This document shows, in pieces, positions 1 to 64,000 of a stretch of DNA of 64,000 nucleotides. The stretch is from NCBI RefSeq assembly GCF_017569205.1, contig NZ_CP071870.1, forward strand, positions 930,001 through 994,000, in the 5' to 3' direction. Numbering within the stretch: position 1 is the stretch's first letter; every line of letters starts with the position of its first letter. Origin of the DNA: Propioniciclava sp. MC1595. Its GTDB lineage: Bacteria; Actinomycetota; Actinomycetes; Propionibacteriales; Propionibacteriaceae. Made by a program: the position numbers and the translations under genes. The notes beneath the pieces are model-generated. The model saw only the letters and a list, made by a program, of their open reading frames with translations, searched no databases and was not told the DNA's origin.

Positions 1-363
1 GCGTCCGGTCGTCTCGCCGACGTGGGCGAGCTGCGCTGGTCCGACAACGCGGCCGTCGTGGTCGTGCTGGCCGCCGACGGCTACCCGGGCACCGCTGCGG
101 CCGGCGGACGGATCGCCGGGCCGCGACTGTTCGGCTCCGACGACGCGGTGAGCATCCTGCACGCCGGCACGGCGCTGTCCGGGGACGACCTGGTCGCCGC
201 CGGCGGCCGTGTGCTGGGAGTTGTGGCGCGGGCGTCCGATCTGGGCGCGGCGCGCGAGCAGGCGTACGGCGCCATCGACGCGCTCGACGCGCCCACGCTG
301 TTCTGCCGGCGTGACATCGCTGAGCGGGCGGCGTCCGGTCTGATCGGGACGCCGGCGCTCTGA
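1..363 (+). CDS. purD: Phosphoribosylamine-glycine ligase (GAR synthetase), C-terminal end
   Basis: The frame is open from base 1, so the gene is cut by the window edge and only the last 120 residues are seen. The segment DNAAVVVVLAADGYPG followed by a C-terminal small domain is typical of the end of PurD, which joins phosphoribosylamine and glycine in purine synthesis in the cytoplasm. The ATP-grasp core lies outside the window, so catalytic residues cannot be checked. purB, purC, purF and purM are also in the window but not contiguous with it. Confidence 0.9.
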   Translation, partial: ASGRLADVGELRWSDNAAVVVVLAADGYPGTAAAGGRIAGPRLFGSDDAVSILHAGTALSGDDLVAAGGRVLGVVARASDLGAAREQAYGAIDALDAPTLFCRRDIAERAASGLIGTPAL

Positions 364-392
364 GGCGGGGTGCGGTCCCGAAGGTGGTGGAC

Positions 393-536
393 ATGTCGAC
401 GACCGAATGCCGCCTGCGACGCTGGCACCCCGAGGACGCCGCCGTGCTGTACGCCGCAGTGCAGGATGAGGAGATCGCCCGCCAATTGCCGCCGCTCGAG
501 ACCGACCCGACGCCCGCGCGTACGCCGCATCATTGA
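393..536 (+). pseudogene. Remnant of a GNAT-family acetyltransferase (N-terminal 47 residues)
   Basis: A 47-codon frame starts ATG and reads CRLRRWHPEDAAVLYAAVQD, which matches the first strand and helix of RimJ/RimL-type GNAT acetyltransferases. It then ends at TGA after DPTPARTPHH. The acetyl-CoA binding part of the fold is absent and I see no continuation downstream before vapB. It is best read as a 5' remnant left by a deletion between purD and the toxin-antitoxin pair. Whether it is translated is unknown. Confidence 0.6.
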
Positions 537-571
537 GCAGGTGCTCTGATCATCATCATGCCTGACTTGTC

Positions 572-583
572 GCATCATGATGC
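572..583 (+). promoter_or_regulatory. Palindromic operator in the vapBC promoter
   Basis: GCATCATGATGC is a perfect 12-bp palindrome ending 12 bp before the vapB ATG. A TAGCCT box (584-589) follows it and sits 6 nt from the ATG, which suggests a leaderless transcript, with a CTGAC-like -35 near 562. Ribbon-helix-helix antitoxins usually autoregulate at such sites. VapB binding is inferred. Confidence 0.5.
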
Positions 584-595
584 TAGCCTTGGTGC

Positions 596-835
596 ATGAG
601 GACGACGATCACGGTGGCCGACGATGTCGCGGCCGAGATGGAGCGGCTGCGCCGCGAACAGGGGCTGGGCCCCAGCGAGGCGCTGAACCTGCTGGCGCGC
701 CGCGGCATGACCGCTCCGCGCGTCGACTACGTGTACACCCCGATCACCTTTGACATGGGCTACACCATCGATGTCACCAACATTGGCGAGGTGCTCGACA
801 TGCTCGATCAGTGGGAGCTGGAGGAGCGCGCGTGA
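596..835 (+). CDS. VapB-type antitoxin (ribbon-helix-helix)
   Basis: This 79-residue protein starts RTTITVADDVAAEMERLR, the beta strand and first helix of a ribbon-helix-helix DNA-binding antitoxin. The C-terminal half (YTIDVTNIGEVLDMLDQWELEE) would be the toxin-wrapping tail. Its TGA overlaps the GTG of the next gene, the tight coupling usual in toxin-antitoxin operons. It should neutralise the PIN toxin downstream and repress its own promoter through the palindrome at 572-583. The start is set by the upstream -10 box. The exact VapB subfamily is uncertain. Confidence 0.8.
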   Translation: MRTTITVADDVAAEMERLRREQGLGPSEALNLLARRGMTAPRVDYVYTPITFDMGYTIDVTNIGEVLDMLDQWELEERA

Positions 836-1272
836 TCGTCGACGCCAACGTGCTGCTGTACGCCGTGGCTCAGCAGTCGCCGCACCATCGGGCTGCAGCC
901 GCGTGGCTGGACCGGGCGCTGGCGGGGGGCACCCGTGTCGGCCTGCCCTGGCAGACGATCGGCGCCTTCCTGCGCATCAGCACGCACCCGCGCATCCCCA
1001 CCGTGTCGCTCACGCCCGGGCAGGCCCACGAGGTGATGGAGGGATGGCTCAGGTCTCCTGCCGTGTGGGTCCCGCCCGCGACGGAACGCACGGTGGCGAT
1101 CTACACAGAGCTTGCCCTGCGGCACCACGTCACGGGGAACCTCGTGACCGATGCCCAACTGGCCGCCCTCGCGCTGGAGTACGGCGTGGCCGTGGTGTCG
1201 GCCGACAGCGACTTCGCCCGCTTCACCGAGGTGCGTTGGATCAACCCCCTGACCGAACGCACCGAGGCCTGA
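832..1272 (+). CDS. VapC-type PIN-domain ribonuclease toxin
   Basis: This 146-residue PIN-domain protein belongs to the actinobacterial Mtu-PIN subfamily. The first acidic residue is D4 in MIVDANVLLY; D107 lies in NLVTDAQLAAL, and D125 and D127 in VVSADSDFARF. These form the Mg2+ site for RNA cleavage. The segment GLPWQTIGAFLRIS is typical of the family but offers no acidic residue at the usual second position. The GTG start overlaps the antitoxin stop in GTGA. As for other VapC toxins, the expected role is growth arrest by cleaving tRNA or rRNA; the target cannot be told from sequence. Confidence 0.85.
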   Translation: MIVDANVLLYAVAQQSPHHRAAAAWLDRALAGGTRVGLPWQTIGAFLRISTHPRIPTVSLTPGQAHEVMEGWLRSPAVWVPPATERTVAIYTELALRHHVTGNLVTDAQLAALALEYGVAVVSADSDFARFTEVRWINPLTERTEA

Positions 1273-1333
1273 GGCCCGTTCGCGGCCGGACGCCGTGGGC
1301 GTGCGTCGAGCCGCCCGTGGGAGAATGCGGGCC

Positions 1334-2764
1334 ATGACCGTCCCGAACGTGTTGGCCACCCGTTACGCGTCGCCCGCCATGCGCGACATCTGGAGCCCCG
1401 AGCACAAGATCGTCGCCGAGCGCCGCCTGTGGCTGGCCGTGATCGAGGCGCAGCGCGACCTGGGCGTGGACTTCGGCGGGGCCGACCCCGACGCGGTGCT
1501 CGACGCCTACCGCGCGGTCATCGACAGCGTCGACCTCGACTCCATCGCCGCGCGCGAGCGGGTGACCCGCCACGACGTGAAGGCCCGGATCGAGGAGTTC
1601 AACGACCTCGCCGGCCACGAGCACGTCCACAAGGGCATGACCTCCCGCGACCTCACCGAGAACGTCGAGCAGTACCAGGTGCTCGCCTCGCTGAAGCTGG
1701 TGCGCGAGCGCATCGTGACCGTCCTGGTGTCGCTCAGCCGCCTCGCCGTGCAGTACCGCGACCAGGCCATCGCCGGCCGCTCGCACAACGTGGCCGCCCA
1801 GATGACCACGCTCGGCAAGCGGTTCGCCACGGCGATCGATGAGCTGCTGGTCGCCTACGAGCGCGTCGACCAGCTCATCGACCGCTACCCGGCCCGCGGC
1901 ATCAAGGGCCCGGTCGGCACCGCCCAGGACATGCTCGACCTGCTCGGCGGCGACGCCGCCAAGCTCGCCGACCTGGAGCAGCGGGTCGCCAAGCACCTCG
2001 GCTTCGAGCGCGTGCTCACCTCGACCGGCCAGGTGTACCCGCGCAGCCTGGACGTCGACGTGCTCTCGGCGCTCAGCCAGGTGGCTGCGGCGCCGTCGAA
2101 CGTGGCGACCTCCATCCGGTTGATGGCGGGCGCCGAGCTCGTGACCGAGGGCTTCAAGGAGGGCCAGGTCGGCTCGTCCGCGATGCCGCACAAGATGAAC
2201 ACCCGCTCCTGCGAGCGCGTCAACGGCTTCGCGGTCATCCTGCGCGGCTACCTGTCGATGGTCGGCGAGTTGGCCGGCGACCAGTGGAACGAGGGCGACG
2301 TCTCCTGCTCCGTGGTCCGCCGCGTCGCCCTGCCGGACGCCTTCTACGCCCTCGACGGCCTCTTCGAGACCTTCCTCACCGTGCTCGGCGAGTTCGGCGC
2401 GTTCCCGGCCGTCATCGAGGCCGAGCTGCAGCGCTACCTGCCGTTCCTGACCACCACCAAGGTGCTCATGGCCGCGGTCCGCCACGGCGTCGGCCGCGAG
2501 GCGGCCCACGAGGCGATCAAGGAGCACGCGGTCGGCGTCGCACTCGCCATGCGCCAGGGGCAGAAGGAGAACGACCTGCTCGACCGCCTCGCCGCCGACC
2601 CGCGGCTCGGCGTCTCCCGTGAGGTGCTCGCGGACGCCGTGGCGAACCCGCTGGACCTCACCGGCTCCGCCGCCGCCCAGGTCCACGCCGTGGTCGAGCG
2701 CGTGCGTGAGCTCGCGGTGAAGCACCCCGAGGGCGCCTCCTACGCCCCCGGCGCCGTCCTGTAG
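1334..2764 (+). CDS. purB: Adenylosuccinate lyase
   Basis: This 476-residue cytoplasmic enzyme splits fumarate from SAICAR and from adenylosuccinate, serving both the IMP and AMP branches of purine synthesis. The fumarase/aspartase signature GSSAMPHKMNTRSCER is present with its catalytic serine loop, and TSRDLTENVEQ is also typical. The length matches other actinobacterial PurB. ATG 1334 is preferred over ATG 1325 because a GAGAAT box (1321-1326) lies 7 nt upstream, as expected for a leaderless mRNA. It stands alone rather than in an operon. Confidence 0.96.
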   Translation: MTVPNVLATRYASPAMRDIWSPEHKIVAERRLWLAVIEAQRDLGVDFGGADPDAVLDAYRAVIDSVDLDSIAARERVTRHDVKARIEEFNDLAGHEHVHKGMTSRDLTENVEQYQVLASLKLVRERIVTVLVSLSRLAVQYRDQAIAGRSHNVAAQMTTLGKRFATAIDELLVAYERVDQLIDRYPARGIKGPVGTAQDMLDLLGGDAAKLADLEQRVAKHLGFERVLTSTGQVYPRSLDVDVLSALSQVAAAPSNVATSIRLMAGAELVTEGFKEGQVGSSAMPHKMNTRSCERVNGFAVILRGYLSMVGELAGDQWNEGDVSCSVVRRVALPDAFYALDGLFETFLTVLGEFGAFPAVIEAELQRYLPFLTTTKVLMAAVRHGVGREAAHEAIKEHAVGVALAMRQGQKENDLLDRLAADPRLGVSREVLADAVANPLDLTGSAAAQVHAVVERVRELAVKHPEGASYAPGAVL

Positions 2765-2850
2765 GTCGCGCCACCACAGCGACGGACGATGACTTGCGGG
2801 GCGCGCAGAATCGCCCTTTCCCCGGCGTGACGTGAGTGGAACCGCTGATT

Positions 2851-2918
2851 TGTGACCGCATGGTTACCGAATTTCGCGCCCGAAGCGTGGACAGGCCCCA
2901 CCGCCTCCTCGGTAGGTT
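2851..2918 (+). promoter_or_regulatory. Promoter and candidate operator of the glu operon
   Basis: An imperfect inverted repeat, GTGACC (2852-2857) and GGTTAC (2862-2867) separated by 4 nt, lies in this intergenic region and partly resembles a CRP/GlxR half-site pattern. A TAGGTT box (2913-2918) is 7 nt from the gluA ATG, implying leaderless transcription; a weak TGGACA lies further upstream. The identity of any regulator is inference. Confidence 0.4.
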
Positions 2919-2925
2919 CTCCCCC

Positions 2926-3666
2926 ATGGCTGAGCCGCTCGTGGTCCTCAAGGACGTCAACAAGCACTACGGGGACATGCACGCCCTCAAGCAGATCAAC
3001 CTGACGATCGGCAAGGGCGAGGTCGTGGTGCTCATCGGCCCGTCCGGGTCGGGCAAGTCGACGCTGATCCGGACGATCAACCGCCTCGAGACGATCACCG
3101 ACGGCACGATCACCATCGACGGCGTCGTGCTGCCCGAGGAGGGCAAGGGCCTGGCCAAGCTGCGCTCCGACGTCGGCATGGTGTTCCAGTCCTTCAACCT
3201 GTTCGCCCACAAGACGATCCTCGAGAACGTCACCCTCGGCCCGATCAAGGTGCGCGGCATGAAGAAGGCCGACGCCGACGCCAAGGCCATGGAGCTGCTC
3301 AAGCGCGTGGGCGTCGACCACCAGGCCGCCAAGTACCCGGCCCAGCTCTCGGGTGGCCAGCAGCAGCGCGTCGCGATCGCGCGCTCGCTCGCCATGGAGC
3401 CCAAGGTGATGCTCTTCGACGAGCCGACCTCCGCGCTCGACCCCGAGATGATCAACGAGGTCCTCGACGTCATGATCCAGCTCGCCAAGTCGGGCATGAC
3501 GATGGTCGTCGTCACCCACGAGATGGGCTTCGCCCGCAAGGCGGCCGACCGCGTCGTGTTCCTGGCAGACGGCCAGATCGTCGAGGAGGCCGACCCCGAC
3601 GAGTTCTTCACCAACCCCCAGTCGGACCGCGCCAAGGACTTCCTCGGCAAGATCCTGACCAAGTGA
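2926..3666 (+). CDS. gluA: Glutamate ABC transporter, ATP-binding subunit
   Basis: This 246-residue ABC ATPase of the polar amino acid class powers a glutamate-type importer at the inner membrane face. Walker A is GPSGSGKST, the Q-loop is [10 protein letters not shown], the ABC signature is LSGGQQQR, Walker B is [14 protein letters not shown], and the H-loop is VVVTHEMG. It is the first of four genes in the order ATPase, binding protein, permease, permease, which matches actinobacterial gluABCD. ATG 2926 lies 7 nt after a TAGGTT box with no Shine-Dalgarno. Specificity for glutamate over aspartate or glutamine is by synteny. Confidence 0.93.
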
Positions 3667-3719
3667 CCCCTGTCCGAACCACAACCGATTCGCCACCACC
3701 TGCAAGAGGAGAAACCACC

Positions 3720-4559
3720 ATGTTGACCAAGAAGCTGATCGCCGCCGCCGCCTCGGCGGGCCTGGCGCTCACCCTGGCCGCCTGTGGCGGCGGTACGGCC
3801 ACCCCGGGTGCCGGCGGGGCCGGTGCCGGCGACGGCATCACCATCGGCATCAAGTTCGACCAGCCCGGCCTCGGCCTGAAGGAGGGCGACGCCTACAGCG
3901 GCTTCGACGTCGAGGTCGCCAAGTACGTCGCGAAGGAGCTCGGCCACGAGGAGGGCGCCATCAAGTGGGTCGAGTCGCCCAGCGCGCAGCGCGAGACCCT
4001 CATCGAGACCGACCAGGTCGACCTGATCTTCGCCACCTACTCGATCACCGACAAGCGCAAGGAGCGCGTCTCCTTCGCCGGCCCGTACTTCATCGCAGGC
4101 CAGGGACTCCTGGTGCGCGCCGACGAGGCCGACATCAAGGGCCAGGACACCCTGGGCGGCAAGAAGCTCTGCTCGGTCACGGGTTCGACCCCCGCGCAGA
4201 AGATCAAGGACGCCTACCCCGACGTCGAGCTGCAGGAGTTCGGCACCTACTCCGAGTGCCTCCCGGCCCTGCTGAACGGCACCATCGACGCCGTCACCAC
4301 CGACGACACGATCCTCGCCGGTTTCGCCGCCCAGCAGCAGTACGCGGGCAAGCTGAAGCTTGTGGGTGAGCCCTTCACCACCGAGAACTACGGCGTCGGC
4401 CTGAAGAAGGGCGACACCGCGCTGTGCGAGAAGGTCAACGCCGCCATCACCAAGATGGTCGAGGACGGCGCCTGGGAGGCCGCGATCGAGGAGACCCTCG
4501 GCGCGGCCGACTACACCCCCGGCCCCGGCAACCCGCCGACCCCGGCCGCCTGCTCCTGA
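3720..4559 (+). CDS. gluB: Glutamate ABC transporter, substrate-binding lipoprotein
   Basis: This 279-residue secreted binding protein starts MLTKKLIAAAASAG and has a lipobox LAAC with the lipidated Cys at 22. A low-complexity G/A/T linker follows, then the family 3 solute-binding fold (GFDVEVAKYVAKELG, DLIFATYSITDKRKERVSF). It would capture glutamate outside the membrane and deliver it to the two permeases. A strong AGAGGAG ribosome site (3705-3711) sets the ATG. The 53-nt gap after gluA is consistent with one operon, with higher translation of the binding protein. Confidence 0.93.
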   Translation: MLTKKLIAAAASAGLALTLAACGGGTATPGAGGAGAGDGITIGIKFDQPGLGLKEGDAYSGFDVEVAKYVAKELGHEEGAIKWVESPSAQRETLIETDQVDLIFATYSITDKRKERVSFAGPYFIAGQGLLVRADEADIKGQDTLGGKKLCSVTGSTPAQKIKDAYPDVELQEFGTYSECLPALLNGTIDAVTTDDTILAGFAAQQQYAGKLKLVGEPFTTENYGVGLKKGDTALCEKVNAAITKMVEDGAWEAAIEETLGAADYTPGPGNPPTPAACS

Positions 4560-4657
4560 TCCCGTGCTGAGGGTGGGCGCGTCGCACCAGCGTGCGGCGC
4601 GCCCACCCCACGCTGACCTGTCCCACCAACGCTGACCCAACAACTCGGAGGGGGCGC

Positions 4658-5329
4658 ATGCTCGACATCCTCGCGCGGTACGACATCGTCGGGGCGTTCT
4701 GGATGACCATCCAGTTGTCCTTCTGGGCGGCCCTCGGGTCGCTCGTCCTCGGCACGATCCTGGCCGTCATGCGGGTCTCGCCGGTGACGGTGCTCCAGAA
4801 GCTCGGCGCCTTCTACGTCAACGTCGCCCGCAACACGCCGCTGACCCTGATCCTGGTGTTCTGCGTGCTGGGCGCCTTCTACATCCTCCAGATCTCGCTC
4901 GCCCCGGCGAGCGCGCCGCTGCGCACGCAGATCTTCCTCTGGGCCCTCGTCGGGTTGTCCGCCTACCACGCCGCGTTCGTGTGCGAGGCGCTCCGCTCGG
5001 GCGTCAACACCGTGCCGGTCGGGCAGGCCGAGGCGGCCCGCGCGATCGGCCTGACGTTCACCCAGTCGCTGTCGCAGGTGATCCTGCCGCAGGCGTTCCG
5101 CGGTGCGATCGCGCCCCTCGGCTCGGTGCTGATCGCGCTGATCAAGAACACCACCGTGGCCTCGATCATCGGCAGCCAGGAGGCCTCGGCGATGATGAAG
5201 ACGATCGTCGAGAACGAGACCGGCTCCCTGATCGTGTTCTTCATCTTCGCCCTCGGCTTCGTCATCCTGACCCTCCCGATCGGCGTCGGCTTCACCGAGC
5301 TCTCGCGTCGCCTGGCGGTGAAGCGATGA
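4658..5329 (+). CDS. gluC: Glutamate ABC transporter, permease subunit
   Basis: This 223-residue permease of the HisM/GlnP type has about five membrane segments and the EAA loop EAARAIGLTFTQSLSQVILPQAFR, which contacts the ATPase. With the next gene it would form the heterodimeric channel for glutamate uptake. A GGAGGGGG ribosome site (4647-4654) precedes ATG 4658. Its TGA overlaps the ATG of gluD, so the two permeases are translationally coupled. Confidence 0.93.
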   Translation: MLDILARYDIVGAFWMTIQLSFWAALGSLVLGTILAVMRVSPVTVLQKLGAFYVNVARNTPLTLILVFCVLGAFYILQISLAPASAPLRTQIFLWALVGLSAYHAAFVCEALRSGVNTVPVGQAEAARAIGLTFTQSLSQVILPQAFRGAIAPLGSVLIALIKNTTVASIIGSQEASAMMKTIVENETGSLIVFFIFALGFVILTLPIGVGFTELSRRLAVKR

Positions 5330-6276
5330 GCGCACAAGCCGTCCTGTTCGACGCGCCCGGCCCCAAGGCCCGCCGTCGCCACGCGATCCTGACCGTGCTG
5401 GGCCTCCTGGCGGCCGCCGGCCTCATCGGTGCCTTCACCTGGCGGCTGTACGAGACCGCCCAGCTCGAGCCCCAGCTGTGGACGCCGTTCCTCGACGGGG
5501 CCACCTGGACCCAGTACCTGCTGCCCGGCCTGTGGAACACCCTGAAGGCCGCGCTGGTCTCGGTCGTCTTCGCCATCGTGTTCGGCCTCATCTTCGGCAT
5601 GGGCCGCCTCTCGCAGATCAAGCCCCTGCGCTGGGCGTGCGGCGTGATCGTGGAGTTCTTCCGCGCCGTCCCGGTGCTGCTGATGATGACGTTCCTGTTC
5701 TACTTCATGGCCCGGAACCTGGGCGTGCCCGGTGCGGCGGCGTCCTTCTGGGCCGTCGTCATCGGCCTGACCCTGTACAACGGCTCGGTCATCGCCGAAC
5801 TGGTGCGCTCCGGCGTCCACCAGCTGCCCAAGGGGCAGGGCGAGGCCGGTCTCGCGATCGGCCTGACCCCGGCACAGACGCTGCGGTCGATCCAGCTGCC
5901 GCAGGCGCTGACCGCGATGCTGCCGGCGCTGATGAGCCAGCTCGTCGTCATCCTCAAGGACAGCGCCTTGGGCACCGCGATCACCTACCCCGAGCTGATC
6001 GCCGCCGCGCGCCAGCTCGGATCGCGCCACGGCAACGTCATCGCCGCCTACCTGGTGGTCGGCCTGATCTTCGTGCTGATCAACTGGCTGCTGACGATCG
6101 CCGCCGGCCGCCTCGAGCGGTTCATCAACCGTCGCGGCCACACCGCCGCAGCGGCCACGACCGCGGCGTCCACCCTCGTGCAGGGTGGCGGCGCCCCCGG
6201 TGAGTTCGGGGCCAACATCGCCGACGCCGTCGAGGAAGAGGTCGACGACTGGCGGCGCGAACGCCACCACCGCTGA
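5326..6276 (+). CDS. gluD: Glutamate ABC transporter, permease subunit
   Basis: This 316-residue permease is longer than gluC. It has an extra N-terminal membrane helix (ILTVLGLLAAAGLIGAF) and a charged C-terminal tail ending EEVDDWRRERHHR. The EAA loop is seen in GLAIGLTPAQTLRSIQLPQAL. It overlaps gluC by 4 nt (ATGA). The tail of about 50 residues after the last helix is predicted cytoplasmic and has no obvious function. A strong hairpin terminator follows 13 nt after the stop. Confidence 0.92.
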   Translation: MSAQAVLFDAPGPKARRRHAILTVLGLLAAAGLIGAFTWRLYETAQLEPQLWTPFLDGATWTQYLLPGLWNTLKAALVSVVFAIVFGLIFGMGRLSQIKPLRWACGVIVEFFRAVPVLLMMTFLFYFMARNLGVPGAAASFWAVVIGLTLYNGSVIAELVRSGVHQLPKGQGEAGLAIGLTPAQTLRSIQLPQALTAMLPALMSQLVVILKDSALGTAITYPELIAAARQLGSRHGNVIAAYLVVGLIFVLINWLLTIAAGRLERFINRRGHTAAAATTAASTLVQGGGAPGEFGANIADAVEEEVDDWRRERHHR

Positions 6277-6289
6277 CCTGCGGAGCACC

Positions 6290-6322
6290 GACCGGGCCGG
6301 ACGCTGGGCGTCCGGCCCGGTC
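6290..6322. terminator. Hairpin terminator between gluD and the convergent flavoprotein gene
   Basis: A perfect 15-bp stem (6290-6304 with 6308-6322) with a 3-nt loop lies between two convergent genes. It begins GACCGGGCCGG and has no long T-run, as is common in GC-rich actinobacteria. It probably works in both directions. Confidence 0.8.
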
Positions 6323-6361
6323 GTGTGTTCGGGGTCGGTCGGGACTGTCGGTCGGAGCCGG

Positions 6362-7795
6362 TCAGGCCGGGGCCGCGACGTCGCGCAGCAGCCACGAGAC
6401 GGCCTGCGCGCCGGTCCACCCGTCGGGGTGCTCGGCCTGCAGGCCGTGCGCGCCGGCGAGGTCGGAGCCCAGGGTGACCGCGGGCTCCTCGACGTAGCCG
6501 CCCTTGCGGCGCTGGGGCATGCCGATGTTGGCGAACAGGGCGTTGCACAGGCACTTGCGTCCGTCAGTCTGCTGGACGTCGCCGCCCTTGCGCTCGAACA
6601 TGTGCACGGGCTCGGACGCGCAGCGGTAGACGACCTTGCCCTCGGCCGTCTCGGCGGGCTGGCGCAGGTAGCCGAGGTCGCAGATCCGGTCGCGGGCGGC
6701 GTACACCTCGGGCTCGGACAGCGTGCCGGCCAACCGCGCCACCTTGAACGGGAACCCCGTCGGCGAGGCCAGCGCGTCGTTCTTCACCGTCAGCGTGCCC
6801 GCGCGCAGTTCGTCGAGCAGCTGCCCGCGGATCTCGTCGGTCAGCCCCGACTCGGCGGCGAGGGCGAAGATCGTGCCGCACTGGACGCCCTGGGCCCCGG
6901 CCCGCACCGCCGCCGCGACCTTCTCGGGGGTCGACCAGGCGCCGGCCAACCAGAACGGCAGGCCGAGGGCCACCATCTTCTCGATGTCGGCCTCGTCCTT
7001 GGGGGAGTAGATCGGCTCGCCGTTCTCGTCGAGGGTGAGCTTGCCGCGCGGGGGAGCGCTGTGGCCGCCGGCGACCGGCCCCTCGACGACGAAGCCGTCG
7101 GGGCGGATCTCGGGGTCGCGGGCGAGGTAACCGCCCAGCACGTGCAGGGAGATGATCGCGATGAACTCGGGCCGCTTGAGCTGGTCGACCGCGTCGCCGA
7201 GGTAGGTCACCGGGTCCAGCACCGCGGTGTGGGTGCGGGTCTGGGACTCGACCTCGATGGTCAGGCGGCCGGGGCGTCCGGCGGCGAACTCGGTGAGCAC
7301 CCGCGGCATCTCCTTCGGGATGCCCGCGCCCATCAGAACGTAGTCGACGCCCGCCAGCATCGCGCCGAGCGTGGCCGAGAGCGTCGCGGTCTGGATCTTC
7401 TGCAGGAAGTTGATGCCCACCACGCCGTCGTGGCCCTCCTTGGCCAACCAGACGTCGACGAAGTTTCCGACCAGGCTGAGCTCGATCGCCGCGCGGCTGG
7501 GGGAGATGGTGAGCGTGGGGTGGGGGCGGTAGGGCTGCCCCTCGGCGCGCCCGCCGGGCAGGAAGTAGGCGGCCAGCACCCGCTCGGCGATCTCGGGGAC
7601 GGGGAAGTGCGCGATCGCGCGGCGGACGTGGCCGCCGGGGTCACCGTCCTGCAGCACGCGCGCGACGACGCCGTCGAGGGCGGTGCCGGACACGACGCCC
7701 AGCTGGCCGGACCGCGCGACCGCGTTGGCCAGCTGCCACGAGGACACGGCGACGCCCATGCCGCCCTGGATGATGGTCGGGTGGGTTCGGGACAT
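6362..7795 (-). CDS. Nitronate monooxygenase / 2-nitropropane dioxygenase-like FMN protein
   Basis: This 477-residue TIM-barrel flavoprotein starts SRTHPTIIQGGMGVAVSSWQLA, the usual nitronate monooxygenase opening. VVEGPVAGGHSAPP and GAQGVQCGTIF are the FMN-phosphate regions. It is over 100 residues longer than simple nitronate monooxygenases. The C-terminal extension has Cys residues (VYRCASEPV, GRKCLCNALFANIG), as in the PfaD-like branch of the superfamily. The substrate is unknown. ATG 7795 is chosen; an upstream TTG would run into the operator. Expression is probably controlled by the palindrome at 7826-7847. Confidence 0.8.
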   Translation of the reverse strand: MSRTHPTIIQGGMGVAVSSWQLANAVARSGQLGVVSGTALDGVVARVLQDGDPGGHVRRAIAHFPVPEIAERVLAAYFLPGGRAEGQPYRPHPTLTISPSRAAIELSLVGNFVDVWLAKEGHDGVVGINFLQKIQTATLSATLGAMLAGVDYVLMGAGIPKEMPRVLTEFAAGRPGRLTIEVESQTRTHTAVLDPVTYLGDAVDQLKRPEFIAIISLHVLGGYLARDPEIRPDGFVVEGPVAGGHSAPPRGKLTLDENGEPIYSPKDEADIEKMVALGLPFWLAGAWSTPEKVAAAVRAGAQGVQCGTIFALAAESGLTDEIRGQLLDELRAGTLTVKNDALASPTGFPFKVARLAGTLSEPEVYAARDRICDLGYLRQPAETAEGKVVYRCASEPVHMFERKGGDVQQTDGRKCLCNALFANIGMPQRRKGGYVEEPAVTLGSDLAGAHGLQAEHPDGWTGAQAVSWLLRDVAAPA

Positions 7796-7825
7796 CACGG
7801 AGCCGTTCACTAGGGGGCGTGTTCT

Positions 7826-7847
7826 CAACCTACGGTAACGTAGGTTG
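7826..7847 (-). promoter_or_regulatory. 22-bp perfect inverted repeat, operator of the flavoprotein gene
   Basis: Arms CAACCTACG (7826-7834) and CGTAGGTTG (7839-7847) are exact reverse complements around GTAA. The repeat lies 31 bp before the ATG at 7795 and contains a minus-strand TAGGTT -10 candidate. The other neighbour ends here, so the site can serve only the leftward gene. The size and symmetry suit a TetR-family repressor, but no such regulator is encoded nearby. Confidence 0.75.
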
Positions 7848-7882
7848 TGGCGTCCTGAAAGTGAAGGTGACCGTGGTTGCCA

Positions 7883-8794
7883 TCAGGCCAGAGCGATCGC
7901 CGAGTCGAAGCGACGGTCGGTGCCGTCCACCGGGTCGACGAACGACAACGTGCGCGCGACCAGCCGCAACGGTTCTGCCGGGTCCTCGGGAGCGTCGGAG
8001 ACCGTCGGGTAGAGCGGGTCGCCCACGATCGGCGCCCCCAGCCCGGCCAGGTGCACGCGCAGCTGGTGCGTGCGGCCGGTGCGCGGCTCGAGCCGGTAGA
8101 GGCCGTGGACGCCGCGGGTGCCGACGAGCGTGACCAAGGTCTCGGCGTTGGGCTCCGCGTCGGGGACCTCGACCGCCTGCAGGTGGCCCCGGAGCTTGAC
8201 GATGTGGGAGCGGACGAGCGTCGGCTCGGCCAGCGCGGGCAGGGCGGGGGCGAGCGCCTCGTACGTCTTGGTGGCGGTGCGCCGCTCGAAGAGCTGCTGA
8301 TAGGGCGCACGCCACGCCGGATCCGTGGTGAACAGCAGCACCCCGGCGGTCAGCCGGTCGAGCCGGTGGGCGGGCGCGAGGTCGGGCAGGTCGAGCTGGC
8401 GGCGGAGCTTGACCAGCGCGGACGCCTGCACGTGGCCCCCGCGCGGGATCGTCGCGAGGAAGTGCGGCTTGTCCACCACCACGATGCGGTCGTCCCGGTG
8501 CAGGACGACCAGGTCGGGGACGTCTGCCTCGGGCGCGGCGTCCTTGTGGAACCAGATGAAGGTCGCCGGGGTGTACGGGGCGTCCGGCCCGATCGCGACC
8601 CCCTGACCGTCGACGAACCGGCCCACGGCGAGCCAGTCGTCCACGGGCACCCGCTCGGGGAGCCGGGCGCGCAGGAAGTCGCGCATCGTGGCGAACGGCG
8701 CCGGGGTGTCACCGACGCGCGCGGGCGTGCGGACCCACACGGCGTCCAGCCCCGCCCGCTGGGGCAGCGGCGAGCGTGCGCGTCGGCGTCCCAC
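7883..8794 (-). CDS. RluA-family RNA pseudouridine synthase
   Basis: This 303-residue enzyme is predicted to convert uridine to pseudouridine in rRNA or tRNA. Motif II is PAHRLDRLTAGVLLF with the catalytic Asp in HRLDRLTAG; RTGRTHQLRVHLAGLGAPIVGDPLYP is the conserved C-terminal motif. No clear S4 domain is seen in the N-terminal 90 residues. The GTG start is 10 nt after the upstream glucosidase stop on the same strand, so the two may be co-transcribed. The target site cannot be assigned. Confidence 0.9.
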   Translation of the reverse strand: MGRRRARSPLPQRAGLDAVWVRTPARVGDTPAPFATMRDFLRARLPERVPVDDWLAVGRFVDGQGVAIGPDAPYTPATFIWFHKDAAPEADVPDLVVLHRDDRIVVVDKPHFLATIPRGGHVQASALVKLRRQLDLPDLAPAHRLDRLTAGVLLFTTDPAWRAPYQQLFERRTATKTYEALAPALPALAEPTLVRSHIVKLRGHLQAVEVPDAEPNAETLVTLVGTRGVHGLYRLEPRTGRTHQLRVHLAGLGAPIVGDPLYPTVSDAPEDPAEPLRLVARTLSFVDPVDGTDRRFDSAIALA

Positions 8795-8804
8795 CCCGCA
8801 CCCC

Positions 8805-11453
8805 TCAGGGGGTGCAGATGAGGTGCGCGACCATGGCGGTCCAGCCGGTCTGGTGGGCCGCGCCGAGCCCGACGCCGTTGTCGCCGTCGAAGTACTCGCT
8901 GAAGGTCGGGTGCGCCGCCCACAGCGGCCCGGTCGGCTGGTGGTACGGGTCGCCGGGTCGCCGGCCGTCGGGGCCGAGCCGGAACAGCGAGACCAGGCGC
9001 TCCTCGAGGTCGTAGGCCGCGTCCTCGAGCGACACGAAGTTCCCCGAGCCGCGGGGCAACTCGACCCGCATCGCCTTGCCGCCGTGGCGGGCGTAGGTGT
9101 GCAGGGCGTCCACGAGCAGCACGTTGATCGGGAACCACACCGGCCCCCGCCAGTTGCTGTTGCCGCCGAACATCGGCGAGTCCGACTCGCCGGGCACGTA
9201 GGCGATCGGCAGGTCCTGGCCGGCGACCGGCAGGTGCTGGCCGTCGCGGTAGGCCGCCGACAGCGACCGCACGCCGCCGGGGGCGTAGAACTCGGCCTCG
9301 TCGAACATGCGCCCGACCATGCGGGCGAACCGCTCCGGCGGGACGACCGCGAAGGTGAGTTCGGCGCCCTCCTCGTCGGGGGTCGCGGTGAGCAGCTGAG
9401 CCAGGCGCCCCGGGAAGCGGCGCTGGAGCCAGCGCAGCCGGGCGGTGTAGTCGGTGAGCTCGGACGCCACCCAGTCGGGGGCGACCGCCACGGCCAGCAG
9501 GGGCAGCAGCCCCACCAGCGAGCGGACGCGCACCTTCTGCGACTCCGAGCCGTCCTCGCGCACGAGCACGTCGTAGTAGAAGCCGTCCTCGTCGTCCCAC
9601 AGCGAGGTGGAGTCCGGGCCGAAGGCGTCCATGGCCTCGGCGATCGCGACGAACCGCTCGGTGAAGGTGGTGGCCACGTCGTCCCAGGCGTCGTCGCTGC
9701 GGGCGAGCTCGAAGGCCATCTTCACCATGGACAGGCAGAAGAACGCCATCCAGCTCGTCGCGTCGGACTGCTCGAGCACCCAGCCCTCGGGCACGTCGTG
9801 CGACCGGTCGAACACCGAGATGTTGTCCATGCCGAGGAAGCCGCCCTCGAACAGCTGGGAGCCGTTGAGGTCGGTGCGGTTCACCCACCAGCCGAAGTTC
9901 AGCATCAGCTTGGTGAAGACGCGGACGAGGAACTCGCGGTCCCAGCCGCCGTCGGCGATGAACACCTGCCAGGCCGCCCACGCGTGCACGGGCGGGTTCA
10001 CGTCGCCGAAGTCCCACTCGTAGGCGGGCAGCTGGCCGTCGGGGTGCTGGGCCCACTCGCGGCACATCAGGATGAGCTGGTTCTTGGCGAACGACGGGTC
10101 GACGTGGGCCAGCGCCACGCAGTGGAACGCGAGGTCCCAGGCGGCGAACCACGGGTACTCCCACGCGTCGGGCATCGAGATGATGTCGGCCAGGTAGAGG
10201 TGCGACCAGCCCTGGTTGCGGGGCGGGCGGTTCACCGGCGGGCCCACCGGGTCCCCGGCCAGCCAGTCGGCCACCGGGTAGCGGTACAGCTGGCGTCCCC
10301 AGAGCAGCCCGGCGAACGCGCGGCGGGCGATCAGGCGGTCCTCGTCGGTGGTCTCGGCCGGGATCACCGCGGCGTAGAACTCGTCGGCCTCCTCCCGCCG
10401 GTTGCGCAGCACGGCCTCGAACGCCGCGCCGAACAGGTGGGTGGGCGGCGGCTCGTCGGACAGCCGCAGGTCGACGGTCACGGTCTCGCCGGGGGCGACC
10501 GCGTCGAAGTGGTAGCGCAGTGCCACCTTCGTGCCGGTGCGCGCCGGGTTCAGCAGCGAGTCGTCGCGGTGCACGATCGCGCGGTCGACCGCCGTGGTCG
10601 GGTGGGGCGAGCGCCGCGGCTGGCCGAAGGTCGCCTCGTCGTCGGTCTCGTTGTCGCAGAACAGCAGCTCGGGGCGTCCGCGGCCGTGCAGCCGGTACCG
10701 GCCGAGGAAGCCGTGCTCGGCCTCGATCGCAACCGCCCCGCCGGTGCTCAGCTCGGGCGGGCGCACCTCGCGCAGGCTGGGGCGGCGGTCGTCGTTGCCC
10801 CACGACCATGTGTTGCGGAACCACAGCTGCGGGACGATGTCGAGCGGCGCCGCCTCGGGTCCGTGGTTGGTGGCGGTGATGCGGATGCAGATGTCGTCGG
10901 GGGACGCCTTCGCGTGCGTCACCAGGACGTCGAAGAAGCGGTCCTCGGCCAGCACGCCGGTGTCGGCGAGCTCGTACTCCGGTTCGTCACGGCCCCGGGC
11001 CGCGTTGCCGGCGCGCAGCTGCTCGTACGGGTAGGCCGCCTGCGGGTAGCGGTAGAGCTGCTGGGCCCAAGCGTGGGTGGGGGTGGCGTCGACGTCCCAC
11101 CAGAACTCCTTGACGTCCTCGCCGTGGTTGCCCTCGTGGTTCGTGACGCCGAACCAGCGCTCCTTGAGCCGGTCGTCGTTCCCGTTCCAGAACGCGACCG
11201 CCAGGTTGAGGAAGCCGTAGCGGTCGCACAGGCCCGCGATGCCGTCCTCGCCCCAGCGGTAGGCGCGGGTGTGGGCCTGGTCGAACGGGAAGTGCCCCCA
11301 GGCGTCGCCGTCGTCGGAGTAGTCCTCGCGGACCGTGCCCCACTGGCGCCCGGCCACGTAGGGGCCCCAGAGGCGCCAGGCGTCCTCGTCGGTCGGGGAC
11401 TCGGCCAGTCGGCGGTGCTCTGCCGTGTGTTGCGGCGCGCTCTTGGGTCGCAT
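8805..11453 (-). CDS. Glycoside hydrolase family 63-like glucosidase
   Basis: This 882-residue cytoplasmic protein has no signal peptide. Its N-terminal segment HTRAYRWGEDGIAGLCDRYGFLNLA and C-terminal (alpha/alpha)6 barrel motifs (YEWDFGDVNPPVHAWA, SPMFGGNSNWRGPVWFP) match bacterial GH63 glucosidases related to mannosylglycerate/glucosylglycerate hydrolases. The substrate is unproven; an alpha-glucoside such as glucosylglycerate is plausible. ATG 11453 is chosen because TAGGGT lies exactly 7 nt upstream (leaderless). It forms a leftward pair with the pseudouridine synthase gene. Confidence 0.82.
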   Translation of the reverse strand: MRPKSAPQHTAEHRRLAESPTDEDAWRLWGPYVAGRQWGTVREDYSDDGDAWGHFPFDQAHTRAYRWGEDGIAGLCDRYGFLNLAVAFWNGNDDRLKERWFGVTNHEGNHGEDVKEFWWDVDATPTHAWAQQLYRYPQAAYPYEQLRAGNAARGRDEPEYELADTGVLAEDRFFDVLVTHAKASPDDICIRITATNHGPEAAPLDIVPQLWFRNTWSWGNDDRRPSLREVRPPELSTGGAVAIEAEHGFLGRYRLHGRGRPELLFCDNETDDEATFGQPRRSPHPTTAVDRAIVHRDDSLLNPARTGTKVALRYHFDAVAPGETVTVDLRLSDEPPPTHLFGAAFEAVLRNRREEADEFYAAVIPAETTDEDRLIARRAFAGLLWGRQLYRYPVADWLAGDPVGPPVNRPPRNQGWSHLYLADIISMPDAWEYPWFAAWDLAFHCVALAHVDPSFAKNQLILMCREWAQHPDGQLPAYEWDFGDVNPPVHAWAAWQVFIADGGWDREFLVRVFTKLMLNFGWWVNRTDLNGSQLFEGGFLGMDNISVFDRSHDVPEGWVLEQSDATSWMAFFCLSMVKMAFELARSDDAWDDVATTFTERFVAIAEAMDAFGPDSTSLWDDEDGFYYDVLVREDGSESQKVRVRSLVGLLPLLAVAVAPDWVASELTDYTARLRWLQRRFPGRLAQLLTATPDEEGAELTFAVVPPERFARMVGRMFDEAEFYAPGGVRSLSAAYRDGQHLPVAGQDLPIAYVPGESDSPMFGGNSNWRGPVWFPINVLLVDALHTYARHGGKAMRVELPRGSGNFVSLEDAAYDLEERLVSLFRLGPDGRRPGDPYHQPTGPLWAAHPTFSEYFDGDNGVGLGAAHQTGWTAMVAHLICTP

Positions 11454-11498
11454 GGTGTTCACCCTAGCGGGCGGCCGGAGCGGCCTTACGGGCGGGGG

Positions 11499-12131
11499 TC
11501 AGGCCACGTCGATCCGGCACGCCCCGGGCTCGGCGAACGGCACCAGCCGGGCGCGCTCGTCGCCGGACGCCCCGGCCACCAGTCCGGCGTGGATCGCGCA
11601 GACCACGGAGGGGTGCTCCACGGCGGCGTCGAGGATCGGGCAGGCGCGCAGCCGGATGCTGTCGCCGTCGACCTCGGGGTCGAAGCCCAGGTCGCGCAGC
11701 ACCGCGACCAGGGCGGGCCGCGAGGGTGTGGCGACCCGCTCGACGCCCCACGACCGCCCGATCGAGCGGGCGATCTCCTCCGAGCCGGGGACCTTGGCGA
11801 GGTGGCTCACCACGACCGAGAGGATCTCGGCGTACGCGGCGGCCGAGGGGTCGCCGGCGACCGCGCGCCGGCCGGCGTCGGTGAGGGTCCAGCCGAGCGC
11901 GGGGCGTCCGGGCCCGGTGCGGGGGAGCGGGGCCGCCTCCGCGAGCCCCTCCTCGACCAGCGCGTCGAGGTGCGCGCGGGTCGCGTTGGGGTGCCCGCCG
12001 ATGCGCGTCGCGAGCTCGGCCAGCGGGACGCCCTCGCCCAGCTCGCCCAGCAGCGCGGCCACGCGGGCGCGGGCCGGCGGCAGCGTCGGCTGGGGTGCGG
12101 GGCGGCTCGGCCCGGGCGTCGCGGAACTCAC
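11499..12131 (-). CDS. SufR-like winged-helix regulator with Cys/His cluster (COG2345 type)
   Basis: This 210-residue protein has an N-terminal winged helix (LAELATRIGGHPNATRAHLDALVEEGL). Its C-terminal domain carries C164 (RACPIL), C178 and H181 (VVCAIH) and C205 (GACRI), a pattern typical of COG2345 regulators such as SufR that hold an Fe-S cluster. It is divergent from the DUF2249-nnrS-nirK genes, so it probably senses NO or redox and controls them. GTG 12131 is chosen because TAGGAT lies exactly 7 nt upstream. The ligand and the direction of regulation are inferred. Confidence 0.7.
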   Translation of the reverse strand: MSSATPGPSRPAPQPTLPPARARVAALLGELGEGVPLAELATRIGGHPNATRAHLDALVEEGLAEAAPLPRTGPGRPALGWTLTDAGRRAVAGDPSAAAYAEILSVVVSHLAKVPGSEEIARSIGRSWGVERVATPSRPALVAVLRDLGFDPEVDGDSIRLRACPILDAAVEHPSVVCAIHAGLVAGASGDERARLVPFAEPGACRIDVA

Positions 12132-12154
12132 GATTCCCATCCTAGTGGATTACT

Positions 12155-12174
12155 TACAGTTCATCCTGTATAAA
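12155..12174 (+). promoter_or_regulatory. Promoter -10 with overlapping TACAG-N6-CTGTA operator
   Basis: TACAG (12155-12159) and CTGTA (12166-12170) form an inverted repeat that overlaps a near-consensus TATAAA -10 box (12169-12174) reading towards the DUF2249 gene. No good -35 is seen, which is consistent with an activated or repressible promoter. The divergent SufR-like protein is the obvious candidate ligand. Confidence 0.5.
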
Positions 12175-12181
12175 TGGCATC

Positions 12182-12218
12182 AAGGGTGGCCCCGAACCGG
12201 ACTCACGGGGCCACCCTT
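12182..12218 (+). promoter_or_regulatory. Hairpin at the predicted 5' end of the nitrite/NO mRNA
   Basis: A perfect 13-bp stem (12182-12194 with 12206-12218; arm AAGGGTGGCCCCG) with an 11-nt loop starts about where transcription from the -10 at 12169 should begin. It would form a 5'-terminal stem-loop on the leader, ending 47 nt before the ATG. It could stabilise the mRNA, act as an attenuator, or terminate leftward read-through. Confidence 0.55.
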
Positions 12219-12265
12219 CACACCGGACGCACTCAAGGTGCGCGAACTCCCCGAGGAGGAGACCC

Positions 12266-12547
12266 ATGACCGACCTGCCCGTCGTCGAGAAGCCGACCTG
12301 CACCTGCGGCCACCACGACGAGGAGCTGCCCGTGCTCGACGCCCGCGCGATCCCGCACGCGATCCGCCACGCGGCCATCCTCGGCGCCGTCGCGTCGCTG
12401 ACCCCGGGCAAGGCGCTCGCGCTGGTCGCCCCGCACAACCCGCTGCCGCTGCTCGCCCAGATCCGTGAGGCCCACGGCGACGCCATCGAGGTCAGCTACC
12501 TACAGGAGGGCCCCGAGGCCTGGACCCTCAAGCTCGCCCGCGCCTGA
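12266..12547 (+). CDS. DUF2249 domain protein
   Basis: This 93-residue protein has LDARAIPHAIRHAAILGAVASL and ALVAPHNPLPLLAQI, the TusA-like DUF2249 fold that is often found with nitric oxide and nitrite genes. A short Cys/His N-terminus (CTCGHHDEE) precedes it and could bind metal. The biochemical role of DUF2249 is not settled; the context ties it to the NirK and NnrS-like genes downstream. A GAGGAGGAG ribosome site precedes ATG 12266. Confidence 0.85.
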   Translation: MTDLPVVEKPTCTCGHHDEELPVLDARAIPHAIRHAAILGAVASLTPGKALALVAPHNPLPLLAQIREAHGDAIEVSYLQEGPEAWTLKLARA

Positions 12548-12566
12548 GCGGAGCCACCACCCCACC

Positions 12567-13679
12567 ATGACCGCCCCCGCCAGCGCCGCGCCGCGTCCGG
12601 GTGACCTGGAACCTCGTCCCGGGCACGGCTCCCGGCGCCGGCGGGTGGCGCTGCTCGGGCTGGGTGGGGCGTCCCTGCTCTCGGGTCTCGACGCCGCCCT
12701 CGTCGCGCTGGGCGTCTGGGCCCCCGTGCCGGCCGCGCACCTGCCCGGGGTGCACGGGATGGTGATGGTGCTCGGGTTCATGGGCACCCTGATCTCCCTC
12801 GAGCGGGCCCAGGCCCTGCGCCAACCCTGGGCCTACCTCGCGCCGGCCCTGCTGGGGTCCGGCGGCATCACCCTGGCCGCCGGCCTCCCCGTCCTCGGGC
12901 AGCTGCTGCTCGTCCAGGGCGCGGTCGCGTTCCTCGCGGTCTACCTGGCGCTGTGGCGGCGCGCGCCGCTGCCGCTCGTCGCGGTGCAGGTGCTCTCGAC
13001 CATCCCCGCGCTGGCCGCCGCCGCGCTGTGGTTCCGCGTCGACCTCGCCGCGCTCATCCCGCTGTTGGCCGCCTTCCTCGTGCTCACCATCGCCGCCGAG
13101 CGCGCCGAGCTGGCCCAGCTCGCCCTCGGCCCGCGCGCCGTCCCGATCCTGCTGGTCCTGTCCGCGTGGGTGACCGGGGCCGCGGCGTCCGCCCTCGTCT
13201 GGCCGGACGCCAGCGCCCGGCTCCTCGGCGCCGGGCTCCTGGCCACCGCGGCCTGGCTCGCGCGCGACGACGTCGCGCGTCGGATGGTGCGCACCACGAC
13301 CGGGTTGCGCCGCTACAACGGGGCTGCCCTGCTCGCCGGGTACGCCTGGCTCGCGGTCGCCGGCCTCGTCTGGCTCGTCGGCGGCGCGCCCGGCTCCGAC
13401 GCCGCCTACGACGTGGTGATCCACACCACCTTCCTTGGCTTCGGGGTCTCGATGGTGATGGCCCACGCCCCGATCATCTTCCCGGCCGTGCTGGGGCGCC
13501 CGTTGCCCTACCGGCCCATCCTGTGGCTGCCGCTCGCCCTGCTGCACGGCGGCCTGCTGTTCCGTGTCGTCGGTGACGCCCTGGGCCGGGGTGCCCTGTG
13601 GCAAGGAGGTTCGGTCGTGACCGTGGTGTCGTTGCTCGTCTTCGCGGCCAGCGCCGCCTGGTGCGTGGTGCGGGCATGA
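12567..13679 (+). CDS. NnrS-like polytopic membrane protein
   Basis: This 370-residue protein has about ten to twelve hydrophobic segments. HLPGVHGMVMVLGFMGTLISLERA near the N-terminus and HTTFLGFGVSMVMAHAPIIFPAVLG near the C-terminus carry conserved His and match the NnrS heme-copper membrane family, which protects against nitrosative stress. It follows the DUF2249 gene by 19 nt, and its TGA overlaps the ATG of the nirK fusion. It may be a half or partner of the membrane domain in the next gene. Confidence 0.75.
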   Translation: MTAPASAAPRPGDLEPRPGHGSRRRRVALLGLGGASLLSGLDAALVALGVWAPVPAAHLPGVHGMVMVLGFMGTLISLERAQALRQPWAYLAPALLGSGGITLAAGLPVLGQLLLVQGAVAFLAVYLALWRRAPLPLVAVQVLSTIPALAAAALWFRVDLAALIPLLAAFLVLTIAAERAELAQLALGPRAVPILLVLSAWVTGAAASALVWPDASARLLGAGLLATAAWLARDDVARRMVRTTTGLRRYNGAALLAGYAWLAVAGLVWLVGGAPGSDAAYDVVIHTTFLGFGVSMVMAHAPIIFPAVLGRPLPYRPILWLPLALLHGGLLFRVVGDALGRGALWQGGSVVTVVSLLVFAASAAWCVVRA

Positions 13680-16372
13680 GCGCGAGCACCCCGACCCCCA
13701 CCCGGCCCGGGCCCGCGGCGTCCGCGCGCCCGCGCACCCGCCGCCTGCGCGACCAGGTCGCGCTCGGCTGGCTGGCCGCCGCGGTCGTCATCACCGTGGT
13801 GCACCGCTGGGTGCCCGACGCGACGTGGCTGATGATCCACCTGGTGCTGCTGGGCGCGCTCACGCACTCGGCGCTGGTGTGGAGCGAGCACTTCGCGCAC
13901 ACGTTGCTGCGCACCCTGCCCGACGACGCCGGACGCCGCCGCCAGGACGCGCGCGTGCTGCTGATGGCGGCCGGCGGGCTGGCGGTGTTCGTGGGCGTCC
14001 CGCTGGCGCAGTGGTGGCTCGTCGTGCTCGGGACGGTGCTGGTCTCTGTGGCGGTGCTGTGGCACGCCGTGCACCTGGTCGCCGTGCTGCGCGGGGCGCT
14101 GCCGAGCCGGTTCCGGGTGGTGACGCACACGTACGTGGCGGCGTCCCTCTTCCTCCCGGTCGGCGTCGGCTTCGGCGCCGCCCTCGCCCTCGGCCTGCCT
14201 GAGGAGTGGCACGGCCGCCTGCTCGTCGCCCACCTCGCCTCGAACCTGCTCGGCTGGGTCGGTCTCACCGTCGTCGGCACCCTGGTCACCTTCTGGCCCA
14301 CGATGCTGCGCACCCGCATGGACGACCGCGCCGAGCGCCTCGCCCGGCAGGCCCTGCCGATCCTCGTGGCCGGGCTGGTCGTGCTGGTGGCCGGGGCGCT
14401 GCTGGGCTGGCGCCCGCTCGCGCTGGCCGGGGTCGTCGGCTACGCGCTGGGCCTGCTCTGGTGGGGCCGCGCGCTCGCCCGTCCGCTGCTGGCCAAGGGG
14501 CTGCACGAGTTCGCGCCGGCCTCGGTGCTGGCCGCCCTCGTGTGGGGGCTGGCCGGCATCGTCTGGGTCGCCGTGCTGCTGGTGCTGGCGCCCTCGTGGG
14601 GGTCGCTCGGCGACGTGTTCCCGCTGGTCGGGGGCGTGCTCGCCGTCGGCTTCGCCGCGCAGCTGCTGTCGGGGGCGCTGTCGTACCTCATCCCGTCGGT
14701 GATGGGCGGCGGCCCCCGCGTCGTCCGCGCCGGCCAGGCCTGGTTCGACCGCTGGGGCACCGTGCGCCTGCTGGTCATCAACGCCGGCCTCATGCTCTGG
14801 CTGATGCCGGCGCCCTCGTGGGTGAAGGTCACGGTGTCGACCGCGGTGCTGGCGGGCCTGGTCGCGTTCCTGCCGCTGCTCGTGCTGGGCGCCCGCGCGT
14901 CGGCCCGCGCCCGCCGCGACCCGGACGCCGTGGCGCCCGAGGCCCGCCCCTTCTGGACCGGCAACCAGGTCGTCGCCGCCGTCGCGGCCCTCGCGCTGTC
15001 GGTCACCGCGGGCGTCGCCGTCGATCCGGCGGCCGCCGGGCTGGCGGGGTCGGGGCCGGCCGCACCCGCGGCGTCCGGGGTCGCGCCCACCGGCAACACC
15101 ACGCGCGTCGAGGTGACCGCGCACGGCATGGAGTTCACCCCCAACCGCATCGAGGTGCCCGCCGGCGACCGGCTGGTCGTGGTGCTCACCAACACCGACC
15201 CCGCCATGGCTCACGACCTCGTGCTCAACGGCGCCCGCACGCCGCGCGTCGCGCCCGGCGCCACCGCCGAACTCGACGCCGGGATCATCGGCGCCGACAC
15301 CCAGGGCTGGTGCTCGGTCGCCGGCCACCGGCAGATGGGCATGGTGCTCGACGTCGTGGTGCTCGGGGCTCCCACCGGGGCGGCGGCCGCACCACCGGCG
15401 GACCCGGCCGGCGGCCACGCCGGGCACGGGGCGTCCGGGGCCGGGGCGGGGACGGCGGCCGGGGCAGCGATCCCGCCCACCAACCCCGCAGAGACGCTCG
15501 GCACGTTCGTGGACCCCGTGCTGCCGCCGCTGTCCGACGAGACCGTGCGCAAGGTGACGTTCACCGTCACCGAGGTGCCGCTCGAGGTCGCGCCCGGCCT
15601 GTGGCAGACCCGCTGGACCTTCAACGGCGGCTCCGTCGGCCCCGTGCTGCACGGCCGCGTCGGCGACGTGTTCGAGGTGACGCTGGTCAACGACGGCACG
15701 ATCGGGCACTCGATCGACTTCCACGCCGGGGCCCTCGCCCCCGACCGGCCGATGCGCACCATCGCGCCGGGGGAGTCGCTGGTCTACCGCTTCACCGCCA
15801 CCCGCGCCGGCATCTGGATGTACCACTGCTCGACCATGCCGATGTCGAGCCACATCGCCGCCGGCATGCACGGTGCGGTGGTGATCGAACCCGAGGGGCT
15901 GCCCGCGGTCGACCACAGCTACGTGCTGGTGCAGTCGGAGGTGTTCCTCGCCAACGCGGCCACCTCAGCCGAGCAGGCGCTCGAACTCGACGCCGACAAG
16001 GTCGTCGCCGAGCGCCCCGACCGGGTGGTGTTCAACGGCATCGCCAACCAGTACGACCTGCACCCCTTCACGGTGCGGGTGGGCGAGCGGGTGCGGTTCT
16101 GGGTGCTGGACGCCGGGCCGAACCGGGCGAGCTCGTTCCACATCGTGGGGGGCCAGTTCGACACCTCCTGGACCGAGGGGTCGTACACGCTGCGCCGGGG
16201 CGAGGGAGCCTTCGGGGCCACCGACGGCGGCGCGCAGGTGTTGCCGCTGCTCCCCGCCCAGGGCGGGTTCGTCGAGCTGACCTTCCCCGAGCCGGGCCAC
16301 TACCCGGCCGTGTCGCACGTCATGGTCGACGCCGAGCGCGGCGCGCACGCCGTCGTGGAGGTGTCTCCCTGA
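13676..16372 (+). CDS. nirK: Membrane-anchored copper nitrite reductase with extra N-terminal cupredoxin
   Basis: This 898-residue fusion has three parts. Residues about 25-440 are a polytopic membrane domain with His-rich helices, resembling the preceding NnrS-like protein. Residues about 478-560 are a cupredoxin with type 1 copper ligands (AMAHDL, then C546, His and Met in GWCSVAGHRQMGM). Residues about 590-898 are a two-domain NirK. Its type 1 ligands are H678, C718, H726 and M731; its type 2 ligands are H683, H717 and H822. All seven copper ligands are present, so reduction of nitrite to NO outside the membrane is likely. The cupredoxin may pass electrons to NirK. The start overlaps the preceding stop. 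Confidence 0.85.
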   Translation: MSASTPTPTRPGPAASARPRTRRLRDQVALGWLAAAVVITVVHRWVPDATWLMIHLVLLGALTHSALVWSEHFAHTLLRTLPDDAGRRRQDARVLLMAAGGLAVFVGVPLAQWWLVVLGTVLVSVAVLWHAVHLVAVLRGALPSRFRVVTHTYVAASLFLPVGVGFGAALALGLPEEWHGRLLVAHLASNLLGWVGLTVVGTLVTFWPTMLRTRMDDRAERLARQALPILVAGLVVLVAGALLGWRPLALAGVVGYALGLLWWGRALARPLLAKGLHEFAPASVLAALVWGLAGIVWVAVLLVLAPSWGSLGDVFPLVGGVLAVGFAAQLLSGALSYLIPSVMGGGPRVVRAGQAWFDRWGTVRLLVINAGLMLWLMPAPSWVKVTVSTAVLAGLVAFLPLLVLGARASARARRDPDAVAPEARPFWTGNQVVAAVAALALSVTAGVAVDPAAAGLAGSGPAAPAASGVAPTGNTTRVEVTAHGMEFTPNRIEVPAGDRLVVVLTNTDPAMAHDLVLNGARTPRVAPGATAELDAGIIGADTQGWCSVAGHRQMGMVLDVVVLGAPTGAAAAPPADPAGGHAGHGASGAGAGTAAGAAIPPTNPAETLGTFVDPVLPPLSDETVRKVTFTVTEVPLEVAPGLWQTRWTFNGGSVGPVLHGRVGDVFEVTLVNDGTIGHSIDFHAGALAPDRPMRTIAPGESLVYRFTATRAGIWMYHCSTMPMSSHIAAGMHGAVVIEPEGLPAVDHSYVLVQSEVFLANAATSAEQALELDADKVVAERPDRVVFNGIANQYDLHPFTVRVGERVRFWVLDAGPNRASSFHIVGGQFDTSWTEGSYTLRRGEGAFGATDGGAQVLPLLPAQGGFVELTFPEPGHYPAVSHVMVDAERGAHAVVEVSP

Positions 16373-16382
16373 CGCGGGGACG

Positions 16383-17621
16383 TCACGGCGGGGTGAGCTG
16401 CAGCAGCCGTCCGCCGGGGGTGTCCTCGACGAGCCAGATCGACCCGTCGGGGCCCTGCGCGACGTCGCGGATGCGCTGGCCCATGTCCCACTGGTCGGCC
16501 TTGGTCGCGTTCGCGCCGTCGAGGCCGACGCGGATCAGCGCCTGACCCGAGAGAGCGCCGATGAAGGCGTCGCCGGTCCAGTCGGGGAACGCGTCGCCGG
16601 AGTAGATCATCAGCGAACCCGGCGAGACCGAGGGCGTCCACCACACGGAGGGGGCCTCGAAGCCGTCGCCCGGGGTGTGGTCGGGGATCTCGCCGCCGCC
16701 GTAGTGCGAACCGTTGGACGCCTTGGGCCAGCCGTAGTTCATCCCCGGCGCGATCAGGTTGAGCTCGTCGCCGCCCTGGGGCCCCATCTCGGAGGCCCAC
16801 AGCCGGCCGTCGGCGTCGAACGCGAGGCCGAGGGGGTTGCGGTGGCCCCAGCTCCAGATCTCGTCGGCCGGCGACCCGTCCGCGGCGAACGGGTTGCCCG
16901 GCGCGGGGTGGCCGTCGGCGGTGAGCCGCACGATCGTGCCGAGGGTGTTCGAGAGGTCCTGGGCGGGCTCCATCTTCTGCCGGTCGCCCGAGCTGATGAA
17001 CAGGTACTGCCCGTCGGGGGAGAACGCCAGCCGGTGGCTGAAGTGCCCGCTGCCGGAGACCTTGGGTGTCTGCCGCCAGATGACCGTGAGCCCCTCCAGT
17101 CGGGGCGAGCCCTCGGTCACCAGTGTCGCCCGGCCGACGGCGGCACCCGAGCCGCCCTGCCCGGCCTCGACCCAGCTGAGGAGGACGGTGCCGTCCTCGG
17201 CGAAGGTGGGGGCGGCGACCAGGTCGCCCAGCCCGCCCTGGCCGGCGTCCACGACCTCGGGCAGGCCCTCGGTGACCTCGACCATGCCGTCGGGCCCGTA
17301 CAGCCAGAGGCGGCCGCTGCGCTCGGTGATGGCGAGCAGGTCCGTCCCCGGCAGGAACTCCAGGGCCCACGGCTCGTCCAGGTCGGCGCGCTCGTTCACC
17401 ACGAAGGGGCGGCCGTCGGGGGCGGTGCGGGGTCCGGACGCCGGCGTCCCGGTCGGGCTGCCTGCCGTGCTCGCGCCCCCTGCCGGGGTGGCGGCGGTGG
17501 TCGCCGCGGGCCCGGACGAGGCGCCGGGGCCGGTCGGGGCGGGGCTGGTGGCGGGCGCCGAGCACCCGGTGACAAGGGCCGCGGCGGCGAGGGCGGCGGC
17601 CAGGCTGCATGGTCGTCCCAT
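16383..17621 (-). CDS. PQQ-dependent aldose sugar dehydrogenase-like lipoprotein
   Basis: This 412-residue protein has a signal peptide ending LVTGC (Cys 20 lipidated) and a 45-residue P/T/G/A linker before a six-bladed beta-propeller. GSGHFSHRLAFSPDG carries the expected catalytic His; WGHRNPLGLAFD and MNYGWPKASNGSHYGG are family motifs of soluble glucose dehydrogenases. It probably oxidises sugars at the cell surface with PQQ. No PQQ synthesis genes are in the window, so the cofactor may be taken up. It converges on the nirK gene with a 10-nt gap. Confidence 0.85.
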   Translation of the reverse strand: MGRPCSLAAALAAAALVTGCSAPATSPAPTGPGASSGPAATTAATPAGGASTAGSPTGTPASGPRTAPDGRPFVVNERADLDEPWALEFLPGTDLLAITERSGRLWLYGPDGMVEVTEGLPEVVDAGQGGLGDLVAAPTFAEDGTVLLSWVEAGQGGSGAAVGRATLVTEGSPRLEGLTVIWRQTPKVSGSGHFSHRLAFSPDGQYLFISSGDRQKMEPAQDLSNTLGTIVRLTADGHPAPGNPFAADGSPADEIWSWGHRNPLGLAFDADGRLWASEMGPQGGDELNLIAPGMNYGWPKASNGSHYGGGEIPDHTPGDGFEAPSVWWTPSVSPGSLMIYSGDAFPDWTGDAFIGALSGQALIRVGLDGANATKADQWDMGQRIRDVAQGPDGSIWLVEDTPGGRLLQLTPP

Positions 17622-17633
17622 GTCACGAGGCTA

Positions 17634-17660
17634 CCGGGCCACCCCGACGGGGTGGCCCGG
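17634..17660 (-). terminator. Hairpin terminator of the sigma/GerMN operon
   Basis: A 12-bp perfect stem (17634-17645 with 17649-17660) with loop GAC lies just past the stop of the GerMN gene and before the sugar dehydrogenase start. Confidence 0.75.
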
Positions 17661-17666
17661 GCCGGT

Positions 17667-18758
17667 TCACGCGACGGTGAACACCTTGGTCTCCGACGCC
17701 GGGGGACCGGCCTCACCGCCCGACGGGTCGTCGAGCGTGACGCGCACCTCGTAGGTGCCCGGGTCCAGCGGCGGGAGGTCGAAGGCGAACGGCGCCAGGG
17801 TCATGCCCTCGTCGGTCTGGGCCACGCCCTCGGCGACGACCCCGGAGTTGGGATCCGGCCCGCGGACCTCCCAGAGGATCGTGCCCTCGAAGGCCGCCGC
17901 CAGCCCGGTGACCCGCACCGGCGACGAGACCGTGGCGCCGTGCGCCGGGGTGTCGATCAGCAGCCGGACGGCGCTCTGGGTGCCGTCGCCGCGGCCCATC
18001 GGCCGGTCGTGGACATTGTGCCCGGTCGCGAACTCGCGACCCTCGATGGTGATGAGCACGCGATCGGTGGGCGCGAACGCCTCGGTGACCGTCCAGACCA
18101 GCTGGTCGACCATGAACCCCTCGTAGGAGGCCCCCAGGTTGAAGTCCAGCGCCTCGCGCGACAGGTCGACGGTGATCACGTCGCCGTGCTTGGAGATCCC
18201 CAAGATGCGCGTGGCCGGGTTCCACAGGTTCGCGGCCTCGGGGTCGCTCGGGCCGGCCAGCATCGCCTCGAGCGCGCCGCGCGCGGGGGTCTCGGCCGAC
18301 ACCTGCTTGAGCTCGCGCACCAGGTTGGGGAAGGAATCGGTCGGCACGAAGTACACGTACGTCCCGACCGTGCGCGCCCCGGGCGCTCCGGACGCCGTGG
18401 GCGCGGCCGAGCCGGGGGTCGGGGAGGCGGACGGGGAGGTCGCAGCGGAGGAGACACCCGACGGCGAGGGCGTCGGCGACACCGAGTCGACGGGGGTCGG
18501 CGCCACGGGCGTCTGCAGCGGGTTCGGCACGGCCGTGTCGGGGACGCGGAACACGTTGGTCTGGACCCACCACACCGCGAAGGTGAGCAGGACGGCGGCC
18601 ACGGCCGCGGCGAGGACGCGGCCGCCCCAGCGGGCGCGGCGCTCCTCGGTGTCGAGGCGGTCGCGCTCGGCGGCGACGGCGTCCACCGAGATCGGGATGT
18701 CGACGGTGCCGGCGACGTCGCGCAGGTCGGCGCGGAGCATCTGCTCGAGCTCGTTCAT
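17667..18758 (-). CDS. Membrane protein with GerMN and Gmad2 domains, partner of the sigma factor
   Basis: This 363-residue protein has a cytoplasmic N-terminus of about 50 residues (MNELEQMLRADLRDVAGTVD), one membrane helix (VLAAAVAAVLLTFAVWWV) and a Pro/Ser/Thr-rich linker to about residue 130. A GerMN domain follows (YFVPTDSFPNLVREL) and then a C-terminal Ig-like Gmad2 domain (IDTPAHGATVSSPVRVTGLA). It starts inside the sigma gene stop (ATGA), the typical place of an anti-sigma factor, yet no ZAS zinc motif is visible. The N-terminus may bind the sigma factor while the outer domains sense the envelope. That role is inferred. Confidence 0.75.
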   Translation of the reverse strand: MNELEQMLRADLRDVAGTVDIPISVDAVAAERDRLDTEERRARWGGRVLAAAVAAVLLTFAVWWVQTNVFRVPDTAVPNPLQTPVAPTPVDSVSPTPSPSGVSSAATSPSASPTPGSAAPTASGAPGARTVGTYVYFVPTDSFPNLVRELKQVSAETPARGALEAMLAGPSDPEAANLWNPATRILGISKHGDVITVDLSREALDFNLGASYEGFMVDQLVWTVTEAFAPTDRVLITIEGREFATGHNVHDRPMGRGDGTQSAVRLLIDTPAHGATVSSPVRVTGLAAAFEGTILWEVRGPDPNSGVVAEGVAQTDEGMTLAPFAFDLPPLDPGTYEVRVTLDDPSGGEAGPPASETKVFTVA

Positions 18759-19294
18759 CGCAGGGCTCCCTTCTGCGGGTCGGTGGGGCGGCCGCCGGGC
18801 GAGCCCGCGGCGTCCGGGTAGTGCGAGCGGAGGGCGGACATCGCCCGGTGGGAGGCGGCCTTCACGGCGCCCACGGTCATGCCCAGGGCCTCGGCGGTCT
18901 GGGCCTCGGTGAGGTCCTCGTAGTAGCGCATCACCACGACGCGCCGCTGGGTGGGCGTCAGGGTGGCGAGCATGCGGGCGACGCGGTCGCGGTCGGCGAC
19001 GCGGTCCTCGAAGGAGCCCGGCGCGGGCCGGTCGAAGTCGAGCCCGACGGCGACCTCCCCCTTCGTGCGCCGCCACCGGTCGATGTTGCCGGTGATCACG
19101 GCGCGGCGGGTGTAGGCGAGCGCGCCCTCGGCGTCCAATCGCCCCCAGGCCTGCAGGGTCTTGGCGTAGGCGTTCTGGACCAGGTCCTGCGCGTGCCCGC
19201 GGTCGCCGGTGAGCAACCACGCGGTGCGGGTCAGCGACGGTGTCGACGAGCGCACGAACTCGGCGAACGCCTCGTCGGGTGCCGGTGCCCTCAT
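18755..19294 (-). CDS. SigE-family ECF RNA polymerase sigma factor
   Basis: This 179-residue sigma-70 family member has region 2 (AWLLTGDRGHAQDLVQNAYAKTLQAW) and region 4 (LTPTQRRVVVMRYYEDLTEAQTAEALG followed by a helix-turn-helix). It is of the actinobacterial SigE/ECF41-distinct small group. ATG 19294 is preferred to the upstream in-frame ATG because GAGGAGG lies just before it. It overlaps the GerMN/Gmad2 gene, so the two form a signalling pair. The regulon cannot be seen. Confidence 0.88.
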   Translation of the reverse strand: MRAPAPDEAFAEFVRSSTPSLTRTAWLLTGDRGHAQDLVQNAYAKTLQAWGRLDAEGALAYTRRAVITGNIDRWRRTKGEVAVGLDFDRPAPGSFEDRVADRDRVARMLATLTPTQRRVVVMRYYEDLTEAQTAEALGMTVGAVKAASHRAMSALRSHYPDAAGSPGGRPTDPQKGALR

Positions 19295-19394
19295 GGCCCA
19301 CCTCCTCAACGGTCAGCGTCCCACGTGGGACGCCCTGCACAACGCAGCTGGGACGCAGAAGGTTACGCGCGTCCCCGGGGCTAGGATCGCGGCC

Positions 19395-20291
19395 GTGATG
19401 GACGACTACGGACTCGAGCTCCCCCTCGTGCACGCCGGCAAGGTGCGACGCCTCTACGCGCTGCCCGACGCCCCCGACACCGGCGACGGCCGAGCGCCGG
19501 GCCGATTCCTCATGGTGGCCACTGACGCGATCTCGGCGTTCGACCACGTCCTGACCTCCACGATCCCCGACAAGGGCGCGGTCCTGACCCGGCTGAGCCT
19601 GTGGTGGTTCGACCAGCTGGCCGGCATCATCCCCAACCACGTCGTCAGCGCCGACGTGCCCGGGCCCGTGACCGGCCGCGCGATCATCACCGAGCGCCTC
19701 GACATGGTGCCGGTCGAGTGCGTCGTGCGCGGCTACCTGACCGGGTCGGGCTGGGCCGAGTACCAGGCCGGCGGCACCGTGACCGGCATCGAGCTGCCCG
19801 CCGGCCTGCGTGACGGCGACCGCCTGCCCGAGCCGATCTTCACCCCCGCCATCAAGGCCGCCGTGGGCGAGCACGACGAGAACGTGCCGTTCGAGCGCAT
19901 CGTCGAGCTGCACGGGGCCGAGCTGGCCGAGGAGCTCCGCGAGGCGTCCCTGCGGGTCTACGCCCACGCCGAGCAGGTGGCCCGCGAGCGCGGCGTCATC
20001 CTGGCCGACACCAAGTTCGAGTTCGGACGCCGCCCCGACGGCACCCTCGTGCTCGCCGACGAGGTGCTCACGCCCGACTCGTCCCGGTTCTGGGACGCCC
20101 AGCAGTGGGAGCCGGGCGGGGTCCAGCCCAGCTTCGACAAGCAGTTCGTCCGCGACTGGCTGGCCCACGAGTCCGGCTGGGAGCGCTCCTCCGACACCCC
20201 GCCGCCCCCGCTGCCGGCATCCGTCGTCGCCGCCACGCGGGACCGCTACGTCGAGGCCTACACGCGCCTGACGGGGCTGCCGTTCAACTGA
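19395..20291 (+). CDS. purC: SAICAR synthase
   Basis: This 298-residue enzyme joins CAIR and aspartate in purine synthesis. DAISAFDHVLTSTIPDKGAVLTRLS, VVRGYLTGSGWAEY and DEVLTPDSSRFW are conserved substrate and ATP sites. GTG 19395 is chosen because TAGGAT (19382-19387) is exactly 7 nt upstream; the adjacent ATG 19398 is the alternative. It is the intact first gene of the locus whose next three members (purS, purQ, purL) are degenerate. A short GCCGGG/CCCGGC hairpin follows the stop. Confidence 0.95.
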   Translation: MMDDYGLELPLVHAGKVRRLYALPDAPDTGDGRAPGRFLMVATDAISAFDHVLTSTIPDKGAVLTRLSLWWFDQLAGIIPNHVVSADVPGPVTGRAIITERLDMVPVECVVRGYLTGSGWAEYQAGGTVTGIELPAGLRDGDRLPEPIFTPAIKAAVGEHDENVPFERIVELHGAELAEELREASLRVYAHAEQVARERGVILADTKFEFGRRPDGTLVLADEVLTPDSSRFWDAQQWEPGGVQPSFDKQFVRDWLAHESGWERSSDTPPPPLPASVVAATRDRYVEAYTRLTGLPFN

Positions 20292-20350
20292 GCGACCCCG
20301 CCGGGTATGCCGTTTCCCGGCAGATACCGTTGTGGCGGTAGGATTCCCCC

Positions 20351-20398
20351 ATGGCGCGAGTGACCGTGGGCGTGACGCCGCCGCTGGGGCAGCGGTGA
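20351..20398 (+). pseudogene. purS: purS remnant, 15-codon leader overlapping purQ
   Basis: A 15-codon frame encodes MARVTVGVTPPLGQR. The first residues match the PurS N-terminus (MARVxVxVxP) and the end may retain a PQGQ-like piece; the remaining 60 or so residues are gone. It sits where purS lies in actinobacteria, between purC and purQ. A TAGGAT box (20339-20344) lies 6 nt before the ATG, so it could be a leaderless mini-ORF. Its TGA overlaps the PurQ ATG, which might couple translation. Confidence 0.6.
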
Positions 20399-21027
20399 TG
20401 CGCATCGGCGTGGTCGGCGTCCAGGGTGCCCCGTACGACGACGTCCTGAACGCCGTCCGCCTGGGTGGAGCGCTCGCCGTGGAGCTGGGCCCCCACCCGC
20501 ACGACCTCTCCGGGGCCGACGCCCTCGTGCTCACCGACACCGTCGACACCCTCTCCGAGGCCATCGTCCACGCCGCCCAGCGTGGCCTGCCGGTGCTCGG
20601 CATCGGGCGCGGCTTCGGCGCCCTGTGCGCCGCGGGGCTGTTGCCCGGATCCCTGCTCGGCAACGACCGGCGTACGTTCGTCTGCCGCGAGCAGCGCGTG
20701 CGGGTCGAGTCCCGCGACACCGTCTGGACCTGCGCGATGGACGAGGGGCAGAACCTCGACCTCGTGCTCACCGGCGGTGGCCTCGGCTTCGGGGTCGAGC
20801 CCGATGTGGCCGCCCGGCTCGAGACCAACCGGCAGGTCGTGCTGCGCTACGTCGACGTCAACCCCGACGGGTCCGTGCACGACATCGCCGGCATCACCAA
20901 CGAGAGCGGCACGGTCGTGGGCCTGCTCGTCCGGCCCGAGTACGCGGTCGAGGCCCTGACCGGGCCGTCCGAGGACGGGCTGCTCTTCCTGGCCAGCGTG
21001 CTCAGCTACCTGCGCGCCGCGGCCTGA
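20398..21027 (+). CDS. purQ: PurQ-like glutaminase homolog lacking the catalytic Cys and His
   Basis: This 209-residue protein aligns along the full PurQ length (MRIGVVGVQGAPYDDVLNAVRL, LPVLGIGRGFGALCAAGLLPG, DIAGITNESGTVVGLLVRPEYAVEALTGPS). PurQ releases ammonia from glutamine for FGAM synthase. The nucleophile elbow GICNGF is GIGRGF here, so the catalytic Cys is Gly 70. The PHPEH triad motif is VRPEY, so His is Arg 179; Glu 181 remains. The KHGEGR loop is lost too. It should have no glutaminase activity. The frame is intact, so it may persist as a scaffold or be decaying. Confidence 0.85.
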   Translation: MRIGVVGVQGAPYDDVLNAVRLGGALAVELGPHPHDLSGADALVLTDTVDTLSEAIVHAAQRGLPVLGIGRGFGALCAAGLLPGSLLGNDRRTFVCREQRVRVESRDTVWTCAMDEGQNLDLVLTGGGLGFGVEPDVAARLETNRQVVLRYVDVNPDGSVHDIAGITNESGTVVGLLVRPEYAVEALTGPSEDGLLFLASVLSYLRAAA

Positions 21028-21067
21028 GCCTATCCCGCCGCCGGGCCGGGCTTCCCTGCCCGCCGCA

Positions 21068-22111
21068 ATGTGCTCGATGAGAACATTCACATTCGACGGT
21101 CACGACAGCCCCGTCGTCGTGCTCGACGAGGCGACCACCGGGCTCAACCCGGCGGCCGCGGCCGAGGTCCTGCGGGCCATCGAGAAGCTGTGCGAGGGCC
21201 GCACGACCCTGGCCGTCACCCACGACGTCCAGGTGGCCCTGACCGCCGACCGGCTGCTGGACGCCGACGAGCTGGGTTCCCTCGTGGGCCGGCCCGCCCG
21301 CGCGGCGTCCGTGCGGGCGAAGCCCGGCGCCCTGCTCGTGCTCGGCCTGGCCGACCCGGCCACCGGACGCCCCACCGGCTGGGCGCGCGTGCTGTGGCCC
21401 GCGGCGTCCGACAAGGCGGCCAAGACCGCGGAGCGCGCCCGTCGTCGGGGGCTGGAGGTCGTCGAGCGGTCCCTCCCCGGCGGGCTGGTGCTCCAGTCCG
21501 GCGGCATCGGCACCGACCCCGGGCTGGCCAACCCCCTGCGCGCGGCCCGTCCGAAGCGCCTGCGCGAGCTGGTCGACCGACCCGAGGCCGTGCTGCGGTA
21601 CAACCCCCTGCGCCGGGTGCTGGTGCGCGACCGCGACGTGGTGGTCCGGGTGGGCGCGCACCCCGACCCGCTTCGCGAACGCCTGCTGGGGCGTCTCGCC
21701 GCGCTGGGCGTGCCGGTGCCCGACGTACTCGACGCCGGCGGGCAGGAGCACGTGTCGTCGCGTCGGTTCTTCGGCGACACCGACCTGGCCAGAACCCCGA
21801 GTGATGAGGGCGTGCGCTGGGCGGGGGCTGCCCTCGCGCGGCTCCACGCCACGACGGGCGACGTCCTGGGTGACGCCGACCTGGCCGCGGACCTGGGGCG
21901 GCGCACGCCCCCCGCGTGCGTGCCCACCACCGTGCTGCGCGACCTCGACCCGGCGCTCGCCGACCGGCTGGACGCCCTGGCCGCCCGCGTCGCCGACCGC
22001 GGGCTCGACGGCCCGCGCGTCCTCCTGCACGGTGACGCCTCGGCGGCCCAGGTGCTGGTGGACTCGGGGTGGCTCGACGCCTGGGTGGGGGAGACCCTCG
22101 GCGCCGCGTGA
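21068..22111 (+). CDS. Chimeric remnant: ABC ATPase C-terminal piece fused to an APH/choline-kinase-like domain
   Basis: This protein has 347 residues. Residues about 15-65 read VVVLDEATTGLNPAAAAEVLRAI then LAVTHDVQVALTADRLL, the Walker B, D-loop and H-loop of an ABC ATPase. Walker A and the signature are missing. Residues about 170-347 resemble an aminoglycoside phosphotransferase fold (AGAALARLHATTG, LLHGDASAAQVLV), but the metal-binding Asn of HGDxxxxN is Gln and the chain ends soon after, without the DFG-type Asp. Neither half looks active. It sits between the degenerate purQ and purL, so it may share their decay. Full-length relatives were not identified. Confidence 0.6.
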   Translation: MCSMRTFTFDGHDSPVVVLDEATTGLNPAAAAEVLRAIEKLCEGRTTLAVTHDVQVALTADRLLDADELGSLVGRPARAASVRAKPGALLVLGLADPATGRPTGWARVLWPAASDKAAKTAERARRRGLEVVERSLPGGLVLQSGGIGTDPGLANPLRAARPKRLRELVDRPEAVLRYNPLRRVLVRDRDVVVRVGAHPDPLRERLLGRLAALGVPVPDVLDAGGQEHVSSRRFFGDTDLARTPSDEGVRWAGAALARLHATTGDVLGDADLAADLGRRTPPACVPTTVLRDLDPALADRLDALAARVADRGLDGPRVLLHGDASAAQVLVDSGWLDAWVGETLGAA

Positions 22112-22117
22112 TCGAGC

Positions 22118-23041
22118 TCAGCGCTCGGCGGCGGTCAGGCGGCTGGAGAGCGGGTGCGCCGGGTCGAGCGCGTGCAGGGCCGCGGCCCCGTCGACCGGAC
22201 CGCCGGCCGGCTCGCACAGCGCGAAGCTCGGCCACTGCAGCGTGAGGTAGTCGGTGAACCGGCGCAGCACGCGCTCGTGGCGGAACACCGAGCCGACCGC
22301 CGCGACCCGCGGCGGCTGCGGCCCGCTGAGGTGGACCCGCCGGATCGCCGCCTGCACCGCCTCCGACAGGTGGGCGGCGGCCTTGTCGAGGATGTTGCCG
22401 GCCACGCGGTCGGACGCCGACAGCTCGGCCACGACGTCGGCGAACCGCGCGATCCGGGCGACCCGGTCGGGGGCGGCCTGCAGGTCGAGGTAGGCCGACT
22501 CGAGCTCGGGGAACACCTCGCGCATCGCCGCGGTCAGCGCCGTCATCTGGCGGCGTCCGTCGTGGCCGCGCAGGGCGGCCTCCAGCCCGGTCCGCCCGAT
22601 CCAGTAGGCCGAGCCGGCATCGCCGAGGAGATGACCCCACCCGTCGACGCGTGCGGTGTCGCGCGGGCCGACGGCCAGGCAGATGGTGCCGGTGTTGGCC
22701 GAGATCACGCAGCCCTCGCCGTCGCCGATCGCGCCCAGGTAGTTGGTGACCGAGTCGTGGGCGAGCACGACGCGCCGCACGGGCGTGCCCGCAAGCAGGG
22801 GGAGCAGGTCGTGCGCGGTCTCGCGGCCCAGGCCGCTCGCGCCGAGGGTGACGGTGTGCACCTCGAGGTCGGTGTTCTCGTCGAGGAAACGCCGGATCGA
22901 GTGGGCCCACTGCTCGGGCAGGGGCCGGTCGGTCTCGATGCCGGGCAGGCTCAGGGAGCGGGGCTCGACCCCGCCGTACGTGGTCAGGCGGGTGGCGGAC
23001 TGGCCCGCGTGGGCCGCGAGTCGGACGAGTTTCTCGGGCAT
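22118..23041 (-). CDS. BadF/BadG-family ATPase, N-acetylglucosamine kinase-like
   Basis: This 307-residue protein of the ASKHA fold has GDGEGCVISANTGTICLAVG (phosphate-2/adenosine region) and DGWGHLLGDAGSAYWIGRTGLEAALRG, which are typical of GlcNAc kinase-like BadF proteins. The phosphate-1 loop, usually DGGGT or DAGQS, is AHAGQS, so the metal-coordinating Asp is His. Activity is therefore doubtful. It is on the opposite strand, converges on the chimeric remnant, and interrupts the purine locus. Confidence 0.75.
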   Translation of the reverse strand: MPEKLVRLAAHAGQSATRLTTYGGVEPRSLSLPGIETDRPLPEQWAHSIRRFLDENTDLEVHTVTLGASGLGRETAHDLLPLLAGTPVRRVVLAHDSVTNYLGAIGDGEGCVISANTGTICLAVGPRDTARVDGWGHLLGDAGSAYWIGRTGLEAALRGHDGRRQMTALTAAMREVFPELESAYLDLQAAPDRVARIARFADVVAELSASDRVAGNILDKAAAHLSEAVQAAIRRVHLSGPQPPRVAAVGSVFRHERVLRRFTDYLTLQWPSFALCEPAGGPVDGAAALHALDPAHPLSSRLTAAER

Positions 23042-23120
23042 GGGAACCCCCCATCGACAACGGGCGGCGTCGTGGTGACGCCGGTGCCCCCACCCTAGCG
23101 CGCAGGGTAGATTGGCGCCC

Positions 23121-24635
23121 GTGGCCGACACCGATGAGAACGCACCCGCCGGGGGTGGGCGGAGCGCCGTGGTGGACGTCGGTGACGGGCTCGCCGTCGC
23201 CTTCGCGATCGCCGCGCACGACCCCGTAGCCGCACCGGGCGCGGACACCGCGGTGGCCACCGTCGCCGCCGACCTGCGCGCGGCCGGTGTCGAACCGCTG
23301 GCCGTCCTCGACGCCGTCCACGTCGGCCCGTGGGACGCCGACGCCACCGTCGACCTCCTCCCGCGCCTCGTCGCCGGGCTGGCCGCCGACGCGCGCCGCC
23401 TCGACTTGCCGGGCCTGGGCGGCCTGCTCGTGGCCGACGAGGTCTACGCCGACGCCCCGCTGGCCCACGCGGTCGCGGTCGGTGTCGTGGACCCCGAGGC
23501 GACTACCACCCCGCCCGCCGCGCCTCCGGCAGCAGGCGCGATGCCCCCGCCCGCCCGTCCGGGCTGGATCGACCGGGTGAACGCCGACCGCGCCGAGGAC
23601 CTGCCGCGCGCGACCACGGGCGACGGGCTGGGCGAGCAGGTGCTGCGCCTGGCCGGCTCGCCCGCGCTGGCCGACCGGGCCTGGGCCTCCGAGCAGTACG
23701 ACCGGTACGTCCGCGGCGACACGGTGCTGTCCGCCCCCGAGGGCGTCGGCCTGGTGCGCCTGGACGCCGGGACGGGGCGCGGTGCCGCGCTCGCCGTGAC
23801 CGGCAACCCCCGCTTCGCCCTGCTCAACCCGTACCTGGGTGCCCAGCTCGCCCTCGCCGAGGGCGTGCGCCGGGTGGCCGCCGCCGGGGCCGAGCCCCGG
23901 GGCGCGCTCGCCTGCCTCGACGCCGGCCACGCGGACGCCCCGGCCGCGGCCTGGCAGCGCGACGAGATGCGCCTCGGGCTGGTCGACGCCGCCGACCGCC
24001 TGGGCCTCACCCTGCCGGCCGCGTGCGGCCGCCTGCACGACCGCGCGGGGGGCGCCGCCCTGCACCCCACGCCGGTGGTCGCCACGCTCGGCACCCTCGA
24101 CGACGTCGCCACCCGGACGCCCGGGGGCTTCGCGCACCCCGGCGACGCCGTGGTGCTGCTCGGCCGCACCGGGGCGGAGCTGTCCGGGTCGGCGTGGGCC
24201 GGCGCCGTGCACGGGCACCTGGGCGGCATGCCCCCGTTCCCCGACCCGGCCGCCGAGGCCGCCCTCGCGGGCGTCCTGGTCGACGCGGCCCGTGCGGGCA
24301 TCCTCAGCTCGGCCCGCGCCCTGGCCGCCGGCGGGCTCGCGCAGACGCTGGTCGAGGCCGCCCTGCGCCACGACCTCGGGGTTTCGCTGACCCTGCCCGA
24401 GGGCGACCCCACGGTGACGCTGTTCGCCGAGTCCCCGGCGCGGGCGCTCGTGTCGGTCTCGGGGCAGCACTACGACGCGCTGCGCCGCTCCTGCGCCGCG
24501 GCCGGCGTGCCCGTCACGCGCCTGGGTGAGGTGCTCGAGCAGCCCGCCCTCGAGGTGCTCGGCCAGTTCACCCTCGGCCTGGCCGACCTCCGCGCCGCCT
24601 GGGGCACGCCGCTGCGCGCCGCGATGGAGGGCTGA
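23121..24635 (+). CDS. purL: Degenerate, shortened FGAM synthase PurL homolog
   Basis: It is 504 residues against about 750 for the usual small PurL. The N-terminal part begins directly at VVDVGDGLAVAFAIAAHDPV, where PurL has the ATP-binding ESHNHPS stretch; the upstream WSEHCSYK catalytic segment and much of the first AIRS-C domain are missing. The second half is recognisable (AVTGNPRFALLNPYLGAQLALAEG, LHPTPVVATLGTLDDV), but TTDGNPR, GNVSLYNE and SEGGLA are altered. FGAM synthesis by this protein is very unlikely. A TAGATT box 7 nt before GTG 23121 suggests it is transcribed without a leader. It lies at the normal purL position ahead of purF. Confidence 0.8.
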   Translation: MADTDENAPAGGGRSAVVDVGDGLAVAFAIAAHDPVAAPGADTAVATVAADLRAAGVEPLAVLDAVHVGPWDADATVDLLPRLVAGLAADARRLDLPGLGGLLVADEVYADAPLAHAVAVGVVDPEATTTPPAAPPAAGAMPPPARPGWIDRVNADRAEDLPRATTGDGLGEQVLRLAGSPALADRAWASEQYDRYVRGDTVLSAPEGVGLVRLDAGTGRGAALAVTGNPRFALLNPYLGAQLALAEGVRRVAAAGAEPRGALACLDAGHADAPAAAWQRDEMRLGLVDAADRLGLTLPAACGRLHDRAGGAALHPTPVVATLGTLDDVATRTPGGFAHPGDAVVLLGRTGAELSGSAWAGAVHGHLGGMPPFPDPAAEAALAGVLVDAARAGILSSARALAAGGLAQTLVEAALRHDLGVSLTLPEGDPTVTLFAESPARALVSVSGQHYDALRRSCAAAGVPVTRLGEVLEQPALEVLGQFTLGLADLRAAWGTPLRAAMEG

Positions 24636-25153
24636 TGGACCAGCAGCCGCCCCCGCGGTGGGACCCGCCCTCCGCGTGGGATCCACCCACGGCCTGGAAA
24701 CGGCCGGTCGAGCCGCAGGCGGCACCGAGCCCGGGGCCCGCCCAGCCGGCCTCCCCGCCGGCGTACGGCTGGCCCGCGCCCGCGGCGTCCGAACTGCCCG
24801 TCTGGTACCCGCCCCCGCCGAGCGACCCGCCCCTGGTCGGGCGGGAGCGCACCTGGGTTCCGGCGAGCCACTGGGTGGCGCTGGTGACCACCTGGCTGGG
24901 GCCGTTCGTGATCCTGATGACCGTGGGGGAGTCGCACCCCCGCGTGCGCGAGCACGCACTGGAATCGCTGAACTTCGAGATCACCTTCTGGTTCGGGATG
25001 CTGCTGGCCTCGCTCGGCACGTTCGTGCTCGTCGGCTACGTGTTCCTGGTGCTGCTGCCGATCCTGTGGGTGATGCTGCGGGTGCTCGCCACGATCGACG
25101 CGGCCGCCGGCAAGAAGGTCCGCTATCCGCTCACCGTGCGCCTGGTGCGGTGA
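24635..25153 (+). CDS. DUF4870-like small membrane protein with Pro-rich N-terminus
   Basis: This 172-residue protein has about 75 Pro/Ala/Trp-rich residues and then a domain with membrane segments (WVALVTTWLGPFVILMTV, FWFGMLLASLGTFVLVGYVFLVLLPILWVML) and HPRVREHALESLNFEITF between them, the DUF4870/Tic20-like signature. Its ATG overlaps the purL TGA by one base, so it is coupled to it. The function is unknown. The Pro-rich tail is probably cytoplasmic and could bind partners. Confidence 0.75.
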   Translation: MDQQPPPRWDPPSAWDPPTAWKRPVEPQAAPSPGPAQPASPPAYGWPAPAASELPVWYPPPPSDPPLVGRERTWVPASHWVALVTTWLGPFVILMTVGESHPRVREHALESLNFEITFWFGMLLASLGTFVLVGYVFLVLLPILWVMLRVLATIDAAAGKKVRYPLTVRLVR

Positions 25154-25205
25154 CGTCGTGGGCATCGGGGTCCGCGGGGGTCGGGGCGGCACTAGACTCA
25201 CTCCA

Positions 25206-26675
25206 GTGACGCGCGCCCTGCACCTGCTCGACCCGGTCGGCGACCCCAAGCCCAACGAGGAGTGCGGCGTCTTCGGCGTCTGGGCCCCCGGCGAAGAGGT
25301 CGCCAAGCTCACCTACTTCGGCCTGTTCGCGCTGCAGCACCGCGGCCAGGAGTCGGCCGGCATCTCGGTCAGCAACGGCGAACGCATCATGGTCTTCAAG
25401 GACATGGGCCTGGTCTCCCAGGTCTTCGACGAGCCCACGCTGAACTCCCTGCTCGGCCACCTGGCGATCGGGCACACGCGCTACTCGACCACCGGGGCGT
25501 CCGTCTGGAAGAACGCCCAGCCGACCTACCGCGCCACGCCCAACGGCGGGCTGGCGCTGGCGCACAACGGCAACCTGACCAATACCCCCGAGCTGGAGGC
25601 CTGGCTGCGCGAGCGCGACGCGCACGCCAAGGTCGCCAGCAAGGAATCGATGGACTCCACGAACGACACGTGGCTGGTCACGTCGCTGCTGGCGACCTTC
25701 ACCGACTCGACGTGGGACGCCGCGCTCTCCGTCCTGCCCCGCCTGCAGGGCGCGTTCTGCTTCACGTTCATGGACGACAACGCCCTGTATGCCGCCCGCG
25801 ACCCGCAGGGCGTGCGGCCCTTGGTGCTCGGACGCCTCGAGCGCGGCTGGGTCGTCGCCTCCGAGACCGCGGCGCTGGACATCGTGGGCGCGACCTTCAT
25901 CCGCGAGGTGGAGCCCGGCGAGCTGATCTGCGTCGACTCCGGCGGCCTCCGCTCGGCGCGCTTCGCCGAGGCCAACCCCAAGGGCTGCCTGTTCGAGTAC
26001 GTGTACCTGGCCCGCCCCGACACCGTGATCGCCGACCGCCGCGTGCACACCACCCGTGTCGAGATCGGCCGCACGCTGGCGCTGGAGTCCCCGGTGGACG
26101 CCGACCTCGTCATCCCGACGCCCGAGTCGGGCATCCCGAGCGCGGTCGGCTACGCCGAGGCCTCGGGCATCCCGTACGGGCTGGGCCTGGTCAAGAACAG
26201 CTACGTGGGCCGCACGTTCATCCAGCCGTCGCAGACGCTGCGCCAGCTGGGCATCCGGCTCAAGCTGAACCCGATCCGCGACGTCATCGAGGGCAAGCGC
26301 CTCATCGTCGTCGACGACTCGATCGTGCGCGGCAACACCCAGCGCGCGTTGGTGAAGATGCTGCGCGAGGCGGGCGCCGCCGAGGTGCATGTCCGGATCG
26401 CCTCCCCGCCCGTGGAGTGGCCCTGCTTCTACGGCATCGACTTCGCCACGCGCGCCGAGCTCATCGCGCCCGGCATGAACGTCGACGAGATCTGCCGTTC
26501 CATCGGCGCCGACTCCCTGGCCTACATCTCGCTGGAGGGGCTGGTCGCCTCCACCGGGCTGCCGAAGAAGCGGTTGTGCCGGGCGTGCTTCGACGGCCAC
26601 TACCCGATCCCCGTGCCGCCCCGCGCGGCGGAGCAGATGCGCCTGATCGCGCAGGAAGGTGACGACGATGACTGA
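25206..26675 (+). CDS. purF: Amidophosphoribosyltransferase
   Basis: This 489-residue enzyme makes phosphoribosylamine from PRPP and glutamine, the first step of purine synthesis. After a short propeptide the N-terminal nucleophile is C20 (NEECGVFGVWAPG). The PRPP loop is IVVDDSIVRGNTQ. Late cysteines (EWPCFYGI, KRLCRACFDG) fit the Fe-S type found in B. subtilis. GTG 25206 lies 7 nt after TAGACT, a leaderless start. It overlaps purM by 8 nt. It appears intact, unlike the upstream purS, purQ and purL. Confidence 0.96.
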   Translation: MTRALHLLDPVGDPKPNEECGVFGVWAPGEEVAKLTYFGLFALQHRGQESAGISVSNGERIMVFKDMGLVSQVFDEPTLNSLLGHLAIGHTRYSTTGASVWKNAQPTYRATPNGGLALAHNGNLTNTPELEAWLRERDAHAKVASKESMDSTNDTWLVTSLLATFTDSTWDAALSVLPRLQGAFCFTFMDDNALYAARDPQGVRPLVLGRLERGWVVASETAALDIVGATFIREVEPGELICVDSGGLRSARFAEANPKGCLFEYVYLARPDTVIADRRVHTTRVEIGRTLALESPVDADLVIPTPESGIPSAVGYAEASGIPYGLGLVKNSYVGRTFIQPSQTLRQLGIRLKLNPIRDVIEGKRLIVVDDSIVRGNTQRALVKMLREAGAAEVHVRIASPPVEWPCFYGIDFATRAELIAPGMNVDEICRSIGADSLAYISLEGLVASTGLPKKRLCRACFDGHYPIPVPPRAAEQMRLIAQEGDDDD

Positions 26676-27729
26676 GGCCCGGAGCGCCTACGCCGCCGCC
26701 GGTGTCGACATCGAGGCCGGTGACCGCGCCGTCGAGCTGATGAAGGCCCACGTCGCGCGCACCCACCGCCCCGAGGTGCTGGGCGGGCTGGGCGGCTTCG
26801 CCGGGTTCTTCGACGCGTCGGCGTTCAAGGCCTACGACCACCCCGTGCTGGCCACCTCCACCGACGGCGTCGGCACGAAGGTCGCCATCGCGCAGGCCCT
26901 CGACAAGCACGACACCATCGGCTTCGACCTGATCGGCATGCTCGTCGACGACCTCGTCGTCGTGGGCGCCGAGCCGCTGTTCGTCACCGACTACATCGCC
27001 TGCGGCAAGGTGGTCCCCGAGCGGATCGCCGACATCGTCAAGGGCATCGCCGCCGCCTGCGAGGTCGCCGGCGCCGCGCTGCTGGGCGGTGAGACCGCCG
27101 AGCACCCCGGCCTGCTGGAGGCCGACGAGTACGACATCGCCGGCGCCACCACGGGCGTCGTGGAGCGCTCGAAGATCCTCGGGCCGGACCGCGTCCGGGC
27201 CGGCGACGTGGTCGTCGCGCTGGCGTCCTCGGGCCTGCACTCCAACGGCTACTCGCTGGTGCGCCACGTGCTGCTCAACCAGGCCGGCTGGGCGCTGGAC
27301 CGCGACGTCCCCGAACTCGGCACAACGCTGGGGGAGACCCTGCTCACGCCGACGCAGGTCTACGCGCGCGACATCCTCGCGCTCGTCGACGCCGCCGAGG
27401 TGCACGCGATCAGCCACGTCACCGGCGGCGGCCTGGCCAACAACCTGGCCCGGGTGCTGCCCGCCGGCGTCGCCGCGACCCTGCGTCGCGACAGCTGGAC
27501 GCCGCCCGCGATCTTCTCCCTGGTGCAGCAGGTCGGCAAGGTGAGCCAGCCCGACATCGAGGCGACCCTCAACATGGGCGTCGGCATGGCGTTGGTGGCC
27601 CCCGCCGAGTCCGTCGACCAGCTGGTGCGCACGGCGTCCGAGCGTGGGCTGGAGGCCTGGGTGCTCGGGGAGACGCAGGCCGTCGAGGGCCCGGCACGGG
27701 TCGAGATGGCGGGGGAGCACGCGGGCTGA
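26668..27729 (+). CDS. purM: AIR synthase (phosphoribosylformylglycinamidine cyclo-ligase)
   Basis: This 353-residue enzyme closes the imidazole ring of FGAM to AIR with ATP. STDGVGTKVAIAQALDKHDTIG, VDDLVVVGAEPLFVTDYIACGK, GGETAEHPG and HVTGGGLANNLARVLP cover the expected ATP and substrate sites at normal length. It needs FGAM as substrate, so its intact state shows that the cell still makes FGAM in spite of the broken purSQL genes. It overlaps purF and is followed by a hairpin. Confidence 0.95.
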   Translation: MTEARSAYAAAGVDIEAGDRAVELMKAHVARTHRPEVLGGLGGFAGFFDASAFKAYDHPVLATSTDGVGTKVAIAQALDKHDTIGFDLIGMLVDDLVVVGAEPLFVTDYIACGKVVPERIADIVKGIAAACEVAGAALLGGETAEHPGLLEADEYDIAGATTGVVERSKILGPDRVRAGDVVVALASSGLHSNGYSLVRHVLLNQAGWALDRDVPELGTTLGETLLTPTQVYARDILALVDAAEVHAISHVTGGGLANNLARVLPAGVAATLRRDSWTPPAIFSLVQQVGKVSQPDIEATLNMGVGMALVAPAESVDQLVRTASERGLEAWVLGETQAVEGPARVEMAGEHAG

Positions 27730-27742
27730 GCCGCACCCCCTG

Positions 27743-27769
27743 ACACGCGCAGCCGGTTGCCGCGCGTGT
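27743..27769 (+). terminator. Hairpin after purM
   Basis: An 8-bp stem, ACACGCGC (27743-27750) with GCGCGTGT (27762-27769) and an 11-nt loop, starts 13 nt past the purM stop. It is a moderate terminator candidate ahead of the separate promoter of the DUF3073 gene. Confidence 0.45.
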
Positions 27770-27782
27770 GTACGGACCTGCT

Positions 27783-27810
27783 TTGTCCCGCCCCGGAACT
27801 CGGGTACCAT
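27783..27810 (+). promoter_or_regulatory. Promoter of the DUF3073 gene
   Basis: TTGTCC (27783-27788) and TACCAT (27805-27810) with a 16-bp spacer look like a vegetative promoter. A leader of about 60 nt, with an AAGGGGG-type ribosome site, follows before the ATG at 27878. Confidence 0.5.
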
Positions 27811-27877
27811 CGGCCTCACGACAGACACATCCTCACGCGGCTAGACCGCCAGAAATGCTAAGGGGGTCGACCCGGAC

Positions 27878-28111
27878 ATGGGGCGCGGCCGTGCAAAGGC
27901 GAAGCAGACCAAGGTCGCTCGCGATCTCAAGTACCGTACCTTCGACACGGACTTCTCTTCTCTCGAACGCGAACTCCGGGGCGGTCAGTCGTCCTGGACC
28001 GAGTCGCCGGCCGAGGAGGAGACCGACGAGTACGAAGACCCGTACGCGGAGGATGACGAAGACGACGACGAGGGCGATGACTACGTCGAGCAGGGCCGCA
28101 ACTACGGCTGA
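27878..28111 (+). CDS. DUF3073 small acidic protein
   Basis: This 77-residue protein starts GRGRAKAKQTKVARDLKY, the actinobacterial DUF3073 signature, and ends in a strongly acidic tail (EDDEDDDEGDDYVEQG). The basic head with an acidic tail suggests a nucleic-acid or ribosome-associated role, but none is established. It keeps its usual actinobacterial place after purM, supporting that this is the ancestral purine locus. Confidence 0.9.
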   Translation: MGRGRAKAKQTKVARDLKYRTFDTDFSSLERELRGGQSSWTESPAEEETDEYEDPYAEDDEDDDEGDDYVEQGRNYG

Positions 28112-29159
28112 GCCCGCTCCCGACGAGGTGCTCTCCCTTCCACCCGAAGTACCGGTGCCCGACGAGGTGCCGCAGGGCTGGCGTCCCGACACGCTGCTGG
28201 ACGGCTTCGAGAGCCTCACGCTGACGCTCGAGACCGAGTCCCTGCCCGACGAGGGTGACGAACCCCTGTGCGCGACGCTCGTGCGTCGCGTCGACCCCCG
28301 CCTCCGCACGGCGACGCGCGCCGTCGTGCACGTGCACGGGTGGAACGACTACTTCTTCCACCCCCACGTGGCGGACTTCTGGGAGGACCAGGGCTTCGCC
28401 TTCCACGCCCTCGACCTGCGCCGCTACGGTCGCAGCCTGCGGCCCGGCCAGCTGCGAGGCTACATCGCCGACCTCGACGACTACGCCGAGGAGCTCGACG
28501 CCGCCCTCGCGGTGGTGCGGGAGTCCCACGACAGCGTGCTGCTGACCGGGCACTCGACGGGCGGGCTGACGGTGTCGCTGTACGCGAGCCAACGCCCCGG
28601 CGCGCTGGCCGGGCTGGTGCTCAACTCGCCGTGGCTCGACATGTGGGGCCCGCCCGCGGTCACCTCGATGCTCAAGCCGCTGCTGCGCGAGTGGAGCAAG
28701 CGGGCGCCGACGTCGGTGTTCCCGGTGCCCGAGTCGGAGGAGAACGTCTACGCCCGCGCCATGCACGCCTCGTACGGCGGCGAGTGGGACTACTCCTTCG
28801 ACCTCAAGACCGAGGCGGCCGAGCCGATCCGGGTCGGCTGGTTCCGGGCGATCCTGCAGGGCCACGCCCGCGTCGCGCGCGGGCTGGACATCGACTGCCC
28901 GGTGCTCGTCACGACCTCGGGCAAGACGCTGTGGCTGCGCCGCTACAGCGACGAGGCCCGTGAGGCCGACATCGTGCTCGACGTCAACCGGATCAACGCC
29001 GTCGCGTGGCGGCTGGGGCCGCTGGTGACGACCGCCCGCATCGAGGGCGGCACCCACGACCTGGCGCTCTCGCCGCCCGACGCGCGGAGGCGCTGGTTCG
29101 AGGCCATCGCGACGTGGGTGCGCGCGTACGCGCCCCCACCGCTGCCGCTCGAGGACTGA
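28077..29159 (+). CDS. Alpha/beta hydrolase (serine aminopeptidase S33 / lysophospholipase-like)
   Basis: This 360-residue hydrolase has the nucleophile elbow LLTGHSTGGLTVSLYA, an oxyanion region VVHVHGWNDYFFHPH and a C-terminal His in IEGGTHDLALSP. It is cytoplasmic and has no signal. ATG 28077 overlaps the DUF3073 gene by 35 nt; GTG 28128 would avoid the overlap and give 343 residues, so the start is uncertain. Substrate unknown; monoacylglycerol lipase-like activity is possible. Confidence 0.8.
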   Translation: MTTSSRAATTAEPAPDEVLSLPPEVPVPDEVPQGWRPDTLLDGFESLTLTLETESLPDEGDEPLCATLVRRVDPRLRTATRAVVHVHGWNDYFFHPHVADFWEDQGFAFHALDLRRYGRSLRPGQLRGYIADLDDYAEELDAALAVVRESHDSVLLTGHSTGGLTVSLYASQRPGALAGLVLNSPWLDMWGPPAVTSMLKPLLREWSKRAPTSVFPVPESEENVYARAMHASYGGEWDYSFDLKTEAAEPIRVGWFRAILQGHARVARGLDIDCPVLVTTSGKTLWLRRYSDEAREADIVLDVNRINAVAWRLGPLVTTARIEGGTHDLALSPPDARRRWFEAIATWVRAYAPPPLPLED

Positions 29160-29171
29160 CCAGCCGGGCGG

Positions 29172-31592
29172 TCAGCCCGTGACCACCCACGTGGACGCCG
29201 CCGCGCGCCGGCCCGCGAGGTCGTGCACGACCGCGCGGTACTCCAGCACCGCACCCGGCCCGAGCTCGCGGGTGTCGTGGAACACCCGGAAGTCGGGGTT
29301 GTCGTCGGTGCCCAGCGGCTGCCAGTCGGCCACCCCGAGCGGGCGCACCCAGAAGCTCACCTCGGTGAACCCGGACGCCTCGACGGCGGCCTCGAGCTCC
29401 ACCCGACCCTTCACCTCGGACCCCGCGGCGAGGTCGAGGCCGACGGTGGGGGCGGCGTCCGGCTGCGGCATGGGGGCGGTGCCCCGCAGCACGACCGCCG
29501 ACAGCGGCGGGACCGGGAACGCCAGCGCCCCGTCGGCCGCCGCGGTGGTCCCGGGGCCGCCCGGGGTGTCGCCGACGGCGAGCGACTCGAACGCCACGCC
29601 GGGCGACCAGGTCGTGACCTTGGCCTCGCGCTCCATGACCGAGTTGTTGAGCGCGACCACGTACTCGGTGCCGGTGGCCCGGTCGATGCGGGAGAACGCC
29701 AGCACGCCCGGGCCCGAGCCCACCTGCCGCGTGATCTGGGCACCGTCGGCGAGCGCGGGGTGCTCCTCGCGCAGCGCCGCGAGCGCGGCGAGGCGGCGGT
29801 ACAGCGGGTGGTCGATGTCGTAGCGGTCGCGCGCGCCCGGCTCGGCGCCGACGACCTGCTCCTGCGCGTACTGCTCCACCTGGGTGGCGAACAGGCTCTG
29901 CCGGGCGTCCTGGTCGCCCCCGCTGCCGACGAGGCCCTGCTCGTCGCCGTAGTAGACCACCGGCTGGCCGCGGGACAGGAACATCAGGTCGTGCGCCAGC
30001 GCGGTGCGGGCCAGCAGTTCGTCGCCCTCGACGCCGCCGCGGAGCATCCCGGCGACCCGGCCCATGTCGTGGTTCCCAACGAAGGTCGGCAGCTGGTAGG
30101 CGTTGCTGTCGGCGTCGGTGTAGCGGTCGTCCTCGGCCCAGACCGCCGCCATCTCCTGGGTGCCGGTGCCGCGGGCGAACTTCAGCGCCCCCTCCTGGAA
30201 GCCAAAGTCGAGCGCCGCCGGGAGCTTGCCCGTCGTCGTGTAGCGGCTGGTCAGGGTCGCGTCGGTGGAGTAGACCTCGCCGAACATGAAGAAGTCGTCG
30301 TTGCCGGCCTCTGCCGCCGCGGTGCGCATGCGCTCGGCGAAGACCTGCCAGAACTCGATGTTCACGTGCTTGACCGTGTCGATGCGGAACCCGTCGATGC
30401 CGAAACGGACCCACTCGGCGTAGACCTCGGACATGCCCTCGACCACCTCGGGGCGCTCGGTGAACAGGTCGTCCAGGCCGAAGAAGTCGCCGTACTCGTC
30501 GGACTCGCCGCTGAACGTCGAGTTGCCCCGGTTGTGGTACATCGTCGGGTCGTTCAGCCATTCCGGGGCCTTGACGGTGGCGTCCTCGGGGCGCGGGAAG
30601 ACCGGGGTGTACGGGAACGACGTGGCGGCGTCCAGTGCGGGGAAGTCGGGGCTGCCAGCCAGCGCCCGGTCGTCGAACTCGTTGCCCTGCGCGTCCTTGT
30701 ACGGCTCGATCGTCTTGCCGACGTAGGCGTTGCGGTCCTCGGCGCGAGCGATGACGTCAGCGGTGTGGTTGGCCACCACGTCCATGAACACCTTCATCCC
30801 GCGCGCGTGCGCGGCGTCGACCAGCTCGCGCAGCGCCTCGGTGCCGCCCAGGTGCGGGTCGACCTGCGTGAAGTCGGTGATCCAGTAGCCGTGGTAGCCC
30901 GCGCTGGCGTTGTCGCCCTCGCCCTGGACGGGCTTGTTGACCAGCGGGGGCGTGATCCAGATCGCGGTGGCGCCCAAGCCCTGCACGTAGTCGAGCTTCT
31001 CGGTCAGGCCGCGCAGGTCGCCGCCGTGGTAGTAGGCCTTGTGGGTGGGGTCGAGGCCGGTGGCCCTCCGGTCGCCGGCCAGGCCGCCGGCGTCGTTGCC
31101 CGGGTCGCCGTTCGCGAAGCGGTCGGTCATCACGAAGTAGATCCGCTCGCGGGTCAGCGCCGAGCGCAGGGACGCCTGGGCGAGGTCGGCGTCCTCGGGC
31201 AGCTCGGCGCCCGCCGGCGTCGGGGGCTCGGCCCGCACGACGTGGCCGGCGGGGTCGTAGGTGAACCGGACCTTCGCCGGGCCGGGCAGGGAGAGGGCGA
31301 GGTTGTCGCCGTCGCGGGCTCCGCGGGCGCCGTAGTTCTCCTCCCAGCCGCCGGTGCGGGTGACCTTGAACTCGTGGCCGCCGGCGGGAAGGTCGAGCTC
31401 GACGCTGTGGCGGCCATCGGTGGGGGTCATACCGGTCTCGCCGCACGAGACGTCCCACTCGGTTGCGCAGCCGACGGCGGGCTGGAAGCTGCCGACGAGC
31501 GTGAACTCCGCGGGCGGGCGCGGCTGGGTGCAGCCGGTGCTCATCACGGCCGCCGTGGCCACGAGTGCTGCGGCGAGGGCTCGGGTCTTCAT
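29172..31592 (-). CDS. Secreted GH13 alpha-amylase family lipoprotein
   Basis: This 806-residue protein has a signal peptide with lipobox STGC (Cys 21), an N-terminal domain resembling a starch-binding/pullulanase linker (about 30-110), a GH13 barrel and C-terminal beta domains. Catalytic sites are GFRIDTVKHV (nucleophile Asp), MFGEVYS (acid Glu) and FVGNHDMGR (third Asp); MDVVANHTADV is region I. It would cut alpha-1,4 glucans at the cell surface. ATG 31592 follows a CAGGAGG ribosome site. It lies 13 nt from the convergent hydrolase gene end. Confidence 0.9.
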   Translation of the reverse strand: MKTRALAAALVATAAVMSTGCTQPRPPAEFTLVGSFQPAVGCATEWDVSCGETGMTPTDGRHSVELDLPAGGHEFKVTRTGGWEENYGARGARDGDNLALSLPGPAKVRFTYDPAGHVVRAEPPTPAGAELPEDADLAQASLRSALTRERIYFVMTDRFANGDPGNDAGGLAGDRRATGLDPTHKAYYHGGDLRGLTEKLDYVQGLGATAIWITPPLVNKPVQGEGDNASAGYHGYWITDFTQVDPHLGGTEALRELVDAAHARGMKVFMDVVANHTADVIARAEDRNAYVGKTIEPYKDAQGNEFDDRALAGSPDFPALDAATSFPYTPVFPRPEDATVKAPEWLNDPTMYHNRGNSTFSGESDEYGDFFGLDDLFTERPEVVEGMSEVYAEWVRFGIDGFRIDTVKHVNIEFWQVFAERMRTAAAEAGNDDFFMFGEVYSTDATLTSRYTTTGKLPAALDFGFQEGALKFARGTGTQEMAAVWAEDDRYTDADSNAYQLPTFVGNHDMGRVAGMLRGGVEGDELLARTALAHDLMFLSRGQPVVYYGDEQGLVGSGGDQDARQSLFATQVEQYAQEQVVGAEPGARDRYDIDHPLYRRLAALAALREEHPALADGAQITRQVGSGPGVLAFSRIDRATGTEYVVALNNSVMEREAKVTTWSPGVAFESLAVGDTPGGPGTTAAADGALAFPVPPLSAVVLRGTAPMPQPDAAPTVGLDLAAGSEVKGRVELEAAVEASGFTEVSFWVRPLGVADWQPLGTDDNPDFRVFHDTRELGPGAVLEYRAVVHDLAGRRAAASTWVVTG

Positions 31593-31636
31593 GGTCCTCC
31601 TGTGGTCAGGAAGAACCGTAGCGCGCGCGAACAGGG

Positions 31637-32236
31637 TCAGGGGAGGGAGAGGGCCTCGGACGCCGCGCGCTCGGCCTGGGCGACGTACCCGCCCCCGAAG
31701 AGCACGGCGTGGACCAGCAGCGGGTGCACCTGGTGCAGGGGGACCAGATCGCGCCAGCGGTCGGGCAGGTGCTCGGACGCCTCGGCGTACGCCGCCAGCA
31801 CCCGGCCCAGTTGTGGGGCGCGGAACAGGGCGAGCATGGCGAGGTCGGTGATCCGGTGGCCGCCGTGCGCGGCCGGGTCGATGAGGGCCGCGCCGGTGGG
31901 CGTCCAGAGGAGGTTGCCGCTCCACAGGTCGCCGTGGATGCGCGCGGGCGGGGCGGCGTCGTCGAAGTCGCCGGCCTTGAGTCGGTCGCACAGGGCCTCG
32001 AAGACCGGGTGGCGCGCGGCGTGGAGGTAGGGGCGGATCCGGTGTCGGGCGTAGAAGGTGCCCCAGGTCGCCTCGGTGCGGAGGGGGAGCGGGGCGTCGC
32101 CGATGTAGCCGTCGTCGACCGCCAGCACCCGGGCGACGCGGACCGCGCCGGCGTCCGCCAGCCACGCGAGCCCGGCGGCCTCGACGCGGAAGAAGCCTGG
32201 CGGGGCACCCCGGCGGTGCTTGCGGAGGGTCTCCAT
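31637..32236 (-). CDS. Fructosamine-3-kinase family protein with an internal deletion
   Basis: This 199-residue protein is too short; the family is normally about 260-290. The start (HRRGAPPGFFRVEAAGLAWL) and end (ARIHGDLWSGNLLWTPTGAALIDPAAHGGHRITDLAML) match actinobacterial fructosamine kinases, including the catalytic HGDLWSGN and the metal-binding Asp in ALIDP. Between RVLAVDD and GYIGDAPLP (about residues 41-44) some 60 residues of the nucleotide-binding lobe are missing, in frame. Kinase activity is therefore doubtful. Intact members repair glycated proteins. Confidence 0.75.
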   Translation of the reverse strand: METLRKHRRGAPPGFFRVEAAGLAWLADAGAVRVARVLAVDDGYIGDAPLPLRTEATWGTFYARHRIRPYLHAARHPVFEALCDRLKAGDFDDAAPPARIHGDLWSGNLLWTPTGAALIDPAAHGGHRITDLAMLALFRAPQLGRVLAAYAEASEHLPDRWRDLVPLHQVHPLLVHAVLFGGGYVAQAERAASEALSLP

Positions 32237-32288
32237 GGGGCCAGTCTGGCGCACGGTCGCGGACCCCGCCGAGTGGGGAAACGCGAAA

Positions 32289-32309
32289 CGCGAGCCCGAG
32301 GGGCTCGCG
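32289..32309 (-). terminator. Terminator after tRNA-Phe
   Basis: CGCGAGCCC (32289-32297) pairs with GGGCTCGCG (32301-32309) around GAG. On the minus strand it is followed by TTTCGCGTTT, a broken T tract, 12 nt past the tRNA-Phe CCA end. Confidence 0.75.
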
Positions 32310-32320
32310 CTTGCTGGTGT

Positions 32321-32397
32321 TGGTGGCCAGGACCGGGGTCGAACCGGTGACCTTCCACTTTTCAGGCGGACGCTCGTACCAACTGAGCTACCTGGCC
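32321..32397 (-). tRNA. tRNA-Phe (GAA)
   Basis: The minus strand starts GGCCAGGTAGCTCAG and folds as a normal cloverleaf. The anticodon loop CTGAAAA gives GAA (Phe), the T loop is GGTTCGACCCC, and the acceptor stem is GGCCAGG/CCTGGCC. The 3' CCA is encoded (32321-32323), unlike in the two neighbouring tRNAs. Confidence 0.95.
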
Positions 32398-32415
32398 GTG
32401 CTCTGTGACGAGCAG

Positions 32416-32489
32416 CGACCCCGACGGGACTCGAACCCGCGACCTCCGCCGTGACAGGGCGGCGCGCTAACCAACTGCGCTACGGGGCC
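32416..32489 (-). tRNA. tRNA-Asp (GTC)
   Basis: The minus strand starts GGCCCCGTAGCGCAG. The anticodon stem CCGCC/GGCGG holds loop CTGTCAC, anticodon GTC (Asp). Discriminator G73 is as expected for tRNA-Asp. CCA is not encoded. It lies 18 nt upstream of tRNA-Phe and is probably co-transcribed with it. Confidence 0.95.
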
Positions 32490-32608
32490 TCTTGTGAAGG
32501 CCGCTGCCCTTTCGGACAGCTTGAGAAGCATAGCGTGAAGCTCCGGGGGAGAAAAATCGAGGGGCAACCGGGGTGGGCAGGGGCGTCCGGAACCGCCCCG
32601 GGACGGCG

Positions 32609-32645
32609 AACGGCCCCGGCCAGAACGTGTCTGGCCGGGGCCGTT
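32609..32645 (-). terminator. Terminator after tRNA-Glu
   Basis: A perfect 15-bp stem (32609-32623 with 32631-32645) with a 7-nt loop sits 7 nt past the tRNA-Glu 3' end. It separates tRNA-Glu from the Asp-Phe pair. There is no T tract. Confidence 0.75.
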
Positions 32646-32652
32646 GCCGTCG

Positions 32653-32725
32653 CATCCCCAACGGGATTCGAACCCGCGCTGCCGCCTTGAAAGGGCGGAG
32701 TCCTAGGCCGCTAGACGATGGGGAC
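32653..32725 (-). tRNA. tRNA-Glu (TTC)
   Basis: The minus strand starts GTCCCCATCGTCTAG. The anticodon stem CCGCC/GGCGG holds loop CTTTCAA, anticodon TTC (Glu). CCA is not encoded. Besides translation, charged tRNA-Glu is the substrate of HemA (glutamyl-tRNA reductase), encoded at 52241. Confidence 0.95.
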
Positions 32726-32788
32726 AGGGCTGCCCCAGCATAGGGCACGCCCGATCCCGCCCCCAATTCAGCGGCTCGCGCCGAAGGC

Positions 32789-33373
32789 TCAGGCGGCCTT
32801 CTTCTCGGTGGCGAACTCGCCCGCGCGGACGGCGGCCATGGCCTTGGTCCAGACGACGAGCTGGTCGAGCATGCCCAGCACCTGGCCGGGGGCACCGTCG
32901 GTCGGGGCGAAGGTGGAGAAGTTCTCGAAGTCGTGGAACAGCGAGAGGCCGGCGGCAGCGCGCACGTGGGCGACCTGCTGCTCGGACAGGATGCCGCGCA
33001 GGTGCTCGATGGCGCGGGCGCCACCGGCCGAGCCGTAGCCGACGAAGCCGGCGGCCTTGTTGTTCAGCTCGGTGTAGAGGTAGTCGAGGGCGTTCTTCAG
33101 CGCGCCGGTGAGCGAGTGGTTGTACTCGGCCACGACGAACACGTAGCCGTCGAACTCGTTGATCTTCTCGCTCCACGCCGTGGCGACCGGGTCATCGCTG
33201 GGGCCCCAGGCCGGGGCTGCGGGGGAGTCCCACACCGGCAGGTCGAACGCGGCGGTGTCGACGACCTCGTAGGTGGCGTCGCCGCGGGCGTCCGCGAGCT
33301 CCTTGACCCACTGCGCGATCTCGAGGCTCTTGCGGGCCTCGCGGGTGGAACCGGTGATGATGGCGATCTTCAC
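32789..33373 (-). CDS. NADPH-dependent FMN reductase family protein
   Basis: This 194-residue flavodoxin-like protein has MKIAIITGSTREARKS for the FMN phosphate and VVAEYNHSLTGALKNALDYLY, the family signature. It is expected to reduce quinones, FMN or azo compounds. GTG 33373 has a GAGGAGAG ribosome site. Upstream, a short inverted repeat TTGA-N4-TCAA near 33391 overlaps a TTGACA and may be a MarR-type site (weak evidence). Confidence 0.88.
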   Translation of the reverse strand: MKIAIITGSTREARKSLEIAQWVKELADARGDATYEVVDTAAFDLPVWDSPAAPAWGPSDDPVATAWSEKINEFDGYVFVVAEYNHSLTGALKNALDYLYTELNNKAAGFVGYGSAGGARAIEHLRGILSEQQVAHVRAAAGLSLFHDFENFSTFAPTDGAPGQVLGMLDQLVVWTKAMAAVRAGEFATEKKAA

Positions 33374-33451
33374 GTCTCTCCTCAGATGCTTGAAATGTCA
33401 ACTAAAGACTAGCCGGGGTGGGCCGGGGAGGCAAACCGGTTGTCGGTGTTG

Positions 33452-34414
33452 TCAGCCGAGGGCCTGGCCGAGCAGCATCCACGCCGGGACGCTCGCCAGT
33501 GCGAGCCCCGTCTGCACCGCCGTGATCGAGGCCATCAGCGGGGCGTCGCCGCCGAGCCTCCGGGCGAGCACGTAGGCGCTGGAGGCCGTGGGCAGCGACA
33601 GGAACACCAGCGCGACCACGGCGGCGTCGCCCCGGAGCCCGAACAGGTGGGTCAGGGCGATCGCGGTGGCCGGCATCACCGCGAGCCGGAGCACGGTCGA
33701 GACCGCGATCGGGCGCGCCTGCGCCCCGCCCTCGGGACGCCGCAGGCCCGAGCCCACGCACAGCAGGCCGATCGGCAGCGCCGCCTGGCCGAGGATGCTC
33801 AGCGTGGACGCCGCGATGCCCAGCACCGCCGCGGGCAGGCCGGCGCCCAGCACGGGGGCGGTGGGGTCGCGCAGGAGGTTCAGGCCCAGCCCGATCAGGC
33901 AGGACACCACCAGCGGGTTCGTCGCGATCGCCTTCAGCACCCCCACGCCGCGGATCTCGGCGTGCCCGTGGCGCGCCAGGACGAACGTCGACAGCACGTT
34001 GACGATGGGGACCATCACCGCGTTGGCGAAGGCCGCCAGCGCGACGCCCTGCTGCCCGAACAGGGTCGAGGCGATCACCAGGCCCACGTAGTTGTTGAAC
34101 CGGATCGCGCCCTGGAACACCGACGTGAAGGCGGGCCCGTCGTCGGTCGCCACCCGCCGCAGCAGCGTGGTGACCGTCGCCCCGACCAGCGTCGTCGCCG
34201 CCAGCACCAGCGCCATCGTGCCCAGCTGCACCGAACCGAAGTCGGCGCGGGCGAGGGTGACGATGAACAGGGCGGGCAGCAGGAAGTTGTAGGTCAGGCC
34301 CTCGACGCCCACCCAGAACGGCTCACCAAAGCCGCCCTGACGGCGCAGCAGGGCGCCGAACCCGATGAGGAGCGCGGTCGGCACGAGGGCCGACGCGATG
34401 GTGACGAGGTCCAT
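33452..34414 (-). CDS. AEC-family (auxin efflux carrier-like) transporter
   Basis: This 320-residue membrane protein has about ten hydrophobic segments in the two inverted halves of the AEC fold. VSCLIGLGLNLL and FNNYVGLVIASTLFGQQG lie in the cross-over regions. Such proteins export organic anions such as malate; the substrate cannot be deduced. It is followed on the same strand by xseB after an 18-nt gap in the other direction of reading, so it may sit at the end of the xseAB unit. Confidence 0.85.
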   Translation of the reverse strand: MDLVTIASALVPTALLIGFGALLRRQGGFGEPFWVGVEGLTYNFLLPALFIVTLARADFGSVQLGTMALVLAATTLVGATVTTLLRRVATDDGPAFTSVFQGAIRFNNYVGLVIASTLFGQQGVALAAFANAVMVPIVNVLSTFVLARHGHAEIRGVGVLKAIATNPLVVSCLIGLGLNLLRDPTAPVLGAGLPAAVLGIAASTLSILGQAALPIGLLCVGSGLRRPEGGAQARPIAVSTVLRLAVMPATAIALTHLFGLRGDAAVVALVFLSLPTASSAYVLARRLGGDAPLMASITAVQTGLALASVPAWMLLGQALG

Positions 34415-34432
34415 GGACGCCGTGCGCCCCGG

Positions 34433-34633
34433 TCAGTCGGTGGCCGGCCGGGCCGCGTCGATCTTCGCCTTCGCCCCGTCGAGCCACTGCTGGCAGATCG
34501 CTGCGAGCTTCTCGCCGCGCTCCCACAGCTCCATCGACGTGGACAGGGGCACGTTGCCCGACTCGAGCTGACGCACCACCTCGACCAGCTGGTCGCGGGC
34601 TTCTTCGTAGGAGAGCTGCTTCTCGTCGCTCAT
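34433..34633 (-). CDS. xseB: Exodeoxyribonuclease VII small subunit
   Basis: This 66-residue protein has LSYEEARDQLVEVVRQLESGNVPLSTSMELWERGE, the conserved XseB helices. Several copies bind the long helices of XseA. Its ATG overlaps the xseA stop (ATGA), so the two are coupled. Confidence 0.94.
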   Translation of the reverse strand: MSDEKQLSYEEARDQLVEVVRQLESGNVPLSTSMELWERGEKLAAICQQWLDGAKAKIDAARPATD

Positions 34634-35874
34634 GCGTGCTCCTTGTCGTGGTCGTGCTCGTGCGGTTCGACGTCGATGACGGCGGCCGCGATGTCGCCGT
34701 CGATGAGGCGGGCGATGATCGTCTCGTCGGGCTCGACGTCGGTGATGGAGGACACCGTGCGCCCGTCGTCGGTGGTCAGGATGGCGTAGCCGCGCTGCAG
34801 GGTGGCTCGCGGCGACATTGAGCGCACGCGGAGCAGGTTCGCCTCCAGCTGGACCTGCTCCCGCTCCACGGCCTGGCGCACCCCGCGCCCCAGTCGCCCG
34901 CGGAGTTCGGCCACCCGCTCCGACGCGAGCACCACCGCGCCCGAGGGGTCACGGAGCACCGGGCGGGAGCGCACGGCGTCCAACCCCTGTTGCTCGGAGC
35001 GCACCCGCTGGGTGATCGCGGCGCGCAGCCGGTCGAGCCCGACGCCGATGATGCGGGCCTCCTCGGCCGCGTCGGGCACCACGCGCTTGGCCGCGTCGGT
35101 CGGCGTCGAGGCGCGCCAGTCGGCCACCAGGTCGAGGATCGGGGTGTCGGTCTCGTGCCCGATCGCCGACACTACCGGGGTGCGGCAGGCGAACACGGTG
35201 CGGGCGAGCCCCTCGTCGGAGAAGGGCAGCAGGTCCTCCAGCGAGCCGCCCCCGCGGGCGATGATGATGACGTCGACCTCGGGCTGGGCGTCGCACCAGC
35301 GCACGGCCTCGGCCACCTGCTCGGCGGCCTGGGTGCCCTGCATCGCGGCGTAGCGCGGCACCACGACCGCGGCCGGCCAGCGGCGGCGCACGTTCTCGAC
35401 GACATCGCGCTCGGCCGCCGACTCGCGCGCGGTGACCAGGCCGATCTGCCGCGGCAGGAAGGGGAGCCGCTTCTTGAGGTCGGGGTTGAACAGGCCCTCG
35501 GCCTGCAGGGCGCGCTTGCGCTGCTCCAGGTGCGCCAGCAGCCGCCCTTCGCCGGAGGGGCGCAGGTCGCGGCAGGCGAAGCTGAGCGAGCCGTTGCCGG
35601 GGTAGAGGGTGGCCTTCACGTACGCCGCGACGAGGGTGCCCTCGGTGATCGGGCCCGCCGCATCGAGCGTCACGGTGTCGATGGTGACCGTCACGCTGAC
35701 GTCGGCGAGCTTGTCGCGCAGGGTGAGGAAGTGCAGCGTGCTGCCCGCGCGCCGCTTGAGCTGGATGACCTGCCCCTCGACCCAGATGGCCCCGGTGCGC
35801 TCGACCCACTCCTTGAGCGCCCGGACCACGTCGCGCAGCGGCTGCGGCTGGTCGGGGGAGCTGGTCATCGGCAC
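34630..35874 (-). CDS. xseA: Exodeoxyribonuclease VII large subunit
   Basis: This 414-residue nuclease degrades single-stranded DNA with XseB in repair. An OB-fold (IWVEGQVIQLKRRAGSTLHFLTLRD) comes first. The catalytic domain follows (GLVTARESAAERDVV, VDVIIIARGGGSLEDLLPFSDE, PVVSAIGHETDTPILDLVADWRASTPTDAA), then the helical tail. GTG 35874 is chosen because TAGGCT lies exactly 7 nt upstream; ATG 35868 is the alternative. Confidence 0.95.
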   Translation of the reverse strand: MPMTSSPDQPQPLRDVVRALKEWVERTGAIWVEGQVIQLKRRAGSTLHFLTLRDKLADVSVTVTIDTVTLDAAGPITEGTLVAAYVKATLYPGNGSLSFACRDLRPSGEGRLLAHLEQRKRALQAEGLFNPDLKKRLPFLPRQIGLVTARESAAERDVVENVRRRWPAAVVVPRYAAMQGTQAAEQVAEAVRWCDAQPEVDVIIIARGGGSLEDLLPFSDEGLARTVFACRTPVVSAIGHETDTPILDLVADWRASTPTDAAKRVVPDAAEEARIIGVGLDRLRAAITQRVRSEQQGLDAVRSRPVLRDPSGAVVLASERVAELRGRLGRGVRQAVEREQVQLEANLLRVRSMSPRATLQRGYAILTTDDGRTVSSITDVEPDETIIARLIDGDIAAAVIDVEPHEHDHDKEHA

Positions 35875-35928
35875 GTCTCCGAGCCTAACGGGGCTGGCCG
35901 ACATTCACCGCACGGGGGAGACTGGGGC

Positions 35929-36492
35929 ATGGACCGATCCCTCGACGACGCCTTCGCCGCGGTGCCGCGGGCCGACTTCCTCCCTCCCGACCAGCGCGCG
36001 TACGCCCACCAGGACCGCCCGCTGGCGATCGGGTTCGGGGCCACCAACTCCCAGCCGTGGACCGTGCGCTACATGCTGCGGGTGTTGGACGCCCGCCCCG
36101 GCGACCGGGTACTCGACGTGGGCAGTGGCTCGGGCTGGACGGCCGCGCTGCTGGGGTGGCTCGTCGGCGAGGCGGGCGAGGTCGTGGGCGTCGACATCGT
36201 GCCTGAGCTGGTGGCGATGGCGCGCGAGCACCTGGCCGGCCGCTTTGGGTGGGTGCGGTTCGAGCTCGCCCGGCGCGGGAAGCTCGGCTGGCCGGACGGC
36301 GCGCCGTGGGACCGGATCCTGGTCTCGGCGGCCGGCTCGGCCGTGCCCCAGGCGCTCGTCGACCAGCTCGCCCCGGGCGGGCGCATGGTGGTTCCCGTCG
36401 AGCACGACATGTGGGTCGTCGACAAGGACGCTGCGGGTGCCGTCACCCGACGCACCACCGGCGACCGGTTCAGCTTCGTGCCCCTGCGCTGA
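35929..36492 (+). CDS. Protein-L-isoaspartate O-methyltransferase-like protein
   Basis: This 187-residue SAM-dependent methyltransferase has motif I VLDVGSGSGWTAALL and the Pcm pattern GFGATNSQPWTVRYMLRVL ahead of it. Pcm repairs isoaspartyl damage. In the classical family the pre-motif is (S/T)ISQP; here NSQP keeps the Gln-Pro. It is divergent from xseA and shares a 54-bp promoter region. A specialised methyltransferase of the same fold is also possible. Confidence 0.8.
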   Translation: MDRSLDDAFAAVPRADFLPPDQRAYAHQDRPLAIGFGATNSQPWTVRYMLRVLDARPGDRVLDVGSGSGWTAALLGWLVGEAGEVVGVDIVPELVAMAREHLAGRFGWVRFELARRGKLGWPDGAPWDRILVSAAGSAVPQALVDQLAPGGRMVVPVEHDMWVVDKDAAGAVTRRTTGDRFSFVPLR

Positions 36493-36493
36493 C

Positions 36494-37006
36494 TCAGATG
36501 GGCATCTTCTCGTTGTAGACGCTCTGGTAGTCCTCGTGCGGCAGGGCGTCGAGGACCGCTGCGGCCTCGTCGGCCGACAGCTCGGCCCGAGCCTCCCCGA
36601 CCATGCCCTCCTCGCGGGCGCGCACCAGCGCCTCCAGAGCCCCGCCAGGGCCGGTGACCTGGTCGAGCAGCTCCTGGTTGTGCACCTCGTGCAGCTGGAT
36701 CAGGTCCAGCCGGTCGGTCCGCAGCCGTTCGAGCGACCGGTTGATGGACGCCCAGGCTGCCTCGGCGTCCCGCTCGTTGGTCTTGCTGGCGAGGAAGACC
36801 CGGTCGCGGATCGCGGGCATGAAACCGCCGAGCCGCTCCTCGGAGACGCCGTAGCTCGCGGCGGTGTCGATGTGGTTGACGCCGGCGTCGAGTGCGGCGG
36901 TGACCGAGGCCTCCGCCACGTCGGGGGTGACCTCCCACAGCGAGGCCGCACCGTAGATCAACACCGAGGACTCATGGCCGAGCCGGCCCAGGCGGCGGTA
37001 CTCCAT
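36494..37006 (-). CDS. Aldo/keto reductase with a large internal deletion
   Basis: This 170-residue protein compares with about 280-320 for the family. Residues 1-135 are a normal AKR first half with the tetrad D47 ([10 protein letters not shown]), Y52, K75 (LASKTN) and H106 (LIQLHEV). At about residues 136-139 it jumps from [12 protein letters not shown] to the C-terminal tail ([17 protein letters not shown]), so the second half of the barrel with the NADPH site is missing, in frame. It is unlikely to be an active reductase. Confidence 0.75.
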
Positions 37007-37068
37007 GGGCCGACCCTACGCCGAACCGCCGGGGAAGGGGGTGGGTCCGGTCACCTAGACTGGCCCGC

Positions 37069-38019
37069 ATGACCAAGAGCGTTGTCGTCGCTGCCCCGCG
37101 CGGGTACTGCGCCGGGGTGGACCGTGCCGTCGTGACCGTCGAGAAGGCGCTCGACCTGTACGGGCCGCCGGTGTACGTGCGCAAGCAGATCGTCCACAAC
37201 AGGCACGTCGTCGAGGGCCTGGAGGCGCGCGGCGCCATCTTCGTCGAGGAGCTCGAGGAGGTGCCCGAGGGCTCCACCGTGGTGTTCTCGGCGCACGGCG
37301 TGAGCCCGGCGGTGCACGCCGAGGCCGCCGACCGGCAGCTCAAGACGATCGACGCCACCTGCCCGCTGGTCACGAAGGTGCACAACGAGGCCAAGCGCTT
37401 CGCCAACGAGGGGCACCAGATCCTGCTCATCGGCCACGCCGGCCACGAGGAGGTCGAGGGCACGATGGGCGAGGCGCCCGACCGCACGATCCTGGTCGAG
37501 CACCCCGACGACGTCGCCGGCGTCGAGGTCGAGGACCCGTCGAAGGTCGCCTGGCTCTCCCAGACCACGCTGAGCGTCGACGAGACGTGGGAGACGGTCG
37601 GCAAGCTGCGCGAGAAGTTCCCGCTGCTGGTCAGCCCGCCCTCCGACGACATCTGCTACGCCACCCAGAACCGCCAGCAGGCCGTCAAGCAGATCGCCGC
37701 GGACGCCGACCTCGTCATCGTCGTCGGCTCGCGGAACTCCTCCAACTCGGTCCGGCTGGTCGAGGTGGCGCTCGAAGCAGGGGCCAAGGCGTCCCACCGC
37801 GTCGACAACGCGGGCGAGATCGACGAGGCCTGGCTCGAGGGCGTCGAGAAGGTGGGCGTCACCTCCGGTGCGTCCGTGCCCGACGACCTCGTCCAGGGCG
37901 TGCTGCGCTACCTCGAGGAGCGCGGCTACCCGCAGGCCGTCGAGGAGCGCCTCACCGAGGAGAACCTGACGTTCTCCCTGCCGCCCGAGCTCCGCAAGGA
38001 CCTCAAGGCCCGCGGCTGA
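37069..38019 (+). CDS. ispH: HMBPP reductase, last step of the MEP isoprenoid pathway
   Basis: This 316-residue Fe-S enzyme makes IPP and DMAPP from HMBPP. The three cluster cysteines are C14 ([10 protein letters not shown]), C98 ([12 protein letters not shown]) and C196 ([12 protein letters not shown]). The catalytic Glu lies in [14 protein letters not shown] 37069 lies 7 nt after TAGACT, a leaderless start. A very long hairpin follows the stop. Confidence 0.96.
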
Positions 38020-38028
38020 CCTCTGCAG

Positions 38029-38090
38029 ACGCACCTCGAAACGCGATCCGCGCCCGCTCGAGCGGGCGCGGATTCGCGTTCGGGGTGCGT
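38029..38090. terminator. Long two-way hairpin between ispH and the Pro-Glu repeat gene
   Basis: Left arm 38029-38059 and right arm 38060-38090 pair almost fully. The core ATCCGCGCCCGCTC/GAGCGGGCGCGGAT is perfect with no loop, and the outer ACGCACC...GGTGCGT also pairs. It lies between two convergent genes and probably ends both transcripts. Confidence 0.75.
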
Positions 38091-38104
38091 TTGGCGCGCG
38101 GGTC

Positions 38105-40252
38105 CTACAGGCCCAGGTCCTTGGCCAGCTGCTTGGCCTCCTTCTTCGGCCCGCGCGAACCCCACCAGTCGCCGGCGCGGAACTTCGCCTCGCCCAGGTC
38201 CTCCAACGCGGTGACGAGCTCGCGCCCCCAGGTCCCGGCGTCGGACGCCGCGAGCGGGCGCAGCGCGTCCACCAGCGACTGGCTCGCCGCGAGGACGTCG
38301 CGGCGGTTGCCCGAGGTCCGGGCCGTCTGCAGGGCCGAGCGGGCCTCCTCCAGGTCGCCGAACCCGGACGCCGCGGGCTGCGGCTCCGGCTCCCACACCG
38401 GTTCCGGGGTCGGCTCGGGCACGTACACCGGCTCCGGCTCTGTAACCACGACGGACTCGGGCTGTGTCACGGGCTCGGGCTCCGGCTGCACAACGGGCTC
38501 GGGCTCGACCACGGGCTCGGGCTCGGGAACCACGACGGGGTCGGGCTCGACGACGGGCTCGGGAACCACGACAGGCTCGGGCTCGACCACCGGCTTGGGC
38601 TCCCAGACCGGTTCCGGCTCGGGTTCGATGGCGGGCTCGGGCTCCCAGACCGGCTCCGGCTCGACGACGGGCTCGGGCTCGGGAACCACGACCGGCTCGG
38701 GCTCGGGCACGACGACGGGCTCGGGCTCGGGCTCCTGCTCCACGACGGGCTCGGGAACGTACGCCGGTTCCGGCTCCGGCTCCGGCACCACGACCGGCTC
38801 GGGGCGAGTGACGACCGGCGCCTCCTCGACCACGGGTGCCTCGGGCGCCGGCACGGCCAGCGGCGCGCGCGTCGCGGCGGCGAGGGCCTCGGCGTCGGAC
38901 AGGTTCGACCACGACGGGGTCGGCAGCGGCGACCGGGTGGCGACGCCCCGCGCGCGGTCGCGCGCGAAGGCCTCGTCGGGCACCCCGGCGTACAGGTCCG
39001 AGGGCGTGCCCTCCCGCAGCCCGGCCAGCAGCGCGTGGAACTCGCGCAGCGACCGCTCGGCGGCCTCCTGGTCACCGGAGGCGCGCTCCGCCTCGGCGCG
39101 CTGCAGGGCGGCCCCGGCCAGCGCGGCGGCGTGCCCGGCCGGGCGGCGCAGCGATGCGTAGCGATCGAACAACGAGGCCAACGCCTCGGCGGCCTCCGCG
39201 TGTTCGTCGCGTCGCACGAGCACGCGGGCCAGTTCGGTGACGGCGGCGAATTGCGCCCCGAGGCTGTCGCCCACCGTCGCCTCCGAGGCGGCCAGCTCAC
39301 CGGCGATCTCCGCGGCGCGGCCGGCGGCGTCCAGGGCCTCGTCGTCGCGACCGAGGGCCACCAGGTCGTGCGCGAGGTCGGCGACCGTGCGGGCCAGGGC
39401 GTCCCGGGCGGGCCAGCCCCACCGCGTCCCCTGCCCGGCCAGGAACTCGGCCAGGCTCCGGCGCTCGGCGAGCCCCGCGTCCACCTGGCCCGAGCCCAGC
39501 AGGCGGTCGGCGAGGTCGCGGCGGGCGGCCACGAGCGGCCCGAGCACGCGCGAGGCCCAGACCTCCGCCACCCGCCCGGACGAACCGAGCACCGGCCCGG
39601 CGACCGCAGCGGCGGCGTCCACTGCCTCGCGCGTCAGCGCGACCGCGTCGTGAGGCACCCCGGCAACCCAGCGGGCATCGGCGGCCAACGTGAGGGCGTC
39701 CACCAGCAGCGAGGCGTCCTCACCACCGGCCAGCCCGCCCTCACGCGCCCGGGCCGCCGCGGCGTCCGCGTACGCGTTGGCGGTGCCGACGTCGCCGGTG
39801 GCGAGCGCCGACCGCGCCTCCGCCATCAGCAGCCAGGTCGCGGTGCGCGCGCCGACGTAGGGGGTGAGGTCGACGTGGGGGAGGAGGCGGGTCCAGCCGC
39901 GCAGCGCGGCGGCCATCTGCCCGCCGGGGCCAGGGTGGCCGGCGCCGACCTGCGTGACCGCGAGGTGGGTGGTGGCGGTGAAGAACCGGACCCCGTCGTC
40001 GATCGGCGTGAACGGGCCGACCGCGCCGTGGGTGGCGACCAGCCTGTTGGCGCGGGTGAGGGCGTCCTGGGCGTCCTCGACGGCGGCGACGTACTGGTGG
40101 GCGAGCAGGCGCTGCGCGGTGAGCTCGTTGAGCGCGTCGGTCAGGCGCTCGGCCACCGACTCGTCGGACGCCGCCCAGCCCCGCAGCTTCTTGACCTCGG
40201 ACGCCAGCTCCTTGAGCTGCCGTCCGCGGTGGTCGGACGTGGGGTGTGCCAT
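38105..40252 (-). CDS. Large helical-repeat protein with a Pro-Glu repeat spacer
   Basis: This 715-residue protein has no signal peptide. Residues about 1-470 are Ala-rich helices of TPR-like character ([54 protein letters not shown]). Residues about 481-623 are runs of [13 protein letters not shown], a stiff acidic Pro-Glu spacer. The last 90 residues are again helical ([23 protein letters not shown]) and end in a basic tail ([13 protein letters not shown]). I do not recognise a family. It may be a scaffold spanning a distance in the cytoplasm. ATG 40252 is assumed. Confidence 0.7.
38383..38810 (-). repeat. In-frame GGCTCGGGCTC-type tandem repeats encoding the Pro-Glu spacer
   Basis: Imperfect short repeats of GGCTCGGGCTCG and CGACCACGGGCTC, encoding Glu-Pro and Val-Val-Pro units, run through this stretch. 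The period is variable and always a multiple of 3. Slippage is likely, so length may vary between strains. Confidence 0.8.
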
Positions 40253-40333
40253 GGCGCGTCGCTCTCGATCGGTGGTCGGGTGGGCCCTCGCCATACTAGC
40301 GACGCGCCTCGCGGGGCCCTCCGGTGGCCCTTC

Positions 40334-40349
40334 ATACGGGCGGGGGTAT
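40334..40349 (+). promoter_or_regulatory. CsoR/CstR-type operator upstream of cstR
   Basis: ATACGGGCGGGGGTAT shares the ATAC...GTAT ends and 16-bp length of the sites at 44633 and 56715, with a weaker left half. It overlaps a TATCCT -10 (40347-40352), as expected for autorepression. Confidence 0.6.
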
Positions 40350-40382
40350 CCTTGGTGCACCGACTCGCATCAGGAGGCCCGC

Positions 40383-40643
40383 ATGGAGCTCGATCCCGCC
40401 GACATGGACACCGTCGTCAAGCGGCTCAAGCGCGCCCAGGGCCAGCTCGGCGGCATCATCGCGATGATCGAGTCCGGCCGCGAGTGCGAGGACATCGTCA
40501 CGCAGCTCGCCGCCGTTTCGAAGGCGATCGACCGCGCCGGCTTCCTGACGATCTCCACCGGGCTGAAGTCGTGCATGGCCGACCCCGAGCACAACCCGAT
40601 GGACACCGCCAAGCTCGAGAAGCTGTTCCTCTCGCTGGCGTGA
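40383..40643 (+). CDS. cstR: CsoR-family regulator, CstR-like persulfide sensor
   Basis: This 86-residue all-helical repressor (VVKRLKRAQGQLGGIIAMIESGRECEDIVTQLAAV) has C35 and C64, the two conserved thiols of the family. The copper-binding His of CsoR, four residues before the second Cys, is Gly 60, so the copper site is incomplete. This C-x-C pattern matches CstR, which forms di- and polysulfide links. The nearby CoA persulfide reductase and rhodanese, each behind a matching operator, support sulfur sensing. An AGGAGG ribosome site precedes ATG 40383. It converges with the flotillin gene with no gap. Confidence 0.8.
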   Translation: MELDPADMDTVVKRLKRAQGQLGGIIAMIESGRECEDIVTQLAAVSKAIDRAGFLTISTGLKSCMADPEHNPMDTAKLEKLFLSLA

Positions 40644-42173
40644 TCAGGCCTTGGCGTCGGGGCCGGACGGCTCGACGTCGCCCTTCACCACCGTCGGCGC
40701 GGCACCCTCGCGGCTGGCGAACCGGTCGATGATCGAGGTGAGGTCGTAGCCGGTGGTGTCCTTGACCAGCTGCAGCGTCTGCATCAGGTTCTCCGACACC
40801 TGCTTGGGCAACGCGGCCGCCCCGTCGGTCGAGACCACGGTCAGCTTGTCGATGGACGCCAGCGGCGCGGCCACCTTCTCGGCCATCGCCGGGAGCACCT
40901 CGACCAGCATCTGCAGGACGGCGGCGTCGTTGTAGTGCGCGAACGCCTCGGCGCGCTTGTCCATCGCCTCGGCCTCGGCCTGGCCGACGGCCAGCACCGC
41001 GGCTGCCTGCGCCTCGCCCTCGGCCCGGACGGCCGCGGCCTCGGCGATACGGCGGGCCTTCTCGGCCTCACCGCGCTTGGCGCCCTCGATCGCCTCGGCC
41101 TCGGCCAGCGCCGAACGCCGCGACTTCTCGCCCTCACCGGTCAGGCGGGCCTTCTCGGCCTCGGCCTCGGCGTTCGCGATGGCGGCGGCCTTGTTGGCCT
41201 CGGCGGTCAGGATCGCGGCCTGCCGCTTCGCGGCCGCCTCGGTCTCGACGCGGTAGCGCTCGGCGTCGGCCGGCTTGCGCACCTCGGTGTCGAGCTGGCG
41301 CTCCTTCAGCGCGGCCTGCGCGACGGCGACCTTCTCCTGCTCCAGCAGGATGGCCTGGTCGCGGTCGGCCTGGGCCAGCGGGCCGGACGCTGCCGCCTGG
41401 GCCCGCGCGGCGTCCGTCTCGGCCTGGATCTCGGCCTGGCGCAGGACGAGCGCCCGCTGGGAGACCGCGATCTGCTCCTCGGCGACGATGCGGGCCTGCT
41501 CGGCCTCACGCCGGGCCTCGGCCTCGGCGACCGCGGCGAGGCGGCCGACCTTGGCGGACTCGGGGCGCCCGAGGTCGGAGAGGTAGCTGCCGTCGTCGGT
41601 GATGTCCTGGATCTGGAAGGTGTCGAGCACGAGGCCCTGGCCGGTCAGCGAGGACTCGGACTCGTCGGTGACCCGCTGGGCGAAGGCAGCGCGGTCGCGG
41701 ATGATCTGCTCGACGGTCAGTGAGCCGACGATCGAGCGCAGCGAGCCGGCGAGTGTCTCCTGGGTGAAGGTCTCGATCTCGTCCTGCTGGGAGAGGAAGC
41801 GCTGGGCCGCGGCGCGGATCGAGTCCTCGTTGCCGCCGACCTTGACGATCGCGACGCCGTCGACGTTGAGCTTGATGCCCTGGCCCGACACGGCGTTGCG
41901 GATGGTGACCATGATGCGGCGCGAGCTCAGGTCGAGCACGTGCAGCCGCTGGATGAACGGGATCACGAACACGCCGCCGCCCATGACCACCTTCTGGCCC
42001 GACAGGTCGGTCGACATCAGCCCGGTCTCGGGGTTGACGACCTCCTTGCCCTTGCGGCCGGTGATGATGTACGCCTCGTTGGGCTTGGCGACCTTGTAGC
42101 GGCTCGCGACGAGCAGGCCGACGAGGACGAGCAGGACGAGCAGGCCGCCGATGGCGATCAGGAACTCGGGCAC
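40644..42173 (-). CDS. Flotillin-family SPFH membrane protein
   Basis: This 509-residue protein has an N-terminal membrane helix (FLIAIGGLLVLLVLVGLLVA), an SPFH domain (about 30-200: PNEAYIITGRKGKEVVNPETG, FTQETLAGSLRSIVGSLTVEQI) and a long Ala/Glu coiled coil (about 215-430). It ends in ALPKQVSENLMQTLQLVKDTTGYDL. It should scaffold membrane microdomains with the NfeD protein encoded just upstream. GTG 42173 follows an AGAGAGGA ribosome site. Confidence 0.92.
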   Translation of the reverse strand: MPEFLIAIGGLLVLLVLVGLLVASRYKVAKPNEAYIITGRKGKEVVNPETGLMSTDLSGQKVVMGGGVFVIPFIQRLHVLDLSSRRIMVTIRNAVSGQGIKLNVDGVAIVKVGGNEDSIRAAAQRFLSQQDEIETFTQETLAGSLRSIVGSLTVEQIIRDRAAFAQRVTDESESSLTGQGLVLDTFQIQDITDDGSYLSDLGRPESAKVGRLAAVAEAEARREAEQARIVAEEQIAVSQRALVLRQAEIQAETDAARAQAAASGPLAQADRDQAILLEQEKVAVAQAALKERQLDTEVRKPADAERYRVETEAAAKRQAAILTAEANKAAAIANAEAEAEKARLTGEGEKSRRSALAEAEAIEGAKRGEAEKARRIAEAAAVRAEGEAQAAAVLAVGQAEAEAMDKRAEAFAHYNDAAVLQMLVEVLPAMAEKVAAPLASIDKLTVVSTDGAAALPKQVSENLMQTLQLVKDTTGYDLTSIIDRFASREGAAPTVVKGDVEPSGPDAKA

Positions 42174-42199
42174 GGGGTGGATCCTCTCTGGGGTGGGGG

Positions 42200-42715
42200 C
42201 TACGGGGTCAGTTCGTGGGGCTCGCTGGCGAGGCGCACCTCGACGGCGGTGGGGGAGACGACGGCCGAGACCCACACCTCGGTGCCGGTCTCGATCGGGC
42301 GGTCGGCGCGGGCGCTGAACTTGCGGACGTGGCCGCCCGCGACCAGCCGGACCTCGCCGTAGCCGGCCTCGGGGATCGCCGTGATCACGCGGGCGGGCGC
42401 GCCGACGAGGGAGTCGGAGCGGAAGGTGTGCCGGGCGTCGTGCTTCAGCTTGCGGGTGAGCCAGACCGCGCCCCAGGCGGCGGCCGCGCCGATGACGACA
42501 CCGGACGCCACCGCCACGGCCATGTTGTCGACCAGGGACAGGCCCAGCGCGCCGCCGAAGCCGAAGGCGCCGACGAACGCGCTGATCGAGGAGATGGAGA
42601 AGAGGTCGCTGTCCAGGGCGTCGAGTTGCAGGACGCCGTCGAGCACGTCACCGACCACCAGGGCCACCACGGCGAGGACGATGCCGATCGCGCCGATGAT
42701 GAGGAACGGGGTCAC
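42200..42715 (-). CDS. NfeD-like membrane protein, flotillin partner
   Basis: This 171-residue protein has membrane segments FLIIGAIGIVLAVVALVVGDVL and SAFVGAFGFGGALGLSLV plus one more, then an OB-fold domain (SLVGAPARVITAIPEAGYGEVRL, GTEVWVSAVVSPTAVEVRL). This layout matches the YuaF/NfeD class that pairs with flotillins. It lies 26 nt upstream of the flotillin gene in the same operon. Confidence 0.85.
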   Translation of the reverse strand: MTPFLIIGAIGIVLAVVALVVGDVLDGVLQLDALDSDLFSISSISAFVGAFGFGGALGLSLVDNMAVAVASGVVIGAAAAWGAVWLTRKLKHDARHTFRSDSLVGAPARVITAIPEAGYGEVRLVAGGHVRKFSARADRPIETGTEVWVSAVVSPTAVEVRLASEPHELTP

Positions 42716-42745
42716 AGGTGGGCCCTTTCGCTGGTTGGGACCAGT

Positions 42746-42952
42746 CTACCGGCTCGGGCCGGCCGGCCCGGGGCCCCGATCGCGCTCGCGGCGCCAGCGG
42801 AGGAAGGTGATGACAGCCAGGGCCGCGATGAGCACGAGGGCCCCGACGCCCGTCCATGGCACCTCGCCCGAGGTCGTCCAGCGGAGCACGACGTCGGAAC
42901 CCAGCAACACCAGGAGGCCGAGTTGGATGAGCAGCAGCACGGGTGTCCTCAC
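42746..42952 (-). CDS. Small two-helix membrane protein
   Basis: This 68-residue protein has helices VLLLIQLGLLVLLGSDVVL and GVGALVLIAALAVITFLRW and a basic C-terminus (RRERDRGPGPAGPSR). It lies 30 nt ahead of the NfeD gene and 44 nt after the CoA persulfide reductase gene on the same strand, so it may link the two units. The GTG start is inferred. No family recognised. Confidence 0.55.
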   Translation of the reverse strand: MRTPVLLLIQLGLLVLLGSDVVLRWTTSGEVPWTGVGALVLIAALAVITFLRWRRERDRGPGPAGPSR

Positions 42953-42996
42953 CCGGCCGACCCTATCGGAGGGGTCCGCCGGGCGAGGCCGGTCGT

Positions 42997-44622
42997 TCAG
43001 GCCTGCGCGGCTCGGCCCGCGGCCCAGGTCTTGTAGCCGCCGTCGAGGTTGACGGCGTCGCGACCGAGCTGGCTGAGGATGCGGACGGCCGTGTGGCCCC
43101 GGATGCCCACCGCGCAGTGCACCACGAGCAGGCCCTCGGGCAGCTCGGCGACGCGGTCGCGGAGCTCGTCGACCGGGACGAGCCACGCGCCGGGGATCGA
43201 CCCGGCCTCGAACTCGCCCGGGGTGCGGACGTCGACGACGGTCGCCCCGTCGGCGACGGCGGCCTCGAGCTCGTGCCACTGGATCGAGCGGGTCACGCCC
43301 GAACGGAGGTTGTCGGCGACGTGGCCGAGCATGTTCACCGCGTCCTTGGCCGAGCCGTAGGGCGGGGCGTAGGCGAGCTCGAGCTCGGCGAGGTCGGACG
43401 CCGTGAGGCCGCCCGTGATCGCGGTCGCGATGACGTCGATGCGCTTGTCCACGCCCTCGCCGCCGACGCCCTGGGCCCCCAGGATCGCGTCGGTGACAGG
43501 GTCGACGAGCAGTTTCAGGGCCATGCCCTCCGCGCCGGGGTAGTAGCCGGCGTGCGAGGCCGGGTGGGTGTGGATCGCACGGTAGGGGCGTCCGGACGCC
43601 TGGAGGCGCTTCTCGTTCGCGCCCGTGGCGGCGACGGTGAGGTCGAAGACCTTGACGATCGCGGTGCCGAGCACCGGGCGATTGGACGAGGGCAGGCCCG
43701 CGATGTGGTCGGCCACGCGCCGCCCGGCGAGGTTGGCGGTGTTCGCCAGCGGCACCAGCGTCGCGCCGCCGTCGAGGGCGTCGACCTTCTCGACCGCGTC
43801 GCCCACGGCGTAGATGTCGGGGTCGTTCGTGAGGTGGTTCGCGTCGACCGCGATGCCACCACGCTCGCCGACGGTGAGGCCTGCCTCGGTGGCCAGCGTC
43901 GTGTCGGGGCGGACGCCGATCGCCGCGACCACCACGTCGGCGGGCAGCTCGGTGCCGTCGGCCAGCGTGACCGTCGCCTCGCCGATGGCCGTGACGCCCG
44001 AGCCGAGGTGCAGGTCGACGCCGCCCTTGCGGAGGGCGTCGTGCACGGGGGCGGCCATCTCGGGGTCGAGCGGGGCCATGACCTGGGGCAGGGCCTCGAC
44101 GAGCGCGACCTGCATGCCCAGGTGGACGAGGTTCTCGGCGACCTCGATGCCGATGAACCCGCCGCCGATGACCACGGCGGTCTTCCGGCCGCGAACGGCG
44201 GCGACCATGGCGTCGGTGTCCTCGATGTCGCGCAGGGTGAGGGCGCGCTCGATGCCGGGGATCGGCGGGCGCACCGGGCGGGCGCCGGGGGAGAGGATGA
44301 CCTTGTCGTAGGGGAGCTCCTCGGTGGCGCCGGTGGCGAGGTTGCGCACGTGCACGACCTTGTTCTCGCGGTCGATGCGCGTGGCCTCGGTGGCGACGCG
44401 CACGTCGAGGCGGAAGCGGGCGGCCAGCGACTGGGGGGTCTGGAGGAGCAGCGACGAACGCTCCGGGATGACGCCGCCCACGTGATAGGGCAGGCCGCAG
44501 TTGGCGAACGACACGTGGCGCGTGCGCTCGAGGACGATGATCTGGGCGTTCTCGTCGAGCCGGCGCAGGCGCGTGGCCGCGCTCATGCCCCCGGCGACTC
44601 CACCGATGATGATGACTCGCAT
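42997..44622 (-). CDS. CoA-disulfide/CoA-persulfide reductase fused to a rhodanese domain
   Basis: This 541-residue FAD enzyme has GGVAGGMSAATRLRRL (FAD), the single active thiol C42 (FANCGLPYHVGG), VVIGGGFIGIEVAENL (NADPH site) and a dimer domain. A C-terminal rhodanese domain spans about 445-541, with C503 in VVHCAVGIRGHTA. Enzymes of this layout reduce CoA persulfide or disulfide and clear reactive sulfur. TATCTT lies exactly 7 nt before the ATG (leaderless) and overlaps the CstR-type operator at 44633, so persulfide induction is likely. Confidence 0.9.
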   Translation of the reverse strand: MRVIIIGGVAGGMSAATRLRRLDENAQIIVLERTRHVSFANCGLPYHVGGVIPERSSLLLQTPQSLAARFRLDVRVATEATRIDRENKVVHVRNLATGATEELPYDKVILSPGARPVRPPIPGIERALTLRDIEDTDAMVAAVRGRKTAVVIGGGFIGIEVAENLVHLGMQVALVEALPQVMAPLDPEMAAPVHDALRKGGVDLHLGSGVTAIGEATVTLADGTELPADVVVAAIGVRPDTTLATEAGLTVGERGGIAVDANHLTNDPDIYAVGDAVEKVDALDGGATLVPLANTANLAGRRVADHIAGLPSSNRPVLGTAIVKVFDLTVAATGANEKRLQASGRPYRAIHTHPASHAGYYPGAEGMALKLLVDPVTDAILGAQGVGGEGVDKRIDVIATAITGGLTASDLAELELAYAPPYGSAKDAVNMLGHVADNLRSGVTRSIQWHELEAAVADGATVVDVRTPGEFEAGSIPGAWLVPVDELRDRVAELPEGLLVVHCAVGIRGHTAVRILSQLGRDAVNLDGGYKTWAAGRAAQA

Positions 44623-44632
44623 GGACACGAAG

Positions 44633-44648
44633 ATACCCCCAGGGGTAT
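44633..44648. promoter_or_regulatory. Shared CstR-type operator between two divergent promoters
   Basis: ATACCCCCAGGGGTAT is an almost perfect palindrome. Rightwards it lies between TGGACA (44622-44627) and TATAGT (44646-44651), spacer 18. Leftwards its edge forms TATCTT (44635-44630), the -10 of the reductase gene. One bound repressor would close both promoters. Confidence 0.85.
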
Positions 44649-44692
44649 AGTTGGGACCAATCCAGATGGAAACCAATCGTAGGAGAGAGAAC

Positions 44693-44860
44693 ATGTGTCG
44701 TCCCGTTACGTGCAAGCAGTGCGGCAAGACCACCTGGGCCGGCTGCGGCCAGCACATCGCGTCCGTGAAGGCCGGCGTCCCCGCCGGTCAGTGGTGCGAC
44801 GGCCACAAGGATGCCGCCCCGGCTCAGTCCGGCGGCTTCTTCAGCAAGCTCTTCGGCTGA
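44693..44860 (+). CDS. Cys-rich 55-residue protein under CstR-type control
   Basis: This small protein has the pattern C-R-P-V-T-C-K-Q-C-G-K-T-T-W, then GCGQH and QWCDGH: six Cys and two His in the first 40 residues. A short tail follows, ending in an amphipathic SGGFFSKLFG. It looks like a metal-binding (zinc or copper) or thiol-rich miniprotein. A strong AGGAGAGAG ribosome site and the operator-controlled promoter show it is a real gene, followed by a strong terminator. The function is unknown; the context suggests reactive sulfur or metal stress. Confidence 0.85.
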   Translation: MCRPVTCKQCGKTTWAGCGQHIASVKAGVPAGQWCDGHKDAAPAQSGGFFSKLFG

Positions 44861-44869
44861 GCCCGACGC

Positions 44870-44907
44870 GGTGAGCCCGTGCCCCACCCGGGGGGCACGG
44901 GCTCACC
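44870..44907. terminator. Strong hairpin terminator between the Cys-rich protein gene and hemL
   Basis: A perfect 16-bp stem (44870-44885 with 44892-44907; arm GGTGAGCCCGTGCCCC) with a 6-nt loop lies between convergent genes. Confidence 0.85.
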
Positions 44908-44913
44908 GCTGTC

Positions 44914-46242
44914 TCAGGGCCGGGCCGACGCCGCCGCCCGCGCGGCGACCGGGAGCGCCTCGGCGATGCGGTTGAGCGCCTCGTCGTCGTGGGCCGCGCT
45001 CAGGAACCACGCCTCGAACACGCTGGGCGGCAGGGCCACGCCGGCGTCCAGCATCGCGTGGAAGAACGGCGCGTACCGGAAGCCGTCAGCCGCCTTCGCC
45101 TGGTCGTAGTTCCGGACGCCGTGGGTCGCGGCGTCCTCACCGAAGAAGCAGCTGAACAGGTTGCCGGCGGTCTGGATCCGGTACGGCAGGCCCTCGGCGT
45201 CGAGGGCCGCGGCGAGGGCGTCCTGCACCTGGCGCGACGCACGGTCGACGTGGGCGTAGACCGCGTCGTCGGCCAGCTTCAGGGTGGCGATGCCGGCGGC
45301 GGTGGCGAGCGGGTTCCCGGACAGCGTGCCGGCCTGGTAGACGGGGCCGACGGGGGCGAGGAGGTCCATCAGCCGGGCAGGGCCGGCGAGCGCGGCCAGC
45401 GGCATGCCGCCGCCGACGACCTTGCCGTAGGTCACCAGGTCGGGGGTGACGGGGGCCTCGCCCAGCGACGCCTCGATGCCCCACCAACCGGCCGGGCCGA
45501 CCCGGAAGCCGGTCAGCACCTCGTCGGAGATCATGAGCGCGCCGTGGTCGAGCGTCAGGCGGCGTATTGCGGCGTTGAAGCCCGGGTCCGGCGGGATGAC
45601 GCCCATGTTCGCCGGGGACGCCTCGGTGATCACGCAGGCGATCTCGGACCCACGCTCGGCGAACACCTGCTCGAGCGCGGCGGTGTCGTTGTAGTCGATG
45701 ACGAGCGTGTCGCCGGCGGCCGCGCGGGTGACCCCGGCCGAGCCGGGCATGCCCTGGGTCGCCACGCCCGAGCCGGCGGCGGCCAGCAGGGCGTCGGAGT
45801 GGCCGTGGTAGCAGCCCGCGAACTTCACGATCACGTCGCGCCCGGTCGCGCCGCGCGCCACGCGGATCGCGGTCATCGTGGCCTCGGTGCCGGTCGACAC
45901 GAACCGCACCTTGTCGGCGAACGGGATGCGCGCCCGGATCAGGTCGGCCAACTCGACCTCGGCGGTGGTCGGGGCGCCGAAGGACAGCCCGCGCGTGGCG
46001 GCCTCCTGCACGGCGGCGACCACTGCGGGGTGCGCGTGGCCCAGCAGCGCGGGGCCCCACGAGCAGACGAGGTCGACGTAGCGCCGATCGTCGATGTCGA
46101 CCACGTGCGCGCCCGAGGCCGCCTTCAGGAACACCGGCGTGCCGCCCACCGACCCGAACGCCCGCACGGGTGAGCTCACCCCGCCCGGGATGACCTCACA
46201 GGCGTGGCGGTAGACGTCCTCCATGGACAGGTGGCTGGGCAC
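44914..46242 (-). CDS. hemL: Glutamate-1-semialdehyde 2,1-aminomutase
   Basis: This 442-residue PLP enzyme makes 5-aminolevulinate from glutamate semialdehyde, the step after Hem[17 protein letters not shown] at the start, [16 protein letters not shown] and the PLP lysine in [15 protein letters not shown] are diagnostic. GTG 46242 is chosen for its GAGAGGAG ribosome site; ATG 46224 is the alternative. It is separated from hemB by a DUF421 gene, an insertion in an otherwise contiguous heme cluster. Confidence 0.96.
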
Positions 46243-46313
46243 ACTGGCTCCTCTCGTCGCTCGACGGGGTCCATCATGGCTCACCACGCGTCGCGGCGAA
46301 GCGGGAGGCACGA

Positions 46314-46352
46314 CCAGGGCTTGAGTTTCGAGCGCCCAGGGCTTGAGTTTCG
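46314..46352. repeat. Two direct copies of a 17-nt repeat, left of the DUF421 gene
   Basis: CCAGGGCTTGAGTTTCG occurs exactly at 46314-46330 and 46336-46352 (period 22). Three related copies in the opposite orientation lie on the other side of the DUF421 gene. Confidence 0.85.
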
Positions 46353-46359
46353 TGCCCGC

Positions 46360-46932
46360 TCAGGCCGCCCCGACCAGGTGGCCCGGGACGAGCTCGGCAC
46401 CGAGGACGCCCTCCAGCAGGCGGGCGTCGATGCGCTCGCCGCGGCGGAGGACGGTGACACCGCCCCGGGACTCCAGGATCACCAGCGCCGCGTCGTCCAC
46501 GTGGCGCAGCCCGGCCGTGCGGAGGCGGAGCAGCACGTCGGCGTCCGAGGTCACGCGCTCGCGCTTGGGGCGGTCGACGAACTGGCCCTCGATCATGACC
46601 ACCCGCGGCCGGTGCCGTGGGGCCGTGGCGCGCTTGGCCCACGCCGGCGTGGAGACCTTGCGGAGGCGACCGATGATCGCCTCCATCAGCAGCAGCGTGG
46701 CCGCGGCGACGATCGCCCCTCCCAGGGTGGGGAAGTCGCCCAGCATGGCGCGCGCCATCAGGCTGCCCAGCACGGTGAGCAGGGCGACGCTCAGCGTCGA
46801 CGAGCTCGAGAACAGGCGTGGCCCCCACAACGTGAGGACCACCGAGTACAGGACGTAGAGCAGCGCCGAGGCGACTGCGACCCCCAGCGCGCCGTCGGGG
46901 GAGATGCCGATGTGGGTCCACAGCTCGTCCAT
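46360..46932 (-). CDS. DUF421 (YetF/YcaP-type) membrane protein
   Basis: This 190-residue protein has three N-terminal membrane helices (VASALLYVLYSVVLTLWG, LSVALLTVLGSLMARAML, GGAIVAAATLLLMEAIIGRL) and a cytoplasmic alpha/beta domain with VVMIEGQFVDR. The role of this family is not settled. It sits between hemL and hemB and is flanked by inverted copies of a short repeat, which suggests it was inserted into the heme cluster. Confidence 0.8.
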   Translation of the reverse strand: MDELWTHIGISPDGALGVAVASALLYVLYSVVLTLWGPRLFSSSSTLSVALLTVLGSLMARAMLGDFPTLGGAIVAAATLLLMEAIIGRLRKVSTPAWAKRATAPRHRPRVVMIEGQFVDRPKRERVTSDADVLLRLRTAGLRHVDDAALVILESRGGVTVLRRGERIDARLLEGVLGAELVPGHLVGAA

Positions 46933-46951
46933 GGGCTCATTGAAGCAGAGC

Positions 46952-47012
46952 GGAAACCCAAGCCCTGGGCGTCCAGAACCCAAGCCCTGGGCGCGGAAAA
47001 CTCAAGCCCTCG
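46952..47012. repeat. Three copies of the same repeat, opposite orientation, right of the DUF421 gene
   Basis: On the minus strand CCAGGGCTTGGGTTTCC (46968-46952), CCAGGGCTTGGGTTCT (46990-46975) and CGAGGGCTTGAGTTTTCC (47012-46995) follow at a 22-nt period. The last one overlaps the end of hemB (codons for Ser-Arg-Ala-stop). Confidence 0.8.
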
Positions 47013-47973
47013 ACGCGAGCTCCAGGGCGAAGTAGGTGAGCACGATGTCGGCGCCGGCGCGCACGATCGAGGTCACCGACTCGGCCATCGCGGCCTCGCG
47101 GGTGATCCAGCCTCGCTCGGCGGCGGCGGCGATCATCGCGTACTCGCCCGACACCTGGTAGGCGGCCACCGGCACGTCGGACGCCGCGGCCACGTCGGCC
47201 AGCACGTCCAGGTAGTGCGAGGCGGGCTTCACCATCACCATGTCGGCGCCCTCGGCGAGGTCCAGTATCGCCTCCCGCAACCCTTCGCGCCGGTTGGCCG
47301 GGTCCTGCTGGTAGGTGCGGCGGTCGCCGACCAGCGACGACCCGACGGCCTCGCGGAACGGCCCGTAGAACGCCGAGGCGTACTTCGCCGCGTAGGCGAG
47401 GATCGCGACGTCGGTGTGCCCGGCCTCGTCCAGGCCCCGGCGGATCGCGAGCACCTGGCCGTCCATCATCCCGGAGGGGCCGACGACCTGGGCGCCGGCG
47501 TCGGCCTGCGACACCGCGAGGCGGACGTAGGCGTCGAGGGTGGCGTCGTTGTCGACCCGGCCCTTGGCGTCGAGCACGCCGCAGTGGCCGTGGGAGGTGA
47601 ACTCGTCCAGGCACGTGTCGGCCATGACCACGAGCGCATCGCCGACCTCGCCGCGCACCGCGGCCAGCCCTCGGTTCAGGATCGAGCCGGGCTCCTCGCC
47701 GCACGAGCCCGCGGCGTCCTTGTCGGAGTCGAGCGGGACGCCGAACAGCATCAGCCCGCCCAGCCCGGCCCGCGCGGCGCGCACGGCCTCGCGGCGCAGG
47801 GAGTCCAGCGTGTGCTGCACGACCCCGGGCATCGACTCGATGGCGCTGGGCTCGGACAGCCCGTCGCGCACGAACACCGGCAGCACCAACTGCGCGGGCG
47901 AGACGCGCGTCTCGCGGACCAGCGAGCGCATGGCCGCGGTCGTCCGCAGCCGGCGGGGGCGGATGGTGGTCAT
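47002..47973 (-). CDS. hemB: Porphobilinogen synthase (delta-aminolevulinate dehydratase)
   Basis: This 323-residue enzyme condenses two ALA into porphobilinogen. ILAYAAKYASAFYGPFREA and MVMVKPASHYLDV carry the two Schiff-base lysines. The metal loop is DTCLDEFTSHGHCGVL; with Asp in the second position it is not the full three-Cys zinc site and fits a Mg-type or mixed enzyme. Its ATG overlaps the hemCD stop (ATGA). Its last codons form part of a repeat copy. Confidence 0.96.
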   Translation of the reverse strand: MTTIRPRRLRTTAAMRSLVRETRVSPAQLVLPVFVRDGLSEPSAIESMPGVVQHTLDSLRREAVRAARAGLGGLMLFGVPLDSDKDAAGSCGEEPGSILNRGLAAVRGEVGDALVVMADTCLDEFTSHGHCGVLDAKGRVDNDATLDAYVRLAVSQADAGAQVVGPSGMMDGQVLAIRRGLDEAGHTDVAILAYAAKYASAFYGPFREAVGSSLVGDRRTYQQDPANRREGLREAILDLAEGADMVMVKPASHYLDVLADVAAASDVPVAAYQVSGEYAMIAAAAERGWITREAAMAESVTSIVRAGADIVLTYFALELASRA

Positions 47974-49646
47974 CGGTTCTCCTCGGTGAGGGCGCGGATC
48001 AGGGCGTCGACGACCCCGGGGCCGTCCTGGGTGGCGGCGACGGCGTCCACGCGCAGGCCGACGGCGTCGGACGCCGCAGCGCTGGGCTCGCCCAGCGTGA
48101 CGATCGCCACGTGCGGGTCGGGCATGCCGAGCAGGTCGACGACCGCGCGGGCGATCGAGCCGGCGGTGACGACCACCGCGTCGTAGTCGGCCCACGCACG
48201 CACGTCGGGGGCGTCGGTGACGGTGGCGGTGGTGTAGGTGTGCACGACCTCGACGTCCCAGCCACGCTCGGCCAGGCCGTCGGCCAGCCGCGGGGAAGCG
48301 AGCGCCGAGCCGGCGAGCAGCACCGAAGCCGGGTCCTGCGGCAGGGCGGCGAGGAGGGCGTCGGCGTCCGACTTGGTGGGGGGCACGAGGTCGACCCGCG
48401 CGCCGGTGGCCTCGACCGCGGCGGCGGTCGCGGGACCCACGACGGCGATGCGGTCGGCGAGGTCGGCCAGGTCGACCTGCGCCTCGGTGAGCATCCGGAC
48501 GCCCACGGGCGAGGTCAGCACCACCCAGTCCCGGCGGCCGGGGAGCGCGAAGGGCAGCGGACGTGTCTCGGTGACGGGAACGGCGTCCACCTCGGCGCCG
48601 GCGGCGCGGATCGCCTGGGCGAGGGGGCCCTCGGGGCGGGGCAGCAGCACGCGGCGCCCGACGAGGGCCTCGACCGTGCCGGGCGCCCACAGCGCCTTCT
48701 CGTGGTGGAAGTCCTCGAGCTGGCTCTCGCGGGTGGCGCCCAGCGGGGTGACCTCGGCGGCGCCCTGGGCGAGCAGGTCGGCGGCGACCTCGCGCCCGAG
48801 CGCGTCGGGGTCGGTGTCCGCGGGCACGCTGCGCCGGGTGGTCACTGACCGGGTGCCCTCGGCGTTGAACACGGCCGCGGTGAACTCGAGGTGGCCGTTC
48901 GCGAACCGCGCATACGCGCCCACGGGTGCCGCGCAGCCGGCCTCGAGCTCGGCGAGCACCCGCCGCTCGGCGGTCACGCAGGCCCGGGTCTCGGCGTGGT
49001 CGAGCTCCGCGAGGGCCTCGCGCAGGCTGATGTCGACGCTGCGGCACTCGACCGCGAGGGCACCCTGGCCGGGCGCGGGCAGCAGGTCGAGGGTGTCGGT
49101 GGCGGCGTCGTAGCGGCCCAGCCGGGCGAGCCCGGCCCGGGCCAGGACGACCGCGTCGAGGTCGCCCTGGGTGGTGGCGTCGCCGTGCACGCGGGCGAGC
49201 CGGGTGCCGACGTTGCCGCGGATCTCGACCACCGTGAGGTCCGGACGCCGCGCGCGCAGCTGGGCCGCCCGCCGGGGCGACCCGGTGCCGACCCGCGCCA
49301 GGGGCGGGAGGTCCTGCAGCCGTAGGCCGTCGCGGGCGCAGAGCGCGTCGAAGGGCAGCTCGCGCTCGGGGACGGCCGCGATGACGAGCCCCTCGACAGG
49401 TGCGGTGGGCAGGTCCTTCAGCGAGTGCACGACGAGGTCGACCTCGCCCTCGAGCAGCGCCCGGCGCAGGGCCGCCGCGAACACGCCCAGGCCGCCGGCC
49501 TCGAGCAGCGACCCCGACGTGACGTCGCCCTCGGAGCGGATCGTGACCAGCTCGACCTCGTGGCCGAGCTCGGTCAGCGCGGCCGCGACGTGGCCCGACT
49601 GGGTGCGGGCGAGCTCGGAGCCCCGGGTGCCCAGGCGCAGCTTCAC
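47970..49646 (-). CDS. hemCD: Fused porphobilinogen deaminase / uroporphyrinogen-III synthase
   Basis: This 558-residue protein consists of HemC, residues about 1-310 (LRLGTRGSELARTQSGHV, VHSLKDLPT, and the dipyrromethane cofactor C238 in LEAGCAAPVGAYA), followed without a break by HemD, about 320-558 (VLLPRPEGPLAQAIRAAGAEVDAVPV, DWVVLTSPVGVRMLTEA, VVTAGSIARAVVDLLG). It would turn four porphobilinogen into uroporphyrinogen III, channelling the unstable hydroxymethylbilane. GTG 49646 overlaps the hemY stop. Confidence 0.94.
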   Translation of the reverse strand: MKLRLGTRGSELARTQSGHVAAALTELGHEVELVTIRSEGDVTSGSLLEAGGLGVFAAALRRALLEGEVDLVVHSLKDLPTAPVEGLVIAAVPERELPFDALCARDGLRLQDLPPLARVGTGSPRRAAQLRARRPDLTVVEIRGNVGTRLARVHGDATTQGDLDAVVLARAGLARLGRYDAATDTLDLLPAPGQGALAVECRSVDISLREALAELDHAETRACVTAERRVLAELEAGCAAPVGAYARFANGHLEFTAAVFNAEGTRSVTTRRSVPADTDPDALGREVAADLLAQGAAEVTPLGATRESQLEDFHHEKALWAPGTVEALVGRRVLLPRPEGPLAQAIRAAGAEVDAVPVTETRPLPFALPGRRDWVVLTSPVGVRMLTEAQVDLADLADRIAVVGPATAAAVEATGARVDLVPPTKSDADALLAALPQDPASVLLAGSALASPRLADGLAERGWDVEVVHTYTTATVTDAPDVRAWADYDAVVVTAGSIARAVVDLLGMPDPHVAIVTLGEPSAAASDAVGLRVDAVAATQDGPGVVDALIRALTEENR

Positions 49647-51079
49647 GCCAGCTCCTTCGCCACGCGCTCGGCGTGCGGGATGACGGCGGCCAGCCCCGTG
49701 CCCGCGAACCACGCGCCGGTGATCGCCAGGCCGGGGGTGCCGGCGAGGCGCTCGGTCAGGTCGGCGACGCGCACCCGGTGGGCCGGGGTCTGGGGCGGGA
49801 GCGAGTTCGGGAAGTGGATGACCGCGTGCCCGACCACCTGCTCCTCGGCCAGCGGCACGCCGAGCAGGACGCCGGCGTCGGCGAGCGCCCCGGCGAGCGT
49901 CGGCTCGGGGGTCGGGACGCCCGCGCGGCCGTAGGAGACCCGCAGCACGTGCTTGCCGGTCCCGGCCACCACGCCGGGCCACTTGATGGAGTAGTGCGTG
50001 ATCGCCTTGCAGGCGACGCGGCGGTCGGCGCCCTCGGTGTCGGGGGTGACCAGGAGTCCCGAACCGCGGGGGCCGGCGTCCAGTTCGGGGGCGTCCAGCA
50101 CGATGCAGACCTGCGCGAGGTCGGCGCCGCGGGGGAGCTGCCAGTCGCCGACCTCCAGCTCGGGCACCGTGCGCAGCAGGTCGAGTGCGGCGCGTCCGTC
50201 GAGTGCGACGACCAGCCGGTCGGTGGTGACGACCTGGGGCTCGCCCACCGGGATGGGCGGGTCGGCGGGGTCGGGCGCCCGCCCGGCCTCGTGGTGGGTG
50301 ACGGCCCAGCGCTCGCCGTCGCGCGCGATCGCCGTGACGACCCGGCGGCCGGCGACGGTGCCACCCAGCTCGCCGATGCGGGCCACCAGCGCGCGGGGCA
50401 GCGTGAACAGGCCGCCGGACGCCGAGCTGACCACGCCTCCGGCCGGGGCCGAGGCGCGCAGGGCGGCGGCGGCGCGCACGAGCGACCCCTCGCTGGCCAG
50501 CGCCCGGCGCAGGCCGGGGGAGACGACGTCGACCGAGAGCTCGGACGGGTGCGCCGAGTGGACGCCGCCCGCGATCGGGTCGACGAGCCGGGTGAGCACC
50601 TCCTCGCCGAGCCGGGCGACCACGAGCGAGGCCAGGTCGGCGGCGTCCGCGCCGGCCTCGGGGCCCATGGTGAGGTCCTCGCGCGCCCGGGCGAGGCCCT
50701 CGGGGGAGAGCAGGTCGACCACGATCGGGTCGTCGAGGTCGGTAGGGATGCCCAACACGCCGTGCGGGATGCGGAACGCGAAGCCGCCGTCGCGGTGCGA
50801 CCACAGCCATGAGTTGCCCGACGGGTCGACGACGTCGAGCCCGAGCTCGCGGCACAGCTCGGCGGTGGCGACCGACCGCTTGGCGAACGACTCCGCGCCG
50901 AGGTCGACCCAGACGCCGCCGATCGGGGCGCCGAAGATGAGCCCGCCGCACGTGCCGCGGGACTCCAGCAGCAGCGGCGCGAGGCCGAGCTTGGCGAACG
51001 TGTGGGCGGCTTGCAGGCCGCCGATACCGCCGCCGACGACGACGGCGGGGACGTGCTGGGTCGCGCGGGAGAGGGTCAT
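49643..51079 (-). CDS. hemY: Coproporphyrinogen III oxidase (HemY/CgoX type)
   Basis: This 478-residue FAD protein has the dinucleotide fold VVVGGGIGGLQAAHTFAKLG and GGVWVDLGAESFAKRS at the N-terminus and GLAITGAWFAGTGLAAVIPHAE at the C-terminus. In Gram-positive bacteria with ChdC this enzyme oxidises coproporphyrinogen III to coproporphyrin III. The downstream hemH and chdC on the other strand support that branch rather than the protoporphyrin branch. It is coupled by 4-nt overlaps to hemE and hemCD. Confidence 0.93.
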   Translation of the reverse strand: MTLSRATQHVPAVVVGGGIGGLQAAHTFAKLGLAPLLLESRGTCGGLIFGAPIGGVWVDLGAESFAKRSVATAELCRELGLDVVDPSGNSWLWSHRDGGFAFRIPHGVLGIPTDLDDPIVVDLLSPEGLARAREDLTMGPEAGADAADLASLVVARLGEEVLTRLVDPIAGGVHSAHPSELSVDVVSPGLRRALASEGSLVRAAAALRASAPAGGVVSSASGGLFTLPRALVARIGELGGTVAGRRVVTAIARDGERWAVTHHEAGRAPDPADPPIPVGEPQVVTTDRLVVALDGRAALDLLRTVPELEVGDWQLPRGADLAQVCIVLDAPELDAGPRGSGLLVTPDTEGADRRVACKAITHYSIKWPGVVAGTGKHVLRVSYGRAGVPTPEPTLAGALADAGVLLGVPLAEEQVVGHAVIHFPNSLPPQTPAHRVRVADLTERLAGTPGLAITGAWFAGTGLAAVIPHAERVAKELA

Positions 51080-52119
51080 GAGGTGTGCACCAGGTCGACG
51101 AGGCGGGTGAGGATCTCGGGGTCGGTCTCGGGCGGGACGCCGTGGCCGAGGTTCACGACGTGCCCCGGGGCGGCGGTGCCGCGGCGGATCACGTCGAGCG
51201 CGTGGGGCTCGAGGGCCTCCCACCCGGCGAGCAGCCGGGCCGGGTCGATGTTGCCCTGCAGCGGGACGCCGGGCAAGCGGGCCGCCGCCTCGTCCAGCGG
51301 GGTGCGGTAGTCGACGCCGACGGCGTCCGCGCCCTGGGCCATCTGCTCGAGCAGGTGGCCGGTGCCCGTGCCGAAGTGGAGGCGCGGCACGCGACCCTCC
51401 ACGGCGGCCAACGCGCGCTGCGACCACGGGGCGACGCGCTCGGTGTAGTCGGGCAGGCGCAGCGAGCCGGCCCACGAGTCGAACAGCTGGACGGCCGAGG
51501 CGCCGGCGTCCACCTGCACCGTGAGGAAGGCGCCGGACAGGTCGGCGCACCAGGCCATCAGGGCGTCCCACGACTCGGGGTCGGACAGCATCATCGAGCG
51601 GGCGGCGAGGTGGTCGCGGCTGGGGCGTCCCTCGACGAGGTAGGCCGCGAGGGTGAAGGGGGCACCGGCGAAGCCGATCAGCGGCGTCCAGCTCGCGTCG
51701 CCGGACGGCGTGGTGGCGAGCTCGGCGCGGATCCGCTCGATCGCGGCGGTGATCATGCTCGTGTCGCCCAGCTCGTGGGCCACCAACTTCCGTACGTCGG
51801 ACGCCGTGCGCACCGGCTCGGCGACCACCGGCCCCACGCCGGCGACGATGTCGACGTCGACGCCGGCCAGCGTCAGCGGGACCATGATGTCGCTGAAGAA
51901 GATGGCCGCGTCGACCTTGTGGCGGCGCACCGGCTGCAGGGTGATCTCGGCGGCCAGGTCGGGCATGAGGCAGGACTCGATCATCCCCGTCCCGCGGCGC
52001 ACCTCGCGGTACTCGGGCAGCGACCGACCGGCCTGGCGCATGAACCAGACGGGCTTGGTCGCGGGGTGCTTCCCGGCCAGGGCCTGGAGCAGCGGGGGAG
52101 TCACGTCAACGGGAGTCAC
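51076..52119 (-). CDS. hemE: Uroporphyrinogen decarboxylase
   Basis: This 347-residue enzyme removes four carboxyls to give coproporphyrinogen III. KPVWFMRQAGRSLPEYREVR holds the conserved Arg pair and IIFFSDIMVPLT-like AAIFFSDIMVPLTLAGVDVD the catalytic Asp region. GTG 52119 is chosen since TACGAT lies 7 nt upstream; the ATG at 52140 adds seven residues. It is the first gene of the leftward hem operon and divergent from hemA. Confidence 0.94.
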   Translation of the reverse strand: MTPVDVTPPLLQALAGKHPATKPVWFMRQAGRSLPEYREVRRGTGMIESCLMPDLAAEITLQPVRRHKVDAAIFFSDIMVPLTLAGVDVDIVAGVGPVVAEPVRTASDVRKLVAHELGDTSMITAAIERIRAELATTPSGDASWTPLIGFAGAPFTLAAYLVEGRPSRDHLAARSMMLSDPESWDALMAWCADLSGAFLTVQVDAGASAVQLFDSWAGSLRLPDYTERVAPWSQRALAAVEGRVPRLHFGTGTGHLLEQMAQGADAVGVDYRTPLDEAAARLPGVPLQGNIDPARLLAGWEALEPHALDVIRRGTAAPGHVVNLGHGVPPETDPEILTRLVDLVHTS

Positions 52120-52170
52120 GCGACCGATCGTAGGCCACATCCCGCGCCGGACGCGGCGTGCTCCAGCTCT

Positions 52171-52223
52171 GCCCGATGGGGCCTCGTCTCGTCAGGCCCG
52201 ATTGGATGCTGGTGCCGCCCGAT
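52171..52223. promoter_or_regulatory. Three GCCCGAT direct repeats in the hemE-hemA divergent promoter
   Basis: GCCCGAT occurs at 52171-52177, 52196-52202 and 52217-52223, spaced 25 and 21 bp, in the 121-bp region between hemE and hemA. The last copy ends 17 bp before the hemA ATG. They may be binding sites for a heme-responsive regulator; no protein can be named. Confidence 0.4.
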
Positions 52224-52240
52224 GCTTCAATGGAGCGGTC

Positions 52241-53623
52241 ATGGCCCTCCACCTGATCTCGATCCACCACGCCGAGCACGGCCTCGCCGCGGTCGAGTCG
52301 GTGACCCCTGCGGTGCCCGGGCTGGGACGGCGGGTGGTCGAGGGGGCCGAGGGCGTCCACGGTGCCGTGGTGCTGGCCACCTGCAACCGGGTCGAGGTCT
52401 ACGTCGACGCCGACGGCTCCACCCACGAGGTCGCCGACATCGTGCGCGAGTCGCTCGGCACCACCGCCGGGTTCGTGCCCATGACCCTGCGCGAGGACGC
52501 CGCGGCCCTGCAGCACCTCTTCGACGTGGGCGCCGGTCTGGACTCCATGGTCGTGGGCGAGCGCGAGATCGCCGGCCAGCTGCGCCGGGCGCTGCGCGAG
52601 GCCCACGAGGAGGGCATCGCAACCGGCCTCCTCACCGAGACGATCGAGCAGGCGCTGCGCACCTCCCGCAAGGTGTCCCACCTCACCCGGCTGGCCGCCA
52701 CGGGTCGCTCCGTGGTGTCGGTCGGCCTCGACCTGCTGGGCCGCGACTGGGCCTCCACGCGCGTGCTGCTCATCGGCACCGGCGCCTACGCGGGCGCGGT
52801 CGTCGCCGACCTGCGCGAGCGCGGGTTCGCCGACCTCGCGGTGCACTCCGGTTCGGGTCGTGCCGCCAACTTCGTGGCCTCGCACCCCGGGACCCGCGAC
52901 GCCGGCCCCGACCTCGTCGCCGCCGTCGCCGACGCCGACGTGGTCGTGACCTGCCGCGGTCTGGGCGCCCCGATCCTCGGTCGCGACGACCTGGCCGCCG
53001 TGATGGAGCGCCGCGAGGGCGCCGACATCGCCCTTGTCGACCTCGCGATCGCCCGCGACATCGACCAGGCGGTGGTCACCGTCCCCGGCGTGCTGCTGCT
53101 CGACCTGCCCACCATCCAGCGCCACGTGCCCGACGCCTCGCACCGCGAGGCCGCCCGGGCGCGCGTGCTCGTCGACGAGGGCGTCCGCGACCTGGTCGGG
53201 CGCCTGCGCGGGCGCGAGATGGACCCGGTCGTCGTCGCCCTGCGCGACACGGTCAACGAGATGGTGGCCGACGAGGTCGCCCGCCTGCCGCACGGCCGCC
53301 CGATCACCGGCGAGGAAGCCGCCCACGCGCTGCGCCGCCTGGCCGCCCGGCTCGTGCACGTGCCCAGCGTCCGCGCCCGCAAGGCCGCCACCGAGGGCCG
53401 CTCCGACGAGTACCTGAACGCGCTCAACGAGCTGTGGGGCCTCGAGACGCGCAAGCGGCCCGTGCTGCGCAACCTCGAGCTCGAGGCGTCCGACCAGCAC
53501 CTGCTGGACCAGGACGAGCAGGCCGCGATCGTGCCGCCCGACTCGCTCGACTGCGACACCTGCCCGATCACCGGGCTCCGCCTGTCCGACCTGGGTGAGC
53601 CCCGCCGACTGGAGGCCCTGTGA
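52241..53623 (+). CDS. hemA: Glutamyl-tRNA reductase with Cys-Pro tail
   Basis: This 460-residue enzyme reduces Glu-tRNA to glutamate semialdehyde, the committed step of the pathway. The thioester Cys is C48 (VVLATCNRVEVY). GEREIAGQLRRALREAHEEG and LIGTGAYAGAVVADL (NADPH) are conserved, and the dimer helices lie at about 320-420. The last 24 residues contain DCDTCPITG, where C441-P442 is a possible heme regulatory motif for feedback. It overlaps hemH by 4 nt. Confidence 0.95.
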   Translation: MALHLISIHHAEHGLAAVESVTPAVPGLGRRVVEGAEGVHGAVVLATCNRVEVYVDADGSTHEVADIVRESLGTTAGFVPMTLREDAAALQHLFDVGAGLDSMVVGEREIAGQLRRALREAHEEGIATGLLTETIEQALRTSRKVSHLTRLAATGRSVVSVGLDLLGRDWASTRVLLIGTGAYAGAVVADLRERGFADLAVHSGSGRAANFVASHPGTRDAGPDLVAAVADADVVVTCRGLGAPILGRDDLAAVMERREGADIALVDLAIARDIDQAVVTVPGVLLLDLPTIQRHVPDASHREAARARVLVDEGVRDLVGRLRGREMDPVVVALRDTVNEMVADEVARLPHGRPITGEEAAHALRRLAARLVHVPSVRARKAATEGRSDEYLNALNELWGLETRKRPVLRNLELEASDQHLLDQDEQAAIVPPDSLDCDTCPITGLRLSDLGEPRRLEAL

Positions 53624-54645
53624 CCTTCCCCTTCGACGCCGTCCTCGTGCTCTCCTACGGCGGCCCCCGCCAGCCCGAGGACGTGCTGCCGTTCATGCGC
53701 AACGCCACCCGCGGGCGCGGCATCCCCGACGAACGGCTGCTCGAGGTGTCGGAGCACTACCTGATGTTCGGCGGCGCGTCGCCCATCAACGAGCGCAACG
53801 ACGAGCTCATGGACGCCCTGCGCGCCGAGCTGTCGCGCCGCGGGGTCGACGTGCCGGTCGTCATCGGCAACCGCAACTGGGACCCGTACGTCACCGATGC
53901 GCTGGCGCAGCTGGCCGCGGGCGGTGCCCGCCGGGTCGTCGTGCTGGCCACCTCGGCGTACGCGTCGTACTCGAGCTGCCGGCAGTACCGGGAGGACCTC
54001 GCCGCGGCGCTGGCCGACACCGGCCTGGAGTTCGACCTGGTCAAGGTCGGCCCGTTCGCCGAGACCGACGGCTTCGTGGCCGCGAACGCCGACGCGGTGC
54101 GGGACGCCCTCGCGGAGCTGCCCGGCGCGCGCGTGCTGTTCGTGTCGCACTCGATCCCGACCGCGATGGACGCCGCCTCCGGCCCCGGCGGCGACAACAC
54201 CTACTCCGCCCAGCACCGCCGGGTGGCGCAGGCCGTGGCGTCCGAGGTCGGGCTGGCCGACGACGCCTGGGAGATGGCGTGGTGCAGCCGCTCGGGCGCG
54301 CCGCACATCCCGTGGCTCGAGCCCGACGTCAACGACCGGCTCGCCGAGCTGGCCGCCGACGGCGTCTCGTCGGTGGTGACCGTCCCGTACGGCTTCGTCA
54401 ACGACCACATGGAGGTCGTCTACGACCTCGACACCGAGGCGCGGGCCACGGCGTCCGGCCTCGGGCTGGGGTACGTGCGGGCCGCCACCGTCGGCGTCCA
54501 CCCCGCCTTCATCGGCATGCTGGCCGTCGCCCTGACCGACCCGCAGCCGGGTTCGGTGGGCGGGCTCGCGACCTGCCACGCCACGTGCTGCCTGCTCGGA
54601 CGCCCCGGCGCGCCCGTGCTGCCCACGGCCTGCGCGGCCGACTGA
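53620..54645 (+). CDS. hemH: Coproporphyrin III ferrochelatase
   Basis: This 341-residue enzyme inserts iron into coproporphyrin III. VLVLSYGGPRQPEDVLPFMRN, the conserved His in VLFVSHSIP and VPYGFVNDHMEVVYDLD are typical. C120 (YSSCRQY), C319, C323 and C324 (LATCHATCCLL) fit the [2Fe-2S] cluster of actinobacterial ferrochelatases. The GTG start overlaps the hemA stop, and chdC follows 35 nt later. Confidence 0.94.
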   Translation: MTFPFDAVLVLSYGGPRQPEDVLPFMRNATRGRGIPDERLLEVSEHYLMFGGASPINERNDELMDALRAELSRRGVDVPVVIGNRNWDPYVTDALAQLAAGGARRVVVLATSAYASYSSCRQYREDLAAALADTGLEFDLVKVGPFAETDGFVAANADAVRDALAELPGARVLFVSHSIPTAMDAASGPGGDNTYSAQHRRVAQAVASEVGLADDAWEMAWCSRSGAPHIPWLEPDVNDRLAELAADGVSSVVTVPYGFVNDHMEVVYDLDTEARATASGLGLGYVRAATVGVHPAFIGMLAVALTDPQPGSVGGLATCHATCCLLGRPGAPVLPTACAAD

Positions 54646-54680
54646 CCCTGTTGCGAGATCCCAGCGAACCGGAGAGAACC

Positions 54681-55433
54681 ATGTCCCAGGCACATCACGG
54701 CAAGACCCCCGGCGCCCCGTTCAGCGGGGACCCGCGCGACACCTACGTCGCGCCCGAGGACGTCAACGCCGGCTCCCACTACGTCATGTACTCGGTCTTC
54801 ACCATGGCCGGGCTCATGGCGGGCGAGGCGTCGGACCGCGCCGCCCACGCGGCCGAGACCGTCGCCGCCGTCGAGGCGACGGGGGTGACGATCCGCGGCT
54901 GGTACGACGTCGGCGGCTTCCGCGCGGACGCCGACCTGATGGTCTGGCTGCTGGCCGACGACCCCACGAAGCTGCAGGCGGCCTACCACGCGCTGCGCCG
55001 CTCGACCCTGGGCGAGGTGCTGGAGCCGCGCTGGAGCAGCGTCGGCGTGCACCGCCCGGCCGAGTTCAACAACGCGCACACCCCCGCCTGCTTCTCGGGC
55101 ATCGCGCCGCGGCCGTGGCTGACCGTGTACCCGTTCGTGCGGTCCTACGAGTGGTACTACATGGACGGCTCGAAGCGCTCGCACATGCTGCGCACCCACG
55201 GCATGGCCGCCAAGGAGTTCCCCGACGTGCTCGGCTCGACGACCGCGGCCTTCGCGCTCGGCGACTACGAGTGGCTGCTGGCCTTCGAGGCCGACGAGCT
55301 GCACCGCCTCACCGACGCCATGCGCGCCCAGCGGGCCGTCGAGGCGCGCCTGCACGTGCGCGAGGAGACCCCGTTCTTCACCGGGCCGCGGGTCGAGCTC
55401 GCAGACTGGGTCGAGACCCAGCCCTGTGAGTGA
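54681..55433 (+). CDS. chdC: Coproheme decarboxylase (HemQ)
   Basis: This 250-residue chlorite-dismutase-fold enzyme turns coproheme into heme b with peroxide. YPFVRSYEWYYMD holds the catalytic Tyr 150, and H173 (LRTHGMAAKEFPD) is the expected heme ligand. Its presence next to hemY and hemH shows that the coproporphyrin-dependent pathway operates. A GGAGAGA ribosome site precedes ATG 54681. The 150 bases after the gene hold only a short AACCGCG/CGCGGTT hairpin (55433-55447). Confidence 0.95.
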   Translation: MSQAHHGKTPGAPFSGDPRDTYVAPEDVNAGSHYVMYSVFTMAGLMAGEASDRAAHAAETVAAVEATGVTIRGWYDVGGFRADADLMVWLLADDPTKLQAAYHALRRSTLGEVLEPRWSSVGVHRPAEFNNAHTPACFSGIAPRPWLTVYPFVRSYEWYYMDGSKRSHMLRTHGMAAKEFPDVLGSTTAAFALGDYEWLLAFEADELHRLTDAMRAQRAVEARLHVREETPFFTGPRVELADWVETQPCE

Positions 55434-55584
55434 ACCGCGTCGCGGTTCCGGCTGGGGTGAGCGTCGGGCTGGGAGCGCCTCTCGGCGCGTGGCCGCTCGT
55501 AGCGGCTATGAGTGGAGCCCGGGGCTACCGCAGCCCGACGCCTGTACGAGGATAGGCGCCGCGTCGGCGTGAGCCAAGTGTCGC

Positions 55585-56187
55585 TCAGGTGAGGTCGCCG
55601 CTGCGCCACAGGCGGGCGTTCTCGGCGAGGTCGTGGGCCATGTCCTGCAGCTTCACGGCACGATCCAGCTCACTGCGACCCCGCGCGACCTCCGCCCGAC
55701 CCGACGCCACCACGTGGCAGAACGCGGAGGCCCGCTCCAGCGCGATCGCGAAATCGCCGGTGAACGCCCCGCGCAGGATGGCGTCCGCGACACGCCGCAC
55801 CTCGGCCGGGCCGGGCGGGTCGACGCCGGCGACGGCGTGGTTGGGCTCGGTGAAGCGGACGCCCGCGGCGTACTCGCGCGCCGCCCCGTCCGGGTCCGAC
55901 ACGGTCCACTCGCGAAGCAGGTACAGCCGCCACAGGGCGCCCGGCAGGGTGGCGGCAGGGCGGTGCGACCACAGGTCCGCCAGCGTCGACAGCCCGATCT
56001 CGTCCACGATCGCGACCAGCCGGGCGGTCACGCCCGGGTCCTCTGCCGCGCGCCCCACCCGCAGCAGGGCGGCGGCCGTCTCGTGGGCCGCGTGCAGCTG
56101 CGCGATCGGGTCGGTGCCCTGGCCGAGCGCCTCGAGGGCGTCCGGTGATCGGAGCACGGGCCGGTGCGGCCGCTGGGGGGATGTCAC
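55585..56187 (-). CDS. Conserved hypothetical helical protein
   Basis: This 200-residue, mostly helical protein has no membrane segment or signal. It opens PVLRSPDALEALGQGTDPIAQLHAAHETAAALLR and continues SHRPAATLPGALWRLYLLREW. It has a codon pattern like its neighbours and looks like a real actinobacterial gene, but I do not recognise a family. It lies between the heme cluster and the rhodanese lipoprotein gene, with a 46-nt gap to the latter on the same strand. Confidence 0.6.
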   Translation of the reverse strand: MTSPQRPHRPVLRSPDALEALGQGTDPIAQLHAAHETAAALLRVGRAAEDPGVTARLVAIVDEIGLSTLADLWSHRPAATLPGALWRLYLLREWTVSDPDGAAREYAAGVRFTEPNHAVAGVDPPGPAEVRRVADAILRGAFTGDFAIALERASAFCHVVASGRAEVARGRSELDRAVKLQDMAHDLAENARLWRSGDLT

Positions 56188-56233
56188 CCGACCAGCGTAG
56201 GCGCCCCGGCCAGGAGCCCGTCCTTGGCCTGCC

Positions 56234-56677
56234 TCAGCCGGTCACCACGTCCTTGCCGGCGGCCTGCCAGGCGCCGATGCCACCGCCCAAGTGCCAGGCG
56301 TCGACGAAGCCGAGCTGCCTCATCGCCTCGATCGCGGCTGCCGACCGGTTGCCGGACCGGCAGTAGACGGCGTAGGGGGCGCCGCGGTCCAGGCCGGCGA
56401 CGGCGGCATCGAAGTCCCCGTTGATGTCGGCCGGCACCGCGCCCTCCAGGTGGCCGGCGGCGTACTCGGCCGGCGTCCGCACGTCGAGCACGACGACACC
56501 GGGCGTGTCCAGGGAGGCGGCGAACTCGGCGGCGTTCAGCGTGGCCCCGTAGGCGCGGGAGGCTTCGGCCGACGCCGCGGCCGGGCCGCTCGGCGCGGGC
56601 TCCGACGCGGTGCACGCGGCCCCGGTCAGGGCCACCAGGGCGGCGACGGTGACGGACGCGATGCGGCGGGCGCGCAT
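56234..56677 (-). CDS. Rhodanese-like lipoprotein
   Basis: This 147-residue exported protein starts MRARRIASVTVAALVAL and has a lipobox TGAAC (Cys 22). One rhodanese domain follows (VVLDVRTPAEYAAGHLEGAVPADI) with the active loop VYCRSGNRSAAAI. It would handle sulfane sulfur on the outer face of the membrane. The CstR-type operator 38 bp upstream ties it to the persulfide genes at 40-45 kb. A CGAGGAG ribosome site precedes the ATG. Confidence 0.9.
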   Translation of the reverse strand: MRARRIASVTVAALVALTGAACTASEPAPSGPAAASAEASRAYGATLNAAEFAASLDTPGVVVLDVRTPAEYAAGHLEGAVPADINGDFDAAVAGLDRGAPYAVYCRSGNRSAAAIEAMRQLGFVDAWHLGGGIGAWQAAGKDVVTG

Positions 56678-56714
56678 GGGGACTCCTCGGTTCGGCGAAC
56701 GGCTCGCGCCCATG

Positions 56715-56730
56715 ATACCCCCATGGGTAT
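56715..56730 (-). promoter_or_regulatory. CstR-type operator of the rhodanese lipoprotein gene
   Basis: ATACCCCCATGGGTAT has the same length and ends as the sites at 44633 and 40334. On the minus strand it overlaps TATCAT (56717-56712), the likely -10 of the rhodanese gene. Confidence 0.8.
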
Positions 56731-56735
56731 ACGGA

Positions 56736-58013
56736 TCAGATCAGGAAGCGGTAGAACGGGCTGTCGGGGTCGACCGGTTCGGCGCGGATCGGGCTGCGGT
56801 CGAGCCGGTGCATGAGGTCGGGCAGCGACGTCGGGTCGCCGAGCTCGATACCGACCAGGGCGGGCCCCATCTCGCGGTTGCTCCGCTTGACGTACTCGAA
56901 GTGGGTGATGTCGTCCTCGGGGCCGAGCACCTCGTCGAGGAAGCGGCGCAGGGCGCCCGGCTCCTGCGGGAAGTTCACCAGGAAGTAGTGCTTGCGGCCC
57001 TCGTACACCAGCGACCGCTCGACGATCTCGGCGTACCGGGAGACGTCGTTGTTGCCGCCGGTGACGACCACGACGACGACCTCGCCGGGGTTGGCCTTCA
57101 CCTGGCGCAGCGCGGCCGTGCCGAGGGCGCCCGCCGGCTCGGCGATGATGCCCTCGGTCTGGTACAGCTCGAGCATCTCGGAGCAGATCGCGCCCTCGGG
57201 CACCGACACCATGTGCGGGTGCAGCTGGGCGGCGATGCCGTAGGTGATGTCGCCGGCGCGGCGCACGGCGGCCCCGTCGACGAACGTGTCGATCCGGGCC
57301 AAGGTGGTCGGACGCCCCGCGTCCAGGGCCGCCGCCATCGAGGCCGCCCCGGTGGGCTCGACGGCCAGCACCTGGGTCGCGGGGGAGTAGGCGTTCAGCC
57401 ACACCAGGCAGCCGGCCAGCAGCCCGCCGCCGCCGACGGGGATGATCATGCGGTCGGGCTCTCGACCCAGCTGTTCCACGACCTCCTTGGCCACCGTGCC
57501 CTGACCCGCGATGGTGCGGGTGTCGTCGAAGGCGGCCACCACGACGGCGCCGGTCTCCTCGGCGGCCGCCTTGGCGGCGGCGGAGGCCTCGTCGTAGGAG
57601 TCGCCCACGACGACCAGCTCGACGAACTCGCGGCCGAAGTGGCGCATGCGGTCGCGCTTCTGGCGCGGCGTGGTGGACGGGACGAAGATGCGACCCTTGA
57701 TGCCGAGCGCAGCGCACGCCATCGCCACACCCTGCCCGTGGTTGCCGGCCGAGGCGGCGATGACCCCGGCCTGCCGCTCCTCCTCGGACAGTTGGGCGAT
57801 GAAGTTGTAGGCGCCCCGGATCTTGTACGACCGCACGGGCTGCAGGTCCTCGCGCTTGAGCCACACCTCCGCCCCGGTCGCCGCCGACAGCCGCTCGGCG
57901 TACTGCAGGGGGGTGTCGTTGATGACCCCGGCCAGACGGGAGGCCGCGGCGTCCACGTCGGACGCCGTCACCGGCAGCGGGCCGCGGATCGCGTCAACAG
58001 GAAGGTGGCTCAC
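56736..58013 (-). CDS. ilvA: Threonine deaminase, single-ACT form
   Basis: This 425-residue PLP enzyme makes 2-oxobutanoate from threonine for isoleucine synthesis. K64 in PVRSYKIRGAYNF binds PLP, IPVGGGGLLAGCLVWL is the phosphate loop, and SAGNHGQGVAMA is conserved. One ACT-like regulatory domain (KHYFLVNFPQEPGALRRFLDEVLG) ends the protein, as in the Corynebacterium/Bacillus form, so feedback by isoleucine is likely. Confidence 0.94.
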   Translation of the reverse strand: MSHLPVDAIRGPLPVTASDVDAAASRLAGVINDTPLQYAERLSAATGAEVWLKREDLQPVRSYKIRGAYNFIAQLSEEERQAGVIAASAGNHGQGVAMACAALGIKGRIFVPSTTPRQKRDRMRHFGREFVELVVVGDSYDEASAAAKAAAEETGAVVVAAFDDTRTIAGQGTVAKEVVEQLGREPDRMIIPVGGGGLLAGCLVWLNAYSPATQVLAVEPTGAASMAAALDAGRPTTLARIDTFVDGAAVRRAGDITYGIAAQLHPHMVSVPEGAICSEMLELYQTEGIIAEPAGALGTAALRQVKANPGEVVVVVVTGGNNDVSRYAEIVERSLVYEGRKHYFLVNFPQEPGALRRFLDEVLGPEDDITHFEYVKRSNREMGPALVGIELGDPTSLPDLMHRLDRSPIRAEPVDPDSPFYRFLI

Positions 58014-58060
58014 CCGGACATTGTGCCCCCGTCACCTCGCCGGGGCCGGAGGCGTCCCAC

Positions 58061-59671
58061 TCACGCGTGCTTGCGGGCCGGCGGCGCCACCTCGGGCGAG
58101 GTCTCACCCACCAGGTCGAACAGGTCGGGCTCGCCCCGCCTGAGGGCGGACGCCTCGGGCGGCTCGCCGGACGGCTTGCGCCCGATCACGGCCGGAACGG
58201 CGGTCGCGTCGGCCACCAGCTCGGGGGCGGCGATCTGGCGTAGCGGCTCCTCGATGGGGGTCAGCTCGCCCAGCTCGGCCTCGGTGACGTTGAGGTCGCG
58301 GAACCGGCGCGCGGTGACCATGACGCGGGTCTCCAGCGAACCCACCGACGCGTTGTAGGCCTTGACCGCCGAGCCGAGCGCGCGGCCCAGCTTGTCGACG
58401 TTGTGGCCCATCGTGCCCAGCCGCTCGTACAGCTCGCGGCCCAGCGTCGAGACCTGGGCGGCCGACTCGGCCAGCTTGGCCTGCTTCCACCCGTAGGCGA
58501 CCGAGCGCAGCATGGCGATCAGCGTCGACGGCGTCGCCACCACGACGTTGCGGCCGCTGGCGTACTCGTGCAGGTCGGGGATGAGCCGCAGCGCCTCGAA
58601 GCCCAGCGCCTCGTTCGGCACGAACATCACGACGAACTCGGGCGTGCCCGGGTCGGCCTTCCAGTAGTTCTTGCCGCCCAGGGCGTCCACGTGGCCCTTC
58701 ACGTTCTTCGCGAACAGCGCGAGGTGGTGCTCGCGGTCCCGCTCGTCCTCGGTCTCCTGCGCGTCGAGGAACGCCGACAGCGGCACCTTGGCGTCGACGT
58801 AGACGAACTTGCCCTCGGCGAGGGTGACCTTGAGGTCGGGGCGGATCACCCGATCCTCAGAGGTGGTCGAGGTGGACTGCTGGGTGAAGTCGCAGTGCTC
58901 GAGCATGCCGGCGAGTTCGGCGACCCGCTTGAGCTGCAGCTCACCCCACGCGCCGCGCACCTGCGGCTTGCGCAGCGCGGTCGACAGGGCGTTGGTCTCG
59001 CGGCGCAGCTGCTCGCCGGTGAACTGCACCGCGCGCACCTGCTGGGCCAGCTCGGTCGACATCGCGACCCGGGCCTTCTCCACCTCGGTGAGGCGCTCGT
59101 TGAACGCCGCGAGGCTCTCGCGGATCGGCGTCATCAGCTGGTCGGTCGCCCTGAGCCGGGCCTCGGCCGTGGCGTCCGCCTTCTTCCCCTGCTCGTCGAG
59201 CGCCTGGCCCGACAGCAGCTTGAACTCCTTCACCAGCGAGTCCCGATCCGCGGCGACCTCGATCGCCCGCGCCACCGCGGCGGCCTTCTCGGCCTCGGCG
59301 GCGACCACCTTCGCCTGCAGCGCGGCCACGGCCGCCTGGTGCTCGGCGGCGTCCGCCTGCGAGTCGGACGCCGTGGCCCGGGCCTCGGCGATCTGGGCGC
59401 GGGCGCGCTCCGCCTCCGCCCGCGCCTCCTGGACGCGCACCTCGGCCTGGCTCACCCGCAGCTCGGCGTTGGACACGTCGGCCCGTGCCCGCTCGGCATC
59501 CGCTCGCGCGCCCTGGGCCTCGGCGCGGGCGCCCTGGGCCTCGGCGCGCAGGCGCTCGGCCTCGACCCCGGCCGCGGCGTCGGTCGTGCGCCGCAGCACG
59601 AACCAGGCCACGGCCGCGCCCAACGCGGCCCCGACCAGCAGGGCGACCAGGAGGATGGCGAAGTTGTCCAT
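58061..59671 (-). CDS. rmuC: DNA recombination protein RmuC
   Basis: This 536-residue protein has an N-terminal membrane helix (FAILLVALLVGAALGAAVAWFVL) and an Ala/Glu/Arg coiled coil (about 30-200: EAQGARAEAQGARADAERAR). The RmuC nuclease-like domain follows (RKPQVRGAWGELQLKRVAELAGML, VYVDAKVPLSAFLDA, EFVVMFVPNEALG). RmuC limits DNA inversions at repeats. It shares a 91-bp divergent promoter region with the aminopeptidase gene; both show a CAGGAT box 6 nt before ATG. Confidence 0.92.
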   Translation of the reverse strand: MDNFAILLVALLVGAALGAAVAWFVLRRTTDAAAGVEAERLRAEAQGARAEAQGARADAERARADVSNAELRVSQAEVRVQEARAEAERARAQIAEARATASDSQADAAEHQAAVAALQAKVVAAEAEKAAAVARAIEVAADRDSLVKEFKLLSGQALDEQGKKADATAEARLRATDQLMTPIRESLAAFNERLTEVEKARVAMSTELAQQVRAVQFTGEQLRRETNALSTALRKPQVRGAWGELQLKRVAELAGMLEHCDFTQQSTSTTSEDRVIRPDLKVTLAEGKFVYVDAKVPLSAFLDAQETEDERDREHHLALFAKNVKGHVDALGGKNYWKADPGTPEFVVMFVPNEALGFEALRLIPDLHEYASGRNVVVATPSTLIAMLRSVAYGWKQAKLAESAAQVSTLGRELYERLGTMGHNVDKLGRALGSAVKAYNASVGSLETRVMVTARRFRDLNVTEAELGELTPIEEPLRQIAAPELVADATAVPAVIGRKPSGEPPEASALRRGEPDLFDLVGETSPEVAPPARKHA

Positions 59672-59762
59672 GCGTCGATCCTGTCAGGGGCCTCCGACAA
59701 TTTGTCCGAGCCACCGCCGGGGCGGCCCCAGACGGGCTGCGGCGATCGGGCAGGATGGGGGC

Positions 59763-61025
59763 ATGTCCGCTGCGCACATCGCCGACCTGGCCCGCTTCGT
59801 GACCGCTTCTCCGTCCTCGTTCCACGCCGCGGCCGAGGTCGCCCGGCGCCTGGACGTGGCGGGCTTCACCCAGCAGGCCGAGGACGCCCCCTTCGCCATC
59901 GAGCCCGGCGGTGGCTACGTGCTGCGCGACGGCGCGATCGTGGCCTGGTACGTGCCCACCGACGCCGACGCGGCCCACTCGGGGTTCCGCATCGTCGGGG
60001 CCCACACCGACTCCCCGTCGCTCAAGCTCAAGCCCCAGCCCACCGCGTTCAGCGTGGGCTGGCAGCAGGCCGCTGTCGAGGTCTACGGCGGGCCACTGCC
60101 CAACCAGTGGCTGGACCGCGAGCTCGGCCTCGCCGGCCGCGTGGTGACCCGCTCCGGTGAGCAGGTGCTGGTCCGCACCCCGGCGTGGCTGCGCGTCCCG
60201 CAGGTCGCGCCGCACCTGGACCGGTCGGTCAACGAGAGCCTCAAGCTCGACCGGCAGGCCCACCTCAAGCCGGTTTACTCCGTCGGACGCCCCGACCTCG
60301 ACATCCTCCAGCTCGTCGCCGAGCACGCGGACCTCGACTTCGCCGACGTCGCCAGCCACGACCTGTACTGCTACGTCACCGAGGCGCCGGCCGTGTTCGG
60401 GCCCACCGAGGAGTTCTTCGCCTCCTCCCGCCTCGACAACCTGTCCTCGGTGCACGCCGGCCTCGTCGCGCTGCTGGACGCCGAGTCCTCCGGCGATGTC
60501 ACCGTCCTGGCCTGCTTCGACCACGAGGAGGTCGGCTCGTCCTCCCGCTCGGGTGGGGCGGGGCCGCTGCTGGAGCAGGTCATGCGCCGCCTCGCCGGGG
60601 CGCTCGGCGCCGAGGGCGACGCCTGGCACCGCATGCTCGCCCGCAGCTCGTGCATCTCGGCCGACGCCGGGCACGCGATCCACCCCAACTACCCGCACCT
60701 GCACGACCCCGAGCACCGCCCGCTGCTCAACGAGGGGCCGCTGCTGAAGCACAACGCTAACCTGCGCTACACCTCCGACGCCGCGAGCTCGGCGCTGTGG
60801 CGCCGCGCGTGCGAGGCCGCCGGCGTCCCCACCCAGGACTTCGTCTCCAACAACGCCGTCCCCTGCGGCAGCACGATCGGGCCCATGACGGCCGAGCGAC
60901 TGGGCGTCCTGATGTGCGACGTGGGCATCCCGCTGCTGAGCATGCACTCGACCCGCGAGCTGGCCGGCACCAAGGACCCGGGCTGGCTGGCCGAGGCGCT
61001 CACCGCCTACTACGCGGGCGCCTGA
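59763..61025 (+). CDS. M18-family aminopeptidase
   Basis: This 420-residue zinc peptidase of the aspartyl-aminopeptidase family removes N-terminal residues. FRIVGAHTDSPSLKLKP, SSRLDNLSSVHAGL, ACFDHEEVGSSSRSG and CISADAGHAIHPNY contain the metal and catalytic residues. It is cytoplasmic. It overlaps the ASCH gene by one base, so the two are co-translated. The substrate range cannot be told. Confidence 0.92.
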   Translation: MSAAHIADLARFVTASPSSFHAAAEVARRLDVAGFTQQAEDAPFAIEPGGGYVLRDGAIVAWYVPTDADAAHSGFRIVGAHTDSPSLKLKPQPTAFSVGWQQAAVEVYGGPLPNQWLDRELGLAGRVVTRSGEQVLVRTPAWLRVPQVAPHLDRSVNESLKLDRQAHLKPVYSVGRPDLDILQLVAEHADLDFADVASHDLYCYVTEAPAVFGPTEEFFASSRLDNLSSVHAGLVALLDAESSGDVTVLACFDHEEVGSSSRSGGAGPLLEQVMRRLAGALGAEGDAWHRMLARSSCISADAGHAIHPNYPHLHDPEHRPLLNEGPLLKHNANLRYTSDAASSALWRRACEAAGVPTQDFVSNNAVPCGSTIGPMTAERLGVLMCDVGIPLLSMHSTRELAGTKDPGWLAEALTAYYAGA

Positions 61026-61519
61026 TGGCCGACATCGGGCAGTTCTGGGAGGACGCCCGCACCGCTGCCAAGCTGAACCCGCTGCAGGAGTACTTCGGTC
61101 CCCGCATGTGGGGCAGCATCACGCCCGAGTCCTACGCGTTCGGCGACAGCCCCGCGATGGCCGACGAACTGGCAGCGCTCGTCGTGGAGGGGCGCAAGAC
61201 CGCCACGGCGAGCGCCCTGGCCGACTACGAGTCGGCGGGCGAACCGCTGCCTCAGCTCGGCGACCTCTTCATCATCGTGGACGGGGCCGGCGAGCCCCGG
61301 GCCCTCATCCGCACCACCGACGTGCGCGTGGTGCCGTTCTCGCAGGTGGACGCCGACCATGCGGCCGCCGAGGCGGAGGGGGACGGGTCGCTGGAACGCT
61401 GGCGATCCGGCCACCGCGACTTCTTCGAGCGCACGATCGGCTTCACCGAGGACATGCCCGTCGTGCTGGAGCGCTTCGAGCTGTTGTACCCGAGCCGCTG
61501 GAAGCCGTTGCTGGGCTGA
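61025..61519 (+). CDS. ASCH-domain protein
   Basis: This 164-residue protein has GRKTATASALADYESAGEPLPQLGDLFIIVDGAGEPRALI, the ASCH beta-barrel with its GxKxxT-like lysine and threonine. Related proteins bind RNA or hydrolyse N4-acetylcytidine. It is coupled to the aminopeptidase gene by a one-base overlap. The precise role is unknown. Confidence 0.85.
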   Translation: MADIGQFWEDARTAAKLNPLQEYFGPRMWGSITPESYAFGDSPAMADELAALVVEGRKTATASALADYESAGEPLPQLGDLFIIVDGAGEPRALIRTTDVRVVPFSQVDADHAAAEAEGDGSLERWRSGHRDFFERTIGFTEDMPVVLERFELLYPSRWKPLLG

Positions 61520-61557
61520 TTCGGGCCACGGCGTCCGGACAACTAGGATGCCCTCTC

Positions 61558-62655
61558 GTGGCACTCACCATCGGAATCGTCGGTCTCCCCAACGCGGGCA
61601 AGTCGACGCTGTTCAACGCACTCACCCGCAACGACGTCCTCGCGGCGAACTACCCGTTCGCGACGATCGAGCCGAACGTGGGTGTGGTGGGCGTGCCCGA
61701 GCCGCGCCTGGCCAAGCTCGCCGAGATCTACGGCTCGGAGCGCCAGCTGCCCGCCACCGTGTCGTTCGTGGACATCGCCGGCATCGTGAAGGGCGCCTCG
61801 CAGGGCGAGGGCATGGGCAACGCGTTCCTGGCCAACATCCGCGAGGCGGACGCGATCTGCCAGGTCACCCGCGTGTTCGAGGACGCCGACGTCACCCACG
61901 TCGACGGTGAGGTGAACCCCGGCAATGACATCGAGACGATCACCACCGAGCTGATCCTCGCCGACCTGCAGACGCTCGAGAAGGCGCTCGTGCGCGTCGA
62001 GAAGGAGGCTCGGATCCGCAAGGAGGCCAAGCCGAAGCTCGAGGCCATGCAGGCCGCCCTGGAGGTGCTGAACTCCGGCAAGACGGTGTTCGCGTCCGGG
62101 ATGCTGTCCTCGCCGGAGACCGCCGAGCTGCTGCGCGACCTGTTCCTGCTGACCGCCAAGCCGTTCATCTACGTCTTCAACTGCGACCAGGACGAGCTGG
62201 CCAACGACGCGCTCCGCGAGAGGATGAGCGCCCTCGTCGCCCCGGCGGAGGCCGTGTTCCTCGACGCCAAGTTCGAGTCCGAGCTGGTGGAGATGGAGGA
62301 GGACGAGGCGCGGGACTTCCTCGCCGAGATGGGCGTGGAGGAGCCGGGCCTCGACAAGCTCGCGCGCGTGGGTTACGACACGCTCGGCCTGCAGAGCTAC
62401 CTGACCGCCGGGCCCAAGGAGGCCCGCGCCTGGACGATCCGCAAGGGCGCCACCGCGCCCGAGGCCGCCGGGGTGATCCACACCGACTTCCAGAAGGGCT
62501 TCATCAAGGCCCAGATCGTCTCCTACGACGACCTCGTCGCCGCGGGCTCCGAGGCCGCCGCCAAGGCCGCGGGCAAGATGCGCCTCGAGGGCAAGGACTA
62601 CGTGATGGCTGACGGCGACGTGGTCGAGTTCCGTTTTAGTCCAACGTCTAAGTAG
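61558..62655 (+). CDS. ychF: Ribosome-associated ATPase YchF (OLA1) with altered C-terminus
   Basis: This 365-residue P-loop protein has G1 [15 protein letters not shown]3 [10 protein letters not shown] and the TGS domain near the end ([20 protein letters not shown]). The usual conserved end DVVEFRFNV is [12 protein letters not shown] here, with less GC-rich codons (TTTTAGTCCAACGTCTAAG). This suggests the 3' end was rewritten by integration of the adjacent element. GTG 61558 has a TAGGAT box 8 nt upstream. Confidence 0.93.
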
Positions 62656-62661
62656 CAAGAC

Positions 62662-62694
62662 GTGGGCGGAACTCCACCAGAGAGGACCGCCCAC
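62662..62694 (+). promoter_or_regulatory. Hairpin enclosing the ribosome site of the DUF6907-like gene
   Basis: GTGGGCGG (62662-62669) pairs with CCGCCCAC (62687-62694), one base before the ATG at 62696. The AGAGGA ribosome site (62681-62686) lies in the loop next to the stem. It may terminate ychF or modulate translation. Confidence 0.45.
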
Positions 62695-62695
62695 C

Positions 62696-63286
62696 ATGAC
62701 CACCACCGCGAACCCCAACCTGTTCTGTGAGTGCCCCGACGATCGTTGCGCCGGCTTTCACCACGCCGTTGGCGACCCGTGCGGGTGTGCCCCGCTCCCC
62801 CTGGCCTGCGCCGTGTGCGGTCACGAGACCGACGCGCACCCGCGGGCGGGTGCGTGCGAGCTGTGCCCCGGCGGCGTCTGCCAGCCCATCGACGCGCCGG
62901 CCACCCTGCCGGGCGAGGATGATGAAGCGGACGCCGCCGCCACGATGAACGCGCTGATCCTGCCGGACGCCCTGGGCGACGGGGACGACGCGCCGGCCCC
63001 GTCGCCGGCCCCGTCGTGCCCCAGCTGGTGCACCGAACAGGCGGAGCACACCGAGGAGGCGGCCGAGCCGCGCGGGGAGGCGTACGTGCACCGCGCCCAC
63101 GTGAGCGCGGATGGGGCGCCGTTCGTCGTGGACGTGGTGGCCTGGCAGTGGTTCGACCGGGACGCCGTTGAGCCGGCGCGCGTGCTCACGTGGACCCAAA
63201 CCCGGGACGACATGACTCCGGCGGACGCCCGCGCCTACGCCGCGGCGCTCATGGCGGCGGCGGAGCTGGCCGGCGGTGCGGCATGA
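62696..63286 (+). CDS. Cys-rich DUF6907-like protein, probable phage/element gene
   Basis: This 196-residue protein has ten Cys in the first 62 residues (C11, C13, C18, C29, C31, C38, C41, C54, C57, C62), which suggests zinc binding. A later CPSWCTEQAEH motif starts a DUF6907-like domain, common in actinophages and integrative elements. The C-terminal helix LTWTQTRDDMTPADARAYAAALMAAAELA is typical of that family. Function unknown. Confidence 0.6.
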   Translation: MTTTANPNLFCECPDDRCAGFHHAVGDPCGCAPLPLACAVCGHETDAHPRAGACELCPGGVCQPIDAPATLPGEDDEADAAATMNALILPDALGDGDDAPAPSPAPSCPSWCTEQAEHTEEAAEPRGEAYVHRAHVSADGAPFVVDVVAWQWFDRDAVEPARVLTWTQTRDDMTPADARAYAAALMAAAELAGGAA

Positions 63287-63336
63287 GTGCCGGCCAGTTG
63301 GGGGCGGGTCGGCACAGGTGGGGTACCGTGGCGCGC

Positions 63337-63903
63337 ATGTACGCCGCCCGCTTCATTGCTGTCGCCCTGGCGATCGCAGTGCTGGCCGGATGCTCGGCGA
63401 CGCCGGAGCCGGTTGCGACGGAGCCGACGACGGCGCCCCAACCCTCAGCCTCGGCCTCGGCGGCCTGGCCGTCGCCGTCGCACCTCATCCCGGGGACCGA
63501 ACTCAAGGCCGGCCCCCGGGAGGGTGTGGTGGAGGGCCCCACGGGCGCCCTCCTGCGCTACGTGCCACCCGTCGCCGGCTGGGCGCCGGAGTGCCGGCCG
63601 GCCTCGGCGGACGAGCTGGCAGCGATGCGCCGACACGTGCAGGCGGTCGGGAACACGCCCAGCGCCGAGCGCGGCCCGGCCGTCGCCGTTGACTTGCCGG
63701 AACCCGGCTGGTCGGTCGTCGCCTACTGGAACACGTGGGCCAACGGCGAGGAGCATGACGCGGCGTTCGTGCGCGGTGCCAACGGCTACGCCTCGGGGAT
63801 CGGCTGGGCGTGGCCGGGGACGCACACCTACGGGGGCGCGGCATTCGCAGACGGCCCCGAAGCGCTTAGGGCCGCCCGTGAGTGCGTGGGCGCAACGCCC
63901 TAG
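63337..63903 (+). CDS. Small predicted lipoprotein
   Basis: This 188-residue protein has a signal peptide (ARFIAVALAIAVLAGC), lipidated Cys 19, an S/T/P/A linker and a domain with WAPECRPASADELAAM and YWNTWANGEEHDAAF. No family is recognised. ATG 63337 is chosen; GTG 63328 is possible. It converges on an endolysin gene with overlapping stops. A prophage-encoded surface lipoprotein is one possibility. Confidence 0.6.
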   Translation: MYAARFIAVALAIAVLAGCSATPEPVATEPTTAPQPSASASAAWPSPSHLIPGTELKAGPREGVVEGPTGALLRYVPPVAGWAPECRPASADELAAMRRHVQAVGNTPSAERGPAVAVDLPEPGWSVVAYWNTWANGEEHDAAFVRGANGYASGIGWAWPGTHTYGGAAFADGPEALRAARECVGATP

Positions 63904-64000
63904 ATGTAGACCGAGAGGCGCTCCCACGTCTTGCGACCCACAACGCCGTCAGCGTCGAGGCCGGCCCACGTCTGGTACTTGCGGATCGCGGCGTCGCTCT
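63900..64000 (-). CDS. C-terminal peptidoglycan-binding domain, probable phage endolysin (cut by window)
   Basis: The minus strand encodes SDAAIRKYQTWAGLDADGVV then GRKTWERLSVYI and a TAG. AIRKYQ...GLDADGVVGRKTWERL is the end of a PG_binding_1 domain. The rest lies beyond the window. Together with the DUF6907-like gene it points to prophage lysis genes. A host cell-wall hydrolase is the alternative. Confidence 0.65.
   Translation of the reverse strand, partial: SDAAIRKYQTWAGLDADGVVGRKTWERLSVYI

Follow-up and report, generated by a model that had tools for sequence, protein, structure and literature searches.

The window, a 64,000-nucleotide stretch of the Propioniciclava sp. MC1595 genome (NZ_CP071870.1, positions 930,001 to 994,000), carries at 20398-21027 on the plus strand a gene for a 209-residue PurQ homolog that lacks the catalytic Cys of a glutaminase (translation, profile match, alignment, and AlphaFold2 with Foldseek). 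From comparison with related genomes, we consider it probable that this protein is a dead subunit of the FGAM synthetase, displaced by a single-chain PurL and kept by selection as a non-catalytic pseudoenzyme.

A PurQ homolog without its glutaminase site

The original prediction held that the nucleophile elbow GICNGF and the triad motif PHPEH of this gene are altered, with the rest of the fold and the reading frame retained. Translation of 20398-21027 (+) placed LGIGRGF at residues 67-73, and alignment to intact relatives, which have GICNGF and PHPEH at the corresponding sites, confirmed that Gly70 (codon GGG, 20605-20607) replaces the catalytic Cys in the former elbow, now GIGRGF (20599-20616, +). 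The second change was borne out by translation as well, with VRPEY at residues 178-182 (20929-20943, +) and Arg179 in place of the His. As to the remainder of the protein, the prediction stood for the open frame of 209 residues and for a PurQ-like predicted fold, and failed for the active-site loop: compared with 29 relatives, the window protein lacks the segment GGFSYGDYLRCGAIA of 14 alignment columns (intact loop GGFSYGDYLR), at a site placed approximately at 20536-20550 (+) by the alignments, in which 30 of the 49 matches of the PurQ search were taken in.

To the profile NCBIfam PRK03619 the window protein scored 138.5 bits (E 2e-40, alignment starting at residue 52), which is under the 212-bit cut-off, and it was above the cut-off of Pfam GATase_5. 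AlphaFold2 gave a fair model (pLDDT 81.9, pTM 0.84, from a 14-sequence alignment), whose top Foldseek match in the PDB was Thermotoga maritima PurQ (3d54_D, TM 0.76), so that by prediction the fold stands and the glutaminase site is gone; that the protein itself folds is likewise suggested by the model. There are 105 alignment columns at which at least 26 of 27 intact PurQs share one residue; the window protein retains that residue in 58 of them and has lost it in 47, and by eye the losses cluster at the active-site motifs. These columns and the PurQ tree come from a 38-row set from which the short rows G025 and G028 and the partial G003 were left out.

A catalytic Cys elsewhere in the fold was looked for and not found. 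The window protein has three Cys residues (77, 96 and 112), of which Cys77 and Cys96 fall on sites conserved across at least 26 of the 27 intact PurQs and Cys112 is also found in intact PurQs such as that of G005, and a relocated nucleophile is thereby ruled out. A frameshift, an assembly fault or a one-off sequencing error was ruled out as the cause because other genomes agree: three further genomes of the genus carry a Cys-less PurQ in which the same loop is shorter by 7-15 columns.

The protein thus belongs to the PurQ family by descent, by its sequence score (though below the cut-off) and its fold match, and falls outside the definition of a working PurQ. It shares family, predicted fold and gene neighborhood (purC, purF and purM) with the PurQ of the three-part FGAM synthetase (PurS-PurQ-PurL; T. 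maritima 3D54), but where a working glutaminase has Cys in a GxCxG elbow, His in HPE and the loop GGFSYGD, the relic has GIGRGF, VRPEY and a deletion, and of the partner subunits PurS is missing from the genome and the small PurL is itself a relic. It does not resemble a pseudogene in the usual sense of a disrupted frame or a neutral codon pattern, the frame being open and GC3 being 0.962.

Upstream of the PurQ relic lies purC, for SAICAR synthetase (19398-20291, +; above the profile cut-off, start codon by eye), and downstream lie purF (25158-26675, +; profile match, start possibly further in) and purM (26659-27729, +; profile match). The spacing between purC and the relic is about 106 bases in the window and 134 in G006, and a further ORF, whose product looks like a secreted repeat protein, occurs between purC and the PurQ relic in G009 (L123) and upstream of the relic in G012 (L124). 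In G006, purC (L121, 1394-2285) matches in two reading frames, either a frameshift or a sequence error in the bin, and other G006 genes are therefore treated with caution. Between the PurQ relic and the relic of PurL is an ORF (21068-22111, +) that stands apart from the purine relics and joins an ABC-ATPase-like N-terminal stretch (VVVLDEATTGLNP..., by eye) to an APH phosphotransferase domain. In G006 and G009 the two parts gave separate matches, so there may have been a loss of sequence in the window directly behind the PurQ relic. Further upstream, a long ORF at 13598-16372 contains, by eye, a membrane domain followed by copper-oxidase/nitrite-reductase-like domains.

Single-chain PurL and the remains of the three-part enzyme

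The original prediction missed, besides the loop deletion, two genes that bear on the fate of PurQ: an intact single-chain PurL elsewhere in the genome and the PurL relic at 23112-24635. The window genome (G000; a single contig of 3.43 Mb, 100% complete) encodes the large single-chain PurL at G000:C1:2693600-2697478, with 1747.8 bits against a cut-off of 1123. Its motifs GICNGC and MPHPER are intact, which suggests that it took over the FGAM step. PurS was not found in this genome, where the search returned a stray match of 15.3 bits (E 0.06). With a single-chain PurL present, PurS missing and the small PurL truncated, the glutaminase subunit appears to have been displaced. The large and the three-part forms of FGAM synthetase are established alternatives to each other, and PMC3261824 describes how an archaeon lacking purS and purQ received a large PurL by transfer.

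The PurL relic (23112-24635, +; profile searches and alignment) comprises 507 residues from a TTG whose assignment as the start is uncertain. It lacks the N-terminal WSEHCSYKSSK region and the entire subdomain between residues ~126 and ~146 of intact PurL, and keeps the AIRS and AIRS_C parts; structure prediction gave no usable model (pLDDT 35.3). The relics of the window, G006, G009 and G121, the last of which belongs to another genus, measure 513-523 residues from stop to stop, and all four are missing the same two parts in frame, with a short linker bridging the subdomain gap. The PurL of G012 (730 residues) has a smaller deletion and is the only relic over the cut-off in a large-PurL genome of the genus (617 bits). 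No frameshifts or stops were found in the five PurL relics covered in full; those of G001 and G007 end at contig edges. A PurF+PurM tree places G012 inside the relic clade with moderate support (86-89/92-94), and if that placement holds, in-frame removal of the subdomain happened more than once. Such parallel in-frame trimming is the best hint that the remnant does something.

Among 13 genomes of the genus, including G009 (Propioniciclava sinopodophylli KCTC 33808), the large PurL was present in 7 (6 over the cut-off; that of G007 ends at a contig edge) and PurS in exactly the remaining 6, with no overlap. Each of the 6 PurS genomes has a PurL over the cut-off and a PurQ with GICNGF and MPHPEH. 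A PurQ homolog was found in 4 of the 7 large-PurL genomes, and all four are in frame and Cys-less, with the elbows GIGRGF (window), GIGPGF (G012), GIDGGF (G006) and GVGEGF (G009); PHPEH is still present in that of G012. No PurQ match was obtained in G008 (100% complete), G001 (7% contaminated) or G007 (72% complete). PurQ is therefore dispensable, being missing in G008 and unmatched in the other two.

On the PurF+PurM tree, which covers 12 of the 13 genomes (G010 was left out), the window genome groups with G012, G009, G006 and G007 in a single clade (100/97); G001 is paired with G004, a PurS-PurQ-PurL genome, and G008 stands apart. The distribution of the large PurL on this tree needs at least two changes within the genus, which disfavors a single origin there. 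Since the genus relics share the changed Cys (4 of 4) and a derived Gly80 (4 of 4), their sequences suggest that PurQ was inactivated before the species split.

Loss of the catalytic Cys across Propionibacteriaceae

In the family as a whole, a large PurL was found at E<=1e-100 in 35 of 198 genomes, representing 7 of 29 genera. PurQs from 8 further large-PurL genomes outside the genus comprised 6 Cys-less proteins, all with Gly (G124, G125, G128 and G129 of g7, G163 of g33, and G121 of g14), and 2 intact ones, so that with those of the genus 10 of 12 separate PurQs from large-PurL genomes are Cys-less. The remaining large-PurL genomes gave weak PurQ matches or none, and the large PurL's own domain produces a comparably weak match (3.7e-22 for the window's own). 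The two intact PurQs, from G088 and G097 (g29), have PurS directly upstream, and the idea that every PurQ beside a large PurL is Cys-less was rejected on their account. G088 is a draft bin of 400 contigs with 5% contamination and G097 one of 200 contigs with 3%, and in each the large PurL is broken up over two contigs; they may be mixed bins or species truly holding both systems, and true coexistence would break a strict displacement rule.

One more Cys-less PurQ, from G222 (record JARKOU010000024), was counted outside the large-PurL set, giving a total of 11 (10 with Gly, 1 with Asp). None of the 11 has a frameshift or stop. From among the 105 invariant positions, all 11 have lost Cys84, His94, Tyr54 and Ile60 (G005 numbering). 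The PurQ tree has long branches and allows 1-3 changes for the loss of Cys, and 48% of bootstrap trees unite all Cys-less rows.

Gene fusions accompany some of these PurQs. In g7 and g33, purC continues in frame into a PurS domain; in all four g7 genomes covered the PurC-PurS fusion has a long His/Asp-rich tail (L117 6604-8004; L170-L173), and the fusion ORF extends a few bases into the start of the Cys-less PurQ. In G222, purC continues in frame into the Cys-less PurQ, with an internal GTG start possible. At L110 (6290-7891), PurC and a Cys-less PurQ share one open frame, joined by a linker rich in Ala and Pro and similar to the one between PurC and PurS in G004. Fusion to PurC was dropped as a marker of dead lineages, as PurC and PurS also form one open frame in the intact G004.

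In related enzymes, a lost Cys costs the use of glutamine and nothing else, and a Cys-less PurQ might accordingly still work with PurS and a small PurL as an FGAM synthetase supplied with ammonia. The survival of PurS fused to PurC in g7 and g33, where PurQ also keeps HPE, speaks for such an enzyme. However, no PurL was found in the g7 stretches covered around PurQ, and the explanation should not hold for the window genome, which has no PurS and whose PurL relic lacks its catalytic parts; we regard it as very improbable.

A change in the glutaminase site was also seen in a single-chain PurL, that of G013 (L178), which reads GINNGA and MVHPDR with Asn for Cys. The bin is 90% complete and its best PurQ match is 6e-11; this PurL is possibly an ammonia-dependent FGAM synthetase, or the bin is incomplete. 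G070 (100% complete) has a best PurQ match of 1e-6 and no large PurL at E<=1e-100.

Selection, decay and the fate of the relics

The dN/dS comparison across related genomes (pairwise GY94 estimates) gave its clearest result in g7, where omega for the Cys-less PurQ was 0.015-0.036 in 6 of 6 pairs (dS 1.7-3.1). The adjoining PurC had 0.023-0.041 (3 pairs tested) and the intact PurQ in the window's genus 0.021-0.033 (3 pairs). In the PurQ tree, g7 has a stem of 1.24 changes per site, against 0.045-0.17 for its tips, consistent with a burst of change followed by constraint. The window-G012 pair had an omega of 0.076 (2dlnL 82 versus omega=1), a lower bound given the saturated dS of 4.3, and the other five Propioniciclava-group pairs had values of 0.000-0.029 at a dS too saturated to inform. 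All 12 Cys-less PurQ pairs tested rejected omega=1. Purifying selection after catalytic loss is thus evident for g7 and weaker for the window copy. For the C-terminal part of the PurL relic, omega was 0.115 (window-G012), 0.15 (window-G009) and 0.082 (window-G006), against 0.025-0.049 in two intact PurL pairs; the G012-G009 pair was saturated.

The window PurQ is clearly relaxed. Between the window and G012, its dN of 0.327 is about 0.3 of the PurF dS (1.03) and about 16-fold the PurF dN (0.020), compared with 2.2- and 2.4-fold in two intact PurQ pairs. A less likely explanation than retention, though one with a real claim, is that PurQ and PurL have been eroding slowly under relaxed selection since the large PurL arrived, their frames open by luck at 73% GC, where stops are rare. 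The 16-fold excess fits such decay, as do the missing PurQ of G008, the graded erosion of the invariant positions (68 of 105 kept in G012, 58 in the window) and the lower GC3 of some Cys-less PurQs (G121 0.85, G163 0.886, G006 0.90 with purF at 0.95, and G222 0.91); in an indel-free neutral simulation the frame stayed open in about half of lineages. There is also a precedent in Memar_1841 of Methanoculleus marisnigri, a PurQ-like gene without the triad in a genome that also encodes another FGAM synthetase; it has purS and purC as neighbors, lacks about 150 residues and lies beside a full-length PurQ, and its authors read it as gene decay (PMC3261824). Compared with Memar_1841 as described there, the relic studied here is nearly full length, occurs in several genera and is constrained in g7. 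Slow decay is further opposed by the rejection of omega=1 in 12 of 12 pairs, by the absence of frameshifts and stops from the 11 Cys-less PurQs and the five fully covered PurL relics, and by the derived residues common to the genus, which suggest an early inactivation. The codon usage argues in the same direction: GC3 is 0.962 in the window PurQ, 0.963 in the PurL relic and 0.975 in purF, and simulated neutral drift since the G012 split (under a plain HKY model of constant composition in which indels are not selected) predicted a GC3 of 0.86 +/- 0.024 and a window-G012 identity of 0.24 +/- 0.03, versus 0.558 observed. Neutral decay over the whole time since that split is rejected by this simulation.

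Another possibility is that PurQ kept working through most of the time after the split and was inactivated lately and separately in each species. To reproduce the observed identity, each lineage would need about 0.13-0.16 neutral changes per site, with a chance of 0.44-0.69 of meeting no stop. However, a GC3 of at least 0.962 was reached in only about 1-17% of genes simulated in this way, and 1.6-7 frameshifting indels per gene would be expected (at assumed indel ratios of 0.03-0.1), of which none was seen. The genus relics moreover have the Cys loss, the loop loss and Gly80 in common, and all five members of the clade carry the large PurL. We therefore hold this history to be improbable, and a recent separate decay of the window copy alone to be unlikely. 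The original prediction had offered either a pseudoenzyme under some selection or recent decay; that pair of options is supported, and the comparison favors selection, on the in-frame Cys-less PurQs of relatives, the rejection of omega=1 and the retained codon bias of the window gene.

For a displaced PurQ retained by selection, the order of events might be as follows. An ancestor would have acquired the single-chain PurL, which took over the FGAM step; PurS would then have been lost, the small PurL would have been stripped of its N-terminal catalytic region and of a subdomain, and Cys, His and the active-site loop would have gone from PurQ. The losses in all three subunits are apparent from the sequences. 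Judging from dN/dS, codon bias and open frames, both dead proteins are probably still translated and under purifying selection. They could persist as non-catalytic subunits, with PurQ as a scaffold or ligand-binding partner that plausibly still binds the PurL relic or PurC and tunes the purine pathway, a role that we offer as a guess. Equally tentative is a wider reading for Propionibacteriaceae with a single-chain PurL, in which the old PurQ might repeatedly have become a non-catalytic regulator or scaffold of purine synthesis, accompanied by PurL in some lineages and by PurC-fused PurS in others. The parallel loss of Cys and the parallel in-frame removal of the PurL subdomain in two genera would belong to the same doubtful scheme.

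Carbamoyl-phosphate synthetase I offers a likeness, having a glutaminase-like domain that lost its Cys and was kept, and differs in that the domain is fused to a live synthetase using ammonia. The viral FGARAT homologs of gammaherpesviruses (ORF75 family) are catalytically dead. They are FGAM-synthetase homologs for which PMC5811070 gives roles outside purine synthesis; they are of the large-PurL type and viral, and we claim no relation to the window relic. No bacterial PurQ that has lost its Cys and stayed under selection turned up in searches of open-licence papers.

These relics also set a trap for annotation. The Cys-less PurQs of G125 (266 bits) and G163 (260 bits) exceed the NCBI 'equivalog' cut-off of 212 bits, and the damaged PurL of G012 is above its profile cut-offs; pipelines based on cut-offs would therefore label these proteins as functional. 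That a glutaminase subunit has lasted longer than its reaction in several related genera amounts to a natural experiment in the origin of pseudoenzymes, in which gene displacement would come first, catalytic residues would be lost next, and constraint would afterwards return in g7. Because close relatives carry intact and dead versions, the case of PurQ is directly testable.
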